Part shown: one piece after another, positions 1 through 64,000 of the stretch | How positions within the stretch are numbered: the stretch's first letter is position 1 | Layout: the number at the start of each line of letters is the position of its first letter | Notes under the pieces: generated by a model | Seen by the model: the letters and a program-made list of their open reading frames with translations, nothing else | Databases searched by the model: none | What the model was told of the DNA's origin: nothing | DNA from: Posidoniimonas corsicana | GTDB lineage: Bacteria > Planctomycetota > Planctomycetia > Pirellulales > Lacipirellulaceae | DNA length: 64,000 nt | Direction of reading: 5' to 3' | Assembly (NCBI RefSeq): GCF_007859765.1 | Contig: NZ_SIHJ01000001.1 | Coordinates: 930,767-994,766, forward strand | Made by a program: the position numbers and the translations under genes

Positions 1-106
1 CCAGGACGTCCTTCTCCAACTGCTCGAGCACCACCTCGTCGACGAGCCGCGGGTCTTTGACCTGGATGATCAGGATGCCGTCGCGGGTCTGGGAAGCGAT
101 TGCCAT
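1..106 (-). CDS. STAS-domain protein (anti-sigma factor antagonist type), 3' part outside window
   Basis: The first 35 codons are visible, starting at an ATG at 106-104 on the minus strand. The peptide begins MAIASQTRDGILIIQVKD and continues with a DPRLVDE motif, which matches the first beta strands and helix of STAS domains. STAS proteins bind anti-sigma factors or act as phospho-switches in the cytoplasm. The gene is divergent from the reductase at 420. The rest lies outside the window, so the domain call rests on a short stretch. Confidence 0.6.
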   Translation of the reverse strand, partial: MAIASQTRDGILIIQVKDPRLVDEVVLEQLEKDVL

Positions 107-419
107 AGCGGTGGGTCTTGGGGGGCGGGGGAAGGCGAGGGCGGCCGCAATTGGGTCCGCGGCGCCGGCGGTGAGTATAGCCCACCCGATGATCCGCAAG
201 CAAACCGCGAGCGGGTCCGGTTGCGCCGGTTGGGAGGGCGATAGCCGGCTCTCCGGAAAACGCCTAACATAGCTGGTACCAACCGCGTGCCGCCGCCCAC
301 GAATTGCCGGCGTCAAATAGCGCAGAAAGCCCTCGGCCGTGCGCTTTGCGGCTGCAGAAAGCGGTCTGGCGTGCTATGTTTCACCGTTAATTGCACGTCG
401 CTTGACCGCCGACTGAAAA
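107..419. other. Intergenic region between divergent genes
   Basis: This 313-base gap separates the minus-strand STAS gene from the plus-strand reductase gene and must hold both promoters. I see no convincing conserved gene, RNA or repeat in it; the two short overlapping reading frames here have no recognisable protein character. Confidence 0.5.
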
Positions 420-2174
420 GTGCCGACCATGCTGGGCGTTGAAGACGAACTACCGGGCGCCGCCACCGGCCCCGCCGCACCCATGCCGATCCCCTCGATC
501 CCCGAATCCGCCCCCTTTAGCCCCGAGCAGCGGGCCTGGCTGAACGGCTTCCTGGCCGCCTGGGCCGGCGTCGCCGAGCAATCGGGCGGCCGCCTGCCGT
601 CGGACCTCTCGGGCCTCAAGGAGGCCCCCGCCAACGGCGCCAGCGCGTCCAACGGCGCGCCGCCGAAGAAGTCGGCCGCCAAGCCGGCGCCCGCCCCGGC
701 CGAGCCGGCGCCCGCCGCCGTCGAGACCCTGGACGACGGCGACTACGCCTGGCACGACCCGAACCTCGACATCGAGGAGCGGATGAAGCTGGCCGAAGGG
801 CAGGGCGTGACCAAGAACCTGATGGCCGCCATGGCGCAGCTCGATTGCGGCGCCTGCGGCTACATGTGCGACACCTACGCGATGGCGATCGCTAGCGGCC
901 AGGAGAAGAGCACCGCGCTCTGCACGCCCGGCGGCAAAGAAACCGCCAAGATGCTCAAGAAGGTGATCAAGGACTCCGGCGGCATCAAGCCCGCCGCGGC
1001 CGCCCCCGCCGACAACAAGCCGCAGCAGGTGCAGGTCGCCGACGGGCCGATCCCCTACAGCCGGGCCAAGCCGTACCGCGCCCGCGTCAACACCCTGTAC
1101 AATCTCAACGGTGAGGGCTCGGCCAAGCACACCTGCCACGTCGAGCTCGACCTGGCCGGCAGCGACATCTCGTTCCGCGTGGGCGACTCGCTCGGAGTGT
1201 TCCCGACCAACTGCCCCGACCTCGTGGACGAGATCCTGTTCGCCCTCAAGGCCCACGGCACCGAGCACGTAACCGCGTGCGACGGCGTCGAGGCGCCGCT
1301 CCGCGAGGCGCTCACCGTCAAGAGCAACCTGAAGCACGTCGGCGAGGACCTGGTCCGGTTGATCGCGGCCAGCACCTCCGACTTCGACGAGAAGCAGCGG
1401 CTGCGGGACCTGGTCGACGGCGACGGCGACGAGCTCGACGACATGGACGTGCTCGACGTGCTCCGCCTGGCCCCCTCGGCGCGGATCTCCAAGGGCGCGT
1501 TCTCCCTCACGCTCGGCTCGCTGGCGCCGCGGCTCTACTCGATCGCCAGCTCGCTGCGGGCCCACCCGGACAGCGTCCACCTGACGATCGCGAAGGTCAC
1601 CACGATGCTGGCCGGCCGCGAGCGGAAGGGCGTGGCCTCCACCATGTTCACCGACCGCATCGACGTGGGCGACACCGTCCGCGTGTTCGTGCAGCCGTCG
1701 GCCGACTTCACGCTGCCCAGCAACTCCAACGCCCCGATGATCATGGTCGGGCCCGGCACCGGCATCGCGCCGTTCCGGGCGTTCCTGCAGGAACGCAAGG
1801 CGCTGAAGGCCCGCGGCAAGAACTGGCTGTTCTTCGGCGACCAGCACGAGGCGACCGACTTCCTGTACCGCGAAGAGCTGACCGAGATGCAGGAGCAGGG
1901 CCTGCTGACCAAGCTCAGCACCGCCTTCAGCCGCGACCAGGAAGAGAAGATCTACGTCCAGAACCGGATGAAGGAAGAGGGCGCCGAGCTCTACAACTGG
2001 CTCGAAGAAGGCGCCTGGTTCTTCGTCTGCGGCGACGCCAAGCGCATGGCCGGCGACGTTGACCGGGCGCTGCACGAGATTGTCGCCGAGCACGGCGGCA
2101 TGAGCCCCGAGGACGCCAAGAAGTACGTCACGAACCTCCGCAAGACGCACCGCTACGTCCGCGACGTGTACTAG
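420..2174 (+). CDS. Sulfite reductase flavoprotein (alpha)-like protein with an Fe-S domain
   Basis: This 584-residue protein should pass electrons from NADPH through FAD to a partner redox protein, probably a sulfite reductase hemoprotein, in the cytoplasm. Residues about 140-170 hold a four-cysteine cluster (CGACGYMC and a later C in ALCTPGG) typical of a 4Fe-4S domain. The CysJ-like half follows, with the FAD motif RLYSIASS near 371, the NADPH motif GPGTGIAPFRAFLQER near 443, and the C-terminal aromatic YVRDVY. The N-terminal FMN flavodoxin domain of classical CysJ is absent and the Fe-S domain takes its place, after an Ala/Pro-rich linker. A second ATG at 429 is an alternative start. The stop overlaps the convergent gene by 4 bases. 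The natural partner subunit is not in the window. Confidence 0.85.
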   Translation: MPTMLGVEDELPGAATGPAAPMPIPSIPESAPFSPEQRAWLNGFLAAWAGVAEQSGGRLPSDLSGLKEAPANGASASNGAPPKKSAAKPAPAPAEPAPAAVETLDDGDYAWHDPNLDIEERMKLAEGQGVTKNLMAAMAQLDCGACGYMCDTYAMAIASGQEKSTALCTPGGKETAKMLKKVIKDSGGIKPAAAAPADNKPQQVQVADGPIPYSRAKPYRARVNTLYNLNGEGSAKHTCHVELDLAGSDISFRVGDSLGVFPTNCPDLVDEILFALKAHGTEHVTACDGVEAPLREALTVKSNLKHVGEDLVRLIAASTSDFDEKQRLRDLVDGDGDELDDMDVLDVLRLAPSARISKGAFSLTLGSLAPRLYSIASSLRAHPDSVHLTIAKVTTMLAGRERKGVASTMFTDRIDVGDTVRVFVQPSADFTLPSNSNAPMIMVGPGTGIAPFRAFLQERKALKARGKNWLFFGDQHEATDFLYREELTEMQEQGLLTKLSTAFSRDQEEKIYVQNRMKEEGAELYNWLEEGAWFFVCGDAKRMAGDVDRALHEIVAEHGGMSPEDAKKYVTNLRKTHRYVRDVY

Positions 2175-3235
2175 TGGCCCGCGGCCGCCGGGTCTAAGGT
2201 CCCGGGGGCTACTGGCTCCAACGTCCCGGCTGATTGCTCCATTGGCCGGTCGCGGTGCTCGGTGTGGCACTGCTTGCAGTTCTTCTGCACCGCCGCAAAC
2301 GCCCGGGCCGCCGCCTCGCGTCGCTCGGCCGTGCGGGCGTCGAACAAGGCCCGCTCGAGCTGCATCGCGGCGTCCTCGCCCTGCTGCAGCAGCTGCTGGA
2401 AACCGGCGGGCTGCCGCCGGGTTTCTTCCAGCCGCTTCATCTCGGTGTAGTGCTCCCGCAGCAGCAACGCCTCGTGGTCGGGCGCCAGGTCCGGGTGGTT
2501 GGCGGGGGTGGCCCAACCGGCCTGCTCGATCGCCCTGAGGTGTTCGAGCGAGTGCTCCAGGTCGGTCATCGCCTTGACCATCTTGGGCGGCTCAACGGTC
2601 TCCGGGAACTTCGCGGCCACCGCGTCCAGCACCGCGTTGGTGAGGGTCTCGGCTCGTTCGGCCGACGCGTACAGACCGCGGTACGAGGCGCTGGTGCCGG
2701 CCGTCTTGAGGACGACCAACGCGTGCTCGGCCGGCAGGGTCCCGGCGCCGACGCAGGCCACGGTCGCCGCCGCCGGGCTGCGGTGCTTGCCGTGGTGGCA
2801 GTGGATGTAGATCGGCCCGGGCAGGTCCCGCACCGCCTTGGCGAGCTCCTTGGACCGCACCGCGGGAACCCCATCGTAGCCGTGCGGGAGGTGGACGTAG
2901 CGCAGTCCGTGGGCCCGGGCAGTCGCAAGATCCGGCTTGGCGCCGTCGACGCTGATCACCGTCTTCACGCCCAGCCGCTCCAACGACTCGAAGCCCTCAT
3001 CGCCAAGCGGCGACGCGCCCGAGATTACCTTGTCGGTTATCCAGTAGGCGTTCGGCAGCCCGGCGCGGTCGACCGGGCGCGGCGCCCAGTCGGAGTCAGC
3101 GGCGGCGGCTGGGTGAGCAACGACTAACCCGAGGACAAACCAGGCGAGCAGTCCTACACAACGCCGAAGCGGCGAACAATTGATCGGCAAAACGAGATTC
3201 CCTGCAATGATTTGGCGCTCTCCCCGCGAACCCAT
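2171..3235 (-). CDS. Exported dual-specificity/tyrosine phosphatase-like protein with a CxxCH heme motif
   Basis: This protein of about 354 residues has a hydrophobic signal segment (CVGLLAWFVLGLVVAHPAAA) and then a cysteine phosphatase fold. The HC-x5-R loop appears as HCHHGKHRS near residue 145, preceded by VKTVISVDGAKPD, as in DSP/KRED-type phosphatases. The C-terminal third is helical and ends with CKQCH near residue 321, a c-type heme attachment motif. Both activities would be outside the cytoplasm. The ATG at 3235 was chosen because the longer frame only adds a basic stretch; a start nearer the signal segment is possible. The substrate is unknown, and whether heme is really bound cannot be told from one motif. 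Confidence 0.75.
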   Translation of the reverse strand: MGSRGERQIIAGNLVLPINCSPLRRCVGLLAWFVLGLVVAHPAAAADSDWAPRPVDRAGLPNAYWITDKVISGASPLGDEGFESLERLGVKTVISVDGAKPDLATARAHGLRYVHLPHGYDGVPAVRSKELAKAVRDLPGPIYIHCHHGKHRSPAAATVACVGAGTLPAEHALVVLKTAGTSASYRGLYASAERAETLTNAVLDAVAAKFPETVEPPKMVKAMTDLEHSLEHLRAIEQAGWATPANHPDLAPDHEALLLREHYTEMKRLEETRRQPAGFQQLLQQGEDAAMQLERALFDARTAERREAAARAFAAVQKNCKQCHTEHRDRPMEQSAGTLEPVAPGTLDPAAAGH

Positions 3236-3654
3236 GGTAGCACTTGTCGCGGGGTCACGCACACAGCGACCGGCGGGACGACATCGCCCAAGGTATTTCG
3301 ACAAATCCGCGGCGGACCACGCACCCGCGGCGCCGCCGGATTACACTGGCACTGGATACCTAGCTAGTCGCTCCTGGGGTCAGATCACGCAGCCCGCCCG
3401 AACCGAAACCGACCGGGCGGCGTAACAGAAGTGCACTAGCGAAGCGGGAGCCGCTGGCTCCCAACCTGAAAAAGGAGTTGAGCGTTGGTTCTCGGTTGCC
3501 GGCCCCCCTGAGGGGTGACGCCGGCGCGGGGCTGCGGATGGGTGCAGACGCAAAGCGGTCGCACCGTGTGCAGCAGAGAAGGTTTACCAACGGGGCAGGC
3601 AGCGGCGGCGGTTGGGACTACCCCAACGGCGCCCACGGACCAGGAGGAGCCGAC
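3236..3654. other. Intergenic region upstream of a small basic gene
   Basis: About 420 bases between the divergent phosphatase gene and the small gene at 3655. It must contain promoters for both. I found no recognisable gene, hairpin or repeat. Confidence 0.4.
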
Positions 3655-3855
3655 ATGCCGAGTGTATCCAAGAAGATCCAATCGGGCCCCAGCAAGGCCG
3701 GGCCCCTGCGAAACGCGGGCGCCGGCCTGCAGGTTACGCGGCGGGCGATCCGCCGTCACTGGAGCACGCAGGAGAAACTGCGCCGCCGCGAGATGGCGGA
3801 GCTGATGCAGCGCCGCCTGCTGCAGGCGTTGGGCCGCGGCCTCGCGCCCGGCTAA
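3655..3855 (+). CDS. Small basic hypothetical protein (66 aa)
   Basis: This short gene starts at an ATG 7 bases after a perfect AGGAGG ribosome binding site (3642-3647), which decides the start. The product is very basic, beginning MPSVSKKIQSGPSKAGPL and ending in an Arg-rich helix (EKLRRREMAELMQRRLLQ). I do not recognise the family. The charge suggests nucleic-acid or ribosome association, but that is inference. It is convergent with the pyruvate kinase gene. Confidence 0.6.
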   Translation: MPSVSKKIQSGPSKAGPLRNAGAGLQVTRRAIRRHWSTQEKLRRREMAELMQRRLLQALGRGLAPG

Positions 3856-3886
3856 CGGGCCGCCTACCGGGCACGGGGGCGGAGCG

Positions 3887-5359
3887 TTAGCTGCCGCCCT
3901 CCACCTCGTGCACCACGACCACGTCGTGCACGCCCTTAGGGTTGCCGCCGGGCCCGGCCGCGAGGTGGCTGCCGCCCAGGATCACGATGCGGTCCCCCTT
4001 AGCGGCAAAGCCCACCCGGCAGGCCCAGGTGTCCGCGTGCCGGATCAGTTCCTGCATATCCTCCGCCGGCGCCTCGCGGAGCGGCGTCACCCCCCAGTAC
4101 AGGCACATCCGCCGCAGGGTGGTTTCGTTCTGGCTCACGCCGATGGTCGGCGTGGAGTGCCGCTGCTGCGACAACGCCAGCGCCGTCTTGCCCGAGTAGC
4201 TCGCCACGACCACCAGCTTGGCCCGCAGCGAGTGGGCCATCGCGCCCGCCCCCCGCACCACCGCGCGGGTGATGTCGTGGAGCACGGGCGAAACCGATCC
4301 GTCGTTCTGCCGCGGGGGCTGGTCGGCGATGCTCGCCTCGGTGGCCAGGCAGATGCGGTTCATCATGGCGACCGTTTCCACCGGGTACTGCCCGATGGCG
4401 GTCTCGCCGGATAGCATGCAGGCGTCGGCGCCGTCCAGCACCGCGTTCGCGACGTCGGTCACCTCGGCCCGCTTGGGGCGGAGCGACTCGTGCATGCTGT
4501 CGAGCATCTGCGTGGCGATGATCACCGGCTTCTGGTAGCGGTGGCACGTGTTGATGATCCGCTTCTGCTGGACCGGCATCTCCGCGACGTCGATCTCGAC
4601 GCCCAGGTCGCCGCGGGCCACCATCACCGCGTCGCTGGCGGCCACGACCTCCTCGATGCGGTCGATCGCCTCGCGTTTCTCGATCTTCGAGATGACGTAG
4701 GCCTCGGAGTTGTTCGAGCGGAGGATGTCGCGGAGCGCGCGGACCTCGTCCGGCGCCCTCACGAAGCTGAGGCTGACGAAGTCGACGCCCGCCTCGGCGG
4801 CCCAGATGGCGTGCTGGTGGTCCACCACGCTGATGGCCGGGGCGCTAAGCTTGACGCCGGGCAGGTTGATGCCCTGCCGGCTGCGGATCACGCCCCGCTG
4901 CACGACCCGCATCTGGGCCCGCCCCTTCTCCTTGCCGATCACCACCATGCTGACGGTGCCGTCGGCCAGCATCACCTGGTCGCCAACCGAGAGCTCACGC
5001 ACCAGCGGCGCGTACGAGCAGGTGAACTCATTGGGAGCCCCGGACGAGCCCTCGACAAACCAGAACTCGGCGTCGGTCTCGCAGAAGATGCGGTCGTTGT
5101 CAATCTCGCCCAGCCGGAACTTGGGCCCCGCCAGGTCGACCAGGATGCCGATCGGCGTGTCGAGCTCCTCGCTCACCCGGCGGATCGTGTCCACGTTCTG
5201 CTGCTGAACGTCCGGCCCGCCGTGCGCCATGTTCAGCCGGAACACGTCGGCGCCCGCCTGGACCATCGAGGACAGCGTCTCGTGGTCCTGCGAGCTGGGG
5301 CCGACCGTCGCGACGATCTTGGTGCGGGCGAGGTGGCGGAGGTCTTCGGTGAGCGGCAT
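3887..5359 (-). CDS. pyk: Pyruvate kinase
   Basis: This 490-residue enzyme converts phosphoenolpyruvate and ADP to pyruvate and ATP, the last step of glycolysis. The N-terminus reads ARTKIVATVGPSS, the usual first strand. The catalytic core is seen in FRLNMAHG, ISKIEKREAI, VMVARGDLGVEI and PVIIATQMLDSM. The C-terminal domain ends shortly after a GVHDVVVVHEVE strand. The frame is open further upstream, but the ATG at 5359 fits the family start. Length is normal for a bacterial pyruvate kinase. The gene stands alone, convergent with the small basic gene and divergent from the SDR gene. Confidence 0.95.
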   Translation of the reverse strand: MPLTEDLRHLARTKIVATVGPSSQDHETLSSMVQAGADVFRLNMAHGGPDVQQQNVDTIRRVSEELDTPIGILVDLAGPKFRLGEIDNDRIFCETDAEFWFVEGSSGAPNEFTCSYAPLVRELSVGDQVMLADGTVSMVVIGKEKGRAQMRVVQRGVIRSRQGINLPGVKLSAPAISVVDHQHAIWAAEAGVDFVSLSFVRAPDEVRALRDILRSNNSEAYVISKIEKREAIDRIEEVVAASDAVMVARGDLGVEIDVAEMPVQQKRIINTCHRYQKPVIIATQMLDSMHESLRPKRAEVTDVANAVLDGADACMLSGETAIGQYPVETVAMMNRICLATEASIADQPPRQNDGSVSPVLHDITRAVVRGAGAMAHSLRAKLVVVASYSGKTALALSQQRHSTPTIGVSQNETTLRRMCLYWGVTPLREAPAEDMQELIRHADTWACRVGFAAKGDRIVILGGSHLAAGPGGNPKGVHDVVVVHEVEGGS

Positions 5360-5595
5360 GGCGGTGTTAGTAGGGTAAGGCTTCGTGCCTGGCGCGCCGG
5401 ACGCGGGCGGCGGGGTGTGAAGCCCCATTGTGGGCCAGGAGCAGGCGTCTGGGAATGGTGGAGTCATGAGGGCGCGGTTGTTTCGGGATCGGCGCGCATT
5501 TTCCCTGCGGCCGGGGACTCTCAACCGTAGCTCACCCCGTGCCCGACCGGTTAAGATGGGCGGCGGATTCCCCCCTGCGGCAGGATGCGCCCCTG

Positions 5596-6405
5596 GTGAG
5601 CTACTGGACAGACAAGACGGCCCTCGTGACAGGTGGGTCAGCCGGCCTCGGCCTCGCGCTGGCCCGTACGCTGGTCAGCGAGGGCGCGCGGGTGGCCATC
5701 TGCGGCCGCGGACTCGACCGGCTGGAGAAAGCGGCCGACGGGCTGCGCGGCCTCGGCGGCGAAGTGCTCACCATCGCCGCCGACGTGGCCCAACCGGGGG
5801 AAACCCGCCGCGCGGTCGACGCGGCGGCCGAACACTTCGGCGGGCTCGACATCGCGTGCTGCTGCGCTGGCGAGTCGATGCGGGGCGACGTCGTCACCAC
5901 GCCGCGGGCCCGGTTTGAGGAGTTAATGGCCGTCAACTTCCTGGCCGCCGTCGACATGACGCACGCGGCCGGGCCGCTGCTGGAGGCGGCCGAGGGCCAC
6001 CTGGTCTTGATCGGGTCGCTCGCCAGCAAGTTTGCGCCGCGGTACCTCGGCGCGTACCCCGCCAGCAAGCACGCGGTCGCCGCGTTGGCGCAGCAGGTGC
6101 GGCTCGAGCGCGGCCCCGAGGGCCTGCACGTGCTGCTGGTCTGCCCCGGCCCCATCGCCCGCACCGACGGCGGCCAACGCTACCAGCAACAGACCGAGGG
6201 CCTGCCCGAAGAAGCCAACCGCCCGGGCGGCGGCGCCAACGTCCGCGCCATCGCGCCCGACGCGCTCTCGCGGAAGATCCTCTCCGCCTGCGAGGGCCGC
6301 ATGCCGGAGCTCGTGATCCCCGGCAAGGCGCGGATCCTCGCGGCGCTCACGCAGCTCAGCCCGAAGTGGGGCGACAAGATCCTCCGCAAGCAAACCGGCG
6401 GCTAA
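5596..6405 (+). CDS. Short-chain dehydrogenase/reductase (SDR)
   Basis: A 269-residue classical SDR enzyme using NAD(P)H. The nucleotide-binding glycine motif TGGSAGLG lies near residue 12, the catalytic serine in LIGSLAS, and the YxxxK pair in YPASKHA. The substrate is not evident. The GTG at 5596 (VSYWTDKTALVTGG) gives a family-typical N-terminus; a GTG at 5539 would add 19 residues with no family match. It is followed 25 bases later by the MazG-like gene, so the two may be cotranscribed. Confidence 0.85.
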   Translation: MSYWTDKTALVTGGSAGLGLALARTLVSEGARVAICGRGLDRLEKAADGLRGLGGEVLTIAADVAQPGETRRAVDAAAEHFGGLDIACCCAGESMRGDVVTTPRARFEELMAVNFLAAVDMTHAAGPLLEAAEGHLVLIGSLASKFAPRYLGAYPASKHAVAALAQQVRLERGPEGLHVLLVCPGPIARTDGGQRYQQQTEGLPEEANRPGGGANVRAIAPDALSRKILSACEGRMPELVIPGKARILAALTQLSPKWGDKILRKQTGG

Positions 6406-6430
6406 CCCCCAACTCTGACAGCACCCTACC

Positions 6431-6739
6431 ATGGCGAACCCGCTCCCGATCTCCGACTTTCAGCAGCTGATCCGCGACATGTACCTCGAGAAGGACCGCG
6501 AACGGGGCGTAGACGCCACCTTCATGTGGCTGATGGAGGAGGTGGGCGAGCTGGCCGCCGCGCTCCGCGAGGGCACGCCGGAGGAGCAGCGGGGCGAGTT
6601 CGCCGACGTGCTCGCCTGGCTCACCACGATCGCGAACGTGGTGGACGTCGACCTCACGCAGGCGGTCCGCGAGAAGTACGGCGAGGGCTGCCCCGGCTGC
6701 GGGGCGTTGGTCTGTTGCTGCGAGGGCGAGAAACCCTGA
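6431..6739 (+). CDS. MazG-like nucleotide pyrophosphohydrolase
   Basis: This 102-residue all-alpha protein belongs to the MazG/NTP-PPase superfamily, which hydrolyses NTPs or dNTPs to NMP and pyrophosphate and often acts in house-cleaning. The metal-binding motifs are visible: EEVGELAAAL (ExxE) and EFADVLAWL (ExxD). The C-terminal end carries an unusual cysteine cluster, CPGCGALVCCCEG, which could bind a metal. Length fits the single-domain MazG group. It follows the SDR gene closely. Confidence 0.85.
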   Translation: MANPLPISDFQQLIRDMYLEKDRERGVDATFMWLMEEVGELAAALREGTPEEQRGEFADVLAWLTTIANVVDVDLTQAVREKYGEGCPGCGALVCCCEGEKP

Positions 6740-6809
6740 CGCCGCTGGAACTTGGCGCCCCCCGGTGCGTAGTACACAATAAGTGATTCCCCGCACCACG
6801 CTGACGCCT

Positions 6810-8885
6810 ATGCCGCCCCGGCTCTTCCAATTCACCGCGCTGCCGCTGCTGCTCGCCGCGGCGTGCGCGCTGCCGGCAGGTGCGGCCGAGCCGGCCAAGA
6901 TCGCCAGCGTGTCGATCGGCTTCGCCGGCCAGTACAAGCTGGGGACCTGGGCGCCGGTGTCGGTTGAGATTGAAGGGCTCGAGGCGCTCGCCAAGCCCAG
7001 GCTGGAAGTCGTCGCCCCCGACGGGCAGGGCGCGCCGGCGGTAGTCGCCAGCGAACCGGCGCCCGACGCCTCCGGTCGGACCCACACGCTCACGCGGGTC
7101 GGCCGCCGCGACGCGACCCTCCGTGTGCGGCTGCTCGATGGCGACCAGGTTGTCGACCACTGGCGGAGCGGCCAGGACCTCCGCTCTCCCGTCCGCGGCC
7201 TGGATGCCTCCACGCCGCTGATCATCGAAGCCGGCCGGCAGGTCCCGCTGGCCGACCTGCCGACCGACTGGCTCGCGTACGAGGGCGTCGACGTGCTGGT
7301 GTTCTCTGGGCTCACCGCCGAACAACTCTCCGAACTCACCCCCGTACGTTCCGCCGCCATCCAGACCTGGGTCCGCTCCGGCGGTCGGGTGCTGATCGGC
7401 GGCGGGCAGCACGCCGAGGCGCTCGTCGGTCCCGCCGGCCCGCTGCGGATGCTCTCCCCGGGCGAGTTCGTCGAGACGGTCGCGCTCGCCAATACGGGCG
7501 TGATCGAGGACTACGTCGGCTCGGACGAAGCGATCGATGCGCCATTCGGCGGCCTCGCGGTCGGGCGGCTGGGTGGGGTGTCGGGCGTGGTCGAGCTGTA
7601 CGCCGGCGGCCGCGCCAGCGAGATGCCGCTGGTGGTCCGCAGCCTGCACGGGTTCGGGTCGGTGACCTACACGGCCTTTGACCTGAACGCCAAGCCGCTG
7701 GCCGAGTGGAAGGACGCCGGGCGGCTCCGCACGCTGCTGCTGCAGACCGACGACCCAGCGGAAGAAGGCGCTGCAGGCGGCGGCCAGCTGGTTGCCACCG
7801 CTTACGCAGACCTGATCGGCGCGGTGCACGTGGGCCTCGGCGCTAGTTTCGCTGGGGTGCAGACGGTCTCGATTTTAATGCTCGTGGCAGCGGTCGGCGC
7901 GTACCTGCTGCTCTTAGGTCCGGGCGCGTACTACCTGGGCAAGAACGTCACCGGGCGGATGACCACCGCGTGGATCGTGTTCCCGCTGGTGGCGGTGGGC
8001 GTCGCCGGCGGCGCGGCCTGGTGGGGCGAAGCCTCCACCGGCGAGGAGGTCCGCATCAACCAGCTCGAGCTGGTCGACGTCGACAGCCAGACCGGCCTGC
8101 AGCGCGGCGCCTGCTGGGCCCAGCTGTTCAGCCCCGACGCGCGGCTGTACGACCTGGCCTGCGTCACGCCCGGGGCGGGGCAGGGCGGCCGCGGCTACCT
8201 CAGCTGGTTTGGCCTGCCCGGCCGTGGCCTGGGCGGCATGCAGACCTCGGCCGATTCGCTGCTGGCCGGCGACACCCGCTACGAGACCCAGCCCACGCTG
8301 GCCGGCCTGAGCGGCGTGCCGATCAACCGCCGCGCCAGCAAGCCGCTCGCCGCCCGCTGGCTCGTAGAAGAGCAACCCGCCGTCGCGTTCGACCTCTCGC
8401 CCACCGGCACCGGGCTGGTCGAGGGGATGCTGACCAACAACACCGACCTCACGCTGACCGACGTCAAGCTCATCGCCAGCAACTGGGCCTGGCGGCTGCC
8501 CGACCTCGCGCCGGGCGAGGTCGCCGCGGTGGACGCCGGCCTGTCGCACGCGCGGCTCCGCACGCTGGTGCTCAAGGACTTCGGCGGCGACCAGCAGGGC
8601 GAGCGGCGGCTCAGCTCCGACCAGCTCAGCCTGCCGGCCATCGCGTACCTGCTCATGTTCTACGAGGCGCTCGGCGGCGAGGAATTCTCGCCGCTGCCCG
8701 CGCCCACCCAGCCGGGCGCCGACCTCAGCCATGCGCTGGCCGCCGGCAGGCCGATCGTCGTCGCGCGGGCCGCCGGCCCGCAGTGTCAGATCCAGCGGGA
8801 CGGCGAACCACTCGAAACACCCAGCGAGCGCCAGGGAGCGTTCTACCGCTTCCTCGGCCCGCCCCTCACCGAGCCACCGCAGTGA
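6810..8885 (+). CDS. Large exported/membrane protein encoded with an ABC ATPase
   Basis: About 691 residues. A signal peptide (ALPLLLAAACALPAGAAEP) is followed by a long extracytoplasmic region with a possible glutamine-amidotransferase-like segment (WLAYEGVDVLVFSGLTAEQL, GGRVLIGGGQ). Two or three membrane helices follow at about residues 350-410 (VSILMLVAAVGAYLLLLGP; IVFPLVAVGVAGGAAW), then another large soluble part. I recognise the layout from planctomycete clusters with ABC transporters but cannot name a function. The ATG at 6810 directly precedes the signal peptide; a GTG at 6783 is less likely. The stop is 5 bases from the start of the ABC ATPase gene, so the two proteins probably work together. 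Confidence 0.75.
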   Translation: MPPRLFQFTALPLLLAAACALPAGAAEPAKIASVSIGFAGQYKLGTWAPVSVEIEGLEALAKPRLEVVAPDGQGAPAVVASEPAPDASGRTHTLTRVGRRDATLRVRLLDGDQVVDHWRSGQDLRSPVRGLDASTPLIIEAGRQVPLADLPTDWLAYEGVDVLVFSGLTAEQLSELTPVRSAAIQTWVRSGGRVLIGGGQHAEALVGPAGPLRMLSPGEFVETVALANTGVIEDYVGSDEAIDAPFGGLAVGRLGGVSGVVELYAGGRASEMPLVVRSLHGFGSVTYTAFDLNAKPLAEWKDAGRLRTLLLQTDDPAEEGAAGGGQLVATAYADLIGAVHVGLGASFAGVQTVSILMLVAAVGAYLLLLGPGAYYLGKNVTGRMTTAWIVFPLVAVGVAGGAAWWGEASTGEEVRINQLELVDVDSQTGLQRGACWAQLFSPDARLYDLACVTPGAGQGGRGYLSWFGLPGRGLGGMQTSADSLLAGDTRYETQPTLAGLSGVPINRRASKPLAARWLVEEQPAVAFDLSPTGTGLVEGMLTNNTDLTLTDVKLIASNWAWRLPDLAPGEVAAVDAGLSHARLRTLVLKDFGGDQQGERRLSSDQLSLPAIAYLLMFYEALGGEEFSPLPAPTQPGADLSHALAAGRPIVVARAAGPQCQIQRDGEPLETPSERQGAFYRFLGPPLTEPPQ

Positions 8886-8890
8886 CTGCC

Positions 8891-9848
<958 letters not shown>

Positions 9849-9859
<11 letters not shown>

Positions 9860-10295
9860 CGGCGGCCCGCTTCCAGGCGGGCGGCTCGGCGACCACCTCG
9901 CCGTCGGCGATCTGGCCCTGGCCGGAGTACCCGCCCGCCTCGGCCTGGATCACCACAAACTCCATCGGCGTCGGGCCCGTGTTCCGCCACGCCCGCGGCA
10001 GCTCCGGCGAGCAGCGGAAGCAGGCGCCCGGCGTGATCGGCAGCACCTGGTCGCCGGCCTGGAACTCGCCCTCGCCGGTCAGGAACAGGTAGACCTCCTC
10101 GTTCTTCTGGTGCGTGTGCAGGAAGGGCATGCCGGCGCCGACCGGCATGCAGTTGAGCGACACCTCCATGCCGGTCAGTCCGAGCTCACCCTTCAAGAAC
10201 CGCTTGGGCGCCGGCGGGTTGTCGCCGAACTGGAACCGGAACCCGCTCCACCCGCTCATCGGCCCGGCGTCCGCCTGCGTGTAAGATTGACTCAT
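9849..10295 (-). CDS. Cupin-domain protein
   Basis: A 148-residue small cupin with the two conserved metal-binding motifs. Motif 1 is seen in PFLHTHQKNEEVYLFLTGEG and motif 2 in PGACFRCSPELPRAWRN. Cupins of this size are often metal-dependent dioxygenases, isomerases or sugar-binding proteins; the substrate is unknown. The ATG at 10295 (MSQSYTQ) is preferred over the one two codons upstream. The gene is divergent from an HxlR regulator, and two matching palindromes lie in the short space between them, so it is probably the target of that regulator. Confidence 0.85.
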
Positions 10296-10322
10296 CTGCA
10301 ACGCTCCCGTGGGTTAGAATTA

Positions 10323-10339
10323 ACTTGCAAACCACAAGT
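10323..10339. promoter_or_regulatory. Putative HxlR operator 1 (ACTTGC-N5-ACAAGT)
   Basis: A 17-base imperfect palindrome with arms ACTTGC and ACAAGT around a 5-base spacer, in the cupin/hxlR divergent region. It matches the second site at 10360-10376 in spacing and in all but one arm base, with centres 37 bases apart. Confidence 0.65.
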
Positions 10340-10359
10340 AACCACAACCTAGCCATCTT

Positions 10360-10376
10360 ACTTGCGAAACGCAAGT
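10360..10376. promoter_or_regulatory. Putative HxlR operator 2 (ACTTGC-N5-GCAAGT)
   Basis: A perfect 17-base palindrome with a 5-base spacer, ending 6 bases before the ATG of the HxlR gene. Its position over the start region suggests direct autorepression or occlusion of transcription. It pairs with the site at 10323-10339. Confidence 0.7.
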
Positions 10377-10382
10377 GATATT

Positions 10383-10742
10383 ATGCCGCCGCTCCCGCCC
10401 CGCCGTTCCGACTGCCCCATCTCCTGCGTGCTCGACCTGCTGGGAGACAAATGGACGCTGCTGGTCGTGCGGGACCTGGTGCTCGGCAAGCAGCGGTTCG
10501 ACGAGTTCCTCGGCTCGCCCGAGGGGATCGCGTCGAACATCCTCTCCGACCGCCTGAAGATGCTCACCGAGGCCGGCTACCTGCGGCGCGAGCCCGACCG
10601 GGCCGACGGCCGGCGGTCGCTCTACTCCCTGACCGCCCAGGGCGAGGACCTCCGCAAGCTGGTGCTCAGCGTCGCCCGCTGGGGCGAGGCGCACTTCCCC
10701 GGCACCATGCGGGCGCCGCAGGGCCGCGGGAAGAAGGGCTGA
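10383..10742 (+). CDS. HxlR-family winged-helix transcriptional regulator
   Basis: A 119-residue regulator with the family hallmarks: CPISCVLDLLGDKWTLLVVR at the N-terminus, the recognition region GIASNILSDRLKMLTEAG, and the wing in DGRRSLYSLTAQGEDL. The N-terminal cysteine in the C-x3-C arrangement may sense redox or electrophiles, as in other HxlR proteins. The ATG at 10383 is preferred to a TTG at 10362, because the TTG falls inside a palindromic operator. The gene is divergent from the cupin gene. Confidence 0.9.
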   Translation: MPPLPPRRSDCPISCVLDLLGDKWTLLVVRDLVLGKQRFDEFLGSPEGIASNILSDRLKMLTEAGYLRREPDRADGRRSLYSLTAQGEDLRKLVLSVARWGEAHFPGTMRAPQGRGKKG

Positions 10743-10817
10743 CCCGCCGCCGGGCGACTCGGCCGCCCGTTTGGGTTATCCTGCAGGCTTACGCCGACCC
10801 TCCTCCCGCGAGCCGCC

Positions 10818-12323
10818 ATGAGCCCCACCGCTTTTCGATCAATGCCTGCCCTCCGATTCACTCCCGCCCTGATCCCGCTCGTCCTGCTGCTGACGGTCGT
10901 AGCGGCCCCCGCCGCCGCGGCGCCCAACGTGCTGCTGATCTGCGTCGACGACCTCAAGCCGACGCTCGGCTGCTACGGCGACACGCTCGCCAAGTCGCCC
11001 AACATCGACCGGCTGGCCGACCGCGGCCTGCGGTTCGACAAGGCGTACACGAACCAGGCGGTGTGCGCGCCGTCGCGCAACGCGCTGATGACCGGATCGC
11101 GGTGCACGTCGCTGGGCATCTACAACCTAAGCGTCAACTTCCGCGCGGCGGTCCCCAATGCCGTTACGCTGCCGCAGTTCTTCAAGCAGCACGGCTACCG
11201 CGCCGAGGCGGTCGGCAAGATCCTGCACACCGGCCACGGCAACCACGACGACCAGGCGTCCTGGAGCGTGCCCACGCAGATCGAGCCGGTGGTGGAGTAC
11301 CTCGACCCCGACAGCACCGGCGGCGAGCTGACCCGCGAGGAGGCCTTCTTCGAGAACAAGCGGCTGGGCAGCATCGGCAAGCTGCCCCGCGGCGCCGCCT
11401 GGGAGATTGTCGACGCCGCCGACGACGCCTACGCCGACGGCCGGATCGCCCAGGCAGGCGTCGAGCGGCTGCGCGCCGCCAAGGACCGCCAGCAGCCCTT
11501 CTTCCTGGCGCTCGGCTTCGTGAAGCCCCACCTGCCGTTCACGCCGCCCAAGAAGTACTGGGACCTGTACGACCCGGCGCAGTTCGCCATGCCCGTGTTC
11601 CGCGCCGACCCGGCCGGTGCGCCCCGCTTTGCGGGCAAGGGCGGAATTGAGGTCGCCAACTACGCGCCGCTGCCGGCCAACGGCCGCCTGAACGACGACC
11701 TCACCCGCCAGATGATGCACGGCTACTACGCGTCGGTCAGCTACATCGACGCCCAGATCGGCAAGGTGCTCGACGAGCTCGAAGCGCTCGGCTTGAGGGA
11801 CGACACGCTCATCGTCCTGTGGGGCGACCACGGCTGGCACCTGGGCGACCACGGCTACTGGACCAAGCACACCAATTACGAGCAGGCCAACCGGATCCCG
11901 CTGCTGTTCGTCGCGCCCGGCGTCACGCAGCCGGCGACCGCCACCGACCAGCTCGCCGAAACGGTCGACCTCTACCCGACGCTCGCCGCGCTGGCCGGCC
12001 TGCCCACCCCGACCGGACCACAGCCGATCGATGGCGCCGACCTGACGCCCGTGCTGCGCGACCCAACCGCCCGCGTCCGCGACCACGCGTACGCGGTGTA
12101 CGAACGGGGCCGCAACCGCGTGGGGCGGAACATCCGCACCGACCGCTACCGCCTGGTCGAGTGGAAACGCCCCGGCGCCGACCCCGACACGGCCGAGCTG
12201 GAGCTGTACGACTACCAGCAGGACCCCCTTGAGACCGAGAACCTGGCTACCCACCGCCCCGAGGTGGTCAAAGAGCTGCTGGAGATCCTGTACTCGCACC
12301 CGGAAGCCAAACCGGCGCGGTAG
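10818..12323 (+). CDS. Sulfatase, iduronate-2-sulfatase-like
   Basis: A 501-residue exported sulfatase. A signal peptide (ALIPLVLLLTVVAAPAAAA) is followed by the metal site in VDDLKPTLGCYG and the C-x-P-S-R formylglycine motif in CAPSRNALMTG. The order of blocks and the HGWHLGDHGYWTKHT segment match iduronate-2-sulfatase-like enzymes, which remove sulfate esters from polysaccharides. Its cysteine must be oxidised to formylglycine by a maturase that is not in this window. Planctomycetes carry many such enzymes for marine sulfated glycans. Confidence 0.9.
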   Translation: MSPTAFRSMPALRFTPALIPLVLLLTVVAAPAAAAPNVLLICVDDLKPTLGCYGDTLAKSPNIDRLADRGLRFDKAYTNQAVCAPSRNALMTGSRCTSLGIYNLSVNFRAAVPNAVTLPQFFKQHGYRAEAVGKILHTGHGNHDDQASWSVPTQIEPVVEYLDPDSTGGELTREEAFFENKRLGSIGKLPRGAAWEIVDAADDAYADGRIAQAGVERLRAAKDRQQPFFLALGFVKPHLPFTPPKKYWDLYDPAQFAMPVFRADPAGAPRFAGKGGIEVANYAPLPANGRLNDDLTRQMMHGYYASVSYIDAQIGKVLDELEALGLRDDTLIVLWGDHGWHLGDHGYWTKHTNYEQANRIPLLFVAPGVTQPATATDQLAETVDLYPTLAALAGLPTPTGPQPIDGADLTPVLRDPTARVRDHAYAVYERGRNRVGRNIRTDRYRLVEWKRPGADPDTAELELYDYQQDPLETENLATHRPEVVKELLEILYSHPEAKPAR

Positions 12324-12875
12324 GGCAGGGCGACGCTAGGAGGTCGGGCGACCGTTGCGGTGCCCAAATCGACGAAGCGGGCGGCAACGGGGTGGGCGGA
12401 CAAAACCGACAGCGTCAGGCGTCGGCGTTCGTTTGGATCCATACGCCTATTCCGTTTCCGTGTGGTTTTTTCCCGGTGTATTGATGAGTGCTGAGCTCTT
12501 TCGAAGCATGACCTATTAGGCGACTCAGCAACTACTGGCTGCGTTCCTTCAAGACGGCAAAGCGAACATCGACGTCGTGTATGCTCATGCCAACCATGCT
12601 GGCATGGATTGCAACTACAGCATCGAAACACTCTCGACGTTCTTGCAATGGAACTCTCGCCGATGTGGATTATCGAGAACCTGTTCCGCCGAGTGACGAA
12701 AAAACAGAGCGTATAGGCGATATCGACAAAGCCGCTGATACGTGGGCGGAGAACGTTGGGTGACCAACCTCGGCCGTGGCGATTTTCCAGTACTGAGCCA
12801 GGAGCAAACGCCGTCTTCGCTCACACTGCGCGTAGCCAGTGGCGCCCGAAGGTCCGCACGAACGAGTTCCACATC
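12324..12875. other. Gene-poor, lower-GC region
   Basis: About 550 bases after the sulfatase gene. From roughly 12.42 to 12.87 kb base composition drops visibly below that of the neighbours (AT-rich stretches, for example around 12440-12490). No reading frame here looks like a protein; it may hold decayed coding sequence. I see no RNA gene. Confidence 0.4.
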
Positions 12876-13079
12876 ATGAACGACTGGTATGAAGTTTGGG
12901 CCGATGGCGGACTGTACCCTCCCTACTTGCTACTCTTACAGAAGATTGGAAACACCTACGACGTCGTCGATCCACAGGAGGGAGGAAACATCGTCTTCCA
13001 TGCCGAAGACTACGAATCTGCTAAACAATGGCTGCTAGAAGATGAGTACGAGAAGCTGAATGGAATTGGCGATGGATAA
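12876..13079 (+). CDS. Small acidic hypothetical protein (67 aa)
   Basis: The product begins MNDWYEVWADGGLYPPYLLL and ends KQWLLEDEYEKLNGIGDG. It is acidic, rich in Trp and Tyr, and has a regular beta-beta-alpha look; the sequence reads as a genuine small cytoplasmic protein. Its base composition is lower in GC than the surroundings, which suggests transfer. I do not recognise a family with certainty; small acidic proteins like this in accessory DNA are sometimes immunity proteins, but there is no toxin gene beside it. An upstream in-frame start at 12756 has no protein character. Confidence 0.5.
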   Translation: MNDWYEVWADGGLYPPYLLLLQKIGNTYDVVDPQEGGNIVFHAEDYESAKQWLLEDEYEKLNGIGDG

Positions 13080-13274
13080 AGCCAGTGGAGGGGACAACGC
13101 ACTCCGCGTAGAAGATCAGTTGGCCACTGCTGCTCCCTCTGCACTCTCTTGCTTGTAGCCTCCCGTGGCTAAGCGTCACTCTCCACGCGCTCGAGTGGGC
13201 ACCCATTAGTCTCTTTCCTGACGACATGACAGTGGGCGCTGCCTCGACGCCACGGCGGCGTCACCGCGATCTGC

Positions 13275-13478
13275 TCAAGCGGTCTGACCTCGTTGCCGAT
13301 TCCGACGACCGCAGCGGTTAATCAGCGCGACGTCTGCCACGACCCGGTCGAGCCGTGCTTCAATGCTCGCCAGGGCATCAAGCTTCTCCGAGGGGCCTGA
13401 CTCAAGTTGGGCCGCGGTGGTCGCCAGGCGGCCCCGCAGGCGCCTGACGCGCGCAAGGACAGTTGACGGTGCATCCAT
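13275..13478 (-). CDS. Doubtful small helical protein (67 aa)
   Basis: Starting at MDAPSTVLARVRRLRGRL, this frame would encode an amphipathic, coiled-coil-like peptide (EKLDALASIEARLDRVVADV). The heptad-like pattern is the only support. There is no good ribosome binding site and no recognised family, so it may be chance in GC-rich DNA. Confidence 0.25.
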   Translation of the reverse strand: MDAPSTVLARVRRLRGRLATTAAQLESGPSEKLDALASIEARLDRVVADVALINRCGRRNRQRGQTA

Positions 13479-13818
13479 GGGGGGAACTCTTGGAGGGGTT
13501 AGACGAGCAGGACAACTGGCTACGCAGGAGTGCGAAGCGCGTGCCGCGCCCACCTGAAGCTCGCAGCCTTGCGGGCAGCGGCAGCACTCCGCGGGCATCA
13601 GACAGGAGCCAATCCCGGCTTGCTGTTAGTGCGAAGTGAATCCCGGCGCCGCCCGCGGCTGCCACGCGCAACTGGATTCAAATCCGGTTGCATGAGCGTG
13701 AAATCTGAGGCGCGTAGCGGGACTTTCTGAGAGGATTCGCTTCGTGGCCCTTCCGCAGGCGCCCCGCAGAGGCCGCTGCGATTCGTCCCGCACACGCCGC
13801 GAATTACGCAGCGGTTCT

Positions 13819-14115
13819 CAGTAGAAACCGGCCACCCAGCGCGGTCCAATGAACGGTTGCCGGGGGCACCGTGTCGACCTTTCCGGAACGCGGTGTCGGC
13901 TCGAGGAACGTCTGACGGCGGTCCGGGTTGTGTCCGCCGCGTCGGCCAAAAACGGACAAAACCCCCGCCGGCCCAGCCCGCAGGAATCGCCGCAAGTCGT
14001 TTCTCAAGAGCGGCTTAAGCAATAGATAAAGGCGGAGCTGTGCCCCGAGTTTTGTCCGCTCCGCGTGTGTTTTTGGACAAAACGTTTCGGACAAAACCCC
14101 GGGCGCAGCGCCCGC
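13819..14115. repeat. Dispersed GGACAAAA-box repeat, copy 1
   Basis: The copy opens with a 25-base block (13819-13843) identical to 15514-15538 and similar to 50371-50397. It also carries a conserved block at 14041-14083 that matches 15711-15753 and contains TTTTGTCC and GGACAAAA boxes in opposite orientation. Several further GGACAAAA boxes follow. The middle part is less conserved. It does not appear to encode protein. Boundaries are approximate. Confidence 0.65.
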
Positions 14116-14585
14116 ACGTAAAGCAGTCAGGGCGGCGGCCAGCCAAAGCCTTGCTGCTGGATCGCGACCGCTAAGAGCGATGAAGAGTCGCGCGGTCTCA
14201 CCTAGAAACCAGAGCCGCCCGCGCCGACGGCCGAAGGACCATGGCCGGCGACGCGGGCGATTCGCTGGGCGGTGGAAAGGACGCCGCCCTGCCCGGGCGG
14301 CATTGCTGCCTTACGGCGTCCGGTCCCCACCAGAAACTATCGTTTGTGCGCTAATGATTATCGTAATAACTCCCAGCGTGACCTTAGCGGGAATCACGCT
14401 TTGCGGGCACGGGAAAAGCCCATTCTGCAAGCATGCATTAACAGCCTGAGGCCAATCGCTCCGCGTGATTCCGAGATCGCGAGCCAGCGCGCACCGCCAA
14501 GCAGTTGAGCCAACGCGGAGGAGCAAGCAACGCCCGGGCAGAGATCGCCGCCGGGCGCCAAGAGAAGCGGGCACAGCAAGAAAAG

Positions 14586-14632
14586 AGAGGGGGTCCGGTC
14601 TCGCCGGGCAGGTTGAGACCGCGACCCCCTCT
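14586..14632 (-). terminator. Strong GC-rich hairpin, terminator-like on the minus strand
   Basis: The outer arms AGAGGGGGTC and GACCCCCTCT (14586-14595, 14623-14632) pair perfectly, and inner arms GGTCTC/GAGACC (14597-14602, 14615-14620) extend the stem. On the minus strand the stem is followed by a T-rich stretch (complement of 14575-14585), as in an intrinsic terminator. It may have ended the transcript of the glycogen-debranching remnant at 15016. Confidence 0.55.
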
Positions 14633-14711
14633 GCAATCGCTTTACATGGGTATCGGCGGCCACCGCCGCCCAGCCTTAGCCAACCGGGTGGCTCATTTTT
14701 GAACAACTGCA

Positions 14712-14945
14712 GTGGTAGCAGTGCTGCTCAGGACCGTCGCGGCGAGCCAGCCGGACGCGGTACTGACGGGTCAGTCTCGCTACGTGCAGCAACGGAAGGT
14801 TCAGGGCAATGTGGGGTACACGGCCAATCCGGGCGGCGGTTACATCGGCGCCATGCCGGGCATGGGGATTCAGAAGCCGGTGCAGCCGTCGGTGAGCACT
14901 CCCGGCGCGTACCAGAACCACTGGTACGGCGGCTGGAACCGGTAG
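14712..14945 (+). CDS. Short Gly/Tyr-rich hypothetical protein, possibly a remnant
   Basis: A 77-codon frame with a GTG start. The C-terminal half reads like real protein (GYTANPGGGYIGAMPGMG, YQNHWYGGWNR), rich in Gly, Tyr and Trp as in small planctomycete surface proteins. The N-terminal part is poor and an in-frame stop lies just upstream at 14700, so this may be the tail of a truncated gene. No family recognised. Confidence 0.35.
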   Translation: MVAVLLRTVAASQPDAVLTGQSRYVQQRKVQGNVGYTANPGGGYIGAMPGMGIQKPVQPSVSTPGAYQNHWYGGWNR

Positions 14946-15015
14946 GCGACCTTGTCGAGGCCGCGCACGACAGCCCCCGCGGGTGGCGGCAGGGCGTGGC
15001 CGGTTGGAATCGCGC

Positions 15016-15370
15016 CTAGCTCGGATCGCTCGAGGCGAACAGGACGACAACCGAGTGGTCCGACGCGTGGTACGAGTCTCCAAGAACCTCCGGCGCCTCG
15101 TCCCACGGCACGATATCGTCTGGCGACTCGCGGGCCGTGTCGATCCAGCGCCGCCAGCGACTGGCGCCCGGCGTGGGCAGGTCGAACGCCAGCGGTTCCC
15201 AGTAGGCGTTGAGGATGAAGTGGAAGGCGAGCCGCTCGCGGGCTAGTTCGCCGCCGAGCGCGATGCTCCGGGACGAGTCGCCCCAATCGGGCTGCCGTAG
15301 TCGGACCCCGTGCCACTGCAGCTTGGCTTCCCTCAGCCGCAAGCCGATGCTGGTCCGCCGCAGTTCGTGC
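15016..15370 (-). pseudogene. 3' remnant of a glycogen debranching enzyme (GlgX type)
   Basis: On the minus strand the last 110-120 codons match the C-terminal domain of GlgX/isoamylase-type glycogen debranching enzymes: LQWHGVRLRQPDWGDSSRSI, FILNAYWEPLAFDLPT, WRRWIDTARESPDDIVPW and HSVVVLFA near the end. A complete enzyme would be about 700 residues. The match stops near 15370, shortly before a copy of the dispersed repeat (from 15514), and no catalytic barrel sequence is present. The remnant shows that a rearrangement removed most of the gene. Confidence 0.75.
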
Positions 15371-16026
15371 TCGGCGTCACGGGTTGCACGGCTGGTGGCA
15401 CTGCTATTTGGTGCCACTGTCCAGCTTGCTGGCAGTGCGGCGGCAGAGTGGGGCTTTGGCTTCCTTGGCCAGGTCAAATTCGTTACACAGCCGGTCCTGT
15501 TCTCGGAATCTTTCAGTAGAAACCGGCCACCCAGCGCGATCTACTGGCAAGAAGGGCCAGTTCTGCACCCCGTGCTCGGCCGTCAAACCGCAGCGGAATT
15601 GAGTCCCCCGCGGCCGACGAAAATCGGACAAAACCCTCCTCCCCCCAACCCCGAGGATCCCCCCTAAGCCCCTTCCTAAGAACGACTTAAGTCAACAATT
15701 GGGGAGAAATACGCCCCGAGTTTTGTCCCCTCCGCGCGTGTTTTTGGACAAAACCCCTCGGTCAAACCCCCGGGCGGCACGTGGGAGATCAGCGCCTGTC
15801 GCCGTCAAGCACGCGTAACACCGGGGCGGCTGGTCCATTGGAAGTCGCGGCGGCGTCCTCAGAACCGAGAACCGAACCCGCGCCTGCACGCGAGCGAGCG
15901 CAACCAGATTGCGGTGGAGGCGGAATCGAAGGGAGCCAGACAATGGGAAGCGCCGACGGTCTGACTGGTTTATCGGTGGCTCGGCGCTATGAAGTCTAGC
16001 CGCCAGCCCCAGGGGGCGTGCTTACT
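15371..16026. other. Non-coding region with the second repeat copy
   Basis: This 656-base region lies between the debranching-enzyme remnant and the Fur operator. Its main content is the dispersed repeat at 15514-15780. The rest has no frame with protein character. Confidence 0.45.
15514..15780. repeat. Dispersed GGACAAAA-box repeat, copy 2
   Basis: The block 15514-15538 is identical to 13819-13843, and 15711-15753 matches 14041-14083 with a few changes. GGACAAAA boxes at about 15627 and 15747 and a TTTTGTCC box at about 15721 keep the same order as in copy 1. Same orientation as copy 1, 1.7 kb away. Confidence 0.65.
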
Positions 16027-16041
16027 TGCAATGCACTTGCA
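16027..16041. promoter_or_regulatory. Putative Zur/Fur operator A (TGCAA-N5-TTGCA)
   Basis: A perfect 10-base palindrome with a 5-base spacer, 55 bases upstream of the Fur-family gene's ATG. The same pattern recurs at 16571, 20084 and 21748, each upstream of a metal-related or PEP-CTERM gene, so it is probably the binding site of this regulator and mediates autoregulation. Confidence 0.7.
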
Positions 16042-16096
16042 CATTTCCTATGCTGGTACGCGAGCAGTACCTCTCCAATTCGCGCAGCCCGGATCG

Positions 16097-16558
16097 ATGA
16101 AGAAGCCATCCCCGCAAGACTCCGAGTACTCCGTTGGTTGGGCCAAAGGACTGCTGAAGAGCGTGGGCCTCCGCAGCACGGCTGCCCGTGTCGCCGTCAT
16201 GCAGCGGCTCGCGCTCGCCGGCCAGCCTGTAAGCCACGCGGAGGTTGTTGAGCAGCTTCGCGACTTTGGGTTCGACCAGTCGACCGTTTTTCGCTGTCTC
16301 GGAGAGCTTGCCGACGCGGGGTTGGTTAGCCGGCTCGATCTGGGCGACCAGGTGCGTCGGTTCGAGTTGAGATCCGGTCACGGCGAGAGCGAAATGGAGC
16401 ACCCGCACTTCATGTGCGTTGACTGCGGGAAAGTCTCGTGCCTGGAAGACTTTACGTTCAGCCTCTCGCCAAGTCGTGGTCCGCGACGCAGCAAGCTGGG
16501 CGAGATCACCGAGGTGCTCCTGAAGGGCCACTGTGGCGCGTGCCTGGGCGTTGGCTGA
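16097..16558 (+). CDS. Fur-family metalloregulator, probably zinc-sensing (Zur)
   Basis: A 153-residue Fur-family repressor. The winged-helix domain is seen in GLRSTAARVAVMQRL and the recognition helix in FGFDQSTVFRCLGELADAGL. The dimerisation and metal domain has HPHFMCVDCGKV and a C-terminal HCGACLG, giving the two CxxC pairs of the structural zinc site. Fur, Zur and PerR cannot be separated by these motifs alone. The neighbours (an All3515-like PEP-CTERM protein, MerC, Cys/His-rich proteins) point to zinc. The ATG at 16097 fits the family start; the longer frame from 15989 would run across operator A. It is the likely reader of all four TGCAA-N5-TTGCA sites. Confidence 0.85.
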   Translation: MKKPSPQDSEYSVGWAKGLLKSVGLRSTAARVAVMQRLALAGQPVSHAEVVEQLRDFGFDQSTVFRCLGELADAGLVSRLDLGDQVRRFELRSGHGESEMEHPHFMCVDCGKVSCLEDFTFSLSPSRGPRRSKLGEITEVLLKGHCGACLGVG

Positions 16559-16570
16559 GGACAAAGGTCT

Positions 16571-16585
16571 TGCAATTTGATTGCA
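16571..16585. promoter_or_regulatory. Putative Zur/Fur operator B (TGCAA-N5-TTGCA)
   Basis: A perfect palindrome with a 5-base spacer, just after the Fur gene and 68 bases before the Cys/His-rich gene at 16654. It probably controls the unit 16654-19937. Confidence 0.7.
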
Positions 16586-16653
16586 TCTGGGCAATAATCC
16601 GGTCTCGTGGCGCCAAGCCGGCGCCGCGGTTCTGACCTGCAGAAGTCGTTTCC

Positions 16654-17079
16654 GTGAACGCCCGCCTTGCCAAGCCGACCGCCTTGGGGCTAGCTGCGCT
16701 GTACGCGTTGCTAGCCGCGTGTGGGCATTCCCTCCACACGCATCACGACTGCTGCGCGCCTCGGACGTCCCCGGCCTTCGGCGTCGAGACCCGCTCAACA
16801 TGCGTTTGTGGACATGACCACACGGTCGGCTCCGCGCTTGCCGGCACCGACTCGGATGGACGCCGGCAGTGGCGATCCGGCGGATCCGGCGCCGACGGGC
16901 ACGAGTGCGCTGCGTGCAATGTCCTTCGTCAGCTGAGCATGGGGTACGCGCCGCCGTTGGCGGCGACGCTCGATCGCAGGCTCGCCGAGGACTTCTCACC
17001 CGCCTACGATGCGCCATCCGCGATTGCCGCGCATGAGGCATGGAGCCCACGCGGGCCGCCCCAGCAGGTTTCTTCCTAG
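16654..17079 (+). CDS. Cys/His-rich anchored protein, DUF2946-like
   Basis: A 141-residue protein with an N-terminal hydrophobic segment ([15 protein letters not shown]) that ends in a lipobox-like LAAC, then a histidine- and cysteine-rich stretch: [19 protein letters not shown] and [12 protein letters not shown]. The pattern resembles DUF2946-type proteins and suggests metal binding outside the cytoplasmic membrane. It shares the layout hydrophobic segment, G-x-[SG]-LHT and C-x2-C clusters with the protein at 21785, so the two look like diverged paralogs. The GTG at 16654 is the only sensible start. It is the first gene after operator B and is likely zinc-repressed. The C-terminal 50 residues are not distinctive. 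Confidence 0.7.
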
Positions 17080-17194
17080 CTGGCGTTCTCACTGTATGCG
17101 TCTGCGCGATTTGGCTCGCGCGTCCGTCGTATCGGTTGCCCTCCCCGAGTCGCTTAGTACGCGTCGAATCAACGCGCACGCGTCGGAGATTCTC

Positions 17195-18268
17195 ATGCGT
17201 CCCACACGCGCCTTTACGCTCGTGGAGTTGTTGGTGGTGATCGCCATCATTGGCGCCCTTATCGCCATGCTCCTGCCCGCCGTCCAGTCCGCCCGTGAAG
17301 CGGCGCGGCGCACAAGCTGCAAGAACAACTTGAAGCAACTGGGGCTTGCGCTGCTGAACCATCACGACACCCACCGAGGCTTCCCCGTCAACCAGACCAG
17401 CAGTGGTCGGCAGGAGGGCGGCGACTGCGGGGCCGGCTACTACAGCTGGCAGACGCGGATCCTCCCCTTCATCGAAGAGGGGACCCTATACGATTCGATT
17501 GACTTCGACGCTAACATGTCGGGCAACTGTTCGAGCGGCGCGCCGATCGACGCGTCCCACCCTAACGCGGCGGCGGCCGCTACGGTGATCGAAGGCTTTC
17601 TGTGCCCGTCGGACGCGGTTACCCACGACAACGCCACGATCATGGGCTCGTCCAACCCGGCCTCGGACAGCTACGCAGCGAACGCGGGCTGGCCCAGCCC
17701 CGCGACCGGTTACGACGGCGAGAGACCCTCTCCGGGGGCGTACAACGGGCTGATAGGGCTGGTGAACCCAGGCAGCCCAGCGAGTTGGCACCCGAAGGGA
17801 CGCGTGAGTCTGCGTCGGGTGACCGATGGCGCGTCGAATACCGCGGCTATCGCCGAGCGGCTGATCCAAACAGGGGCGACGCTCGAGGCGGTGCGAAACG
17901 CGCCAGAGCAGCTCAAGTCGTATCACGTGACGGCCTCCGCCCGCACGCTCTCGATGCTGCAAGACCGTTGTGGGGCCGGGTCCACCCACTCCGACCCGGT
18001 AGCGTCAGCCTACCTTGGGCGGGCGTGGATTTCGGGGTGGGCGCCGACCGGTCCCACCTACATGCACCTGAACCCGCCGAACACCCACCACTGCCACTTC
18101 CAAAACCTTGACCCGAACGGCGACTTCGCTGTCACACCGACTAGCCACCACCCGGGCGGCGTGAACGTTGTGATGGCGGACGGGCACGTCGAGTTCATCA
18201 ACGACGATGTGTCGCCGCGGGCCTGGTGGGCCCTGGGCAGTCGCGACGGGGGAGAGAGCGAGGAATGA
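17195..18268 (+). CDS. DUF1559 prepilin-like protein
   Basis: A 357-residue planctomycete DUF1559 protein. The N-terminus is a type IV prepilin/pseudopilin signal ([20 protein letters not shown]) cleaved before F, followed by the [18 protein letters not shown] block and the C-terminal [18 protein letters not shown] block. Such proteins are exported and probably assembled or anchored through the type II secretion/pilin route. A histidine-rich patch (NTHHCHF) sits before the last block. The ATG at 17195 directly precedes the signal. It ends inside the start of the next gene (ATGA overlap), so the two are translationally coupled. Confidence 0.9.
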
Positions 18269-19212
18269 TGAGGACTTTCTACCTAGCCATGGCACTGCTG
18301 ATGATGGCCGGCGCGCGCCAAGACGCCAGCGGGCAGGGCGGCCATTCCGATATCCAGTTCTGGTACGACGAGGGAAGAATTGAGGTCAACACCGAGCACG
18401 AGGGCGTCGCCACGGGCGAGTTCGCCACCTCGGGGTTCTTCCAGCAATTTGACGCCAACCCCGGATTTGCCTCGGAGACCGACATCGGCCTGGGGGTCAA
18501 CTCCGGCGACCTGATCACCTACAACGTGCTAGACGACCTCAGATTCTGGGACGGGGCGTCGTTCGCCGGCCCGCCTGATTGGGTGCGGATCCGTGTCGAT
18601 AACAACGCCGGCCCCGACACCGTTGTCGATAACTCCACCGGCGAGCAGTTCGGCAGCAGCGTCGCGCCACTTGCCAACGTGATCGATCAGGCCGGCGGCG
18701 GGGGCGACTTCCACTCGCACGTCGACTTCTACCTGGAGCCGCTCCCTGAGGCGGCGCCGCCAACGCCGCCCTTTGGGGCGTATGGTCTTAAGCTGAACCT
18801 CTCGACTGACGCCATTGGCGTTGCCGACTCAGAGCCGTTCTTCGTGGTGTTCAACTTCGGGCTCGGCGCCGGCGAGTTCGGACAGGCGATCGATGCGTTC
18901 GTCGCGCTGCTGAGCTCCCCCCTGCTGCCCGGCGACTTCAACGGCGACGGCGCTGTGGACGCCGCCGACTACACCGTGTGGAGGGACAACCTGGGACAGC
19001 CCGAAGACCCCTCGGTCCTCAGCGGCAATGGCAACGGCGGGACCGTCGACGCCACTGACTATCAACTTTGGCGCGATAACTACGGCGTTTCGTCGAGTAG
19101 CTCAGCTTCGCTCACACCTACGGCCGCGCCAGAACCGGAAACGACGGTGCTGGCGTTGGTTGCCTGCTGTGCAGTGTGGGTGTCGACCTGCCGGAGACCA
19201 ATCGGCAACTAG
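18265..19212 (+). CDS. Secreted PEP-CTERM-like protein with HxH motif and dockerin-like repeats
   Basis: A 315-residue exported protein. After a signal peptide it has [17 protein letters not shown] near the mature N-terminus and [13 protein letters not shown] further on. Both are shared, with changes, by the next gene. It then has a dockerin-type calcium-binding pair ([32 protein letters not shown]) and a PEP-CTERM-like end ([18 protein letters not shown], then CRRP). The tail should be handled by an exosortase. The HxH pairs suggest metal binding, which is inference. The start overlaps the DUF1559 stop (ATGA at 18265-18268); a second ATG follows at once. Confidence 0.8.
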
Positions 19213-19244
19213 TTCTTTCGTTTCTCACCTTTGGAGTATGACTA

Positions 19245-19937
19245 ATGTTACGCCTTCACACCCTACGGCTGCTGGCCGTTGCTCTGTCAATCGCACTAGC
19301 CAGCGATCTCGCATTCGCACAACACGATCATGGTGATATCGAGTTCACCTACGAGTCGGGAAGGATCGCCATCGAGTTCGGTGACGAAGGGCGTGTCTTC
19401 GAGGGCGACTTCGGCGATTTCGCTGGCGGCCCGGACGAAACCGACGACCCTGGCTTCGGATCGGAAGTAGACGAGGGCCTGGGCGTCGACCCGGGCGACA
19501 TCATCGGCTACAAGGTGCTCGGTCCCTTGAACTACCACGACGGCTCGGCGTTTGCTGCGACTTCCGCTAGCATGGCGCTCGGCAACGCGGGCGGGATCGA
19601 CATAACGGTTGACGCGGGCACGCTGGCGGCCGGCGGGCTTATCGGGCAGGCCGACTCCGCAGGCGATGTCCACACCCATATCGACTTCGCCATCAATTCG
19701 ACCGCGCCGACCGGCGCGTACGGCTTGCTGCTCTCCCTTACCGCTTTCGACAGCAGCATGCAGCCGAAGCCGGGCATCGCCGACTCCGAACCGTTCTACA
19801 TTGTCTTCAACCGTGGTCTCGATGAGGTGGTGTTTGAGGAGGCGGTAGGCGCCTTTACGGCAATCATCCCTGAGCCGGCCTCTCTGATGCTGGCCAGCAT
19901 CGGCGCCGCGGTTGTCTGCGGTCGCCGTCGACGCTGA
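19245..19937 (+). CDS. Secreted PEP-CTERM protein with HxH motifs
   Basis: A 230-residue exported protein paralogous to the preceding one. The mature N-terminus is QHDHGDIEFTYESGRIAI, a histidine pair and the DIxF motif; DVHTHIDFAI matches the neighbour's FHSHVDF; and IADSEPFYIVFNRGL matches [15 protein letters not shown]. The PEP-CTERM tail is classical (PEPASLMLASIGAAVV, then CGRRRR). It lacks the dockerin part. It lies 32 bases downstream of the paralog and is followed by a strong hairpin, so it probably ends the unit that begins at operator B. A zinc-binding surface role is inferred from context. Confidence 0.8.
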   Translation: MLRLHTLRLLAVALSIALASDLAFAQHDHGDIEFTYESGRIAIEFGDEGRVFEGDFGDFAGGPDETDDPGFGSEVDEGLGVDPGDIIGYKVLGPLNYHDGSAFAATSASMALGNAGGIDITVDAGTLAAGGLIGQADSAGDVHTHIDFAINSTAPTGAYGLLLSLTAFDSSMQPKPGIADSEPFYIVFNRGLDEVVFEEAVGAFTAIIPEPASLMLASIGAAVVCGRRRR

Positions 19938-19974
19938 CCGCTACGCTGCGTTCCTGCGTGCAATCCAATCGGTA

Positions 19975-20006
19975 ACGCCGCCGCGGCTATCAAGCCGCGG
20001 CGGCGT
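19975..20006 (+). terminator. Hairpin terminator after the first PEP-CTERM unit
   Basis: A perfect 14-base-pair GC-rich stem (arms 19975-19988 and 19993-20006) with a 4-base loop, followed by a short pyrimidine-rich stretch but no long T run. It separates the operator B unit from the operator C unit. Confidence 0.65.
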
Positions 20007-20083
20007 CTTCTATGCGCTGTACTGGAGCCAGCGTCGATGTGACTGGCGGGCCCCAATTCGCGATAAAACACAGTGGGCGCATT

Positions 20084-20098
20084 TGCAAAATCATTGCA
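20084..20098. promoter_or_regulatory. Putative Zur/Fur operator C (TGCAA-N5-TTGCA)
   Basis: A palindrome with a 5-base spacer that extends by one more pair (TTGCAA-N5-TTGCAA, 20083-20099). It lies 100 bases upstream of the All3515-like PEP-CTERM gene. Confidence 0.7.
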
Positions 20099-20198
20099 AG
20101 ACAGTAGCATGTGCATGTCGGTCGGCGTTGCCGGCCGGATGGGTTGCGGCGCGGTCGCGACACTTTCCTACTGTCTGCTTTGTTTCTGGAGAACGCTG

Positions 20199-21026
20199 AT
20201 GAAGATGCACTTTGGGTTTCGTGCGGTCGCCGCAACTGTTGCAGCCGTGCTTGCCTGTGAGATGGCCCTCGCTCAGTACGATGGCAAGTACTACGTCGGA
20301 ATCGACGGCCGCACGGATCCGTACACGGCGCCCGACTCCGACGGAGGCGGCGCGTACCCCGACAACCCCAACAACGGGCGGCTGACGCTGCTGCTCAGTC
20401 ATGGGAACCACTACCACGGCATCGGCTCGTACAGCTACTCGGGCCCGTCGGCGACGCCCACGCTCAATTCGACGAACGCCAACAACCGACTGCCGGAGGG
20501 CTACACGCTGCAGGCGCCGCTCGCGCTGACTCCGGGAGCCGGCGTCTATGCCGGCCGCAACGTCCTGGCTAGCGATCCCGGTGTTGAGTACTCGGACCTC
20601 GAGATCCAGAACGTGCACGTCTTAGCCAACACGGGCATCGCGGAGGTGGACGCGCTCTACCACAGCAGCAGCAACCGGTGGGACGGCCCCTTCGACGCCG
20701 CCGACATTCACCTGGAACTGGTTGGAACCAGCTCGCCGTGGCTCAACGTCGGGTCTCCCACAGACCCCAGCGCCTTACCCGTGGGGGGGGACATCCATCT
20801 TGGAGAGGGGGACGAGATGTTCAGCTTCACGCCGGTCCTGTGGGTCGACGAGAGCGCGCCGGCGGGCGACTACTGGGCCGAGTTCCGGCTCACGGACCCG
20901 TCCGGGGCTTTCGGCGACTCGGGCAGCTTCTTCATCGACGTGCGACAGGTTCCCGAACCAACCACGGCGCTGTTGACCGGTCTTGGCCTTTTAGGGGCCG
21001 CGACTCTAACCCGGCGTAGCAGGTAG
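20199..21026 (+). CDS. All3515-like PEP-CTERM protein, predicted zinc-repressed
   Basis: A 275-residue exported protein. A signal peptide (VAATVAAVLACEMALAQ) precedes YDGKYYVGIDGRTDPYT, the histidine cluster LLLSHGNHYHGIGSY, and NRLPEGYTLQAPLALTPGAG. The end is a classical PEP-CTERM (VPEPTTALLTGLGLL, then RRSR). I recall this layout from the All3515 family of Zur-repressed PEP-CTERM proteins, first noted as a Zur target in Nostoc sp. PCC 7120. The segment APAGDYWAEFRL with GDSGSFFIDV resembles the matching part of the two PEP-CTERM proteins upstream. The ATG at 20199 sits behind a GGAGA-type site. Operator C lies 100 bases upstream. Confidence 0.75.
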   Translation: MKMHFGFRAVAATVAAVLACEMALAQYDGKYYVGIDGRTDPYTAPDSDGGGAYPDNPNNGRLTLLLSHGNHYHGIGSYSYSGPSATPTLNSTNANNRLPEGYTLQAPLALTPGAGVYAGRNVLASDPGVEYSDLEIQNVHVLANTGIAEVDALYHSSSNRWDGPFDAADIHLELVGTSSPWLNVGSPTDPSALPVGGDIHLGEGDEMFSFTPVLWVDESAPAGDYWAEFRLTDPSGAFGDSGSFFIDVRQVPEPTTALLTGLGLLGAATLTRRSR

Positions 21027-21042
21027 TCGGGGTTTGCCGGCT

Positions 21043-21072
21043 TGCTCCACGTGGCCAACGCCGCGTGGAGCA
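21043..21072 (+). terminator. Possible terminator hairpin
   Basis: Arms TGCTCCACG (21043-21051) and CGTGGAGCA (21064-21072) pair perfectly around a 12-base loop, just after the All3515-like gene. No T run follows, so termination may be partial and read-through into the MerC gene is possible. Confidence 0.45.
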
Positions 21073-21147
21073 GGTCGACCCCGACACTGACTGATCTCAG
21101 ACGCTGCAACCAAGCTGTTTACCACACGCGACTACCGGAGTCACGGA

Positions 21148-21693
21148 ATGGACTTTAATTCCCACACTCAGGTTTACAGGCCCAATTTCTGGGCGGACTG
21201 GACTGGGATGGCGGCTTCGATTGGCTGCGCCATCCACTGTGCTGCAATGCCTCTGGTAGTCGCCTCGCTGCCGAGCCTCGGACTCGCTTGGTTGGCGGAC
21301 GATAGTTTTCACCGCTGCATGGCGGTTGTCTGCCTTGTGCTCGCGCTCGGCGCATTCGTTCCCGGCTGGCGGCGACACCGGTCTCTCTTGCCCGCCGTGC
21401 TAGGCGGACTAGGAGTCGCATCGCTGCTCGTCGCTTCATTTGCATTGGATGACGGGTGCTGTCCTCGGCGAGACACACCTTCCACAGGTTCCGCCCTCGC
21501 GGAGAGCGGCTGCGAGTCGTACTGCACTGCGGACACGTGCAGCATTTTGGATTCGCCTCCCACGAAGCAGGCCCCAGCCGGCCCTCTAATGACTCCTCTG
21601 GGCGGGCTGCTGCTGGTGTCTGCTCACCTGATTAATCATCGGAAATCGTGCTGCTGCGAGCATGGCGCTTGCCGCGGGGGCGCGGCAGGCTAG
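21148..21693 (+). CDS. MerC-like membrane protein with Cys-rich tail
   Basis: A 181-residue membrane protein with about four hydrophobic segments. The N-terminal WADWTGMAASIGCAIHCAAM carries the C-x3-C pair followed by a proline, as in MerC, which moves metal ions across the inner membrane. The C-terminal third adds many cysteines (DDGCCPRR, CESYCTADTCS, KSCCCEHGAC), which could bind metal on the cytoplasmic or outer side. It is encoded in the predicted zinc regulon, between operators C and D. Metal specificity is unknown; mercury is not implied. Confidence 0.8.
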   Translation: MDFNSHTQVYRPNFWADWTGMAASIGCAIHCAAMPLVVASLPSLGLAWLADDSFHRCMAVVCLVLALGAFVPGWRRHRSLLPAVLGGLGVASLLVASFALDDGCCPRRDTPSTGSALAESGCESYCTADTCSILDSPPTKQAPAGPLMTPLGGLLLVSAHLINHRKSCCCEHGACRGGAAG

Positions 21694-21747
21694 ATGTGAT
21701 TGATTCTCGACCGGCTCGCCCTTAAATGCTTGCTTTGGCTGCGATGT

Positions 21748-21762
21748 TGCAAGACAATTGCA
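21748..21762. promoter_or_regulatory. Putative Zur/Fur operator D (TGCAA-N5-TTGCA)
   Basis: A perfect palindrome with a 5-base spacer, 22 bases before the ATG of the second Cys/His-rich gene. Binding there would block its transcription directly. Confidence 0.7.
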
Positions 21763-21784
21763 GTATCAGATCGCCATCGCAAGT

Positions 21785-22204
21785 ATGTACCGCAAACTCT
21801 TTCAGACAACGGTTTGGATCACCCTCGCCCAGGTGCTGGTTGTCGGCGCCCTGGGGACGGGTCTGCACACGCTGCTTGGCTGCGAGCACGAGCGGCCGAG
21901 GGACCGGAGCGCGTCATCCGCTCCTGCTTGCGACGGTTGCCACTGCTGCGTGCACCGGACGTTGGGGGCCGTTCCCGCAACGGAGCAGCACGACAGCCCC
22001 ACGTTCGAACCAAGAAGCGGTAGTGGCAGTTGCGACGCGTGCGTGGTTTGCGATCTGCTCGACCACTTCCACTCTGCGGTCCCCGCTGCGGCTTCGCAGC
22101 CTGACGCCTGCCCAGATCCGCTAGCGGAGATCGGCTGGGCTGCGCAAGTGCACGCCGCCAGCACGTCGCGTCTGCCTCTATCTCGGGGCCCCCCAACCGC
22201 CTAG
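21785..22204 (+). CDS. Second Cys/His-rich anchored protein, DUF2946-like
   Basis: A 139-residue protein with one N-terminal membrane segment (TTVWITLAQVLVVGALGTG), then LHTLLGCEHE, a CDGCHCC cluster, and CDACVVCDLLDHFHSAVP. The CxxC-VC-x-L pattern recalls DUF2946 and the protein at 16654 (HECAACNVL). It probably faces the periplasm and binds metal. The ATG at 21785 was chosen because an upstream TTG at 21758 lies inside operator D. It may be cotranscribed with the permease 123 bases downstream. Confidence 0.7.
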   Translation: MYRKLFQTTVWITLAQVLVVGALGTGLHTLLGCEHERPRDRSASSAPACDGCHCCVHRTLGAVPATEQHDSPTFEPRSGSGSCDACVVCDLLDHFHSAVPAAASQPDACPDPLAEIGWAAQVHAASTSRLPLSRGPPTA

Positions 22205-22327
22205 TCGCGTGCCCACTTCGGCGCGCGGCCGGACTGCCATCGTTCCGCACTTGCGCGCGACGTCACACGCGCGATCTCAGAACACAAGTGCGGGGGGAAC
22301 TGCGACTCCGCTTGGGGCTTACGTATC

Positions 22328-23497
22328 ATGACGCTGCTAGATGATTTCTGGGTCGCCTTTACGGCCGCCCTCGTAGAGTCGGCGCCGCTGGTGGTGCTGG
22401 GGTTTGTCGCCGCTGGCTTGCTCCACGAGTTTGTGCCAGAGCGCGTGCTACGGCGGCGCGTCGGCGGCGGCGGACTGCGTCCGATCCTCTGGGCGGTTGG
22501 GGTCGGGTCGCTACTGCCGGTGTGCTCCTGCAGCACCATCCCGTTGGGGATCGGCCTCCGGCGTAGCGGGGCTTCGACCGGGGCAGCGCTGGCGTTCATG
22601 ACCAGTTCTCCAGCCATCTCGCCGGTGACGGTGCTGCTTGGCTGGGGGCTGCTCGGACCGGTGCTGCTGGGCTGGTACTGCACGGTCGCCATCACGGGCG
22701 CAATCGCGATCGGCGTGGTTGGGAACCTGTGGCTGTGCTCGCCCGCCGAATCCGGCGCCGCCTACAAGCCCTGCGGTTGTGGTTGCGGCGCGTCGACCCC
22801 CTCTGGCGCCGGTCGGCTGCGGCGCGCGCTGCGGTGGTCCTTTGGTGAACTGGGGACGGAGGTAAGCAGCTCACTGCTGGTGGGCCTGGCGGTAGCCGCG
22901 GTGGTCATGGCGCTCCTCCCCGGAGGATGGGTTGAGGGATGGCTGGGGCACCCGAGCCTTCTCGCTCTCCTGGCGGCGATAGCCGTGTCTCTGCCGGCGT
23001 ACACATGCTCCGTGCCGGCGATGGCGATTGCGGCCGGGCTGATCGCCAAGGGCGTTGACCCTGGAGTCGCGGTGGCGTTTCTGGTCGCCGGCCCGGCCAC
23101 GAACCTGGGCGAGTTGAACGCCATCCGCACCGCGATGGGCGCCCGAACGGCGCTGTTCTACGCCGGGATGCTCGTGGCGATCGCCCTGGCCGCGGGCGCG
23201 GCGACCTCGTTGGTGACGGCGTCGCCGTCGGCCGAGCTAACGGCGGCACCTGCTCACGGGCACGTCCATGCCCTGGATGCCGCGGTTCTGGGAGAGACAG
23301 CCGACGCGACGCACAGCGGGGCGCCCTTGTGGCGGTGGATTCCGACTATGGTTGTCGTGGGGCTCGCGCTGAGATCGATGTCTGCGTGGAGAGCAGGCTT
23401 CGGCCCCAGTTCGGTCTTCCGTAGATCGGCGAAACCTGTCGCGAACTTGTTGGATCAGCGCGAGTCGATGCTGACGCGATTCCAAGACGCCAACTAG
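22328..23497 (+). CDS. SO_0444-type metal permease
   Basis: A 389-residue membrane protein with about eight to ten helices. The family hallmarks are PVCSCSTIPLGIGLRRSG, FMTSSPAISPVTVLLGW and AGPATNLGELNAIRT, as in the permease family that includes SO_0444, annotated as a Cu/Zn efflux transporter, and the arsenic permease ArsP. The middle loop has a CGCGCGAS cysteine patch and the C-terminal part a HGHVHAL stretch, both likely metal contacts. In a zinc-repressed locus uptake would make more sense than efflux, so the direction of transport is open. It ends one base before the next frame's first ATG. Confidence 0.85.
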   Translation: MTLLDDFWVAFTAALVESAPLVVLGFVAAGLLHEFVPERVLRRRVGGGGLRPILWAVGVGSLLPVCSCSTIPLGIGLRRSGASTGAALAFMTSSPAISPVTVLLGWGLLGPVLLGWYCTVAITGAIAIGVVGNLWLCSPAESGAAYKPCGCGCGASTPSGAGRLRRALRWSFGELGTEVSSSLLVGLAVAAVVMALLPGGWVEGWLGHPSLLALLAAIAVSLPAYTCSVPAMAIAAGLIAKGVDPGVAVAFLVAGPATNLGELNAIRTAMGARTALFYAGMLVAIALAAGAATSLVTASPSAELTAAPAHGHVHALDAAVLGETADATHSGAPLWRWIPTMVVVGLALRSMSAWRAGFGPSSVFRRSAKPVANLLDQRESMLTRFQDAN

Positions 23498-23543
23498 AAT
23501 GGTCACCAAGCAGGCGCCCACGCTCCCGGACACGAAACGACAG

Positions 23544-24563
23544 ATGCCCAGAAGCCCCATTCGTCGCGGCGGCGGATTCACGCTCGTTGAGCTGCTGGTC
23601 GTGATCGCAATCATCGGCGTGCTCATCGGCTTGCTACTCCCCGCTGTTCAGTCCGCGCGGGAATCGGCGCGGCTGGTTAGCTGCAAGAACCACCTCCGGT
23701 CGATCGGGCTGGCGACGCTTCACCACCTCGACGCGGTGCAGGCGTTCCCGCCCGCCCGGCTCCGCGCCCGTAACGACTGGGGCGACGCGGCCTGCGAGAG
23801 CACCCAGGCTTCGTGGCTGGCAAGGATCCTTCCGTACATAGAAGAGGCCAACGCCTACTCCAAGTGGGACTTGTACCGACCCTTTGAGGACCACGACCCA
23901 GCAGTCCGCGAGCACACCCCCGAGAGCTACATCTGCCCCACGCGAAGGAGCCTGGCCGAAGCGGTGCTCCCGTCTAGCGTTGTCGAGGCCGAGGTGACCT
24001 TCCCATGCGGCTGCAGCACGACCGAGATGGTGACGCTCATCAGCGGCGCTATCGGCGACTACGGCGCCAACCACGGCGACTTCACCGGCGGCTCGTACGG
24101 CGACGTCTTCTCTTACTGGCGTGGGGGCAACGGCGGGGGAGTCATCATCTCCAGCCGGCCGAAGTGCGGCGCCGATGGCCCGATCGACTGGACCGACAGG
24201 ATCCGGATGAAGGACCTGGTCGACGGCGCCAGCAAGACGGCCCTCGCAGGCGAGATGCACATCCCGGCGGACCGCCTCGCCCAGGTCCCGGAGAACGGCC
24301 CGATGTACAACGGCAAGGACCTGCCGGCCTTCGCACGCATCGGCGGCGAAGGCATCCCGCTCGCCCGCGGGCCGGAGGACCGGTCGGTGCCGGTGATCGG
24401 GTTCGGCAGCTGGCACCCGGGGGTATGCCCGTTTGTGCTGGCCGACGGCTCGGTGAGGCTGGTGAACAACTTCGTGGAAGTCGACGTCCTGCAGTCCCTC
24501 TGCCGGCGGAACGACGAAGCTGAATTGGAACCGGTTTACTACCAGGGTGGCGATGTCCGTTAG
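23544..24563 (+). CDS. DUF1559 prepilin-like protein
   Basis: A 339-residue DUF1559 protein. The prepilin signal is [20 protein letters not shown], followed by the SCKNHLRSIGLATLHHLD block and a late FGSWHPGVCPFVLADGSVRL block. Extra cysteines occur in the middle (FPCGCSTTEM). It differs clearly from the DUF1559 protein at 17195. The ATG at 23544 is closest to the signal; one at 23499, 1 base after the permease stop, is also possible. It sits in an apparent operon with the permease and a lipoprotein. Confidence 0.9.
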   Translation: MPRSPIRRGGGFTLVELLVVIAIIGVLIGLLLPAVQSARESARLVSCKNHLRSIGLATLHHLDAVQAFPPARLRARNDWGDAACESTQASWLARILPYIEEANAYSKWDLYRPFEDHDPAVREHTPESYICPTRRSLAEAVLPSSVVEAEVTFPCGCSTTEMVTLISGAIGDYGANHGDFTGGSYGDVFSYWRGGNGGGVIISSRPKCGADGPIDWTDRIRMKDLVDGASKTALAGEMHIPADRLAQVPENGPMYNGKDLPAFARIGGEGIPLARGPEDRSVPVIGFGSWHPGVCPFVLADGSVRLVNNFVEVDVLQSLCRRNDEAELEPVYYQGGDVR

Positions 24564-24573
24564 CGTGGCGCGA

Positions 24574-25068
24574 ATGGCTGGACGAACAGCGGCCACCGCC
24601 CGCCTGGGCGCTATACTCATTCTTGCCCTGGGCGGCGTAGCCGGCTGCGGGACCGATCATCCGCGGACCTACCCTGTCAGCGGAGTCGCCCGGTTCTCCG
24701 ACGGCGGCCCGGTGCGGTCGGGCTATGTGGAGCTGATACCCGACGCCGGCGGGCCGTCGGCGCGCGGCAGGATCGACAGCCAAGGGCGGTTTGTTGTGGG
24801 CACCTACGCAGCGCAGGACGGCGCCGCGGCCGGCGAGTACTCGGTCCTGGTCACCCAGCACGTCCAGCCGCTGAGCCCGGAACGGGCCCGCGCCCTGGGC
24901 CCCGAACACGCCGAGCACGCGGGCGCCCCCCACAGGGTCTCGCTGCGGTACGCAAGCCGCACCTCGACCGACCTTCGCTGCACCGTGAAGGAGTCTGACA
25001 ACGAGCTGTCTCTGACGGTAGACGCTCACGAGGCCGCCCCCGTTAAACGTGCGCCCGATTCCATGTGA
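24574..25068 (+). CDS. Lipoprotein with transthyretin/carboxypeptidase regulatory-like fold
   Basis: A 164-residue lipoprotein: the signal LGAILILALGGVAGC ends in the lipobox VAGC. The mature part (YPVSGVARFSDGGPVRSG, YVELIPDAGGP, YSVLVTQHVQP) has the short beta-strand pattern of carboxypeptidase-regulatory-like domains that often follow DUF1559 genes in planctomycetes. Function unknown, probably structural at the cell envelope. An ATG at 24553 would overlap the DUF1559 stop and is equally possible. It ends the operon. Confidence 0.75.
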   Translation: MAGRTAATARLGAILILALGGVAGCGTDHPRTYPVSGVARFSDGGPVRSGYVELIPDAGGPSARGRIDSQGRFVVGTYAAQDGAAAGEYSVLVTQHVQPLSPERARALGPEHAEHAGAPHRVSLRYASRTSTDLRCTVKESDNELSLTVDAHEAAPVKRAPDSM

Positions 25069-25451
25069 CAACGGCTCGCACGCGTAATTGTGGCGGTCCC
25101 GGTAGAGGCACCAAATGCGAACATCACTCGACTCGCGAATCGTTCTCGGTGGCGATCGACGCCTAAGTCGTTTCGCAGCTGAAACAGACATAGCTAACGT
25201 GGCACACCCAGAACACTGAAACTGAGCCAACCGCTGTACGTGTCGCGTAGTTCGCCACTACTAGGATTGAATTGCCTTCACTGGATTACTGTCCTTGCGA
25301 ACTCACGCGGCTGATTGTTCGATCAATGTGTCTACGCCCGATTTGCCGAACCACGGATCCGGCAAGCTGGATGTTCTCAGAGGGCGACTGTTCAGCGCTG
25401 CGACTACGCCGGCGCAAAGCTCGTGGCCACCGGTGAGTCCCCGAATTACTA
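25069..25451. other. Non-coding region before the insertion sequence
   Basis: About 380 bases of mixed composition between the lipoprotein gene and the IS element. I see no gene; the missing 5' part of the recombinase gene is not recognisable here, and no repeat or hairpin stands out. Confidence 0.4.
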
Positions 25452-25531
25452 GAGCCAGTTTCAAAAGCCTCACTTGCTAGCTAGACCGGGGGTTCGGTTG
25501 TTCCGTAGGAGGTTTCGAAAGGAGACCTCTG

Positions 25532-25930
25532 ATGACGGATCGATCCTGCGTGAGCGCGGGGTCCAGGACGGAGCCCGATACGAACGAGTTGCGGCCAGAG
25601 CTCAGCGACGAGCACTGGCGGCTGATTGCTGATCTGTTTGCCAACGCTAAGCCGAACGCGAAAGGCGGCCCGCCGCGGCGTGACCCGCGGGCCTGCTTCG
25701 AGGGCGTGCTGTGGGTGCGCCGCACCGGCGCCCGTTGGAAGGACCTGCCGGACAGGTTCCCGTCGTACCCGACCTGCTGGCGGCGGTTTGTCGAGTGGAC
25801 CGAGTCGGGCGTGCTGGAGAAGGCCTGGCGCCGGCTGATTGGCAAACTCGACCGCGCGGGCCAGGTCGACTGGAGAGCGGGTTTCGCCGACGGCACGTTC
25901 GCCTCGGCTAAAAAAGGGGTAAGTCCTTAG
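25532..25930 (+). CDS. IS5-family transposase, first frame (orfA)
   Basis: A 132-codon frame behind a GAAAGGAG site. It holds the DUF4096-type N-terminal part (LRPELSDEHWRLIADL; GVLWVRRTGARWKDLPDRFP) and the beginning of the catalytic domain (GFADGTFASAKKG). Reading through the A6G run at 25910-25916 with a -1 shift continues in the second frame (RGKSLGKTRRGKGTKVM), giving the full transposase. Without the shift it ends at 25930. Confidence 0.85.
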   Translation: MTDRSCVSAGSRTEPDTNELRPELSDEHWRLIADLFANAKPNAKGGPPRRDPRACFEGVLWVRRTGARWKDLPDRFPSYPTCWRRFVEWTESGVLEKAWRRLIGKLDRAGQVDWRAGFADGTFASAKKGVSP

Positions 25931-25959
25931 GCAAGACCCGCCGCGGCAAGGGGACCAAG

Positions 25960-26361
25960 GTGATGATTCTGGCCGATGGTCAGGGCCTCCCCCTGGCCAT
26001 CGATATCGAGTCGGCCAATCGTGCCGAGGTGCAGCTCATCGAGCCGCTGCTCTTCTCGGCGATCACCTCGCACGTGCCCGACAAGCTGGTCTACGACCGG
26101 GCCGCCGACAGCGACCCGCTCCGCGGTCGCCTGTCGACGCTCGGCATCGACCTGATCTGCCCCCACCGCCGGGGACGCGTCCGCCCCGACACGCAGGACA
26201 AGCGGAAGCTCCGACGCTACAAGCGACGCTGGATCATCGAGCGCACCATCAGCTGGCTGCATGCCTTCCGGAGGCTCGTCGTTCGCCACGAGCGACACGC
26301 TCATCTCTTCCACGGCTTCCTCAAGCTCGCCTGCTTAGTGATCGCCATCAGGAGGTTCTGA
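25960..26361 (+). CDS. IS5-family transposase, second frame (orfB)
   Basis: This frame encodes the catalytic C-terminal part: MILADGQGLPLAIDIESAN, LVYDRAADSDPLR with the second acidic residue, and RRWIIERTISWLHAFRRLVV with the terminal glutamate of the DDE triad. It is probably made only as a fusion to the first frame by -1 frameshifting. The stop codon lies inside the right inverted repeat. Confidence 0.85.
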   Translation: MMILADGQGLPLAIDIESANRAEVQLIEPLLFSAITSHVPDKLVYDRAADSDPLRGRLSTLGIDLICPHRRGRVRPDTQDKRKLRRYKRRWIIERTISWLHAFRRLVVRHERHAHLFHGFLKLACLVIAIRRF

Positions 26362-26370
26362 AACTGGCTC

Positions 26371-27292
26371 TAGAAGAATTAGAGACTGATCGTGGCTCTC
26401 TGAAACCCAACACGCTCAGGAACTACCGAACGACCCGCAAGCGACTGGTGGACTACTTCGGCCCCAACAAGCTAGTTGCATCGGTAACGTCTGCGGATGC
26501 CGACCGCTGGCGGCGGCAATTGCTGGCCACGTACTCCGCGGCGACCGTCAGTCGCGAGGTGCGACGAGCCAGGCAGTTCTTCGAGACCGCGGTAAGAGTC
26601 GCCTGATTCCTGAGAACCCATTCGCTGATCTTCCTACCCCACAGCAGGTCAATACGAGCCGGGGGCACTTCATCACCCGCGATACCGCCAGCGAGGTGCT
26701 TAAGGCATGCCCCGACGTCGAGTGGAAGCTCATCTTCGCGCTCTCAAGGTTCGGCGGGCTGCGTTGCCCCTCGGAGCACCTGGCACTGAAGTGGGGTCAC
26801 ATCGACTGGGAGCATCACAGGATCACCGTGCCCAGCCCCAAGACTGCCCACCACGCGGGCGGGGAGTCGCGGCTAATACCGCTATTCCCCGAGCTGCGGC
26901 CACATCTCGAGGCGGCCTTCAATGAAGCAGAGCCCGGCTCGGAGCACGTTATCTCTCACCACCGCACGGGGAATGCCAACCTCCGAACGCAGTTCCAACG
27001 CATCCTTGAGAAGGCGGGAATCCCCGCGTGGCCCAAGCTGTTTCACAACTTACGGGCAACGCGACAGACCGAGCTGGCGGCAGACTTTCCCCTCCACGTC
27101 GTCTGCCGTTCGATCGGCAACTCGACGGAGATCGTGAACAAGCACTACCTATCGGTGACGGAGAACGACTACTTGCGTGGCGCAGGGCTCGGCGACGATC
27201 AGTCCAAGGGCAGCGAAGCAGCGCAAAATGCAGCGCAGCAGGCGCACGCAAGCAGCCGCACCGAGTCGCAAGCGAAAAGCCCGCCGCCGTAA
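26371..27292 (+). pseudogene. Tyrosine recombinase (integrase) pseudogene
   Basis: The core-binding part is read right after the IS ([20 protein letters not shown], then [15 protein letters not shown]). A one-base change near 26590 then shifts the frame, and the catalytic domain continues ([30 protein letters not shown] with the first Arg; [10 protein letters not shown] and [11 protein letters not shown] with the final Tyr). The 5' end is missing. The intact type is a planctomycete site-specific integrase. The gene points toward the 3' end of tRNA-Glu 57 bases away, the usual arrangement of an integrated island. Confidence 0.85.
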
Positions 27293-27349
27293 TTCTCGGG
27301 GATTTACTGGGCTGTGCCGCTGCCTGCGAGAGTGTGCAGGCGCAGAGAG

Positions 27350-27422
27350 TACCCCGTAGGGGAGTCGAACCCCTGTCTCCGCCGTGAGAGGGCGGTGTCC
27401 TGGGCCACTAGACGAACGGGGC
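27350..27422 (-). tRNA. tRNA-Glu (anticodon CTC)
   Basis: A 73-base tRNA on the minus strand. The anticodon arm has a CCGCC/GGCGG stem with the loop CTCTCAC, anticodon CTC, and the T arm is AGGGG-TTCGACT-CCCCT. CCA is not encoded. The terminal acceptor pair is G1-U72 rather than G-C, with A73. The integrase remnant abuts its 3' end. Confidence 0.95.
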
Positions 27423-27658
27423 AGCTGAATCTCGAGAACGCCGGGCTAGTGATCCGGCTCGTGAGGGGGCCGCTATGGGCGGGCCCGCTCACTCCAAGAA
27501 TTCACCAGTATGCCGATCGTTTCGCGACCGCACAAGCCCCAACCAGGCCCCGGGCGGAGCGGACACACCGGGGCAGTCAATCGGCGCCCTTTCCCTCTGC
27601 GGGACGCGGCTACAATAGGTCGTTTGTGCAGTTTGTCATCCCCGAGTTCGCGCCCGCA

Positions 27659-30601
27659 GTGAAACGCCCAGAATCTCGCCACAGTTGTATCTGGTTGGCC
27701 CTTTGCCTGCTGCCGCCAGCGGCGGGCTGCGTGGACCGGTCGCCGGCGACCGAGAATGGCGCGGCGAGCCCTGCGGTTGCAACTTTCGAAGCAGGATCGC
27801 CGGCCGAGCTACCCCAGCCGAGCGAGATGTCGGTCGCAGCTTTCGAGGAGGAACTGTTCGCGTTCGCCAAGGACCGCCGGTACGTCGAACTGGGCTGGAA
27901 GCGTGACAAGGCGTTGCGGGACACCGGCCCCTACATCAACGGGCTCTACTACGGCACGCACCCCGCGGTGCGGGTGTTCTACTCGCCGGAGGTGGTCGCA
28001 TGGCTAGAAGGGGGCCGTCAGGGGGCGATCCCCGACGGGGCGGTGATCGTGAAGGAGCAGTACCCGCCGCCGGCAGCCCGGCACGCGGGTAAGACCGAGG
28101 AACAGCTCCGCGACTCGCTCGAATCGTGGACCATTATGGTGAAGGACTCTCGCGGCTCGCACGACGGGTGGTTCTGGAGCAACCCGGGCGCCGAGCAGGA
28201 GGTGGTCGACAACCACGCGGACTTCTCGCACCCGATCTCTGGGTTCGGCTTGTACTGCCTGCGGTGCCACGCGTCGACCCGCTCGCCCGGCGTCGACCCG
28301 TCCAGCCCGGAGAACGAGTTCACGTTCGCTTCGCTGCGCAACATTGAAGGCTACCCGGGCGAGCCGATCGTGTTCCGCGTGGACGACTCGTGGCGCAAGC
28401 CCTCCAAGCCCGAGGAAGGGGAGGGCGAATCCGCAGGCCTAACGGCAGCCGCCGCCTCCTCCGGCGGGCACCCTAGCTGCACGCAGTCGGGCGGGATGTC
28501 GCCCTGCCAGGCGACCGCTAACCCAGACTTTGTCGCGTTCTTCACGTCGATGGCCCCCGTCAGCCGCGGCGCGGTTCAGGACCTGCCGCCAATCACTCAC
28601 GACTGGGTCGCTAAGGAGTGCGCGGAAAACCCACAACAGTTCGTTACCGCGAAGCAGTGCATGAGCTGCCATGCCGGGCTGATGGAGCCGTTTGGACCCA
28701 CCATGTTCCTGCCCACCGGCGACAGCGCTGCCTACGGCGCCGAGGGGCGGAACATCTCGCCGCACGGCGAGTGGCAGTGGACGCCCATGGGACTAGCAGG
28801 ACGCGACCCGGTCTTCCTAGCGCAGCTGGAGAGCGAGCAGCAGATGCTCGCCGCCGAGTTCGACGAGCACCCCGAGCAGGCGACGCGGCTCTCAGCCGTG
28901 CTGGAAGACACCTGCCTGAAATGCCACGGCGCGATGGGGCGGCACGAGTTTCACGCCGCGGGCAGCGCCGGCGACCGCGACACGTTCGGGCTCGACCTGT
29001 GTGAAGCAACGGCAAGCCAAGACGAGGCGATCGGCGAGGGCGACGCCCGCTTTGGCGCCCTCGCGCGGGATGGCATCAGTTGCATGGTCTGCCACCGCAT
29101 GCAGCGGAGGCCCCAGCCGGAGGGCGACGACCGCCCCTACCTGCAGTTCTTCCTCGAGACCTCCGTCACCGGCAACCTGTACCTCGGCCCGCCGAACGAG
29201 CTGTACGGCCCGTTCAAGGACGAGGAGATCGCTGCCTACCCGATGCAGCACGCGTTGGGCATCACGCCCAAGCACAGCGAGTTCTTGCAGAGCTCGCAGA
29301 TGTGCGGCGTGTGCCACACGGTCACTCTGCCGGCGGTCGACAAGCCGATCGCGGAGCACGAGTCCGACGAGCTGAACGACAGCCAGGTGGTGCGCGAGTT
29401 CGAGGCGTTCCACCACCACGTCGAGCAGGCGACCTACCTCGAGTGGCTTAACAGCTCGTTCGAGAACGAGTTTGCGGTCGACAACCCGAACGCCAAGTCG
29501 TGTCAGGACTGCCACATGTCTCGCGGGCTACGGGACGACGAGCGGAATCTGGCGCTCGACGGCCTGCCAACCCGCATGGCCGTGATCCAGGACACCACCT
29601 ACCCGGACGCCGAGAACCTGGCCGCGCACAAGGACATTGAGGTCAAGGTCCGTGAGGAGGGCTACGCGCGGCACAACTTCTCGGGGCTCAACCTGTTCCT
29701 AATCGAGCTGTTCGAGCAGTTCGACGACGTGCTGGGCGTGCGGACGCAGGACTACATGACCGGTTCAAAGCTGGAGATCGACAACGCCCGCCGCAACTTC
29801 CTCAACACCGCCCGCAACGAGACGGCCGAACTCTCGCTCAGCAGCCGGCTGGATGACGAGGACCTGCTGGCCAACGTCACGGTCCGGAACAAGGCCGGGC
29901 ACCGATTCCCGACCGGGGTTGGGTTCCGCCGTGCGTTCCTGGAGTTGCTGGTGATCGAGCGGCCTGCGGAGCAGGGTGGGGAGGAGCGGGTGGTATGGGG
30001 TTCGGGCCGGACCAATTCGGTCGGCGTGATCGTCGACGCGGCGGGCGAGCCGCTTGAGACCGAGTTCTTTGACGACCACGCCGCCGGCGGTCAGCTCAGC
30101 CAGCCCCACCACGAGGAGATCACCCGCGAGGATCATGTGCAGGTGTACGAGTCTCTGCTTCACAACGCCGAGGGCCGGTTCACCACTAGTTTCTTGCGGG
30201 GCTGCAACACGATCAAGGACAACCGGCTGCTGCCACGTGGGTGGACGCCGATGGGCCCCTCGTCCGCGTTGACGGGCCGGTACCTGCAGGCCACGCACCC
30301 CACCGGCGGCGCGGCTGACGACCCGCGCTACCAAGACGGCAGCGGAACGGACGAGGTCGCTTACCGGGTCGCGCTGCCGGCGGGAGTCGACCGGACGCGG
30401 CTCGAGGTGCGGGCAACGCTGCACTACCAGGCGTTGCCGCCCTACTTCCTGAAGAACCTGTTCGACCGCGCGCCAGATGGCCCCGCAACCCAGCGGCTGT
30501 ACTTCCTGCTGAGCCACGCCGACTTCAGCGGAACGCCGATCGAAGACTGGAAACTTCCGATCGCGAGCGCGACCAGCGCGCCCGATCAACCAGAGGAGTA
30601 G
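27659..30601 (+). CDS. Multiheme c-type cytochrome lipoprotein (six CxxCH)
   Basis: A 980-residue exported protein with a lipoprotein signal (IWLALCLLPPAAGC). Six heme-binding motifs are visible in order: CLRCH, CMSCH, CLKCH, CMVCH, CGVCH and CQDCH. The C-terminal third is a beta-rich part (VRNKAGHRFPTGVGFRRAFL, VALPAGVDRTRLEVRATLHY). It probably carries out extracytoplasmic electron transfer; the substrate is unknown. The GTG at 27659 places the signal at the N-terminus; a GTG at 27626 is possible. It stands alone, with no cytochrome biogenesis genes nearby. Confidence 0.8.
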   Translation: MKRPESRHSCIWLALCLLPPAAGCVDRSPATENGAASPAVATFEAGSPAELPQPSEMSVAAFEEELFAFAKDRRYVELGWKRDKALRDTGPYINGLYYGTHPAVRVFYSPEVVAWLEGGRQGAIPDGAVIVKEQYPPPAARHAGKTEEQLRDSLESWTIMVKDSRGSHDGWFWSNPGAEQEVVDNHADFSHPISGFGLYCLRCHASTRSPGVDPSSPENEFTFASLRNIEGYPGEPIVFRVDDSWRKPSKPEEGEGESAGLTAAAASSGGHPSCTQSGGMSPCQATANPDFVAFFTSMAPVSRGAVQDLPPITHDWVAKECAENPQQFVTAKQCMSCHAGLMEPFGPTMFLPTGDSAAYGAEGRNISPHGEWQWTPMGLAGRDPVFLAQLESEQQMLAAEFDEHPEQATRLSAVLEDTCLKCHGAMGRHEFHAAGSAGDRDTFGLDLCEATASQDEAIGEGDARFGALARDGISCMVCHRMQRRPQPEGDDRPYLQFFLETSVTGNLYLGPPNELYGPFKDEEIAAYPMQHALGITPKHSEFLQSSQMCGVCHTVTLPAVDKPIAEHESDELNDSQVVREFEAFHHHVEQATYLEWLNSSFENEFAVDNPNAKSCQDCHMSRGLRDDERNLALDGLPTRMAVIQDTTYPDAENLAAHKDIEVKVREEGYARHNFSGLNLFLIELFEQFDDVLGVRTQDYMTGSKLEIDNARRNFLNTARNETAELSLSSRLDDEDLLANVTVRNKAGHRFPTGVGFRRAFLELLVIERPAEQGGEERVVWGSGRTNSVGVIVDAAGEPLETEFFDDHAAGGQLSQPHHEEITREDHVQVYESLLHNAEGRFTTSFLRGCNTIKDNRLLPRGWTPMGPSSALTGRYLQATHPTGGAADDPRYQDGSGTDEVAYRVALPAGVDRTRLEVRATLHYQALPPYFLKNLFDRAPDGPATQRLYFLLSHADFSGTPIEDWKLPIASATSAPDQPEE

Positions 30602-30631
30602 CGGACGCCGTCCCCCTAGCAGACCGAACCC

Positions 30632-31147
30632 CTAGCAGACCGAACCCACGCCATGCCGGCCACGCAGGCCTTCGAGTGAGTTCCACACGCGGCGTGACAA
30701 CAGATTGATGATCTCGGCGCGGCTGAGACGGCTGAAGGCGATGTCGCGGATCGCCAGTTCATCGGCCGTTAGCTCCTGGCTGCTGGTGGCGGTCAGTATC
30801 GGGAAGTCAGGGTTGTCGGTCATCACCGCGTGGGCCAGCGTGTCGACCAGTTCCTGATCGGTTAGGCCCTCGAGCATCGCCCGGCGGACGACTTCCTGCT
30901 CGCGGGACAGGCGGAGCCGCCGGCGTTCAACCAGCAGCAGGTGGATCTGCACGATGTTGATGACCAGGAAGGTCACGTGCCAAAACGTGGGTCCGTACAG
31001 CGGAGTCGGCGTGCAGGTGGTGAAGAAGATCACCCCGAACGCCAGCCCGAAGCAGGTCAGCACGCGGAGCCAGAGCATGTCCCTGCCCAGGAACGACGCC
31101 AGGTAGAACAGGTTGGCTACGTGGATACACCACTCGTCTAGAAACAC
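30632..31147 (-). CDS. Popeye-like membrane protein lacking a clear cyclic-nucleotide domain
   Basis: A 171-residue protein with three hydrophobic segments (VANLFYLASFLGRDMLWLRV; CFGLAFGVIFFTTCTPTP; WHVTFLVINIVQIHLLLVER) in the order and spacing of Popeye-type proteins. In bacteria these usually continue into a cyclic-nucleotide-binding domain after LLLVERR-RLRLS. Here only about 80 residues follow and none match that domain (LTDQELVDTLAHAVM). The role is unknown. It is convergent with the heme lipoprotein gene. Confidence 0.65.
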   Translation of the reverse strand: MFLDEWCIHVANLFYLASFLGRDMLWLRVLTCFGLAFGVIFFTTCTPTPLYGPTFWHVTFLVINIVQIHLLLVERRRLRLSREQEVVRRAMLEGLTDQELVDTLAHAVMTDNPDFPILTATSSQELTADELAIRDIAFSRLSRAEIINLLSRRVWNSLEGLRGRHGVGSVC

Positions 31148-31529
31148 GGGGGGAGCTCCGGCGGGGGAAGCGGGTCGACGGGCAGAGGGCGATGCAGGTT
31201 CTGCACCAATTTGGGTCCGGCATTATGCCCCGGCAAGCCCAAATCAGCTATTCCCCCGGATCCCCCCAATCGGCAGGGTGGGTCGCACGGGATCATCGCC
31301 TGGTGCCGGGTGTCACCCAGAGGGCGCCCGGTGCGCTATCGCAAACCAGGGTGGCGTCGCAAAGACCACCCGGCTGCGAAGAAACGGCCGGATTGGCGTT
31401 GGCACGGCGGTTGCTTCCCTTCGCTCAGAAGTAATCGAGCGATCGGTAACCATCGCTTGGAGCCGAGACCGCCGGCGTCTGCCGACGCCGGGCTCCAAAG
31501 CGAATCCCACCCCTGAAAGGACGGAAACC
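31148..31529. other. Non-coding region upstream of a small lipoprotein
   Basis: About 380 bases between two divergent genes. It must hold both promoters. A GAAAGG ribosome site lies just before the lipoprotein ATG. I see no gene or repeat. Confidence 0.4.
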
Positions 31530-31874
31530 ATGCGTAGTACTAACCTATTAACTCTTACTCTCGCGACCCTCGTCGGCGGCGGCCTTACCTTGGCTACAGG
31601 TTGCGCCGAAACCGACCGCTACGAGACCAACAAGCCGGTTATCGAGGCGGAAGACAACGACCTTGAGAGGACCGGCGACGAAATTGAAGCCTCGGCCAAG
31701 GAGGCCTGGGAAGACACCAAGGAGGGTGCCCGCGACGCCGTCGACGCGGTCGTTCCTGACGAACCGATTGTCGACGTTGAAAGCCCGCTCGGTGACGTCA
31801 AGGTCGGCGAGGACCCCGTGACCGGCGATAAGAACGTCGAAGTCGACGCCGGTCCCGATGCCGACGAAGAATAA
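31530..31874 (+). CDS. Small acidic lipoprotein
   Basis: A 114-residue lipoprotein. The signal LLTLTLATLVGGGLTLATGC ends in the lipobox ATGC, and the mature part is strongly acidic, with an apolipoprotein-like helix (ASAKEAWEDTKEGARDAVDA) and a C-terminal stretch of D, E and V. No family is certain; it resembles small YtxH-like stress or envelope proteins of planctomycetes. The start follows GAAAGG by 9 bases. It is followed by a strong terminator. Confidence 0.7.
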   Translation: MRSTNLLTLTLATLVGGGLTLATGCAETDRYETNKPVIEAEDNDLERTGDEIEASAKEAWEDTKEGARDAVDAVVPDEPIVDVESPLGDVKVGEDPVTGDKNVEVDAGPDADEE

Positions 31875-31900
31875 TCTGGGTGCCCCAATCTGACGCGATC

Positions 31901-31934
31901 GCCGCCCCGCAGCGCTGCTGCGGGGCGGCTTTTT
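31901..31934. terminator. Rho-independent terminator
   Basis: A 13-base-pair perfect GC-rich stem (31901-31913 and 31917-31929) with a 3-base loop and a following run of five T. It ends the lipoprotein transcript, and its stem also lies at the end of the convergent cobA-hemD gene. Confidence 0.85.
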
Positions 31935-33445
31935 CATGCGCCGCCCGCCGCTTGCAGGATAGCGGCAATCACGCCTTCGGCCGTGTACTCTCTGGCGACC
32001 ACGTCGGCGGGACGGCCGAGTTCCTCCAGCACGCCAGCGGTTAGCGGGCTGATGGCGACCAGGCTCGTGCCGCTAAGCTGATCGCCGTAGAGACCCACCA
32101 GCGAACGGGCGATGGCCGAACTGGTCACCGTGGTCCACTGCACGCGTCCTGCCGCCAGGGCCTCGGCGATGTCGGCGTCAGGCGTGGTGACGTCGGAGCT
32201 CTCGTACGCCACCACCTGCTGCACCTCGGCGCCGGCCGCGCTGAGTTGTTCCGCCAGGACTTCACGCCCGCGACTCGCCCGCACCAGCAGCACCCGCTTG
32301 CCCTGGCATTGCGGCGCCATGGCGTCGGCGAGCGCCTCGGCGCGGTACTCTTCGGGGCAGAGGTCGGCCCGCAGGCGGTGGTCGGCCAACGCCATGGCCG
32401 TGGCGGGGCCGATGGCCGCCAGCCGCACGCCGCCCAGTCGGCGTGCGTCGGCGCCGGTGGCGTAGACCGCTTCGAGGAAGTTGTTCACGCCGTTGCTGCT
32501 GGAGAACGCGATCCAGTCGAACTCGCCGCACCGCGCCGCCGCGTCCTCGAGCGCCGCCGGGTCCGGCGCCGGCCCGATCTTGATCGCTGGCTGCTGCAGC
32601 ACCTCGGCGCCCAGCTCGCGCAGGCGGTCGACCATCTCGCCCGCCTGGTGGCGGGGGCGGGTCACCAGCACTGTCTGGCCGAACAGCGGCCGGCCGCTGA
32701 ACCACTCCATCGCCTCGCCCCGGCGGGCGACCGGGCCGACGATCGCCACCACGGGCGGGCGGACCTTGCCGGGCGCCAGGACGGTCGCGACCTCGTCCAG
32801 CCGGCACTCGAATGCCTGCTGATCCGGCAGCGAGCACCGCCGCACCAGCAGCACCGGCGTGTCGGCGGGCTTGCCGTGCTCCAGCAGGCGGCTGCTCCAC
32901 TGCTGGGCGGTGGTGACCCCCATGTAGACCACTAGCGTCCCCGGCAGCCTGGCGAGTGCGGCGTAATCGAGCGTCTCCTCCTGCTTCTCGGGCTGTTCGT
33001 GCCCGGTCATAAAGGTGACGCAGCTCGCCTGGTCGCGGTCGGTGATGGTCACGCCGGCGTAGGCGCCGCTAGCGGCCGCCGCGGTGATGCCCGGCACGAT
33101 CTCGAACTCCAGGCCGGCGGCGGTCAGCGCGTCCAGTTCCTCGGCCATCCGCCCAAACACGCTGGGGTCGCCCCCCTTGAGGCGGGCCACGGTTCTGCCC
33201 GCCAGCGCCGCTTCAACCATCTTGGCGTTGATATCCGGCTGCTTCCACAGCTTCCCCTGCCCGTGGCGGCCCAGGCAATAAAGTTCGGCCCCCGGGCGAG
33301 TCCACTCCAGGACCCGCGGCCCAGCCAGGTAGTCGTACAGCACCACGTCCGCCCGGGCTAGCCGGTCGCGTCCGCGGACGGTCAGCAGGTCCGGATCGCC
33401 CGGCCCGGCCCCAATCAGATAAACCTTGCCCGGTTGCGGATTCAT
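31934..33445 (-). CDS. cobA-hemD: Uroporphyrinogen-III C-methyltransferase/uroporphyrinogen-III synthase fusion
   Basis: A 503-residue bifunctional protein for siroheme and heme synthesis. Residues about 1-245 are the SAM-dependent methyltransferase that makes precorrin-2 (YLIGAGPGDPDLLTVRG; RLKGGDPSVFGRMAEE; EFEIVPGITAA). After a short linker (MEWFSGRPLFGQTVLVTRPR) the second half is uroporphyrinogen-III synthase (WIAFSSSNGVNNFLEAV; VQWTTVTSSAIARSLVGL). The fusion is common in several bacterial phyla. The start ATG is typical. Confidence 0.92.
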   Translation of the reverse strand: MNPQPGKVYLIGAGPGDPDLLTVRGRDRLARADVVLYDYLAGPRVLEWTRPGAELYCLGRHGQGKLWKQPDINAKMVEAALAGRTVARLKGGDPSVFGRMAEELDALTAAGLEFEIVPGITAAAASGAYAGVTITDRDQASCVTFMTGHEQPEKQEETLDYAALARLPGTLVVYMGVTTAQQWSSRLLEHGKPADTPVLLVRRCSLPDQQAFECRLDEVATVLAPGKVRPPVVAIVGPVARRGEAMEWFSGRPLFGQTVLVTRPRHQAGEMVDRLRELGAEVLQQPAIKIGPAPDPAALEDAAARCGEFDWIAFSSSNGVNNFLEAVYATGADARRLGGVRLAAIGPATAMALADHRLRADLCPEEYRAEALADAMAPQCQGKRVLLVRASRGREVLAEQLSAAGAEVQQVVAYESSDVTTPDADIAEALAAGRVQWTTVTSSAIARSLVGLYGDQLSGTSLVAISPLTAGVLEELGRPADVVAREYTAEGVIAAILQAAGGA

Positions 33446-33595
33446 GCGGCGGCGGTGGACTCACAGTGGGCGGGGTGTGGAAAACGGGCCTGCGGCCGCG
33501 TTATTCGATACGAGCATCGTTACCGCCATTATGCCCCTTCGCCCGGCGCCGAACGAGGCGCCCAGGCGCTGCCCCACCGAACCCGCGGTGATACG

Positions 33596-35146
33596 ATGAA
33601 GAGTACGGTCCCCTTGTCCCTCCGCCCGGCGCCCGATTGGCCCATGCCCGACCCGTCCGAAGCCAGCAGCGACTTCGCCCCCCGCGCTGGCCGTGGCATT
33701 TCGCCCGCCACCCGGCAGCGGCTCGAGGCGGTGCACACCCGCGCCAAGGCGTGCCTGGAGCGCGGCGACCACGACTACGCCCACGACCTGCTCACTCAGT
33801 GCATCGCCGAGGACCCCGGCTCGCTGATCTACGCGCAGACCTTCCGGGCCAACATCACCAAGAAGTACGCGGGCAGCACGAAGAAAAGCTCACGATTTTC
33901 GGCCCTCATGGGCGGCAGCTCCGGCAAGGCGGCGGTCGCCAAGGCGGCCGGCAAGGGCGCGTGGACCGAGGCCTTCACGGCCGGCTGCCAGGCCCTGAAG
34001 AAGAACCCGGTCGACCTGCCGGTGCTCCGCGAGCTGGCCCGCGGGTGCGGCGAGCTGGGCCACGTTGAGACCCAACTGTTCTACCTCCGCTGGGCGCTGG
34101 ACCTCGACCTGCACGACGACGAGACCAACCGCCTGGCGGGCGCCGCCCTGGCCGGGACCCGCCAGTTCGATCAGGCCATCGCCTGCTGGCAACGGGTGCT
34201 GAAGCAGAAGCCCGAGGACGAAGAGGCCCGCCGCGCAATCTCGCGACTCAGCGTCGAGCAGACCCTGCACGAAGGGGGCTACAACCACGAGATGCTTAAG
34301 GGCGAGGGCGCCGCGCCGGACCTGCCGGCCGTGCGGGTATCGGACCTCGCCGCCAAGGACCGCCAGCCCGCCGATGCTGCAGCGGACCCTGACAAAGCCT
34401 CCCCCGCGGCGGTTCCACAGTCGAAGGAGGAGCTGCTCGAACTGGTGGAGGAGGAACCGGACAACATCGTGGCCGCGTTCGATCTCGCCCAGATCCTGCA
34501 CGTGGCGGGGGAAAGCCGGCAAGCGCTCAGCGTTCTGCGGCGGGCTGCAAAGCACTCGCCGGACGCCGAGGCGCCCGAGCACAGCCGGCTGGAAGACCTC
34601 CAGCTCCGGGTCGCCCGCGAGCAGACTAAGCAGGCCCAGGAGGCGGCCAAGGCGAAACGCACCCCAGAGCTCATCAAGGCGGCCCGCCAGGTCGTGGCGG
34701 AGAGCAACCTTGCCGAGCTGGAGGTATACTCCGCCCGGGCGAAGCGGAACCCCGCCAACACGCGGGCCCAGTACGAGCTGGGGCTGCGGCTGAAGCGATC
34801 CGGCGATCACCGCGAGGCGATCAAGGCATTCCAGGCCGCCCGGGGCGACGCCCGCCGCGACGCGGACGTGCAGCTGCAGCTGGGCGAGTGCTTCCAGTTC
34901 ATCGAGCAGTTCAAGCTGGCCGCCAGCAGCTACGAAGCCGCGGTCAAGGCTTCCCGGCCCGACCAGCAGCACGCCTCGGAGGAAACCCACAAGCTGGCTC
35001 TCTACCGGGCGGGGGTGCTGGCCCTGGGGCTGGGGGACCTGGACCGGGCCGAGAATCGCCTCACGGAGCTCGCGGGGCTGGATTTTGGCTACCGGGACGT
35101 CGGCGACCGCCTAGACAAGATCACCGAATTGCGTAAAAATGCGTGA
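33596..35146 (+). CDS. TPR-repeat protein
   Basis: A 516-residue protein rich in tetratricopeptide-like helices (RAKACLERGDHDYAHDLLTQ; ACWQRVLKQKPEDEEARRA; ALSVLRRAAKHSPDAEAPEH; AIKAFQAARGDARRDADVQL). Such repeats make protein-protein scaffolds. There is no signal peptide, so it probably acts in the cytoplasm. The ATG at 33596 gives a sensible N-terminus (MKSTVPLSLRPAPDWPM). It is 58 bases upstream of rpsT, but a functional link is not implied. Confidence 0.75.
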   Translation: MKSTVPLSLRPAPDWPMPDPSEASSDFAPRAGRGISPATRQRLEAVHTRAKACLERGDHDYAHDLLTQCIAEDPGSLIYAQTFRANITKKYAGSTKKSSRFSALMGGSSGKAAVAKAAGKGAWTEAFTAGCQALKKNPVDLPVLRELARGCGELGHVETQLFYLRWALDLDLHDDETNRLAGAALAGTRQFDQAIACWQRVLKQKPEDEEARRAISRLSVEQTLHEGGYNHEMLKGEGAAPDLPAVRVSDLAAKDRQPADAAADPDKASPAAVPQSKEELLELVEEEPDNIVAAFDLAQILHVAGESRQALSVLRRAAKHSPDAEAPEHSRLEDLQLRVAREQTKQAQEAAKAKRTPELIKAARQVVAESNLAELEVYSARAKRNPANTRAQYELGLRLKRSGDHREAIKAFQAARGDARRDADVQLQLGECFQFIEQFKLAASSYEAAVKASRPDQQHASEETHKLALYRAGVLALGLGDLDRAENRLTELAGLDFGYRDVGDRLDKITELRKNA

Positions 35147-35204
35147 CTCGCAGCTGGAGGCTGTGATCGCGTAACGCCATTCACCCCCGAGTTTTCCGTC
35201 GGCC

Positions 35205-35477
35205 ATGCCAAATTCCGCCAGTGCCCGTAAGCGTCTCCGCCAGGACCAAGCCCGTCGTCTCCACAACCGTTCGGCCAAGGCGTCGGTTCGCACGCAGCTG
35301 AAGAAGGTCCGCAAGGCGATCGACGCCGGCGAGGTCGAGAACAGCGAGAAGGAGTTCCAGGTAGCCGCCAAGAAGCTGGACCAGGCCGCCGCTAAGAACC
35401 TGATCCACGCCAATGCCGCGGCCCGCACCAAGAGCCGCTTGTCCAAAGCGATCAAGGACCTGAAGAACGCCGGCTAG
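35205..35477 (+). CDS. rpsT: 30S ribosomal protein S20
   Basis: A 90-residue, strongly basic protein that binds 16S rRNA in the small subunit. The N-terminus MPNSASARKRLRQDQARR and the C-terminal motif NAAARTKSRLSKAIKDL are characteristic. Length is normal. A very strong terminator follows. Confidence 0.95.
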   Translation: MPNSASARKRLRQDQARRLHNRSAKASVRTQLKKVRKAIDAGEVENSEKEFQVAAKKLDQAAAKNLIHANAAARTKSRLSKAIKDLKNAG

Positions 35478-35544
35478 AGCCGGTGGACGACCGCGGCGGA
35501 GCTGCGGTCTGGCGTCGAGCACGCGACTCAGAACGTATCCACTC

Positions 35545-35618
35545 AGAGCCGCGCCCGTCTTGAAGCGATCCCGCTGGGGTCGATCGCTTCCTGACGGGCG
35601 CGGCTCTTTTTTTTTTTT
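35545..35618 (+). terminator. Strong rho-independent terminator after rpsT
   Basis: The outer arms at 35545-35559 and 35593-35607 pair perfectly, inner arms (GAAGCGATC/GATCGCTTC) extend the stem, and a run of about twelve T follows (35607-35618). This is among the strongest terminators in the window. Confidence 0.9.
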
Positions 35619-35668
35619 GTGGCTGTAGCCAGGCTGCTTTTTCTTGTAGCTGCCGGCGCTACAACCTG

Positions 35669-36580
35669 CTACCACTCGATCTTCGCGGCGTCGAACACGG
35701 GGCCCTCGACGCAGGTGCGTTTGTAGTCCCAGTCCCCCTCGGGCTGGCGGACCTTGGCCACGCAGCTGAAGCAGATGCCGATACCGCAGGCCATGGGCGT
35801 CTCGAGCGACACTCGGCAGGGCGTGCCCCGCTGCAGGCAGAGCTTGGCGACCGCCTCCATCATCGGCTCGGGGCCGCAGCAGTCCACCTGCACGCGGCGG
35901 TCGGCGGACTCGTCGAGGGCCGCCTCTAGGAGATCGGTCACTAGGCCGTGGTGGCCGACCGACCCGTCGTCGCTGGCGACCCGCAGGTCGAACCCAGCGC
36001 CGCGAAAGGCCGGCTCGCCGGCCAGCAGGTCGGCGGTCCGGACGCCGTAGCACATGACCACCTCTGCCGCCTGGCCGCCATCCCGCAACGGCGCACCGTA
36101 GCGGGCGGCGCCGAGCGACTCCTTGCCGGCGGCCAGGAACGGCGTGTAGCCGATGCCGCCGGCCACCAGGATGCGGCGGTCGCACTGGATCGGGTCGAAC
36201 CCGTTGCCGAGCGGGCCCCACAGCTCGACCGTCCGTCCCGCTGCACAGGCGGCCAGCGCAGTGGTCAGCTTGCCGTGCACGACGTACACAAAGTCGAGTG
36301 CAACGGCCTGGCCCGCATCATCGCGGACGACGTCGTACAGGGCGAACGCCCGGCCAAGCATCGGGTCCGCCTGGCCGGCCACGCGGACCATGACGAACTG
36401 GCCCGGCACGATCCGCTCGGCGATCGCGGCCGCGTTGACCCGCATGCGGTACGTGCCGCGGGCGAGCTGCTCGTTCTCCAGCACGGTCGCCGGCGCAAAG
36501 CAGGCCTGATCCGCGTAGTAGGCGGCGTGCAGCGTCGCGTGTCCTCCGTCACAACCGCTCGGCTCCGTCGTGCCGCTCAC
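35669..36580 (-). CDS. pyrK: Dihydroorotate dehydrogenase electron-transfer subunit
   Basis: A 303-residue FAD and 2Fe-2S protein that carries electrons from dihydroorotate dehydrogenase B to NAD in pyrimidine synthesis. FAD-binding residues lie in PGQFVMVRV and GRAFALYDVV, the NAD site in ILVAGGIGYTPF, and the 2Fe-2S ligands in MACGIGICFSCVAK and RTCVEGPVF. The GTG at 36580 overlaps the rluB stop (GTGA), so translation is coupled. The catalytic subunit pyrD is not in the window. Confidence 0.9.
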   Translation of the reverse strand: MSGTTEPSGCDGGHATLHAAYYADQACFAPATVLENEQLARGTYRMRVNAAAIAERIVPGQFVMVRVAGQADPMLGRAFALYDVVRDDAGQAVALDFVYVVHGKLTTALAACAAGRTVELWGPLGNGFDPIQCDRRILVAGGIGYTPFLAAGKESLGAARYGAPLRDGGQAAEVVMCYGVRTADLLAGEPAFRGAGFDLRVASDDGSVGHHGLVTDLLEAALDESADRRVQVDCCGPEPMMEAVAKLCLQRGTPCRVSLETPMACGIGICFSCVAKVRQPEGDWDYKRTCVEGPVFDAAKIEW

Positions 36581-37575
36581 TTGATCACTCTCCGCTGGGG
36601 CTTGTTGGTAGCGGCCGGCTTGGAGTTCTTGGGCTTGGCCGGCTTGCGCTTCTTTTTCTTGACGGGTCGGCCCTCCTGGGCGGCCCCCGCGTCTTCGACG
36701 CACTGCCGCAGCGCCTTGACCTCGTCGCGGGTGAGCGGGCGGTAGGCGCCGGCGGGCATCTCACCCAGCTTGACTGGGCCGTGCGCCACTCGGGTCAGCT
36801 TCTGCACCTTGTGCCCCATGGCGGCGAGAACGCGGCGGATCTCGCGGTTGCGGCCCTCGTCGAGCACTACCTCGAGCAGGGTCGACTTCTTGTGCCGCGA
36901 CTTGATTTTCGCGCCCACGAAATGAACCTTGCCCTCGGCAATGTAGATGCCTTCGCGGGCCTGCTTGAGCTCTTCACCGGTGATATGGCCGGCCACCTGC
37001 ACGATGTAGGTCTTGCGGACCCCGTGGCGGGGGTGGGCGAGTTGGTTCGCCAGTTCGCCGTCGTTGGTCAGCAGAATCAGGCCGTCGCTCGCCATGTCGA
37101 GCCGGCCGACGTTGAACACCCGGCCGGCGGTCGGGGGCAGCAGCTCGGTCACGCGAGGCCGACCGGACGGGTCACGGGCCGTGCAGACGTAGCCCTCTGG
37201 CTTGTTGACCGCGAAGTAGACCTTCTTGGTCTTTGGCAGCGGCTCCCCGTCCACCCAGATGTCCTGTCGCGACGCGTCGACCCGCACGCCAAGCTCCGTG
37301 ACGGGCTGGCCGTCGACCTCGACGCGGCCCTCCAGGATCAGCTGTTCGCACTCGCGCCGGCTCGCCAGCCCAGCCGCGGCCAGCACCTTCTGCAGGCGGT
37401 CCTTGCCATCATCCGGGTGCTGCCGCTGGGGCGTGGGGCCCCGCTTCGCGCCGGCGGGCCGTCGGGCGGTCTTCTTTTTGCCGCCGGGGGAGGGCCGCTT
37501 GGCTTTTCCGCCGGCCTTCGGGCCTTTGCCGCCGATCGGCGACTTCTTGCGGGGTTTGGAGGCGCGTTTAGGCAT
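36577..37575 (-). CDS. rRNA pseudouridine synthase, RsuA/RluB family
   Basis: A 332-residue enzyme. After a Lys-rich tail of about 55 residues (PIGGKGPKAGGKAKRPSPG) comes an S4 domain (RLQKVLAAAGLASRRECEQL) and the RluB catalytic core: GRLDMASDGLILLTNDGELA with the catalytic Asp, and GRNREIRRVLAAMGHKVQKL. It makes pseudouridine in 23S rRNA. The Lys-rich N-terminal extension is common in planctomycetes and may aid RNA binding. It overlaps pyrK by 4 bases. Confidence 0.9.
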   Translation of the reverse strand: MPKRASKPRKKSPIGGKGPKAGGKAKRPSPGGKKKTARRPAGAKRGPTPQRQHPDDGKDRLQKVLAAAGLASRRECEQLILEGRVEVDGQPVTELGVRVDASRQDIWVDGEPLPKTKKVYFAVNKPEGYVCTARDPSGRPRVTELLPPTAGRVFNVGRLDMASDGLILLTNDGELANQLAHPRHGVRKTYIVQVAGHITGEELKQAREGIYIAEGKVHFVGAKIKSRHKKSTLLEVVLDEGRNREIRRVLAAMGHKVQKLTRVAHGPVKLGEMPAGAYRPLTRDEVKALRQCVEDAGAAQEGRPVKKKKRKPAKPKNSKPAATNKPQRRVIK

Positions 37576-37737
37576 GGGTTCTCAGTGCGTCGGGAGGGCC
37601 CTCCATTCTACTCCGCCGTGACGCGCATCGACAGGGACGCCGCCACGCGGGCCGGTCCGCTGGTTATACTCCTGCAGACGCCCGCGGCTCCGCCCGGGCG
37701 ACAACGTCCGCTCATCTGAACCATTCAGGGTCCCGCT

Positions 37738-39123
37738 ATGCCAGGCGCCGCCGCACGCCCCACCGCTTTGATACTCTTGTTTGCCGCGTTGCCGCTGGTT
37801 TGGCCAAGCCAAGTGGGCGCCCAGCCGCCGGTCGTCGAGGGCGTGCAGCTTGGGCCCTACGAGTACGAGACCAAGCCCGACGACCCCGCGTTCCGCATGT
37901 ACCACCCCCGCAAGGCGCCGCCGGCTGGGCCGCTGCTGCTGCAAAAGGGCGACCGGCTAGCGATCTGCGGCGACTCGATCACCGAGCAGCGCAAGTACTC
38001 CCGCATCATCGAGACCTACCTCACCGCCTGCACACCGCAGCTTGGCGTGACGGTGCGTCAGTACGGCTGGAGCGGTGAGAAGACCGACGGGTTCCTGCGG
38101 CGGATGGACAAGGACTGCCTGACCTTCGAGCCGACCGTGGCCACCCTGTGCTACGGGATGAACGACGCGCGGTACCGCCCGTTCGACGTCACCAACGGCC
38201 GCTGGTACGAGGACCACTACCGCGCGATTGTCCGCCAATTCAAGGTCCACGGCGTGCGGGTGGTGGTCGGCACGCCGGGCTGCGCCGGGAAGACCGCCTC
38301 GTGGGTCGAGAGCCGCTCCGGCACGCTGGACCAGCAGAACATCGCATTGTGCGCGCTGCGCGACATCGCGATCGGCGTGGCCGAGTCGGAGGACTGCCGG
38401 CTGGCCGACGTGTTCTGGCCGATGCTGCAGGCGCAGGTGTTTGCGCCGGACCAGCACGGCGCCACCGCCGACAACCCGTACGAGGTCGCCGGCGCCGACG
38501 GCATCCACCCCGGCTGGGCGGGGCACGTCGTGATGGCCTACGCGTTCCTCAAGGCGATGGGGCTGGACGGGCAGATCGGCGAGATCAACGTCGACCTGGC
38601 GGGCGGGTCGGCCACCGGCTCGGAAGGCCACGAGGTCGAGACCACCGGGCCGGGCGTGCTGCGGGTCACCAGCTCTCGGTACCCGTTCTGCGCCACGGGC
38701 GACCTGCACGACGACAATTCGGTCCGCTCGGGAATGACGCTCGTGCCGTTCGACGCGGAGCTCAACCGCTTGACGCTGGTTGCGTCCGGCGGCTCGGCCG
38801 ATCGCTACCAGGTCACCTGGGGAGGCGCCTCCCGGGAATTCACCGCCGCCGAGCTCGAACGGGGTGTGAACCTGGCCGCGGAGTTCGTCGAGAACCCGTT
38901 CTGCGCAGCGTTCCAAGAGGTCGACAACGCGGTAGAGAAGAAGCAGGCTTTCGAGACCCACCAGGTTAAGAAGGTATTTCACGGCCGCTCGGGCAGGGAC
39001 GACTTTGATCAGGCCGTCCGCGATACCGAGGCGGAACGCGCGCCCCTGGCCGCCGCGGTCCAGCGTCCGCTGCCGCCGGTGACGCACACTATCGAACTGC
39101 GTCCGGTTTCCGCGTCTCGGTGA
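37738..39123 (+). CDS. Exported SGNH/GDSL-type hydrolase
   Basis: A 461-residue exported esterase-like protein. A signal peptide (LILLFAALPLVWPSQVGAQ) precedes block I with the catalytic Ser (LAICGDSITEQRKYS), block III (LCYGMND) and block V with the Asp and His (DGIHPGWAGHVVMAY). SGNH enzymes act on esters in sugars, lipids or proteins; the substrate is unknown. The C-terminal 170 residues are a beta-rich extra domain. The end overlaps the convergent amidase gene by 35 bases. Confidence 0.85.
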   Translation: MPGAAARPTALILLFAALPLVWPSQVGAQPPVVEGVQLGPYEYETKPDDPAFRMYHPRKAPPAGPLLLQKGDRLAICGDSITEQRKYSRIIETYLTACTPQLGVTVRQYGWSGEKTDGFLRRMDKDCLTFEPTVATLCYGMNDARYRPFDVTNGRWYEDHYRAIVRQFKVHGVRVVVGTPGCAGKTASWVESRSGTLDQQNIALCALRDIAIGVAESEDCRLADVFWPMLQAQVFAPDQHGATADNPYEVAGADGIHPGWAGHVVMAYAFLKAMGLDGQIGEINVDLAGGSATGSEGHEVETTGPGVLRVTSSRYPFCATGDLHDDNSVRSGMTLVPFDAELNRLTLVASGGSADRYQVTWGGASREFTAAELERGVNLAAEFVENPFCAAFQEVDNAVEKKQAFETHQVKKVFHGRSGRDDFDQAVRDTEAERAPLAAAVQRPLPPVTHTIELRPVSASR

Positions 39124-39832
39124 TGAGCTGGGTGGGGCCGCCGTCGAGCGGTGGGCCGAGCTCGATGGCGGGTGGTTTCCCCTTCAGCACGGCGCCCACC
39201 CACTCCGCGAACTGGGGCTTCTCCGCGTCGAAGTACCTCGCGAAGTCCCGTCCTGGGCAGCTGGTCTGTCCCTTGGCGACCCGGGCGTGGGTGGTGATCG
39301 CATCGAGCGGCAGATCGTGCTTGGCAAGCAGCCAGGCAACCAGCCGCACGGCCGACTCGACCTGAGCGGGGCTGGGGCGCTGCTGTTCGAAGTTACCCAT
39401 CAGCTCGACGCCGAGGTGACCGGCCAGCTCGTACTTGGTGTTCGACTCCGGCTCGTACTCCAGCGGCCGCCCCTCAAAGATCCGTCCGTCGGGCGCGATG
39501 AGGAAATGGTACGGCAGGTCGGGCCAGTAGGTGTTGCGGGGCGGCTCTTCCAGCTCGGGGCGCTTCTTGCCCCACGACTGCATGTTGCGGATGAACTGGA
39601 CCGGGTCGCGGTCGGCGGTCCACAGCACTCCGGCGTGGTGCAGCGTGACGTGCTTGGGCGTGTGCCGGCGTTCGTCGGGGATGGAGTCGGGTCGAGAGCC
39701 CCAATCAGCTGCCGTTACGAACTTAGCGGGCCGGGGAACGTCGGCCCGCTGTTCGGGGTCGGCGGACGCCGTCCCCGCGCTGATCAGCATCACGGTAACC
39801 AGCGTCGAGCGGGCGGTCTTCATCAATCTCAC
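39089..39832 (-). CDS. N-acetylmuramoyl-L-alanine amidase (Amidase_2 family)
   Basis: A 247-residue exported amidase. The signal peptide is short (STLVTVMLISAGTASA). Zinc ligands are seen in HVTLHHAGVLW and in THARVAKGQTSCPGRDFAR, the His and Cys of the Amidase_2/PGRP fold, and the catalytic region in YHFLIAPDGRIFEGR. It cleaves the amide bond between N-acetylmuramic acid and the peptide stem, useful in envelope turnover. A second ATG lies 3 codons downstream. Confidence 0.9.
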   Translation of the reverse strand: MRLMKTARSTLVTVMLISAGTASADPEQRADVPRPAKFVTAADWGSRPDSIPDERRHTPKHVTLHHAGVLWTADRDPVQFIRNMQSWGKKRPELEEPPRNTYWPDLPYHFLIAPDGRIFEGRPLEYEPESNTKYELAGHLGVELMGNFEQQRPSPAQVESAVRLVAWLLAKHDLPLDAITTHARVAKGQTSCPGRDFARYFDAEKPQFAEWVGAVLKGKPPAIELGPPLDGGPTQLITETRKPDAVR

Positions 39833-40008
39833 CGTATCAAGGGGCGGGCTCAGGGTGACCGGGCCTCCGCCCGGGGGATTCCACCATAGCCGGCCGGCCG
39901 AGCGAGCGCCAATCGCACGGGCGCCCGAAGCCCGGAGTTTGTTGGCGCCCGCCTCGGCGGTCTGTTACGATCCGCCCAGGCGTACCGAACTCGAACGGAC
40001 AATGGGCA

Positions 40009-41385
40009 ATGCAGAGACTCCGATCCCCCAAGCTGCTGGCGAACGCCGCTGTGGCCGCCACGCTGTCGATTATCGCCGTCACTGCGGCGGCCGCGGACGC
40101 GGGCAAAGAACTCCTGATCCCCTCCGAGGGGGTGATGAAGGTCCCCGACGGCAACGACTACGACAATGACGACAGCGACTACAGCTACAGCCGCATGATC
40201 GAGGGCGACAACGTCGTGATCTTCTGGCACAAGGAGTACGGCGCCGACCCGCTCGAGAACCCCGACAGCGGCAAGCGGTTTGACGTCAAGAAGATGCTGA
40301 GCGAGTGCGAGCGGTTCTACGACTACTACGTCAACGAGCTGAAGCTCGTCAAGAAGGGTGAGTCGGTCAGCGACCGCTACAAGCTGGTCACCTACGTGTA
40401 CGGCGGCGAGGGCGGCACCGCGTTCGGCGGCGGCATGGAGGACAAGATCGGCGCGCTGTGGACCCCCGCGGTGCGTGTCAACCGCGAGCCCTACGGCGTG
40501 CTGGCCCACGAGCTGGGCCACAGCTTCCAGTTCCTGTCGTCGGTCGATAGCGGCGCCCGCCCCGGGGGCGCGGTCAACGAGATGTCCGCGCAGTACATGC
40601 TGTGGCAGGTCTACCCAGAGTGGATGACGTTCGAGAACTATCACCTGGTCGACTTCATGAAGAAGACGCACTACGCGTTCCTTCACCCGACCAACATGTA
40701 CCACTCGCCCTACGTGCTGGAGTACTGGTCCAACAAGCACGGCAAGGAGTTCTGGGGCGAGCTGTGCCGCTCGACTAAACGCGGCGAGGACGTGGTCGCC
40801 ACGTACAAGCGGATGAACGCCGTTGAGCAGCCCGCCTTCAACGACGAGATGTTCGACGCCTGCCGGCGGTTCATCACCTGGGACCTCGACCGGGTCGAAG
40901 AGGTCGCCGGCCGCTACGCCAACCAGCACCGCTGCACGCTGAACGAAGCGGGCGACGGGTGGTACCGGATCACGCCCCAGCTCTGCCCACAGAACTACGG
41001 GTACAACGGCATCCGCCTGGAAGTCCCCGAGAAATTCGGTGAGGTGGAGCTGCAATTCCAGGGGCTGGCCGGCGCCGAGGGCTTCAGCCAGGTGAAGACC
41101 GACAAGGCTGGCTGGCGTTACGGCTTTGTGGCCCACCTGAATGACGACCGCCGCGTCTACAGCGAGGTCGGCCGCGACGCCGACGGCCGCCTTGCGTTCG
41201 AAACGCCCGAGGGGACCGAGCACCTGTGGCTGGTCGTGATGGGCGCGCCGACCGAGCACTGGCCGGTCAGCGGGGGCCGCGGCCGCCGGGGGCGGGGCAG
41301 GGGGGACGAGCCGTCCGGTGAAGAGCAGTGGCCCTACCGCGTGAAGCTCGCCGGGACAACGATCTCCGCAGACTTCATCGAGTAG
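40009..41385 (+). CDS. Exported HELGH metallopeptidase-like protein (DUF6055-like)
   Basis: A 458-residue exported protein. After the signal peptide there is VVIFWHKEYGADPLEN and later the zinc motif HELGHSFQF with a downstream Glu candidate (GGAVNEMSAQYMLWQVYPEW). I recall the DUF6055 family with this layout; peptidase activity is not shown for most members. The C-terminal part includes a Gly/Arg-rich linker (GGRGRRGRGRG). The function is unknown. It is divergent from the amidase gene. Confidence 0.75.
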   Translation: MQRLRSPKLLANAAVAATLSIIAVTAAAADAGKELLIPSEGVMKVPDGNDYDNDDSDYSYSRMIEGDNVVIFWHKEYGADPLENPDSGKRFDVKKMLSECERFYDYYVNELKLVKKGESVSDRYKLVTYVYGGEGGTAFGGGMEDKIGALWTPAVRVNREPYGVLAHELGHSFQFLSSVDSGARPGGAVNEMSAQYMLWQVYPEWMTFENYHLVDFMKKTHYAFLHPTNMYHSPYVLEYWSNKHGKEFWGELCRSTKRGEDVVATYKRMNAVEQPAFNDEMFDACRRFITWDLDRVEEVAGRYANQHRCTLNEAGDGWYRITPQLCPQNYGYNGIRLEVPEKFGEVELQFQGLAGAEGFSQVKTDKAGWRYGFVAHLNDDRRVYSEVGRDADGRLAFETPEGTEHLWLVVMGAPTEHWPVSGGRGRRGRGRGDEPSGEEQWPYRVKLAGTTISADFIE

Positions 41386-41396
41386 CCTCGGCGCAC

Positions 41397-41433
41397 AAAA
41401 AAACGCCCCCCGGCTCTGCGAGCCGGGGGGCGT
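41397..41433 (-). terminator. Rho-independent terminator for katG
   Basis: A perfect 13-base-pair stem (41403-41415 and 41421-41433) with a 5-base loop. Seven A on the plus strand (41397-41403) give a T run on the minus strand, so it terminates the katG transcript, 24 bases after the stop. Confidence 0.85.
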
Positions 41434-41456
41434 GGAAGTAGCGCCACTACGAACCG

Positions 41457-44348
<2,892 letters not shown>

Positions 44349-45818
44349 ATGGATCCGCTTTCGCGTCGCTCGTTCCTCTCGAAGACTGTCACCACCGCCG
44401 CAGTGGCGTCCGCGGCGTCGATAATGCCGCGCGTCGCTGGCGCCGCCGGCCCGAACGACACGCTGCAGGTCGGCGTGATCGGCGTTGGCGGCAAGGGTCG
44501 CGACCACGTTAAGCAACTGTCGCAGCTTCCGGGCGTGCGCGTGGCCGCGCTGTGCGATGTCGACCCGGCCCGCATCGCCAACGGCCAGTCGATGCTGGAC
44601 GACGCCGGCGTGAAGGCGAAGCACTACCAGGACATGCGCGAGCTGCTGGACGACCCCGAGATCGACGCGGTCTCGATCGCCACGCCCAACCACTGGCACG
44701 CGTTGGCGACCATCTGGGCCTGCCAGCGGGGCAAGGACGTGTACGTCGAGAAGCCGGTCACCCACAACCTGTGGGAGGGCAAGCAGATCATCGACGCCGC
44801 CCGCAAGCACAACCGGGTGGTGCAGGTGGGCACCCAGAACCGGTCGGACACCGGGTTCCGCGCCGCGATCGACTACATCCGCGAGGGCGCCCTCGGCGAG
44901 ATCCAGTGGATGCACGGCCTGTGGTTCAAGGACCGCGGCTCGATCGGCCACGTCACCGGGCCCCAGCCAATCCCCGCGGGCCTGGACTACAACCTGTGGA
45001 CCGGTCCGGCGCCGCTGGAGCCGCTGATGCGGCAGAACCTCCACTACGACTGGCACTGGGACTGGGACACCGGCAACGCCGACATGGGCAACCTGGGCGC
45101 GCACCAGCTCGACGACTGCGCGCACGCGTTGGATATCGCGTCCTCGCCCAAGCGGTTCCTCTGCCTGGGGGGCCGGTTTGCACGCGAGGACGACGGCCAG
45201 ACGCCGAACATGCAGGCCGTCTGCTTTGAATTCGACGACGCGCCGCCGTTTCTCGTCGAGGTCCGCGGCCTGACCGAGAGCGCCGGCAGCAGGAAGCTAC
45301 CCAACGTTCGCGGCGTCACCGCTGGGAATGTCATCCAGTGCGAGAACGGCTACTTCGCCGGCGGGCGGGGCGGCGGCGCTGTGTACGACAACAGCGGCAA
45401 GCTGCTCAAGAGGTTCCCGGGCGACGGCGGCGCGGGGCACTACGCCAATTGGGTCGAAGCGGTCCGGTCGCGCAACAATGAGGGCCTGCGGGCGGAACTC
45501 GCCGTCGGCGTCCGCTCGGCCAACCTCTGCCACCTGGCGAACCTGGCGTTCCGCAGCGGCCAGCCGGCCTCCGTTGAGGAGGTCAAGAGCCGTGTCGGTC
45601 AGCGCGGCGACGCGCTGGAGACCATCGACGCGATCGCCGCGCACCTCAAGGCGAACAACGTCGACCTGGACCGCAACCGGCTCACCTGCAGCGAGTGGAT
45701 GGAGTACGACCCGCAGGCGATGCAGCTCTCGGGCGCCGACGCCACCAGCAACGCCATCGCCAACGCGCTGGTCAAGCCTGGCTACCGCGAGCCGTTCGTT
45801 GTGCCCGAGCAGGTGTAG
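44349..45818 (+). CDS. Gfo/Idh/MocA-family oxidoreductase with Tat signal
   Basis: A 489-residue oxidoreductase. The N-terminus SRRSFLSKTVTTAAVASA is a twin-arginine (Tat) signal. The Rossmann motif is VGVIGVGGKGRDHV and the catalytic Lys lies in VYVEKPVTHNLWEG. The family acts on sugars and inositols; planctomycetes carry many exported members. The substrate is unknown. An RSG-rich C-terminal domain is normal. The PEP-CTERM remnant overlaps its 3' end on the other strand. Confidence 0.9.
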   Translation: MDPLSRRSFLSKTVTTAAVASAASIMPRVAGAAGPNDTLQVGVIGVGGKGRDHVKQLSQLPGVRVAALCDVDPARIANGQSMLDDAGVKAKHYQDMRELLDDPEIDAVSIATPNHWHALATIWACQRGKDVYVEKPVTHNLWEGKQIIDAARKHNRVVQVGTQNRSDTGFRAAIDYIREGALGEIQWMHGLWFKDRGSIGHVTGPQPIPAGLDYNLWTGPAPLEPLMRQNLHYDWHWDWDTGNADMGNLGAHQLDDCAHALDIASSPKRFLCLGGRFAREDDGQTPNMQAVCFEFDDAPPFLVEVRGLTESAGSRKLPNVRGVTAGNVIQCENGYFAGGRGGGAVYDNSGKLLKRFPGDGGAGHYANWVEAVRSRNNEGLRAELAVGVRSANLCHLANLAFRSGQPASVEEVKSRVGQRGDALETIDAIAAHLKANNVDLDRNRLTCSEWMEYDPQAMQLSGADATSNAIANALVKPGYREPFVVPEQV

Positions 45819-46117
45819 TCACTTCGTCCCGAAGATGCGTGTCGATGCCGGCGTGCGCCGCTGATTGCTGCGCCAGCCGCAGCAACGACGGCCAGCACCG
45901 CACACGCCGGTTCAGGGACGGCAGTCGAGATCCAGTCGACGGCGAACTCGTTGCCACCCACCATGCGAAACGAGCGGATAGCGCCCGACAACGCTAGTGT
46001 CCCGGTATCGAATCGCGGATCGCTGCCCGGCTCCACGTGCACCGCGACGGCGCCGATGCCCATCACCACCGCGGGCACGGTGACCAAACCGGTTGTGTCT
46101 TCGTCTATACGGACCAC
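45782..46117 (-). pseudogene. 3' remnant of a PEP-CTERM protein
   Basis: The last part of this minus-strand frame looks like a real PEP-CTERM tail: DWISTAVPEPACAVLAVVAA followed by ISGARRHRH. The preceding 70 residues resemble a beta-sheet fragment (GAIRSFRMVGGNEFAVDWIS). There is no signal peptide and only about 111 codons, directly behind the isochorismatase gene stop, so most of the gene is missing. The stop lies inside the convergent oxidoreductase gene. A complete gene is unlikely. Confidence 0.5.
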
Positions 46118-46120
46118 ACC

Positions 46121-46789
46121 CTACTGGAACTTGTCCATCTTCGTCTCGGGCCCGTCCTTCACAACCGCCTGGGCCTTGCCGAAGCTCTCGATCAGGCACT
46201 TGTACTCCGGGCAGATGTGCTCGGCGATGATCTCGGCGAACCGCGACCCTTCCGGCCGGTTCCAGGAGCGCATCAGCTCGGCCACCATCGCGAAGGTGTC
46301 GGTCGGAATCGCTCCGGCCTGCGCGACGCGGGCGATGGTGGTGTCGGTCGCCATCTTGCTCCAGTTGCCCGAGGCGTCCACGACGCAGTAGGCCTTGTAG
46401 CCGGCCTGCACGGCGCTGACGGCCGGGAACGCCATGCAGACACTGGTCAGCGTCCCAGCGATGACCAGCGTCTTGCGTCCCGTCTTCTCGATGGCTTCGA
46501 CAAACGGCGGGTTGTCCCAGGCGTTGATCTGCCCCGTGCGCGGCACGTACTGCGCGTGCGGCGCGTGCTCGTGCACCTCCGGGATCAGCGGGCCATTGGG
46601 CCCGTCCGGGACCGACGCGGTGGTGATCACGGGGATGTCGAGCAGGGTCGCGGTCTTGGCCAGCGCGATCACGTAGTTGCGCAGGTCGGGGACCGGCAGG
46701 TCCCGCACCGTGTTGAACAGCCCGCTCTGATGGTCGATCAGCAGCATCACTGTGTCGTCCGGGTCAAGCATTCCGTTGGTGGCCGCCAT
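46121..46789 (-). CDS. Isochorismatase-family hydrolase (YcaC-like)
   Basis: A 222-residue cysteine hydrolase. The catalytic Asp is in [16 protein letters not shown], the Lys in [14 protein letters not shown] and the nucleophilic Cys in [20 protein letters not shown]. The layout matches YcaC-like hydrolases of unknown substrate. Divergent from an HxlR regulator and close to an FMN reductase gene, it probably belongs to an electrophile or redox stress cassette. The start ATG ([12 protein letters not shown]) fits. Confidence 0.88.
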
Positions 46790-46956
46790 TAATCGCTCTC
46801 CATGGTTAGGTGTGCCGATGAGACTTGTGCTATCCTCGCGGCGTCGACCGCGGCGACAGACCAGTCAGGCTGTGACTGCATCTATATCCGTACCCATTGG
46901 GCCTCGCAACCAAGGGCCGCGGAGATACCAGTAACCCCACGGATACCGCACCGGGC

Positions 46957-47307
46957 ATGGCAAAGAAGCAAACAGGGCGGAGGGCCTCCTGCCCGGTGGA
47001 AACTACTCTCGGCGTCATCGGCGGCCAGTGGAAGGTGCTGGTCATCCACTTCCTCCTCGATGGGCCCCGACGCTTCGGCGAACTCTCACGCCTCCTGGGT
47101 AGCATCTCCGCCAGGACGCTTTCGAAACAGCTGCGTGAGCTGGAAGCCGATGAAGTCGTAAGCCGGAAGGACTACCAAGAAATCCTACCGCGTGTAGAGT
47201 ACTCGCTTACCCCTCTGGGCGAGTCCCTCAAACCGGTGCTCCAAGCGATGGAAGCGTGGGGCGCATCGGTCGAGAAGAAGAGCGAGAACCGGCGGCGTAG
47301 GGGCTGA
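46957..47307 (+). CDS. HxlR-family transcriptional regulator
   Basis: A 116-residue regulator: CPVETTLGVIGGQWKVLVIH at the N-terminus with one conserved cysteine, the recognition region SARTLSKQLRELEADEVV, and the wing (PRVEYSLTPLGESLKP). The ATG at 46957 (MAKKQTGRRASCPVE) gives the usual length; upstream in-frame sequence is not family-like. It is divergent from the isochorismatase gene and precedes the FMN reductase gene by 33 bases, so it may control both. I could not find a clear palindrome. Confidence 0.88.
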   Translation: MAKKQTGRRASCPVETTLGVIGGQWKVLVIHFLLDGPRRFGELSRLLGSISARTLSKQLRELEADEVVSRKDYQEILPRVEYSLTPLGESLKPVLQAMEAWGASVEKKSENRRRRG

Positions 47308-47340
47308 CCCCTACGCGCCACCCCTTACCAGGAGTCAGCA

Positions 47341-47916
47341 GTGGCCAAACTAATCGCATTCGCCGGGAGCGCCCGGCGGGAGTCGCTCAACCGCCGGCTC
47401 GTCCACGCGGCGGCCGCTATGGCGACCGCCCACGGCGCCACGGTGACGCTGATCGAGCTGCGCGACTTCCCGATGCCCCTCTACAACGGCGACATCGAGG
47501 AGTCGGACGGAGCGCCGGACAGCGCCGCGCGGCTCTACGACCTCATGAAGGGGCAAGACGGCCTGCTGCTCGCCTGCCCGGAATACAACAGCTCGATCAC
47601 GCCGCTGCTGAAGAACACGATCGATTGGGTCTCCCGGCCAAGGGAGGGCGATCCGCCGCTGGCGGCCTTCACCGGCAAGACGGCCGGTTTGCTGAGCGCC
47701 TCTCCCGGGCAGCTGGGCGGCATGCGGGGACTGGTCCACGTGCGGTCGATCCTTGGCAGCATCGGCTTGCACGTCGTTCCGGAGCAGGCGTCGGTCCCCC
47801 GCGCCCACGAGGCGTTCGACGAGTCCGGCGCGCTCCGCGACAGCGGGGTCGCGGGGCGGGTCGAGCGGGTCGTGAAGCAGCTGGCCGAAACGGCCAGCAG
47901 GCTGTCAGCGTCCTAA
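47341..47916 (+). CDS. NADPH-dependent FMN reductase
   Basis: A 191-residue flavodoxin-like reductase. The FMN phosphate site is seen in FAGSARRESLNRRLV and the next loop in ACPEYNSSITPLLKNTIDW; GKTAGLLSASPGQLGGMRGL is typical for the chromate/quinone reductase group. It reduces quinones or metals with two electrons. The start is GTG behind AGGAGTCAGCA. Confidence 0.9.
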   Translation: MAKLIAFAGSARRESLNRRLVHAAAAMATAHGATVTLIELRDFPMPLYNGDIEESDGAPDSAARLYDLMKGQDGLLLACPEYNSSITPLLKNTIDWVSRPREGDPPLAAFTGKTAGLLSASPGQLGGMRGLVHVRSILGSIGLHVVPEQASVPRAHEAFDESGALRDSGVAGRVERVVKQLAETASRLSAS

Positions 47917-47970
47917 CGCGGGCGCCTACCACAGGGCCATTCGGGCCGACACGACTCAAGGAGTTGCCGG

Positions 47971-49401
47971 ATGCATTTCACAATTGGGGTTTTGGTGCAC
48001 GGCGCCATCGTGTTGGTGCTGATTGTCCGCGTGCTGCTGCGGCCGCACCGCGAACCGGCGTCACGGGTGGCCTGGATCGCCGTGATCGCGTCGGTCCCGG
48101 TCGCCGGCATGATCGCCTACCTGCTGTTCGGCGAGACCAGCATCGGCAGGCGCAGGATCGACGAGCTCCGCCGCATCCTCCGCGGAATGCTGCCGTACGA
48201 CGCGTCGCGGTTGGAGGAATTCAAGAACGCGGTGCCCGCACGGCGCCAGTCGCTGTTCCGCGTGGCGACCTCCATCAGTGGCTTCGAGCCGGTGGGCGGC
48301 AACACGGCCCGGCTGATGGAAGACTCCAACGCCACGATCGAGCAGATGGTCGCCGATATCGACAACGCCGACCAGCACGTCCACCTGCTGTTCTACATCT
48401 GGCTCGCCGACAACAACGGCCTCAAGGTGGTCGACGCGGTCAAGCGGGCCGCTCAGCGTGGCGTGACCTGCCGCGTGATGGCCGACAACCTGGGCTCCCG
48501 CGCGATGATCTCGTCGCCCGACTGGACCGGCATGCAGCAGGCCGGCGTGAAAACAGGCGTAGCGCTCAAGATTGGCAACCCACTGATCCGCCCGCTCATC
48601 GGCCGCATCGACCTGCGCAACCACCGCAAGATCGCAGTCATCGACGGCCGCGTCACCTACTGCGGCAGCCAGAACTGCGCCGACCCCGAGTTCCGCGTGA
48701 AGGCCAAGTACGCGCCGTGGGTCGACTGCGTTATGCGGTTCGAAGGGCCGATCGCGCTGCAGAACCAGCGGCTGTTCGCCGCGGACTGGGCCGCCGCCAC
48801 GGGCGAGAACATCGACGCTCTCCTCGCCCACGCGCCCGAGCCCTCGCCCGGCGGGTTCTACGCCCAGGCGGTGGGCACCGGTCCGACGGTCCGCTACTCA
48901 GCAATGCCCGAGACCTTTGAGTCGATGTTCTATGCGGCCCGCGAGCGGCTGATCGTGACCACGCCGTACTACGTTCCGGACGAGTCGCTCGAACGCGCCC
49001 TGTGCTCAGCCGCCTACCGCGGCGTCGACACCACGCTGATCGTGCCGGCCCGCAACGACTCGTGGATCGTGGCGTGCGCGAGCCGCAGCTATTACGAGGA
49101 GCTGCTGTCGGCGGGCGTGAAGCTCTTTGAGTTCAACGGCGGCCTGCTCCACGCCAAGACGCTGACCGTGGACGGTGAGGTCACGCTGATCGGATCGGCG
49201 AACATGGACCGCCGCAGCTTCGAGCTGAACTACGAGAACAACATCCTGTTCTACGACCCGCAGCTCACCGGGCAGCTCATCGAGCGGCAGGAGCAATACC
49301 GCGCCAACTCGCGTCAGGTGACCTTGAGCGAGGTGGAGGGCTGGTCGATGCCCCGCCGGCTGGCGAACAACGCGCTGGCAATGGTCGCCCCTATTTTGTG
49401 A
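47971..49401 (+). CDS. cls: Cardiolipin synthase (PLD family)
   Basis: A 476-residue membrane enzyme that joins two phosphatidylglycerols to cardiolipin. Two N-terminal membrane helices (GAIVLVLIVRVLL; WIAVIASVPVAGMIAYLLFG) are followed by two HKD motifs: NHRKIAVIDGRVTYCGSQN and LLHAKTLTVDGEVTLIGSAN. Length is typical for ClsA. The gene stands alone. Confidence 0.93.
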   Translation: MHFTIGVLVHGAIVLVLIVRVLLRPHREPASRVAWIAVIASVPVAGMIAYLLFGETSIGRRRIDELRRILRGMLPYDASRLEEFKNAVPARRQSLFRVATSISGFEPVGGNTARLMEDSNATIEQMVADIDNADQHVHLLFYIWLADNNGLKVVDAVKRAAQRGVTCRVMADNLGSRAMISSPDWTGMQQAGVKTGVALKIGNPLIRPLIGRIDLRNHRKIAVIDGRVTYCGSQNCADPEFRVKAKYAPWVDCVMRFEGPIALQNQRLFAADWAAATGENIDALLAHAPEPSPGGFYAQAVGTGPTVRYSAMPETFESMFYAARERLIVTTPYYVPDESLERALCSAAYRGVDTTLIVPARNDSWIVACASRSYYEELLSAGVKLFEFNGGLLHAKTLTVDGEVTLIGSANMDRRSFELNYENNILFYDPQLTGQLIERQEQYRANSRQVTLSEVEGWSMPRRLANNALAMVAPIL

Positions 49402-49616
49402 TCGCCCGGGGCAGATCCGCAGTGGGTCTTAACCACAGTGTCTCGCTGCAGATTGCTTGAGGTGACTCCTTTCGCGTTGAAAGCGTCCAACGGGCGGGCT
49501 CTAATGCTGGAGTCCACGCCGAGGCTGCAGCTTGCCTGACATAGGAGTCAAGGATTGGTGCGGCTGGGCAGTGCGTGAGTCCTCAAGCGGAACGATCCAT
49601 GCAATAGGGCACGGCG

Positions 49617-50126
49617 ATGTGGCAGTCCACTCGCATCTTCGACGCCGCCGACCGCCGCCGCCGCGCGCGGCTGAGGAAGTTCAGGCAGTTCCGGCTGCGG
49701 TCGCTGGTCTGGCTGCTAACCGTGGCGGCGTTGTGCTCGGCTTTGGCGGGTCAGTGGGGGGACGTCATCGCTGCCCGGGCGGCGTTCCGCTGGAAGCAGA
49801 TGCTGACCAGCATGTCGACCGAGCCGGCCGCCGACGTGTTGCTGCTCGCCGCGTGCGTGAGCGGCCTTCTGGTGGGCTGCACGCTAGCGTGCCTCGTCAG
49901 CCTCCTCAATGAACCTCGCGGCTTCCGCGTGGTCGCCGTGCTCACTTGCCTAGCTATCCCCGCGCTGGTTGCGGCGATCGGGATGGATTCCGCTGCTCTC
50001 GACGACACCCACCTGAAGGATCTTGAAGCTCCGCAGGCAGCCAGGGCAGGGCTGCTGTGGTTCGTCTGCGTCGCGCCGGCGAGCGCGGCCATAGGTTGGT
50101 ACGGCTCGGCGACGAGAAAGTCTTGA
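49617..50126 (+). CDS. Hypothetical membrane protein
   Basis: A 169-residue protein with four hydrophobic segments (SLVWLLTVAALCSALAGQW; VLLLAACVSGLLVGCTLACL; VVAVLTCLAIPALVAAIGM; LLWFVCVAPASAAIGWYG). A basic N-terminus (RRRRARLRKFRQFRLRS) precedes the first helix. I do not recognise the family; the motif FRLRSLVWLLTVAA is common in planctomycete membrane proteins. Start chosen at the first ATG. Confidence 0.55.
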   Translation: MWQSTRIFDAADRRRRARLRKFRQFRLRSLVWLLTVAALCSALAGQWGDVIAARAAFRWKQMLTSMSTEPAADVLLLAACVSGLLVGCTLACLVSLLNEPRGFRVVAVLTCLAIPALVAAIGMDSAALDDTHLKDLEAPQAARAGLLWFVCVAPASAAIGWYGSATRKS

Positions 50127-50677
50127 GTACAGGGCGTCGGTCGCACGCAGGAGACTTGCGAGACTGGAGAAGCACGACGCCAGTTGATTGGCGCGAGTCC
50201 GTGTTGGAGCACCTGCAAAGCCCGCACCTAGCTAAATCCTGAGTGGCGTTTGACCTCTCGAAAGCAGGGCCCCGGCTAGGCGTTGGCAGCTTCTGATCTG
50301 CAAAACGACTATGACAGCCGATGAGCCCTCGACACCGCCTGGCAGGGGCGCAGATTCGCCCAACTTCTGAGTAGAAAACGGCCACCGTGCGCGGTCCAAT
50401 TGAGGGGTTGCTGCGCGGCGTTGTTGCCGGGCGGCGCGATTGGGGGTTGCGCCGCAGGGATCTTGCCAAGGGAAACTCGGGGGGCTTACTTTTGTCCCTA
50501 TGCGAACCAAAGGGGGACAAAAGTCGCCGACTTTTGTCCCCACTGACACACGCCAGACACTGCTATACAAGGCCCAGACGACCTTTGACGGGGACAAAAC
50601 TCCGCGACTTTAGTCCCTAAAAATCGAAAGCGCCACAAGGGACAAAAGTCGGCCCCACCGCGCGGGTAGCGGGGCGG
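50127..50677. other. Non-coding region with the third repeat copy
   Basis: A 550-base gap between a hypothetical membrane protein gene and a minus-strand gene. The part 50371-50670 is the third and most divergent copy of the dispersed repeat, with a perfect palindrome at 50513-50541. The rest holds no gene I can support. Confidence 0.5.
50371..50670. repeat. Dispersed GGACAAAA-box repeat, copy 3
   Basis: Opens with a block at 50371-50397 similar to the first block of copies 1 and 2, then carries many GGGACAAAAGTCG and CGACTTTTGTCCC boxes. At 50513-50541 two boxes form a perfect 14-base-pair palindrome with a 1-base loop. The boxes are more numerous than in the other copies, so this copy may be the best preserved for function. 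Confidence 0.6.
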
Positions 50678-51439
50678 CTACGCGTCGCTGCCAAGCACGC
50701 CAACCGCCTGCAGCAGGCAGATCACCACGTACAGCGCGAGGGTCATCCACCACACGAGCACCACCTTGCTGGGCGGCTGCACGCCGAGCCCGTACGCCAG
50801 CAGGCCCGAGACCGCCACCAGCCCGAGGATCACCGCCAGCACCTGGAACGACGTCGCGGCGCCGATGCCCATCACCACCGCGGCCACGGTGACCGCGATC
50901 ATCAGGTCCTGGAACGAGAAGTTGATGCGGAAGCGGGTCTGCTCGACCGCTTCCTCGAATTCGGCGTCGGCCTCCTCCAGTTCCTCGTCGTACATGGTCG
51001 CGTCGCCGGCGGCCTGCGCGGCCTGCCGCTCGCGGACCCGGCGGACCGCTTCGTTCCGGCGGGCGGAGGCCTCCTCAATCCGTTTGCGTTCGGCCCACGA
51101 GAGGTACCAGTGGGCGGCGAACAGGCCCGCGGTGATGAAGATCATCAGCACCGCGAAGCCGTGCATCAGCTTGGCGAGCGTCATGCCGATCGCCAGCACG
51201 GCGGTGGCGACCAGCAGGTGCTTCACCTGGAACTGAAAGTTGAACCCCTCGTCGGGGTCCAGCATGTGCCGCTCCTCCATGGCCCGCTGGGCGTTGTCGA
51301 TCTCGAGCGACTCGCCGGCGGCGCGGAGGTCCTCGGCGGCCCGCTGGCGGGCGAGCTGCTCGACGGACTCGTCGGGCGCCTCGAGCTCGTACTCGTCGTC
51401 GTCAGGGGCGTCGGAGGGGGGGGAGTCGTAAATCGACAT
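50678..51439 (-). CDS. Hypothetical multi-pass membrane protein
   Basis: A 253-residue protein with an acidic N-terminus (SDAPDDDEYELEAPDE), two helices (HLLVATAVLAIGMTLAKL; FAVLMIFITAGLFAAHWYL), a long charged helical linker (RKRIEEASARRNEAVRRVRE), and three more helices (LMIAVTVAAVVMGIGA; VLAVILGLVAVSGLLAYGLG; VWWMTLALYVVICLLQAVG). I do not recognise the family. The ATG at 51439 (MSIYDSPP) is the sensible start; the longer frame adds low-complexity sequence. Confidence 0.7.
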   Translation of the reverse strand: MSIYDSPPSDAPDDDEYELEAPDESVEQLARQRAAEDLRAAGESLEIDNAQRAMEERHMLDPDEGFNFQFQVKHLLVATAVLAIGMTLAKLMHGFAVLMIFITAGLFAAHWYLSWAERKRIEEASARRNEAVRRVRERQAAQAAGDATMYDEELEEADAEFEEAVEQTRFRINFSFQDLMIAVTVAAVVMGIGAATSFQVLAVILGLVAVSGLLAYGLGVQPPSKVVLVWWMTLALYVVICLLQAVGVLGSDA

Positions 51440-51602
51440 GAACGCGGGCGTCGGGGAGGGGGAACGGGCGGACCCCGCCATTTTCCCACCCGGGCCCGTC
51501 CACGGCAACCGCACGACGCGTGGCCGCACGCTGGCCGCGGGGCCGGTCAGGCCCTACATTCGGATTCCGCATTCCTGCCCGAGTCTGTCCCAAGCTAACG
51601 TT

Positions 51603-52874
51603 ATGCACTTCCTGCTTACCGCCCTCGGCAGCTACGGCGACGTGCACCCGATGATCGGGCTCGGCGCCGCGCTCGTAGCACGGGGGCACGAGGTTGAGGT
51701 GGTGGCCAACCCCTACTTCGAGCAGGAGATCCGCACCGCGTCGCTGGGCTTCGTGCCGATGGGCACGCAGCAGCAGTACCACGACATGACCCGGCACCCA
51801 GACCTGTGGCGGCCGCGGCAGAGCCTGCCGATGATCGTCCGCGAGGCGAGCCTGGCCTTCCTCCGCGAGATGCACCGCGAGCTTACCGCCCGCTGCCGGC
51901 CGGGCGAGACGGTGATCGCCGCGCACGGGCTGGACCTGGCGAGCCGCGTGGTGCGGGACCAGGGGCTGGCGCCGGTCGCGTCGGTCACGTTCGCGCCGCT
52001 GTCGATGTGGAGCCGGCGCACGCCGCCCAAGCTGCCGATCGCGTTCACGCGGCCGTGGCTGCCGGGCTGGGTCAACCAGGCGCAGTTCCTGCTCGGCGAG
52101 CGGGCCGTGCTGCGGCCGCTGATCGCGCCGGAGCTCAACGCGCTGCGGGCGGAGCTGGGCCTGCCGCCGGTCGGCCGCCTGATGCCGGACTGGTGGTACG
52201 CCGACGCGTGCAACCTGTGCTTGTTCCCCGACTGGTTTGCGCCGCCGCAGCCGGACTGGCCGGCGGGTACCGAGTGCGTGGGATTCCCGCTGTGGGACGG
52301 CGGCTGCCACCGCCCGCTGAGCGACGCGTGCCAGGCGTTCCTCGACGAGGGCGAGCCACCAATTGTGTTCACCCCGGGATCGGCCAACCGGCAGAGCGCC
52401 GAGCTGATGGCTCAGGCGGCCGAGGCCTGCCGCCTGCTGGGGCGGCGGGGCGTGCTGCTGACCAAGTTCGCCGAGCAACTGCCGGCCGACCTGCCGCAGG
52501 GCGTGCGGAGGTTTGAGTTTGAGCCGCTCAGTCAACTCCTGCCGAAGTGCGCGGCGTTCGTGCACCACGGCGGCATCGGCAGCTCGAGCCAGGGCCTGGC
52601 CGCGGGCACACCGCAGCTCATCCGGCCGCAGGCGTTCGATCAGCAGGACAACGCGGCCCGGCTGAGGGCGCTCGGCGTCGCGGGTGAGCTCTCGCCACGC
52701 CGGTTCAACGAGCGGACCGCGGCGGCGGCGCTGGAGCGGCTGCTCGGCTCCGACGAGGTGCGTGAGAGCTGCCGGCGGCAGGCGCGGCGTTGCGACGGGC
52801 AGGCCGCCCGCAATCGCGCGTGCGGCGTGCTGGAGGGCCTGCTGGCCGCTCCGGCCGGCGCTAGTACGTCGTAG
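51603..52874 (+). CDS. Glycosyltransferase, GT1/UGT-like
   Basis: A 423-residue glycosyltransferase of the GT-B fold. The N-terminal domain starts HFLLTALGSYGDVHPMIGLG and the nucleotide-sugar site lies in FVHHGGIGSSSQGLAAGTPQ near residue 320, followed by PQAFDQQDNAARL. The acceptor is unknown; related enzymes act on sterols, rhamnolipids or antibiotics. The ATG at 51603 fits the family start. Convergent overlap of 14 bases with the next gene. Confidence 0.85.
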   Translation: MHFLLTALGSYGDVHPMIGLGAALVARGHEVEVVANPYFEQEIRTASLGFVPMGTQQQYHDMTRHPDLWRPRQSLPMIVREASLAFLREMHRELTARCRPGETVIAAHGLDLASRVVRDQGLAPVASVTFAPLSMWSRRTPPKLPIAFTRPWLPGWVNQAQFLLGERAVLRPLIAPELNALRAELGLPPVGRLMPDWWYADACNLCLFPDWFAPPQPDWPAGTECVGFPLWDGGCHRPLSDACQAFLDEGEPPIVFTPGSANRQSAELMAQAAEACRLLGRRGVLLTKFAEQLPADLPQGVRRFEFEPLSQLLPKCAAFVHHGGIGSSSQGLAAGTPQLIRPQAFDQQDNAARLRALGVAGELSPRRFNERTAAAALERLLGSDEVRESCRRQARRCDGQAARNRACGVLEGLLAAPAGASTS

Positions 52875-53601
52875 ACGACTGCCACTGGTTCGCCACGTGC
52901 GACGGAGCCCCGGCCGCGGCGGCGGGGCCAGCGCCCGCGGCGGCGGCCTGCAGCGTGGCGACCCGGGCCGCGACCTGCGGCTGCGCGCCGTTGATGGCGA
53001 GCGAACGCTGGTAGTTGGCGAGCGCCTGCTGGTACTCGCCGGCCTGGTCACGCAGCCGCCCCAGCGCCGTGAACGCCCGGGCGTCGGCGGGTGCGACCTC
53101 GAGCGCCGCGATGAGCTGCGCCTTGGCCTCGTCGAACTGGCCGGTCTCTTCGAGGAGCCGGGCGAGCTCGATCTTCGGGTTGGGGTTCTGCGGGCTGGCG
53201 GCGTTCCAGTTGTTCAGCAGTCGGAAGGCGGCGTCGCGGCGGTTGGTCTCAGTGAGGAGAACGGCCAGGCCGCGGTAGCACTCGACGTGATTCGGGTTTC
53301 GCTCCAGGCACTGGTTGTAGAGCACCTCGGCCTGCTTGATGTCCTCCGGCCGGTTGTACATGGCGCCCGCCTTGTGGAGCGACGCGGCCAGGTTGTAGTA
53401 GCCGTCGGCCGAGTCGGGGTTGGACGCGATCGCCTCCTGGAACTTGACCGCCGCCTGGTCGTAGGCGCCCTGGGTGTACAGCCGCACGCCCTCGGCGTTG
53501 TTGGCCTGGCTGTTCACGGTGTTGCAGCCGCTCAGGCAGGCGAGGGTCGGCAGCAGGGCGAGGGCCGCCCAGCGGCGTCGGTTCTGGCGGTTTGAGAGCA
53601 C
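52861..53601 (-). CDS. TPR lipoprotein
   Basis: A 246-residue protein with a lipoprotein signal (RRRWAALALLPTLACLSGC) and TPR repeats (GVRLYTQGAYDQAAVKFQEA; AEVLYNQCLERNPNHVECYR; EYQQALANYQRSLAINGAQP). It ends in a low-complexity AAAGAGPAAAAG stretch. It probably scaffolds proteins at the outer membrane or periplasm. The GTG at 53601 (VLSNRQNRRRW) places the signal at the N-terminus; the longer frame is rich in Pro and unlikely. Confidence 0.75.
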   Translation of the reverse strand: MLSNRQNRRRWAALALLPTLACLSGCNTVNSQANNAEGVRLYTQGAYDQAAVKFQEAIASNPDSADGYYNLAASLHKAGAMYNRPEDIKQAEVLYNQCLERNPNHVECYRGLAVLLTETNRRDAAFRLLNNWNAASPQNPNPKIELARLLEETGQFDEAKAQLIAALEVAPADARAFTALGRLRDQAGEYQQALANYQRSLAINGAQPQVAARVATLQAAAAGAGPAAAAGAPSHVANQWQSSTTY

Positions 53602-53938
53602 GTTCGGTTTCTCCGCGTCAGCCGGATCGGGGGGCGGGGGCCGCCCTGGACCCGCGGACCCTACCAACCGTCCCAAACCCACGCAAGGCGAGTGATTTCG
53701 CCTGCGTTTCCGCCTCAGCCGGGCGGCGGCGCTCGCCCTGTCGGGCATGTTTGACTCACACGCAACGATCAGCCAAACCTGCAAATCCACCCGATCCGCC
53801 TATTTTTCCAGGGCTCTGTAAACGTCAGGGCATGGCTCCCGATTGGACCCCTAGCGACCCCCCATTCCACGCTGACTGCCTCACCCCACGGCCTCCCCCG
53901 CCCAGGGCAGTCAGCACCAGCCGACAAGGAGAGACCCG

Positions 53939-54436
53939 GTGGCGAAGACCAAGACCGCAACCAAGACTGCCAGCAAGAAGGCCGCTCCCAAGAAGACCAC
54001 CGCTAAGAAGGCGGCCCCCAAGCGTAAGACCGCCAGCAGCAAGGCCGGCGAGAAGACCGTCAGCGTCGACCGCCGGCGGGCCACCCGCCGCAAAGAGGCC
54101 GAGACCGCCGAGAAGCCCGCCGAGGCGCCGAAGCTGGAACGCCGCGAGAAGGTCAACCGCCGCCGCCAGATCGACCCCACCACCTGCGAGCGCGACTACT
54201 CCGACGCCGAGGTGCAGTTCATGAACGCCCTTGACGACTACAAGCGGAAGAGCGGCCGCATGTTCCCCACCTGCAGCGAGGTGCTGGAGGTGATCCGCGG
54301 GCTGGGCTACGTGCAGCTCGACGCGGCCGAGCTTGCCGCGCGGCAGGGCGGCGGCGGAGCCGACCTGGAGTCGCAGGCCGAGGCCGAAGCCCTTGAGGCG
54401 ATGGCCGAGTCGGAAGAGCTGGCGACCGCCGAGTAG
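53939..54436 (+). CDS. Lys/Ala-rich histone H1-like DNA-binding protein with conserved C-terminal domain
   Basis: A 165-residue protein. The first 40 residues are a Lys/Ala/Thr repeat ([20 protein letters not shown]) like the C-terminal tail of histone H1 and bacterial H1-like proteins. The rest is a conserved planctomycete domain: [20 protein letters not shown] followed by [20 protein letters not shown]. The tail probably binds DNA nonspecifically; the domain's role is unknown. The GTG at 53939 follows an AAGGAGA site. Confidence 0.75.
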
Positions 54437-54536
54437 CGATCCATCACAGAAGCCGATTCGCGGACCTGGGTGCCCGGTGGACCCGTAATGACCGGGGGCG
54501 GTCACCACCCCACCGGCGACCAGGCGAGTGAAAACC

Positions 54537-54579
54537 AAAGCGGCGGGGCGTCCTCCTTGGAGGCGGCCCCGCCGCTTTT
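54537..54579. terminator. Bidirectional rho-independent terminator
   Basis: Arms AAAGCGGCGGGGC (54537-54549) and GCCCCGCCGCTTT (54566-54578) pair perfectly, with T on one side and A on the other. It lies between the convergent H1-like gene and the 82-residue gene, and serves both. Confidence 0.85.
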
Positions 54580-54604
54580 ATGTTGCTGAGACTTTGGTCG
54601 GGCT

Positions 54605-54853
54605 TCAGCTAGTCGCCTGGACGTCGTGGAAGACGTCGCGCAACTCGCTGACCGTCGCGTCGGCGATCCGCTTGCCGCGCTGCTCAAGCCGCTCGCCAAC
54701 CTTGATGACGGTCTCCTGCATGCGGCCGTGCGTCTCTTCCGAGCCGCCCGCCAGCATGAAGTCCTTGCCACGGGTGAGCCGCTTGTGGCCGTCCTCGGCG
54801 TCGAACGCGAGTCCGAGCACGGCCGACTTTTTCTCGGGTTGGTTTGCTTTCAA
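54605..54853 (-). CDS. Conserved hypothetical protein (82 aa)
   Basis: An 82-residue soluble protein, MKANQPEKKSAVLGLAFDAE to the end DVFHDVQATS, with the segment HKRLTRGKDFMLAGGSEETH and a helical C-terminus (RMQETVIKVGERLEQRGKRI). It has the look of a small conserved planctomycete protein but I do not know its function. It is 51 bases downstream of the FHA gene on the same strand and may be cotranscribed. Confidence 0.65.
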   Translation of the reverse strand: MKANQPEKKSAVLGLAFDAEDGHKRLTRGKDFMLAGGSEETHGRMQETVIKVGERLEQRGKRIADATVSELRDVFHDVQATS

Positions 54854-54904
54854 GCTTTTCGCCTCTTGCTGAGTATCTACGCCTGGGTCCGGTGGGCTGG
54901 GCGA

Positions 54905-55603
54905 TCAGCGACGCCGCGCCATCTCGCGGAGGATGTCCGCCGCCGCTTCGCGGCTGTCTTTGGCGCCCGGCTTCTTCGGGATGCTGGGCAGCTTGCCGAA
55001 CCGCTTCTTCTTGTCTTTCTTCTTGGCGTCGTCCTCGGCAACCTCCTCCGAAGGCGCCTCGGCGTCGGCTTCGCCTTCGGACGCAGGCTCCTGCTGAACC
55101 TCATCTTCCGCCGGCGCGGGAATCTTCGAAGACCTGGTTTCGTCGACGCGGAAACTCATCGTCTCGCGCATCGAAACCGAAGAGGTCGGGTCACCGCCAA
55201 GGAGCCAGTTGCTGATGTCGTCGTCGCCGACGTCCACGCTGCTCTGGCTGGCCGCGCGGTCGACCGCTTCGGCGACGCTCTTGACCGGCGGCTTCTTCTC
55301 GGACTTGATGTCCGCGCCGGAGGCGATCATCTCGAACTCGAGAGGGCCCACCTTGAGCAGATCGCCAACCTTGAGCGGCGTCTCGCCGTCGATCTTCTCG
55401 CCATTGACCAGGGTGCCGTTGCGGCTGCCCAGGTCGCGCACACTCACCCCGGAGTCGCGCGTCAGCACGACACAGTGGCGGCGGCTGATAGCGTCACTAC
55501 CAGCGCGCAGGGTGCATTCGCTTGAGCGCCCGATTAGGAACTTCGATCTCTTGAGTGGGATCTCGGTTCCCTCCTTAGCGCCCGCCAAGACTTTCAACTT
55601 CAT
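54905..55603 (-). CDS. FHA-domain protein
   Basis: A 232-residue protein. The N-terminal 100 residues form an FHA domain that binds phosphothreonine: SKFLIGRSSECTLR, ISRRHCVVLTRD and VRDLGSRNGTLVNGEKI. The C-terminal half is acidic and lysine-rich (EEVAEDDAKKKDKKKRFGKL), likely disordered. It is a cytoplasmic adaptor for Ser/Thr kinases. The start ATG (MKLKVLAG) is the family start. Confidence 0.9.
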   Translation of the reverse strand: MKLKVLAGAKEGTEIPLKRSKFLIGRSSECTLRAGSDAISRRHCVVLTRDSGVSVRDLGSRNGTLVNGEKIDGETPLKVGDLLKVGPLEFEMIASGADIKSEKKPPVKSVAEAVDRAASQSSVDVGDDDISNWLLGGDPTSSVSMRETMSFRVDETRSSKIPAPAEDEVQQEPASEGEADAEAPSEEVAEDDAKKKDKKKRFGKLPSIPKKPGAKDSREAAADILREMARRR

Positions 55604-55970
55604 GTTGAGCCCCCATTCCTCCGCACGAGGAGTTAACAGACAGAAAATAGCGATAGGGGTGCGGAAGAATACTCGTTTGAATCAGCCGCAAACTGCCACA
55701 CAGCGGGGAAGGATTAAATGGAATAGGATCCCCGGGCCGACGCAGCTGACGGTGTCTCTAGTCAGTACGCACGTCTTGTACCTCGCGTCTCAAAACGGGC
55801 CGTATCGACCCCTTTAGACTGCAAATTGTATACGCAATCCAGACCGAAGCGATCACAAATTGCGGAATCTCATCACCCTTTTACGTCGAATACGCCCTGC
55901 GGATGTAGGCAGACCGCTGCCGGCGTCAGAGCCCCGCTAGCCATCTGATCGACCCGCGGGGCGGGTGCGC
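55604..55970. other. Intergenic region, lower GC
   Basis: About 370 bases upstream of the FHA gene, with a visibly lower GC content than the surroundings. It holds the FHA promoter. A plus-strand frame across it has no protein character. Confidence 0.4.
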
Positions 55971-56792
55971 TTAACGTCGGAGGGTCCAGGCGTCCTGCCC
56001 GAACTTGTCTGAAAAGATCGCCTGGGCCTCTCTCTCAAGCATAGTCTCGGGCGATTGCGGGGGCACTATTTCCAGCGATAGTCGGTCGGCCAGCCGCGGC
56101 AGCCACGCGGCGGCCAACCGGCGGGCGTCGACATCCTCCCCCAAGAGATCCCTAAGTCCTGGCAGCTGCGGGGCTTCTGGCGAAGCCTCCAGCAGCACGC
56201 TGCCGTGCTGCAGCACAGCTCCGCGGCGTTTCCGTTGGCTGCTGCCAGCGATCTTGTGCCAGCCATCGACCGTCGACGGTAACCCGCTGGCCGCCGACCG
56301 CACCAGCAGATCGCCAAGAGACCGCCGCTGGAAGCACAAGAACGGCTCGTCGGCGGGACGAGGGTCGCCTGCGGGACGGCAGAGTTGGACGTCGCAGCCT
56401 CGCGGTAAACCGATATCCAACCGCAGCGTGTCCCGCAGCGTCTCGTGGGCCGCAAAGTAGAGCGCGTAGGGGTCGCGGTCGTAGCCGGCGCCTGGGGGCA
56501 CGGCCAGGCTGTAGGTCAGCTCGCGGTCATGCAGAATCGCGCCGCCGCCGCTGTGACGCCGCACCAGGGCGCTGCCACGGCTCTCCGGGTGGAGTTCACG
56601 GTCGGCGTGCGGTTGAAAGTAACCAAGCGACAGCGTCGCCGGCCGCCACTGATAGAACCGCAGGGTCGCGTCCCCGTGGTCGGCGGCCCGATTGAGCAGG
56701 GCCTCGTCCACGGCCATGTTCCACCCGCCCTCGGCCGGCGGGTCGTGCCGCAGCTGACAGGCGAGGGGGGACGCGGAGCGGTCGCTAGCCAC
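55971..56792 (-). CDS. Lipoate-protein ligase family protein (BPL/LPL catalytic domain)
   Basis: A 273-residue enzyme of the lipoate/biotin ligase fold. The lipoyl-AMP site is seen in SALVRRHSGGGAILHDRELT, the lysine region in DGWHKIAGSSQRKRRGAVLQ and GSVLL. It attaches or transfers lipoyl groups to carrier domains such as GcvH. It is directly downstream of gcvPB with an 8-base overlap and a GTG start, which fits a role in the glycine cleavage system. Cofactor specificity is inferred from context. Confidence 0.85.
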   Translation of the reverse strand: MASDRSASPLACQLRHDPPAEGGWNMAVDEALLNRAADHGDATLRFYQWRPATLSLGYFQPHADRELHPESRGSALVRRHSGGGAILHDRELTYSLAVPPGAGYDRDPYALYFAAHETLRDTLRLDIGLPRGCDVQLCRPAGDPRPADEPFLCFQRRSLGDLLVRSAASGLPSTVDGWHKIAGSSQRKRRGAVLQHGSVLLEASPEAPQLPGLRDLLGEDVDARRLAAAWLPRLADRLSLEIVPPQSPETMLEREAQAIFSDKFGQDAWTLRR

Positions 56793-58236
56793 AGTAGCAC
56801 ATCACCGGTTGGCGAGCGGCCTGCACCTCGTCGGGCCGGCTGATCGCGGTGGTGTGGGGCGCCTCGTGCAGCAGGTCGGGGGCCTCTTCGGTGATCCGGA
56901 ACAGCGTCTCGGCGAAGTGGTCGAGCGTCTCTTTGCTCTCGGTCTCGGTCGGTTCGACCATGATCGCTTCCTTCACCGTCAGCGGGAAGTAAACGGTCGG
57001 CGCGTGGTAGCCGTAGTCCAGCAGCCGCTTGGCCACGTCCATCGAACTGACGCCCTTGTCCGCCTTGAGCTTGGCGCCGGTGGCGACAAACTCGTGCATG
57101 CAACGGTCGCCCTGCGGGACGGGCAGGAAGTGCTTCACCTTGCTCAGCAGGTAGTTGGCGTTGAGCACGGCCATGTCGCTCACCCGCCGCAGGCCGTCGG
57201 GGCCGTGGGCGCGGATGTAGCAGTAGGCGCGGACCAGCACGCCGGTGTTGCCGAAGAACGACCTCACACGGCCGATCGACTTCGGCACGTCGAAGTTTAG
57301 GGCGAAGGCGTCGCCCCGCTTCTCGACGACCGGCGTTGGCAGGTACGGGGCGAGCGCGTCGGTCACGCAGATCGGGCCGGCGCCCGGCCCGCCGCCGCCG
57401 TGGGGGCCGCTGAACGTCTTGTGGGGGTTGTAGTGCTGCATGTCGGCGCCGAAGTCGCCCGGGCGGGTGACGCCGAGCACCGCGTTCATGTTGGCGCCGT
57501 CCAGGTAGATCAGCCCGCCCCTGCCGTGCACGGCGTCGGCGATCGCCTTCATCGAGGGCTCGAATACACCAACCGTATTGGGGTTGGTGATCATGAACAC
57601 CGCGATCTGGTCGTCGAGCTTGGCGTGGAAGTCGTCCATGTCGACGGCGCCGGTCGGCAGCGTCTTGACCGTGACGGTCTGGAAGCCCGCCATCACGGCG
57701 CTGGCCGGGTTGGTGCCGTGCGCGCTGTCGGGGACGAGCACCTTCGTGCGTTGCATCCCATGGTCCCGGAAGTACGCCGCCGCGACCCACAGGGCGGCCA
57801 GCTCGCCGTGCGCGCCCGCCGCCGGCTGCAGGCTGCACGCGGGCAGGCCGGAGATCTCGCACAGGTACTGCTGCACCTCGTAGAGCAGCTGCAGCATCCC
57901 CTGCAGCGACTCCTCGGGCTGGTACGGGTGCACGTCCGCCATGCCGGGCAGGGCGGCGGCCCGCTCGTTCCGCTTCGGGTTGTGCTTCATCGTGCACGAG
58001 CCGAGCGGGTAGAAGTGGGTGTCGACGCTCATGTTCTGCGTCGAGAGGTTCACGAAGTGGCGCACCACCGCCGGCTCGGACAGCTCCGGCAGCGCCGGCG
58101 GCTGGTCGGCCAGCGCCGAGGCGGGCAGCAGGTCCGCCACCTCGCTCTGGGGGACGTCGCAAGCGGGCAGCAGGGTGGCGCGCCGCCCTGGCTTGGAGAG
58201 CTCAAACAACAGCTGGGTGTCGCGGGTGTTCTTCAT
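56785..58236 (-). CDS. gcvPB: Glycine dehydrogenase (decarboxylating), subunit 2
   Basis: A 483-residue PLP enzyme, the second half of the glycine cleavage P-protein. The substrate and PLP residues lie in FYPLGSCTMKHNPKRNE, LQPAAGAHGELA and the PLP lysine in HYNPHKTFSGPHGGGGPG. It forms a heterotetramer with GcvPA, which is not in the window. The start ATG (MKNTRDTQLLFELS) is typical. It precedes and overlaps the lipoate ligase gene. Confidence 0.95.
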   Translation of the reverse strand: MKNTRDTQLLFELSKPGRRATLLPACDVPQSEVADLLPASALADQPPALPELSEPAVVRHFVNLSTQNMSVDTHFYPLGSCTMKHNPKRNERAAALPGMADVHPYQPEESLQGMLQLLYEVQQYLCEISGLPACSLQPAAGAHGELAALWVAAAYFRDHGMQRTKVLVPDSAHGTNPASAVMAGFQTVTVKTLPTGAVDMDDFHAKLDDQIAVFMITNPNTVGVFEPSMKAIADAVHGRGGLIYLDGANMNAVLGVTRPGDFGADMQHYNPHKTFSGPHGGGGPGAGPICVTDALAPYLPTPVVEKRGDAFALNFDVPKSIGRVRSFFGNTGVLVRAYCYIRAHGPDGLRRVSDMAVLNANYLLSKVKHFLPVPQGDRCMHEFVATGAKLKADKGVSSMDVAKRLLDYGYHAPTVYFPLTVKEAIMVEPTETESKETLDHFAETLFRITEEAPDLLHEAPHTTAISRPDEVQAARQPVMCYCG

Positions 58237-58580
58237 GGCTTTGGCTTCATGCCAGGGCGGGGAGGGCGGCGTCGCCGGGGGCGGGGTGATAGCACTGGAT
58301 TATAGCGGCGCCGACGGCGCGTCGACAGCGGCCCCAGGCCCGAGAGTTTGCCCGACCGGAGTGACCCGCTGAGAGACGGCGGCCGACCGGCGGCGCCGGC
58401 TGGATCGGTTCCAGAGGATGACCGGACCGGCCGATCTGTGTGCTGTGGCGGCGCCGGCTGGGCGACCGCTGCGGGTAGCGCCGCCAAGCAGCCTTGGTGG
58501 CCCTCGCCAATCCTGGTACGGTTCCGAGCTGCTGGGAGCCCCGCCGCCACCCCACGATCGCCCTGGAGAAGGAGTTCCCC
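58237..58580. other. Intergenic region between gcvPB and a small lipoprotein gene
   Basis: About 340 bases holding two divergent promoters. The strong ribosome site of the lipoprotein gene (GGAGAAGGAG, 58565-58574) lies at its right end. No glycine riboswitch is recognisable to me. Confidence 0.4.
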
Positions 58581-59595
<1,015 letters not shown>

Positions 59596-61152
59596 ATGCG
59601 TAAGCTCCGTCAGCTGCTTGCCGTGGTCGCTATCCTGGCCGCCGCCGTCCCGGCCATCGCGCAGGACAAGCCGAACATCCTGGTCATCTGGGGTGATGAC
59701 ATTGGTATCCCCCAAATCAGCGCCTACACGCGCGGCTTGATGGGCTACAAGACGCCCAACATCGATCGCATCGCCAACGAGGGCATGCTGTTCACCGACT
59801 CGTACGGCCAGCAGAGTTGCACCGCGGGGAGGGCGAGCTTCATCCTGGGGCAGGAGCCATTCCGCACCGGCCTGCTGACCATCGGCATGCCGGGCGACCC
59901 GCACGGCATCACCGGGTGGATGCCCACCATCGCCGACGTGATGAAAACCAAAGGCTACGCGACCGGCCAGTTTGGCAAGAACCACCTGGGCGACCAGGAC
60001 CAACACCTGCCGACCAACCACGGTTTCGACGAGTTCTTCGGCAACCTCTACCACCTGAACGCCGAGGAAGAGCCCGAGGGCTACTTCTACCCGAAGGACC
60101 CGGAGTTCCTGAAGAAGTACGGCCCCCGCGGCGTGATCAAGTCGACCGCTGACGGCAAGATTGAGGACACCGGCCCGCTCAACACCAAGCGTATGGAGAC
60201 CATCGACGAGGAATTCCTGGCCGCCGCCAAGGACTTCATCCAGCGGCAGAACAAGGCGGACAAGCCGTTCTTCTGCTGGTTCAACTCCACGCGGATGCAC
60301 GTGTTTACGCACCTCAAGAAGGAGTCGCTGGGCAAGACCGGCAAGGGCATCCACGCCGACGGCATGGTTGAGCACGACGGCCACGTCGGCCAGCTGCTGG
60401 ACCTGCTGGACGAGCTGAAGATCGCCGACAACACGATCGTTATCTACAGCACCGACAACGGCGCCGAAATCGCCCTCTGGCCGGACGGCGCGATGACGCA
60501 GTTCCGCAGCGAGAAGGGCACCACCTGGGAGGGCGGCTTCCGCGTGCCGATGATGGTCCGCTGGCCGGGAGTCATCGAGCCGGGGTCGGTCTCCAACGAG
60601 ATCATCTCGAACATTGACTGGTTCCCCACCCTCTGCGCCGCAGCCGGCGAGCCTGACGTTAAGGAGAAGCTCGCTAAGGGCGCCAATTACAACTCCAAGG
60701 ACTTCAAGGTTCACCTGGACGGATTCAACTTCTTGCCGCACCTCAAGGGAGAAGAGGAGAAGGGACCCCGTGAGCAGATCTTCTACTTCGACCAAGGCGG
60801 CAACCTAAACGCGATCCGCTGGAACGACTGGAAAGTCAACTTTGCCATCAACGAGGGCAATATCGCCGAGGGCACCCGCAAGGTGACCGCCTGGGCGATG
60901 ATCACGAACCTGCGGATGGATCCCTACGAGCGGGGCATGGAGGAGGGCGGCAACTACATGGACTGGTACGCCCGCCAGATCTGGCTGCTTGTGCCGATCC
61001 AGCAGCAGATCAAGAACTTCTTCGCCGACTTTGGCGACTACCCCTACCAGACTGGCTCATCGCTTAACGCAGCGGGCATTAACTACGGGCTGCTGCAGAA
61101 GCAGGACGCGCTCAAGCGGCTCAAGCAGCTTGAGTCGATCAAACCCAGGTAG
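59596..61152 (+). CDS. Sulfatase (arylsulfatase type)
   Basis: A 518-residue exported sulfatase. A signal peptide (AVVAILAAAVPAIAQ) precedes the metal site VIWGDDIGIPQIS and the C-x-A-x-R motif CTAGRASF, whose Cys becomes formylglycine. Later blocks include GQFGKNHLGDQDQ and STDNGAE. The sequence is close to the next gene, a tandem duplicate. The polysaccharide or aryl substrate is unknown. The ATG at 59596 gives the signal peptide start; a longer upstream frame has no family match. Confidence 0.92.
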   Translation: MRKLRQLLAVVAILAAAVPAIAQDKPNILVIWGDDIGIPQISAYTRGLMGYKTPNIDRIANEGMLFTDSYGQQSCTAGRASFILGQEPFRTGLLTIGMPGDPHGITGWMPTIADVMKTKGYATGQFGKNHLGDQDQHLPTNHGFDEFFGNLYHLNAEEEPEGYFYPKDPEFLKKYGPRGVIKSTADGKIEDTGPLNTKRMETIDEEFLAAAKDFIQRQNKADKPFFCWFNSTRMHVFTHLKKESLGKTGKGIHADGMVEHDGHVGQLLDLLDELKIADNTIVIYSTDNGAEIALWPDGAMTQFRSEKGTTWEGGFRVPMMVRWPGVIEPGSVSNEIISNIDWFPTLCAAAGEPDVKEKLAKGANYNSKDFKVHLDGFNFLPHLKGEEEKGPREQIFYFDQGGNLNAIRWNDWKVNFAINEGNIAEGTRKVTAWAMITNLRMDPYERGMEEGGNYMDWYARQIWLLVPIQQQIKNFFADFGDYPYQTGSSLNAAGINYGLLQKQDALKRLKQLESIKPR

Positions 61153-61188
61153 CGGCGGCCGGACTGCCGTCGGAGAGTACTCTCAGGC

Positions 61189-61231
61189 CCGTCGCCGCGT
61201 CCGGCTCCCGGAAGCGGCGACGGCTTGTTTT
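61189..61231 (+). terminator. Terminator or attenuator hairpin between the sulfatases
   Basis: Arms CCGTCGCCGC (61189-61198) and GCGGCGACGG (61214-61223) pair perfectly around a 15-base loop, followed by a weak T-rich stretch (CTTGTTTTC). It may separate or attenuate transcription of the second sulfatase gene. Confidence 0.55.
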
Positions 61232-61260
61232 CGTTTACCACGCAACAGGTGGAGGCCAAC

Positions 61261-62799
61261 ATGAAGAGAACTGTATTGCTAACGCTTGCCGCATTGCTGG
61301 CCGGCGTGTCCGGCCTGCAGGCGCAGGACAAGCCCAACATCCTCGTCATCTTCGGTGACGACATCGGCCAGACGAACGTCTCGGCCTACACGATGGGCCT
61401 GGTCGGCTACCGCACGCCGAACATCGACCGCATCGCCAACGAGGGGATGATCTTCACCGACTACTACGCCGAGCAGAGCTGCACGGCGGGGCGGTCGACG
61501 TTTATCACCGGGCAGTGCACCTACCGCACCGGCCTGGCCAAGGTTGGCCTGCCCGGCGCCAAGGTGGGGCTGCAGGCGGAAGACCCAACCATCGCCGAGC
61601 TGCTCAAGCCGCACGGCTACGCGACCGGCCAGTTTGGCAAGAACCACCTGGGCGACCGCGACGAGTTCCTGCCGTCGGCCCACGGCTTCGACGAGTTCCT
61701 GGGGAACCTCTACCACCTCAACGCCGAGGAAGAGCCCGAGACCCGCAACTACCCACGCGACCCCGAGTTCCGCAAGAAGTTCGGCCCGCGGGGCGTGATC
61801 CACAGCTTCTCCGACGGCAAGATCCAGGACACCGGCCCGCTCACCAAGAAGCGGATGGAGACCATCGACGACGAAACCTCCGCGGCCGCGGCTGACTTCA
61901 TCGAGCGCCAGGTCAAGGCCGACAAGCCGTTCTTCTGCTGGTTCAACTCGACCCGCATGCACTTCCGCACCCATGTGAAGGAAGAGAACCGCGACGAGCC
62001 GGGCCTGACCTCGCGCACCGAGTACGCCGACGGCATGATCGAGCATGACAAGCACGTCGGCTTGCTGCTGGACAAGCTGGAGGAGCTCGGCGTGGACGAC
62101 AACACGATCGTCCTCTACACGACCGACAACGGCCCCCACAAGAACACCTGGCCCGACGCCGGCCTCAGCCCGTTCCGGAACGAGAAGAACTCCAACTGGG
62201 AGGGCGCGTTCCGCGTGCCCTGCGTGATCCGCTGGCCGGGCAAGATCAAGCCGGGCAGCATCGGCAACGGCATCGTCAGCGGCCTGGACTGGCTTCCGAC
62301 CTTCCTGGCGGCCGCCGGCGAGGACGACATCAAGGAGAAGCTGCTCACGGGCCACGAGGCCGGCGGCAAGACCTACAAGGTCCACCTGGACGGCTTCAAC
62401 CAGCTGCCCTACCTGACCGGCGAGGCCGACAAGTCGGCCCGCGAGTCGTTCTTCTACTTCAACGACGACGGCCAGCTGGTCGGCATGCGGTTTGAGAACT
62501 GGAAGATGGTCTTCCTGGAGCAACGCGCCAAGGGAACGCTGATGGTCTGGGCCGAGCCGTTCACCACGCTGCGTCTGCCCAAGATCTTCGATGTGCGGGC
62601 CGACCCGTACGAGCAGGCGGACATCACGTCCAACACCTACTACGACTGGCTGCTGGACCACGCGTTCCTGCTGGTTCCGGCCCAGCAGTACGCCGGCAAT
62701 TTCCTGGCGACCTTCAAGGAGTTCCCGCCGCGGCAGAAGCCCGACGCGTTCAACCTTGAGGACGTCATGAACAGCCTGTCCGAGGGCGTTAACCACTAG
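61261..62799 (+). CDS. Sulfatase (arylsulfatase type), tandem paralog
   Basis: A 512-residue exported sulfatase, closely similar to the previous gene: VIFGDDIGQTNVSAY, CTAGRSTFITG with the formylglycine Cys, GQFGKNHLGDRDEF and TTDNGPHKNTW. The signal peptide is VLLTLAALLAGVSGLQA. A shared middle block (NLYHLNAEEEPE) shows the duplication. The ATG at 61261 is the clear start. Confidence 0.92.
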   Translation: MKRTVLLTLAALLAGVSGLQAQDKPNILVIFGDDIGQTNVSAYTMGLVGYRTPNIDRIANEGMIFTDYYAEQSCTAGRSTFITGQCTYRTGLAKVGLPGAKVGLQAEDPTIAELLKPHGYATGQFGKNHLGDRDEFLPSAHGFDEFLGNLYHLNAEEEPETRNYPRDPEFRKKFGPRGVIHSFSDGKIQDTGPLTKKRMETIDDETSAAAADFIERQVKADKPFFCWFNSTRMHFRTHVKEENRDEPGLTSRTEYADGMIEHDKHVGLLLDKLEELGVDDNTIVLYTTDNGPHKNTWPDAGLSPFRNEKNSNWEGAFRVPCVIRWPGKIKPGSIGNGIVSGLDWLPTFLAAAGEDDIKEKLLTGHEAGGKTYKVHLDGFNQLPYLTGEADKSARESFFYFNDDGQLVGMRFENWKMVFLEQRAKGTLMVWAEPFTTLRLPKIFDVRADPYEQADITSNTYYDWLLDHAFLLVPAQQYAGNFLATFKEFPPRQKPDAFNLEDVMNSLSEGVNH

Positions 62800-62816
62800 C
62801 AGCCGCTTGCACTCCC

Positions 62817-62854
62817 AAGCGGGGCGTCCCAACCCGGGGCGCCCCGCTTTTTTT
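62817..62854 (+). terminator. Rho-independent terminator after the sulfatases
   Basis: Arms AAGCGGGGCG (62817-62826) and CGCCCCGCTT (62840-62849) pair perfectly, followed by a run of T to 62854. It closes the sulfatase unit. Confidence 0.85.
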
Positions 62855-62973
62855 GTGCCGATCGCAACTGCGAGAGTCGCCACAAAAGGTACGTCCGCGG
62901 GACAATTCTGATACGCTACACCGACACGGCTGTCGAGCGCGCCCCGCTTTCACTACACGGACCGGAGCAATAC

Positions 62974-63933
<960 letters not shown>

Positions 63934-63940
63934 GTCGCCC

Positions 63941-64000
63941 ATGGCCGCCCGCACAACGGTAACGCTAGAAGAGCTGATGCTGCTGCAGGCGGACGCGCGG
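63941..64000 (+). CDS. Start of a probable DUF58 protein, cut by the window edge
   Basis: Only 20 codons are visible (MAARTTVTLEELMLLQADAR). The position directly after a MoxR gene and the short TLEELMLLQADAR stretch fit the N-terminus of DUF58 proteins, which usually follow moxR. Not enough sequence for a firm call. Confidence 0.5.
   Translation, partial: MAARTTVTLEELMLLQADAR

Follow-up and report, generated by a model that had tools for sequence, protein, structure and literature searches.

The window, a 64,000-nucleotide stretch of the Posidoniimonas corsicana genome, carries on its minus strand a gene for a protein in which a PTP-fold domain is joined to a c-type cytochrome domain, an architecture that we regard as virtually certain (Table 1). 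Besides the ATG start, which gives 354 amino acids, an alternative TTG start would give 377, and both are candidate starts. A hydrophobic run at about residues 27 to 40, followed by HPAAAA, lies at the N terminus of the protein, in agreement with the first-pass annotation of this DNA, which had proposed an exported protein combining a phosphatase domain with a heme-binding motif. A crude N-terminal scan of 100 of the 105 family sequences detected a hydrophobic segment in 91 and a lipobox-like motif in 36, and some relatives probably carry a lipid anchor. The AF2 model of the window protein had a mean pLDDT of 88.6, with ten-residue blocks at 93 to 98 over residues 51 to 330. The HC-x5-R loop that the first-pass annotation had placed near residue 145 proved to be HCHHGKHR, within the PTP/DSP fold, and its CxxCH motif near residue 321 proved to be CKQCH, within the four-helix cytochrome domain.

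Table 1. Features of the two-domain gene and its product, in window coordinates
Feature	Positions	Strand	Basis or remark
Two-domain protein CDS	2171..3235	minus	354 aa from ATG 3235; full-length relatives found
N-terminal export signal, ~residues 1-46	3098..3235	minus	read from sequence
PTP/DSP-fold domain, residues 47-206	2618..3097	minus	structure match, Foldseek, profile
P-loop HCHHGKHR, residues 145-152 (C146 nucleophile, H151, R152)	2780..2803	minus	family conservation
Asp121, opposite TpbA Asp105	2873..2875	minus	residue number counted from alignment
Class II cytochrome c-like four-helix domain, residues 216-332	2240..2590	minus	structure match, profile, Pfam
Met223, candidate distal heme ligand	2567..2569	minus	conservation, c556 alignment column, 6r6o offset
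CKQCH heme c attachment motif, residues 320-324	2264..2278	minus	sequence and family conservation

Against Pfam, both domains of the window protein scored under the curated cut-offs. By VIA-align, the structure nearest to residues 47 to 206 was that of TpbA (4r0s; Z 16.0, 156 residues aligned, rmsd 3.1); DUSP23 matched at Z 15.7. Foldseek returned a match for the PTP/DSP-fold domain at an E value of 2.7e-7, and the profile search gave 4.5e-9 for 2m3v and 2.7e-8 for 4r0s. PTP/DSP-type phosphatases were also among the top matches listed from a viral fold library, where a SIW14-like phage protein ranked first.

Within the P-loop, C146 and R152 were present in all 177 two-domain proteins that we collected, H145 in 176, and H151 in 175; a single row, L026, has Tyr in place of His145. 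Position 153 is S in 96 of these proteins and G in 79. The column of the TpbA general acid was more variable, being D in 120 of the 177 (the window protein among them) and otherwise chiefly S, N, K, R, or H. With that column so variable, the chemistry may be non-canonical, and, given position 153 as well, standard tyrosine-phosphatase chemistry is not assured for the family. According to the part of PMC9038691 drawn on here, the general-acid Asp of the WPD-like loop is missing from some genuine members of the PTP superfamily, and mutation of His155 in AtPFA-DSP1 lowers activity by 95 to 98%. H151 of the new family occupies the same place as that His155.

The cytochrome domain was modeled as four helices (residues 218 to 238, 252 to 268, 277 to 298, and 303 to 328). 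Its best structural match was 6r6o (106 residues aligned, rmsd 2.8), at a Z score of 13.4, a value that, by the tool's own warning, helical bundles may approach without kinship. A profile built from 19 cytochrome-domain sequences found b562 entries at an E value of 1.5e-6 and cytochrome c' at 1.4e-5, and Pfam PF01322 (cytochrome c') matched 66 of 86 family members at an E value of 0.01 or below. The window protein itself missed the curated PF01322 cut-off (21.9 bits versus 26.5), so, although the profile supports kinship, we file the domain only as class II cytochrome-like. CxxCH lies near the C-terminal end of the last helix in all 173 family proteins that extend that far. The domain drifts more than its partner (mean pairwise identity of 31%, versus 47% for the PTP part), and when folded alone without an alignment it gave a poor model (pLDDT 49.8). 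The same genome encodes a Cytochrom_C_asm protein, a heme attachment factor (78.5 bits; cut-off, 29.9), and it is very likely that heme is really bound.

Met223 is present in all 177 two-domain proteins. MAFFT placed it in the column of cytochrome c556 Met12, opposite a Leu of Rhodopseudomonas palustris cytochrome c'. The first aligned pair was residue 216 to residue 25 in both 6r6o and 6r6n and 217 to 26 in 6r6m, and the 216-to-25 offset puts M223 at residue 32 of 6r6o chain A. In the b562 alignment, Met7 fell instead at residue 226, three residues off M223. Unforced, hhalign aligned only the last helix of the domain; when forced to a global alignment, it reproduced the c556 register of MAFFT, though helix 1 was aligned at next to no confidence, and it set R. 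palustris c' in yet another register. On these alignments M223 is a likely distal heme ligand, favored by the c556 column and the 6r6o/6r6n offset, although the b562 register disagrees.

The pairing of the two motifs was conserved across relatives. The 177 rows, which include the window protein as L001 and exclude nine repeat loci and one weak match (L002), contained Cx5R in every case and CxxCH in 173. The four that lack CxxCH (L081, L089, L175, and L203) all break off at a contig end ahead of the heme motif. The reading of the first-pass annotation thus came through its own check on orthologs: none of the complete proteins lacks CxxCH. Five of the 177 rows are still repeats, and the 172 distinct proteins gave the same result (168 with both motifs and four truncated). 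After clustering at 60% identity, 102 of 103 clusters kept both motifs, the remaining one being cut by a contig end. One search supplied 80 loci of 167 relatives, and two of its six patterns contain the motifs, so those 80 loci are not an unbiased test. One other search for relatives is free of that bias, and so is the phylum sample, which was not searched by motif; in the latter, both motifs were found in 71 of 73 two-domain places, the other two being cut by contig ends. Of the family alignments, one part holds 86 of the 105 family rows and another 19 of the 33 divergent rows listed. A cultured relative, Adhaeretor mobilis (L045), is among the loci. The pairing of Cx5R and CxxCH is thus beyond chance, since the motifs lie in the right places of recognizable folds and are conserved.

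The fusion was found in 72 of 199 sampled planctomycete genomes; for two other phyla the figures were 3 of the 61 and 1 of the 145 genomes sampled, seed genomes included. A class sample around one genome (G256) gave two occurrences among seven genomes, both already known from the other samples. A single origin of the fused proteins, as one clade, was not rejected (AU p 0.876) in a tree made by a quick method, for which thinning at 66% identity had left 83 fused rows and 21 PTP-only rows; 56 of its 101 inner branches were weakly supported. A free search placed one very long PTP-only row (L029) among the fused rows, and the constrained tree beat the free tree. Three PTP-only cousins without the heme motif (L208, L209, and L210/L219) branched outside the fused group. 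In one genome (L204), the fused gene is followed immediately downstream by a second ORF, which encodes the cytochrome domain alone.

Gene neighborhoods were compared across 109 loci, using ORFs of at least 90 codons in flanks of up to 6 kb (often shorter) and including the first 9,300 bases of the window. No conserved operon partner was found in these loci, and no neighbor family was common to more than 10 of them. The largest families, both named by eye, were a kinase-like ORF (10 loci) and a DUF1501-like ORF (9 loci); a cluster present in 61 loci is, to judge by where its representative lies, an antisense shadow of the fused gene. The sulfite-reductase neighbor at positions 420 to 2174 of the window, absent from the shared families listed, was set aside as a functional partner. 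Within these flanks, no neighbor in the compared loci speaks for a connection of the heme with catalysis.

The retention of both active sites by all complete relatives examined points to a putative enzyme that acts in the cell envelope in connection with redox chemistry, and we read it as a heme c phosphatase, probably a redox-coupled one. We see phosphoester hydrolysis as a reasonably likely activity of the PTP-fold domain, and control of that activity by the state of the heme as a possibility held with some reserve. Taken as a whole, a putative exported, redox-dependent PTP-fold phosphatase with its own c-type cytochrome is the best explanation we can offer, and we hold it with evenly divided confidence. 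Once the protein has passed through Sec, the machinery for cytochrome c synthesis would attach heme to C320 and C323, with the iron held by H324 below and most likely by M223 above, giving a low-spin electron-transfer heme as in cytochrome c556. In the periplasm, C146, held by R152, would attack a phosphorylated substrate, with H151 of the P-loop doing the proton work done elsewhere by the variable Asp, as proposed for AtPFA-DSP1. The heme would then swap electrons with the redox pool of the envelope, and phosphatase activity would follow the redox state, via either the state of C146 or contact between the domains.

The heme might instead serve as a gas sensor, being five-coordinate or giving up its Met when a ligand binds, in the manner of cytochrome c' or NaxLS, so that NO or CO switches the phosphatase. 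The Pfam family of the heme domain is that of cytochrome c', and the b562 register would put the distal position at residue 226, which is hydrophobic (I, L, V, or M) in 103 of 105 sequences; a hydrophobic distal residue is a trait of cytochrome c'. Against this, the invariance of M223 and its place on the Met12 column of c556 favor a six-coordinate heme, and we consider the gas sensor unlikely. Rather improbable, too, is a protein that is not a phosphatase at all and whose PTP-fold domain performs persulfide or disulfide chemistry at C146, passing electrons to the heme. The fold is capable of it, the DUF442 domain of Blh combining a PTP fold with sulfur transferase activity in the portion of PMC5823870 used here, and the DUF442 proteins 3gxh and 3gxg were among the structural neighbors (Z 14.6 and 14.4). 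The phosphatase general acid is variable, and an electron-carrying heme would fit thiol oxidation more readily than phosphate hydrolysis. Yet TpbA (16.0) and DUSP23 (15.7) outscore the DUF442 structures, and all 177 proteins have the seven-residue Cx5R of phosphatases rather than the six-residue CRTGTR described for a DUF442 sulfur transferase in the available part of PMC8533005.

A passive fusion, in which the cytochrome is a plain electron carrier or a folding or anchoring module and the two activities are independent, would account for the cytochrome-only ORF beside the fused gene at L204, which indicates that the heme domain can stand alone, and for the PTP-only cousins L208 and L209. It fits poorly with the fact that neither motif is lost in any complete fused protein among the 177 and with a single clade of fused proteins that was not rejected, and we judge it distinctly improbable. 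The motifs are short, the genome is GC-rich, and the window protein scores under the Pfam cut-offs, all of which could point to an artifact or to chance motifs; the folds, the positions of the motifs within them, and their conservation rule this out for practical purposes.

Returning to the redox-dependent phosphatase, we tentatively propose, with slightly less than even confidence, a planctomycete-centered class of enzymes in which a covalent heme c would directly gate a histidine-based PTP-fold phosphatase in the envelope, so that extracytoplasmic dephosphorylation would track the respiratory redox state or NO, all derived from one fusion kept by every complete sampled descendant. Where tyrosine phosphatases are under redox control, the known mechanism is mostly that their catalytic cysteine becomes oxidized; a built-in heme c, if the proposal is right, would be a dedicated wire from electron flow to phosphorylation outside the cytoplasm, a little-known field. 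The family suits clean testing: its two domains are modular, natural variants are plentiful, and each domain has invariant residues that can be changed singly.

Both component folds are already known. The first-pass annotation knew of no described protein that joins them, and literature searches aimed at the fusion, covering titles and abstract openings, likewise gave no description of this predicted architecture. TpbA, a tyrosine phosphatase of Pseudomonas aeruginosa that sits in the periplasm (4r0s, 4r0t, and 2m3v), is nearest by both profile and structure and shares the exported PTP fold and the HCxHGxxR loop. It differs in that its chain lacks a heme domain, that only 120 of the 177 members of the new family keep its Asp, and that it has Asn where the family has H151. 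The atypical dual-specificity, inositol pyrophosphate phosphatases AtPFA-DSP1 and Siw14 share the PTP fold (7mog, Z 14.6; 6byf, Z 14.9), the K-H-R of the P-loop with its His at the place of His155, and the lack of a dependable WPD-loop acid. Unlike them, the new family is exported and fused to a cytochrome, and its α5-α6 loop has an invariant YxGL. Lys186, Arg188, and Asp191 of AtPFA-DSP1, as given in the part of PMC9038691 consulted, fall by counting from the Cys alone at positions 182, 184, and 187, where the window protein has S, S, and G, G187 being invariant in the family. The loop thus looks different, and we do not claim PFA-DSP membership.

DUF442 membership was rejected on the length of the active loop: the DUF442/Blh sulfur transferase domain shares the PTP fold with a catalytic Cys (3gxh, Z 14.6), whereas the tested DUF442 sulfur transferase has a six-residue Cx4R loop in the portion of PMC8533005 at hand and the new family has Cx5R in 177 of 177. 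Blh, moreover, is fused to a dioxygenase (PMC5823870, in the part used), and the new family to a cytochrome. Cytochromes c', c556, and b562 share with the heme domain a heme motif near the C terminus, followed by R, as well as the profile matches, but they are stand-alone proteins. The best match to residues 216 to 332 (6r6o chain A) belongs to NaxLS (Kusta0087/Kusta0088), a complex of c-type cytochromes that binds NO in anammox bacteria; its small proteins are separate and include no phosphatase. M223 corresponds in place to residue 32 of its chain A, and mutants of Cys32 are named in the titles of the entries, chain A being assumed to be the mutated subunit; like the fused protein described here, NaxLS comes from planctomycetes.

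Both a Cx5R phosphatase loop and a CxxCH motif lie behind an export signal in one protein, as the first-pass annotation had proposed.

Features of the two-domain protein (residues counted from the ATG)
Feature	Position	Strand	Remark
Two-domain protein CDS	2171-3235	-	354 residues
N-terminal export signal	N-terminus of the protein	-	read from sequence
Phosphatase loop HCHHGKHRS	residues 145-153	-
Heme motif CKQCH	residues 320-324	-

AlphaFold2, supplied with alignment A1 of 86 sequences (86 out of 105 family rows), modeled the protein with a mean pLDDT of 88.6 and a pTM of 0.80, with blocks of 93 to 98 over residues 51 to 330. In this predicted model, the best structural match to residues 47 to 206 was TpbA, a tyrosine phosphatase from the P. 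aeruginosa periplasm (Z 16.0, 156 residues aligned, rmsd 3.1). DUSP23 (Z 15.7) was level with it given the margin of the tool, and Siw14, SsoPTP, and the DUF442 protein 3gxh followed in that order. Residues 216 to 332 matched a cytochrome complex, Kusta0087/Kusta0088, from an anammox planctomycete (Z 13.4, a score that helical bundles may reach without kinship according to the tool's own warning; 106 residues aligned, rmsd 2.8). PMC11897245 describes this complex, NaxLS, as NO binding. Despite the caveat on helical bundles, a sequence profile of the domain (A2, 19 out of 33 divergent rows), independently of the structure match, found b562 entries (1.5e-6), cytochrome c' (1.4e-5), and 6r6n (1.2e-3). 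Taken alone, the protein stays below the curated Pfam cut-offs (Cytochrom_C_2, 21.9 versus 26.5 bits; PTP-NADK, 16.3 versus 27). At E<=0.01, 66 of 86 members match Cytochrom_C_2 and 70 of 86 match DSP-PTPase family Tc-R-P. Both folds are known, and their joining is undescribed as far as we searched: titles and abstract openings in the openly licensed literature yielded no description of a phosphatase-cytochrome fusion. The preprint PMC12889525, which treats a sensor domain that carries c-type heme, concerns Cache domains and not phosphatases.

Among the nearest 59 genomes, including its own, 27 gave a match, which was a two-domain protein in 25 and a relative matching only the phosphatase-fold part (PTP-only) in 2. 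An evenly drawn sample of 199 Planctomycetota genomes, searched at E<=1e-5, gave matches in 110; two-domain proteins occupied 73 places in 72 genomes, and the remaining matches mostly covered the PTP part only. The DNA of all 73 places was examined: both motifs were found in 71, and the other two (L175 and L203) were cut by contig ends. We pooled 177 rows, the window protein included, from the nearest genomes, the phylum sample, a pattern search that is biased if taken by itself (two of its six patterns contain the motifs), and further searches. C146, R152, H115, Y120, Y185, G187, L188, and M223 were present in all 177 rows, H151 in 175, D97 in 174, and CxxCH in 173, the other four being truncated. 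Leaving out five repeated rows, so that 172 distinct ones remain, does not change the picture. When rows were clustered at 60% identity, only a truncated row among the 103 clusters was missing the heme motif.

The protein is the sole full match in its own 6.8-Mb genome, with one further, partial match (E 0.19). A pyruvate kinase gene lies ~650 bases upstream on the same strand, and a CysJ-like reductase gene is convergent, the 3' ends overlapping by four bases. Since neither is among the neighbor families common to the relatives' loci, the two-domain gene seems to stand alone. Besides its FAD and NAD domains, the reductase (420-2174, +) has a small FeS domain (PF04060, residues 140 to 168), with no Pfam match to a flavodoxin domain. 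A crude scan for export signals covered 100 members of the family, after 5 of 105 sequences were set aside because their starts were doubtful; 91 had a hydrophobic N-terminal segment, 36 had a lipobox-like motif, and 9 had neither a strong hydrophobic segment nor a settled start. The window's genome encodes a Cytochrom_C_asm protein above the family cut-off, which would allow heme to be attached covalently outside the cytoplasm. The same genome encodes a second protein, exported by eye, with a cytochrome c'-like C terminus (CSDCH) and a different N-terminal part (L217:1495-2433, -; C1:3700655-3700798); a similar protein occurs in genome G024 (L030). In genome G223, a cytochrome-domain-only ORF (L204:1309-1992; CGGCH), exported by eye, lies directly 3' of a fused gene and may be its redox partner or a duplicated copy.

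With seed genomes counted, the fused form occurred in 3 of 61 sampled genomes from the phylum of L073 (Abditibacteriales by title) and in 1 of 145 from that of L088 (Pedosphaera, Verrucomicrobiota). A tree was built from 83 fused domains and 21 PTP-only ones, with 56 of 101 inner branches weak. Constraining the fused rows to one clade gave a log-likelihood 39.8 above that of the tree from the unconstrained quick search (AU p 0.876). A single clade is compatible with the tree; this falls short of proof of one origin. Family members also occur in records titled Leptolyngbya (L085), Chitinophaga (L086), and Kuenenia (L048); the tree placed L085 among Phycisphaerales, which makes a misnamed bin likely. 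Three cousins with the PTP part only, L208, L209, and L210/L219, share the GxHR loop ending and YxGL signature of the fused family and carry no heme motif; two of them also have D97, and L210 has Glu at that place. L219 (genome G200) has HCHHGKHRGG and YKGLY, then, by eye, an apparent second, degenerate PTP-like repeat, again without a heme motif. GxDR replaces GxHR in 21 of 26 PTP-only rows, with the P-loop Asp beside Arg in, among others, L149-L153, L155-L157, L160-L164, and L211-L214, a feature that resembles myotubularins.

We lean toward a predicted six-coordinate Met/His heme of the electron-transfer type over the main rival, a gas-sensing heme. M223 is invariant though the cytochrome domain drifts (mean pairwise identity of 31%, versus 47% for the PTP part, in 3,000 random pairs), and MAFFT placed it on the column of Met12 of cytochrome c556, the heme ligand of that protein, where R. 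palustris c' has a Leu. In the alignment with 6r6o, an entry of the Kusta0087/Kusta0088 complex (first pair, 216 to 25), M223 would fall on residue 32 if no gap intervenes; the entry titles name mutants of Cys32, presumably a heme ligand of that complex. Against M223 as the ligand, the b562 alignment put b562 Met7 at residue 226, and forced hhalign set c' in another register, against the MAFFT placing.

In the phosphatase-fold part, Asp121 aligns by sequence with TpbA Asp105, the general acid of that enzyme. Over the 177 pooled rows of the family this position varies (120 D, 15 S, 13 N, 11 K, 8 R, 3 H, and the rest other residues), with D in 34 of 71 rows of the phylum sample alone; conserved instead is H151, the His immediately preceding the P-loop Arg. 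Sulfur transferases with a PTP fold exist, according to PMC5823870, and the domain could be of this DUF442-like kind rather than a phosphatase; this reading is the weaker one because the tested DUF442 enzyme has a six-residue loop, CRTGTR (PMC8533005). For a phosphatase there is a precedent in AtPFA-DSP1, which, according to PMC9038691, is without the WPD acid and has a P-loop of Cys150, Lys151, Arg152, Lys154, and His155, then Arg156; His155 is proposed there to take a general-base role, and its mutation lowered activity by 95 to 98%. From the variable Asp121, the retained P-loop His, and this precedent, we infer that the fused family is a putative His-assisted phosphatase.
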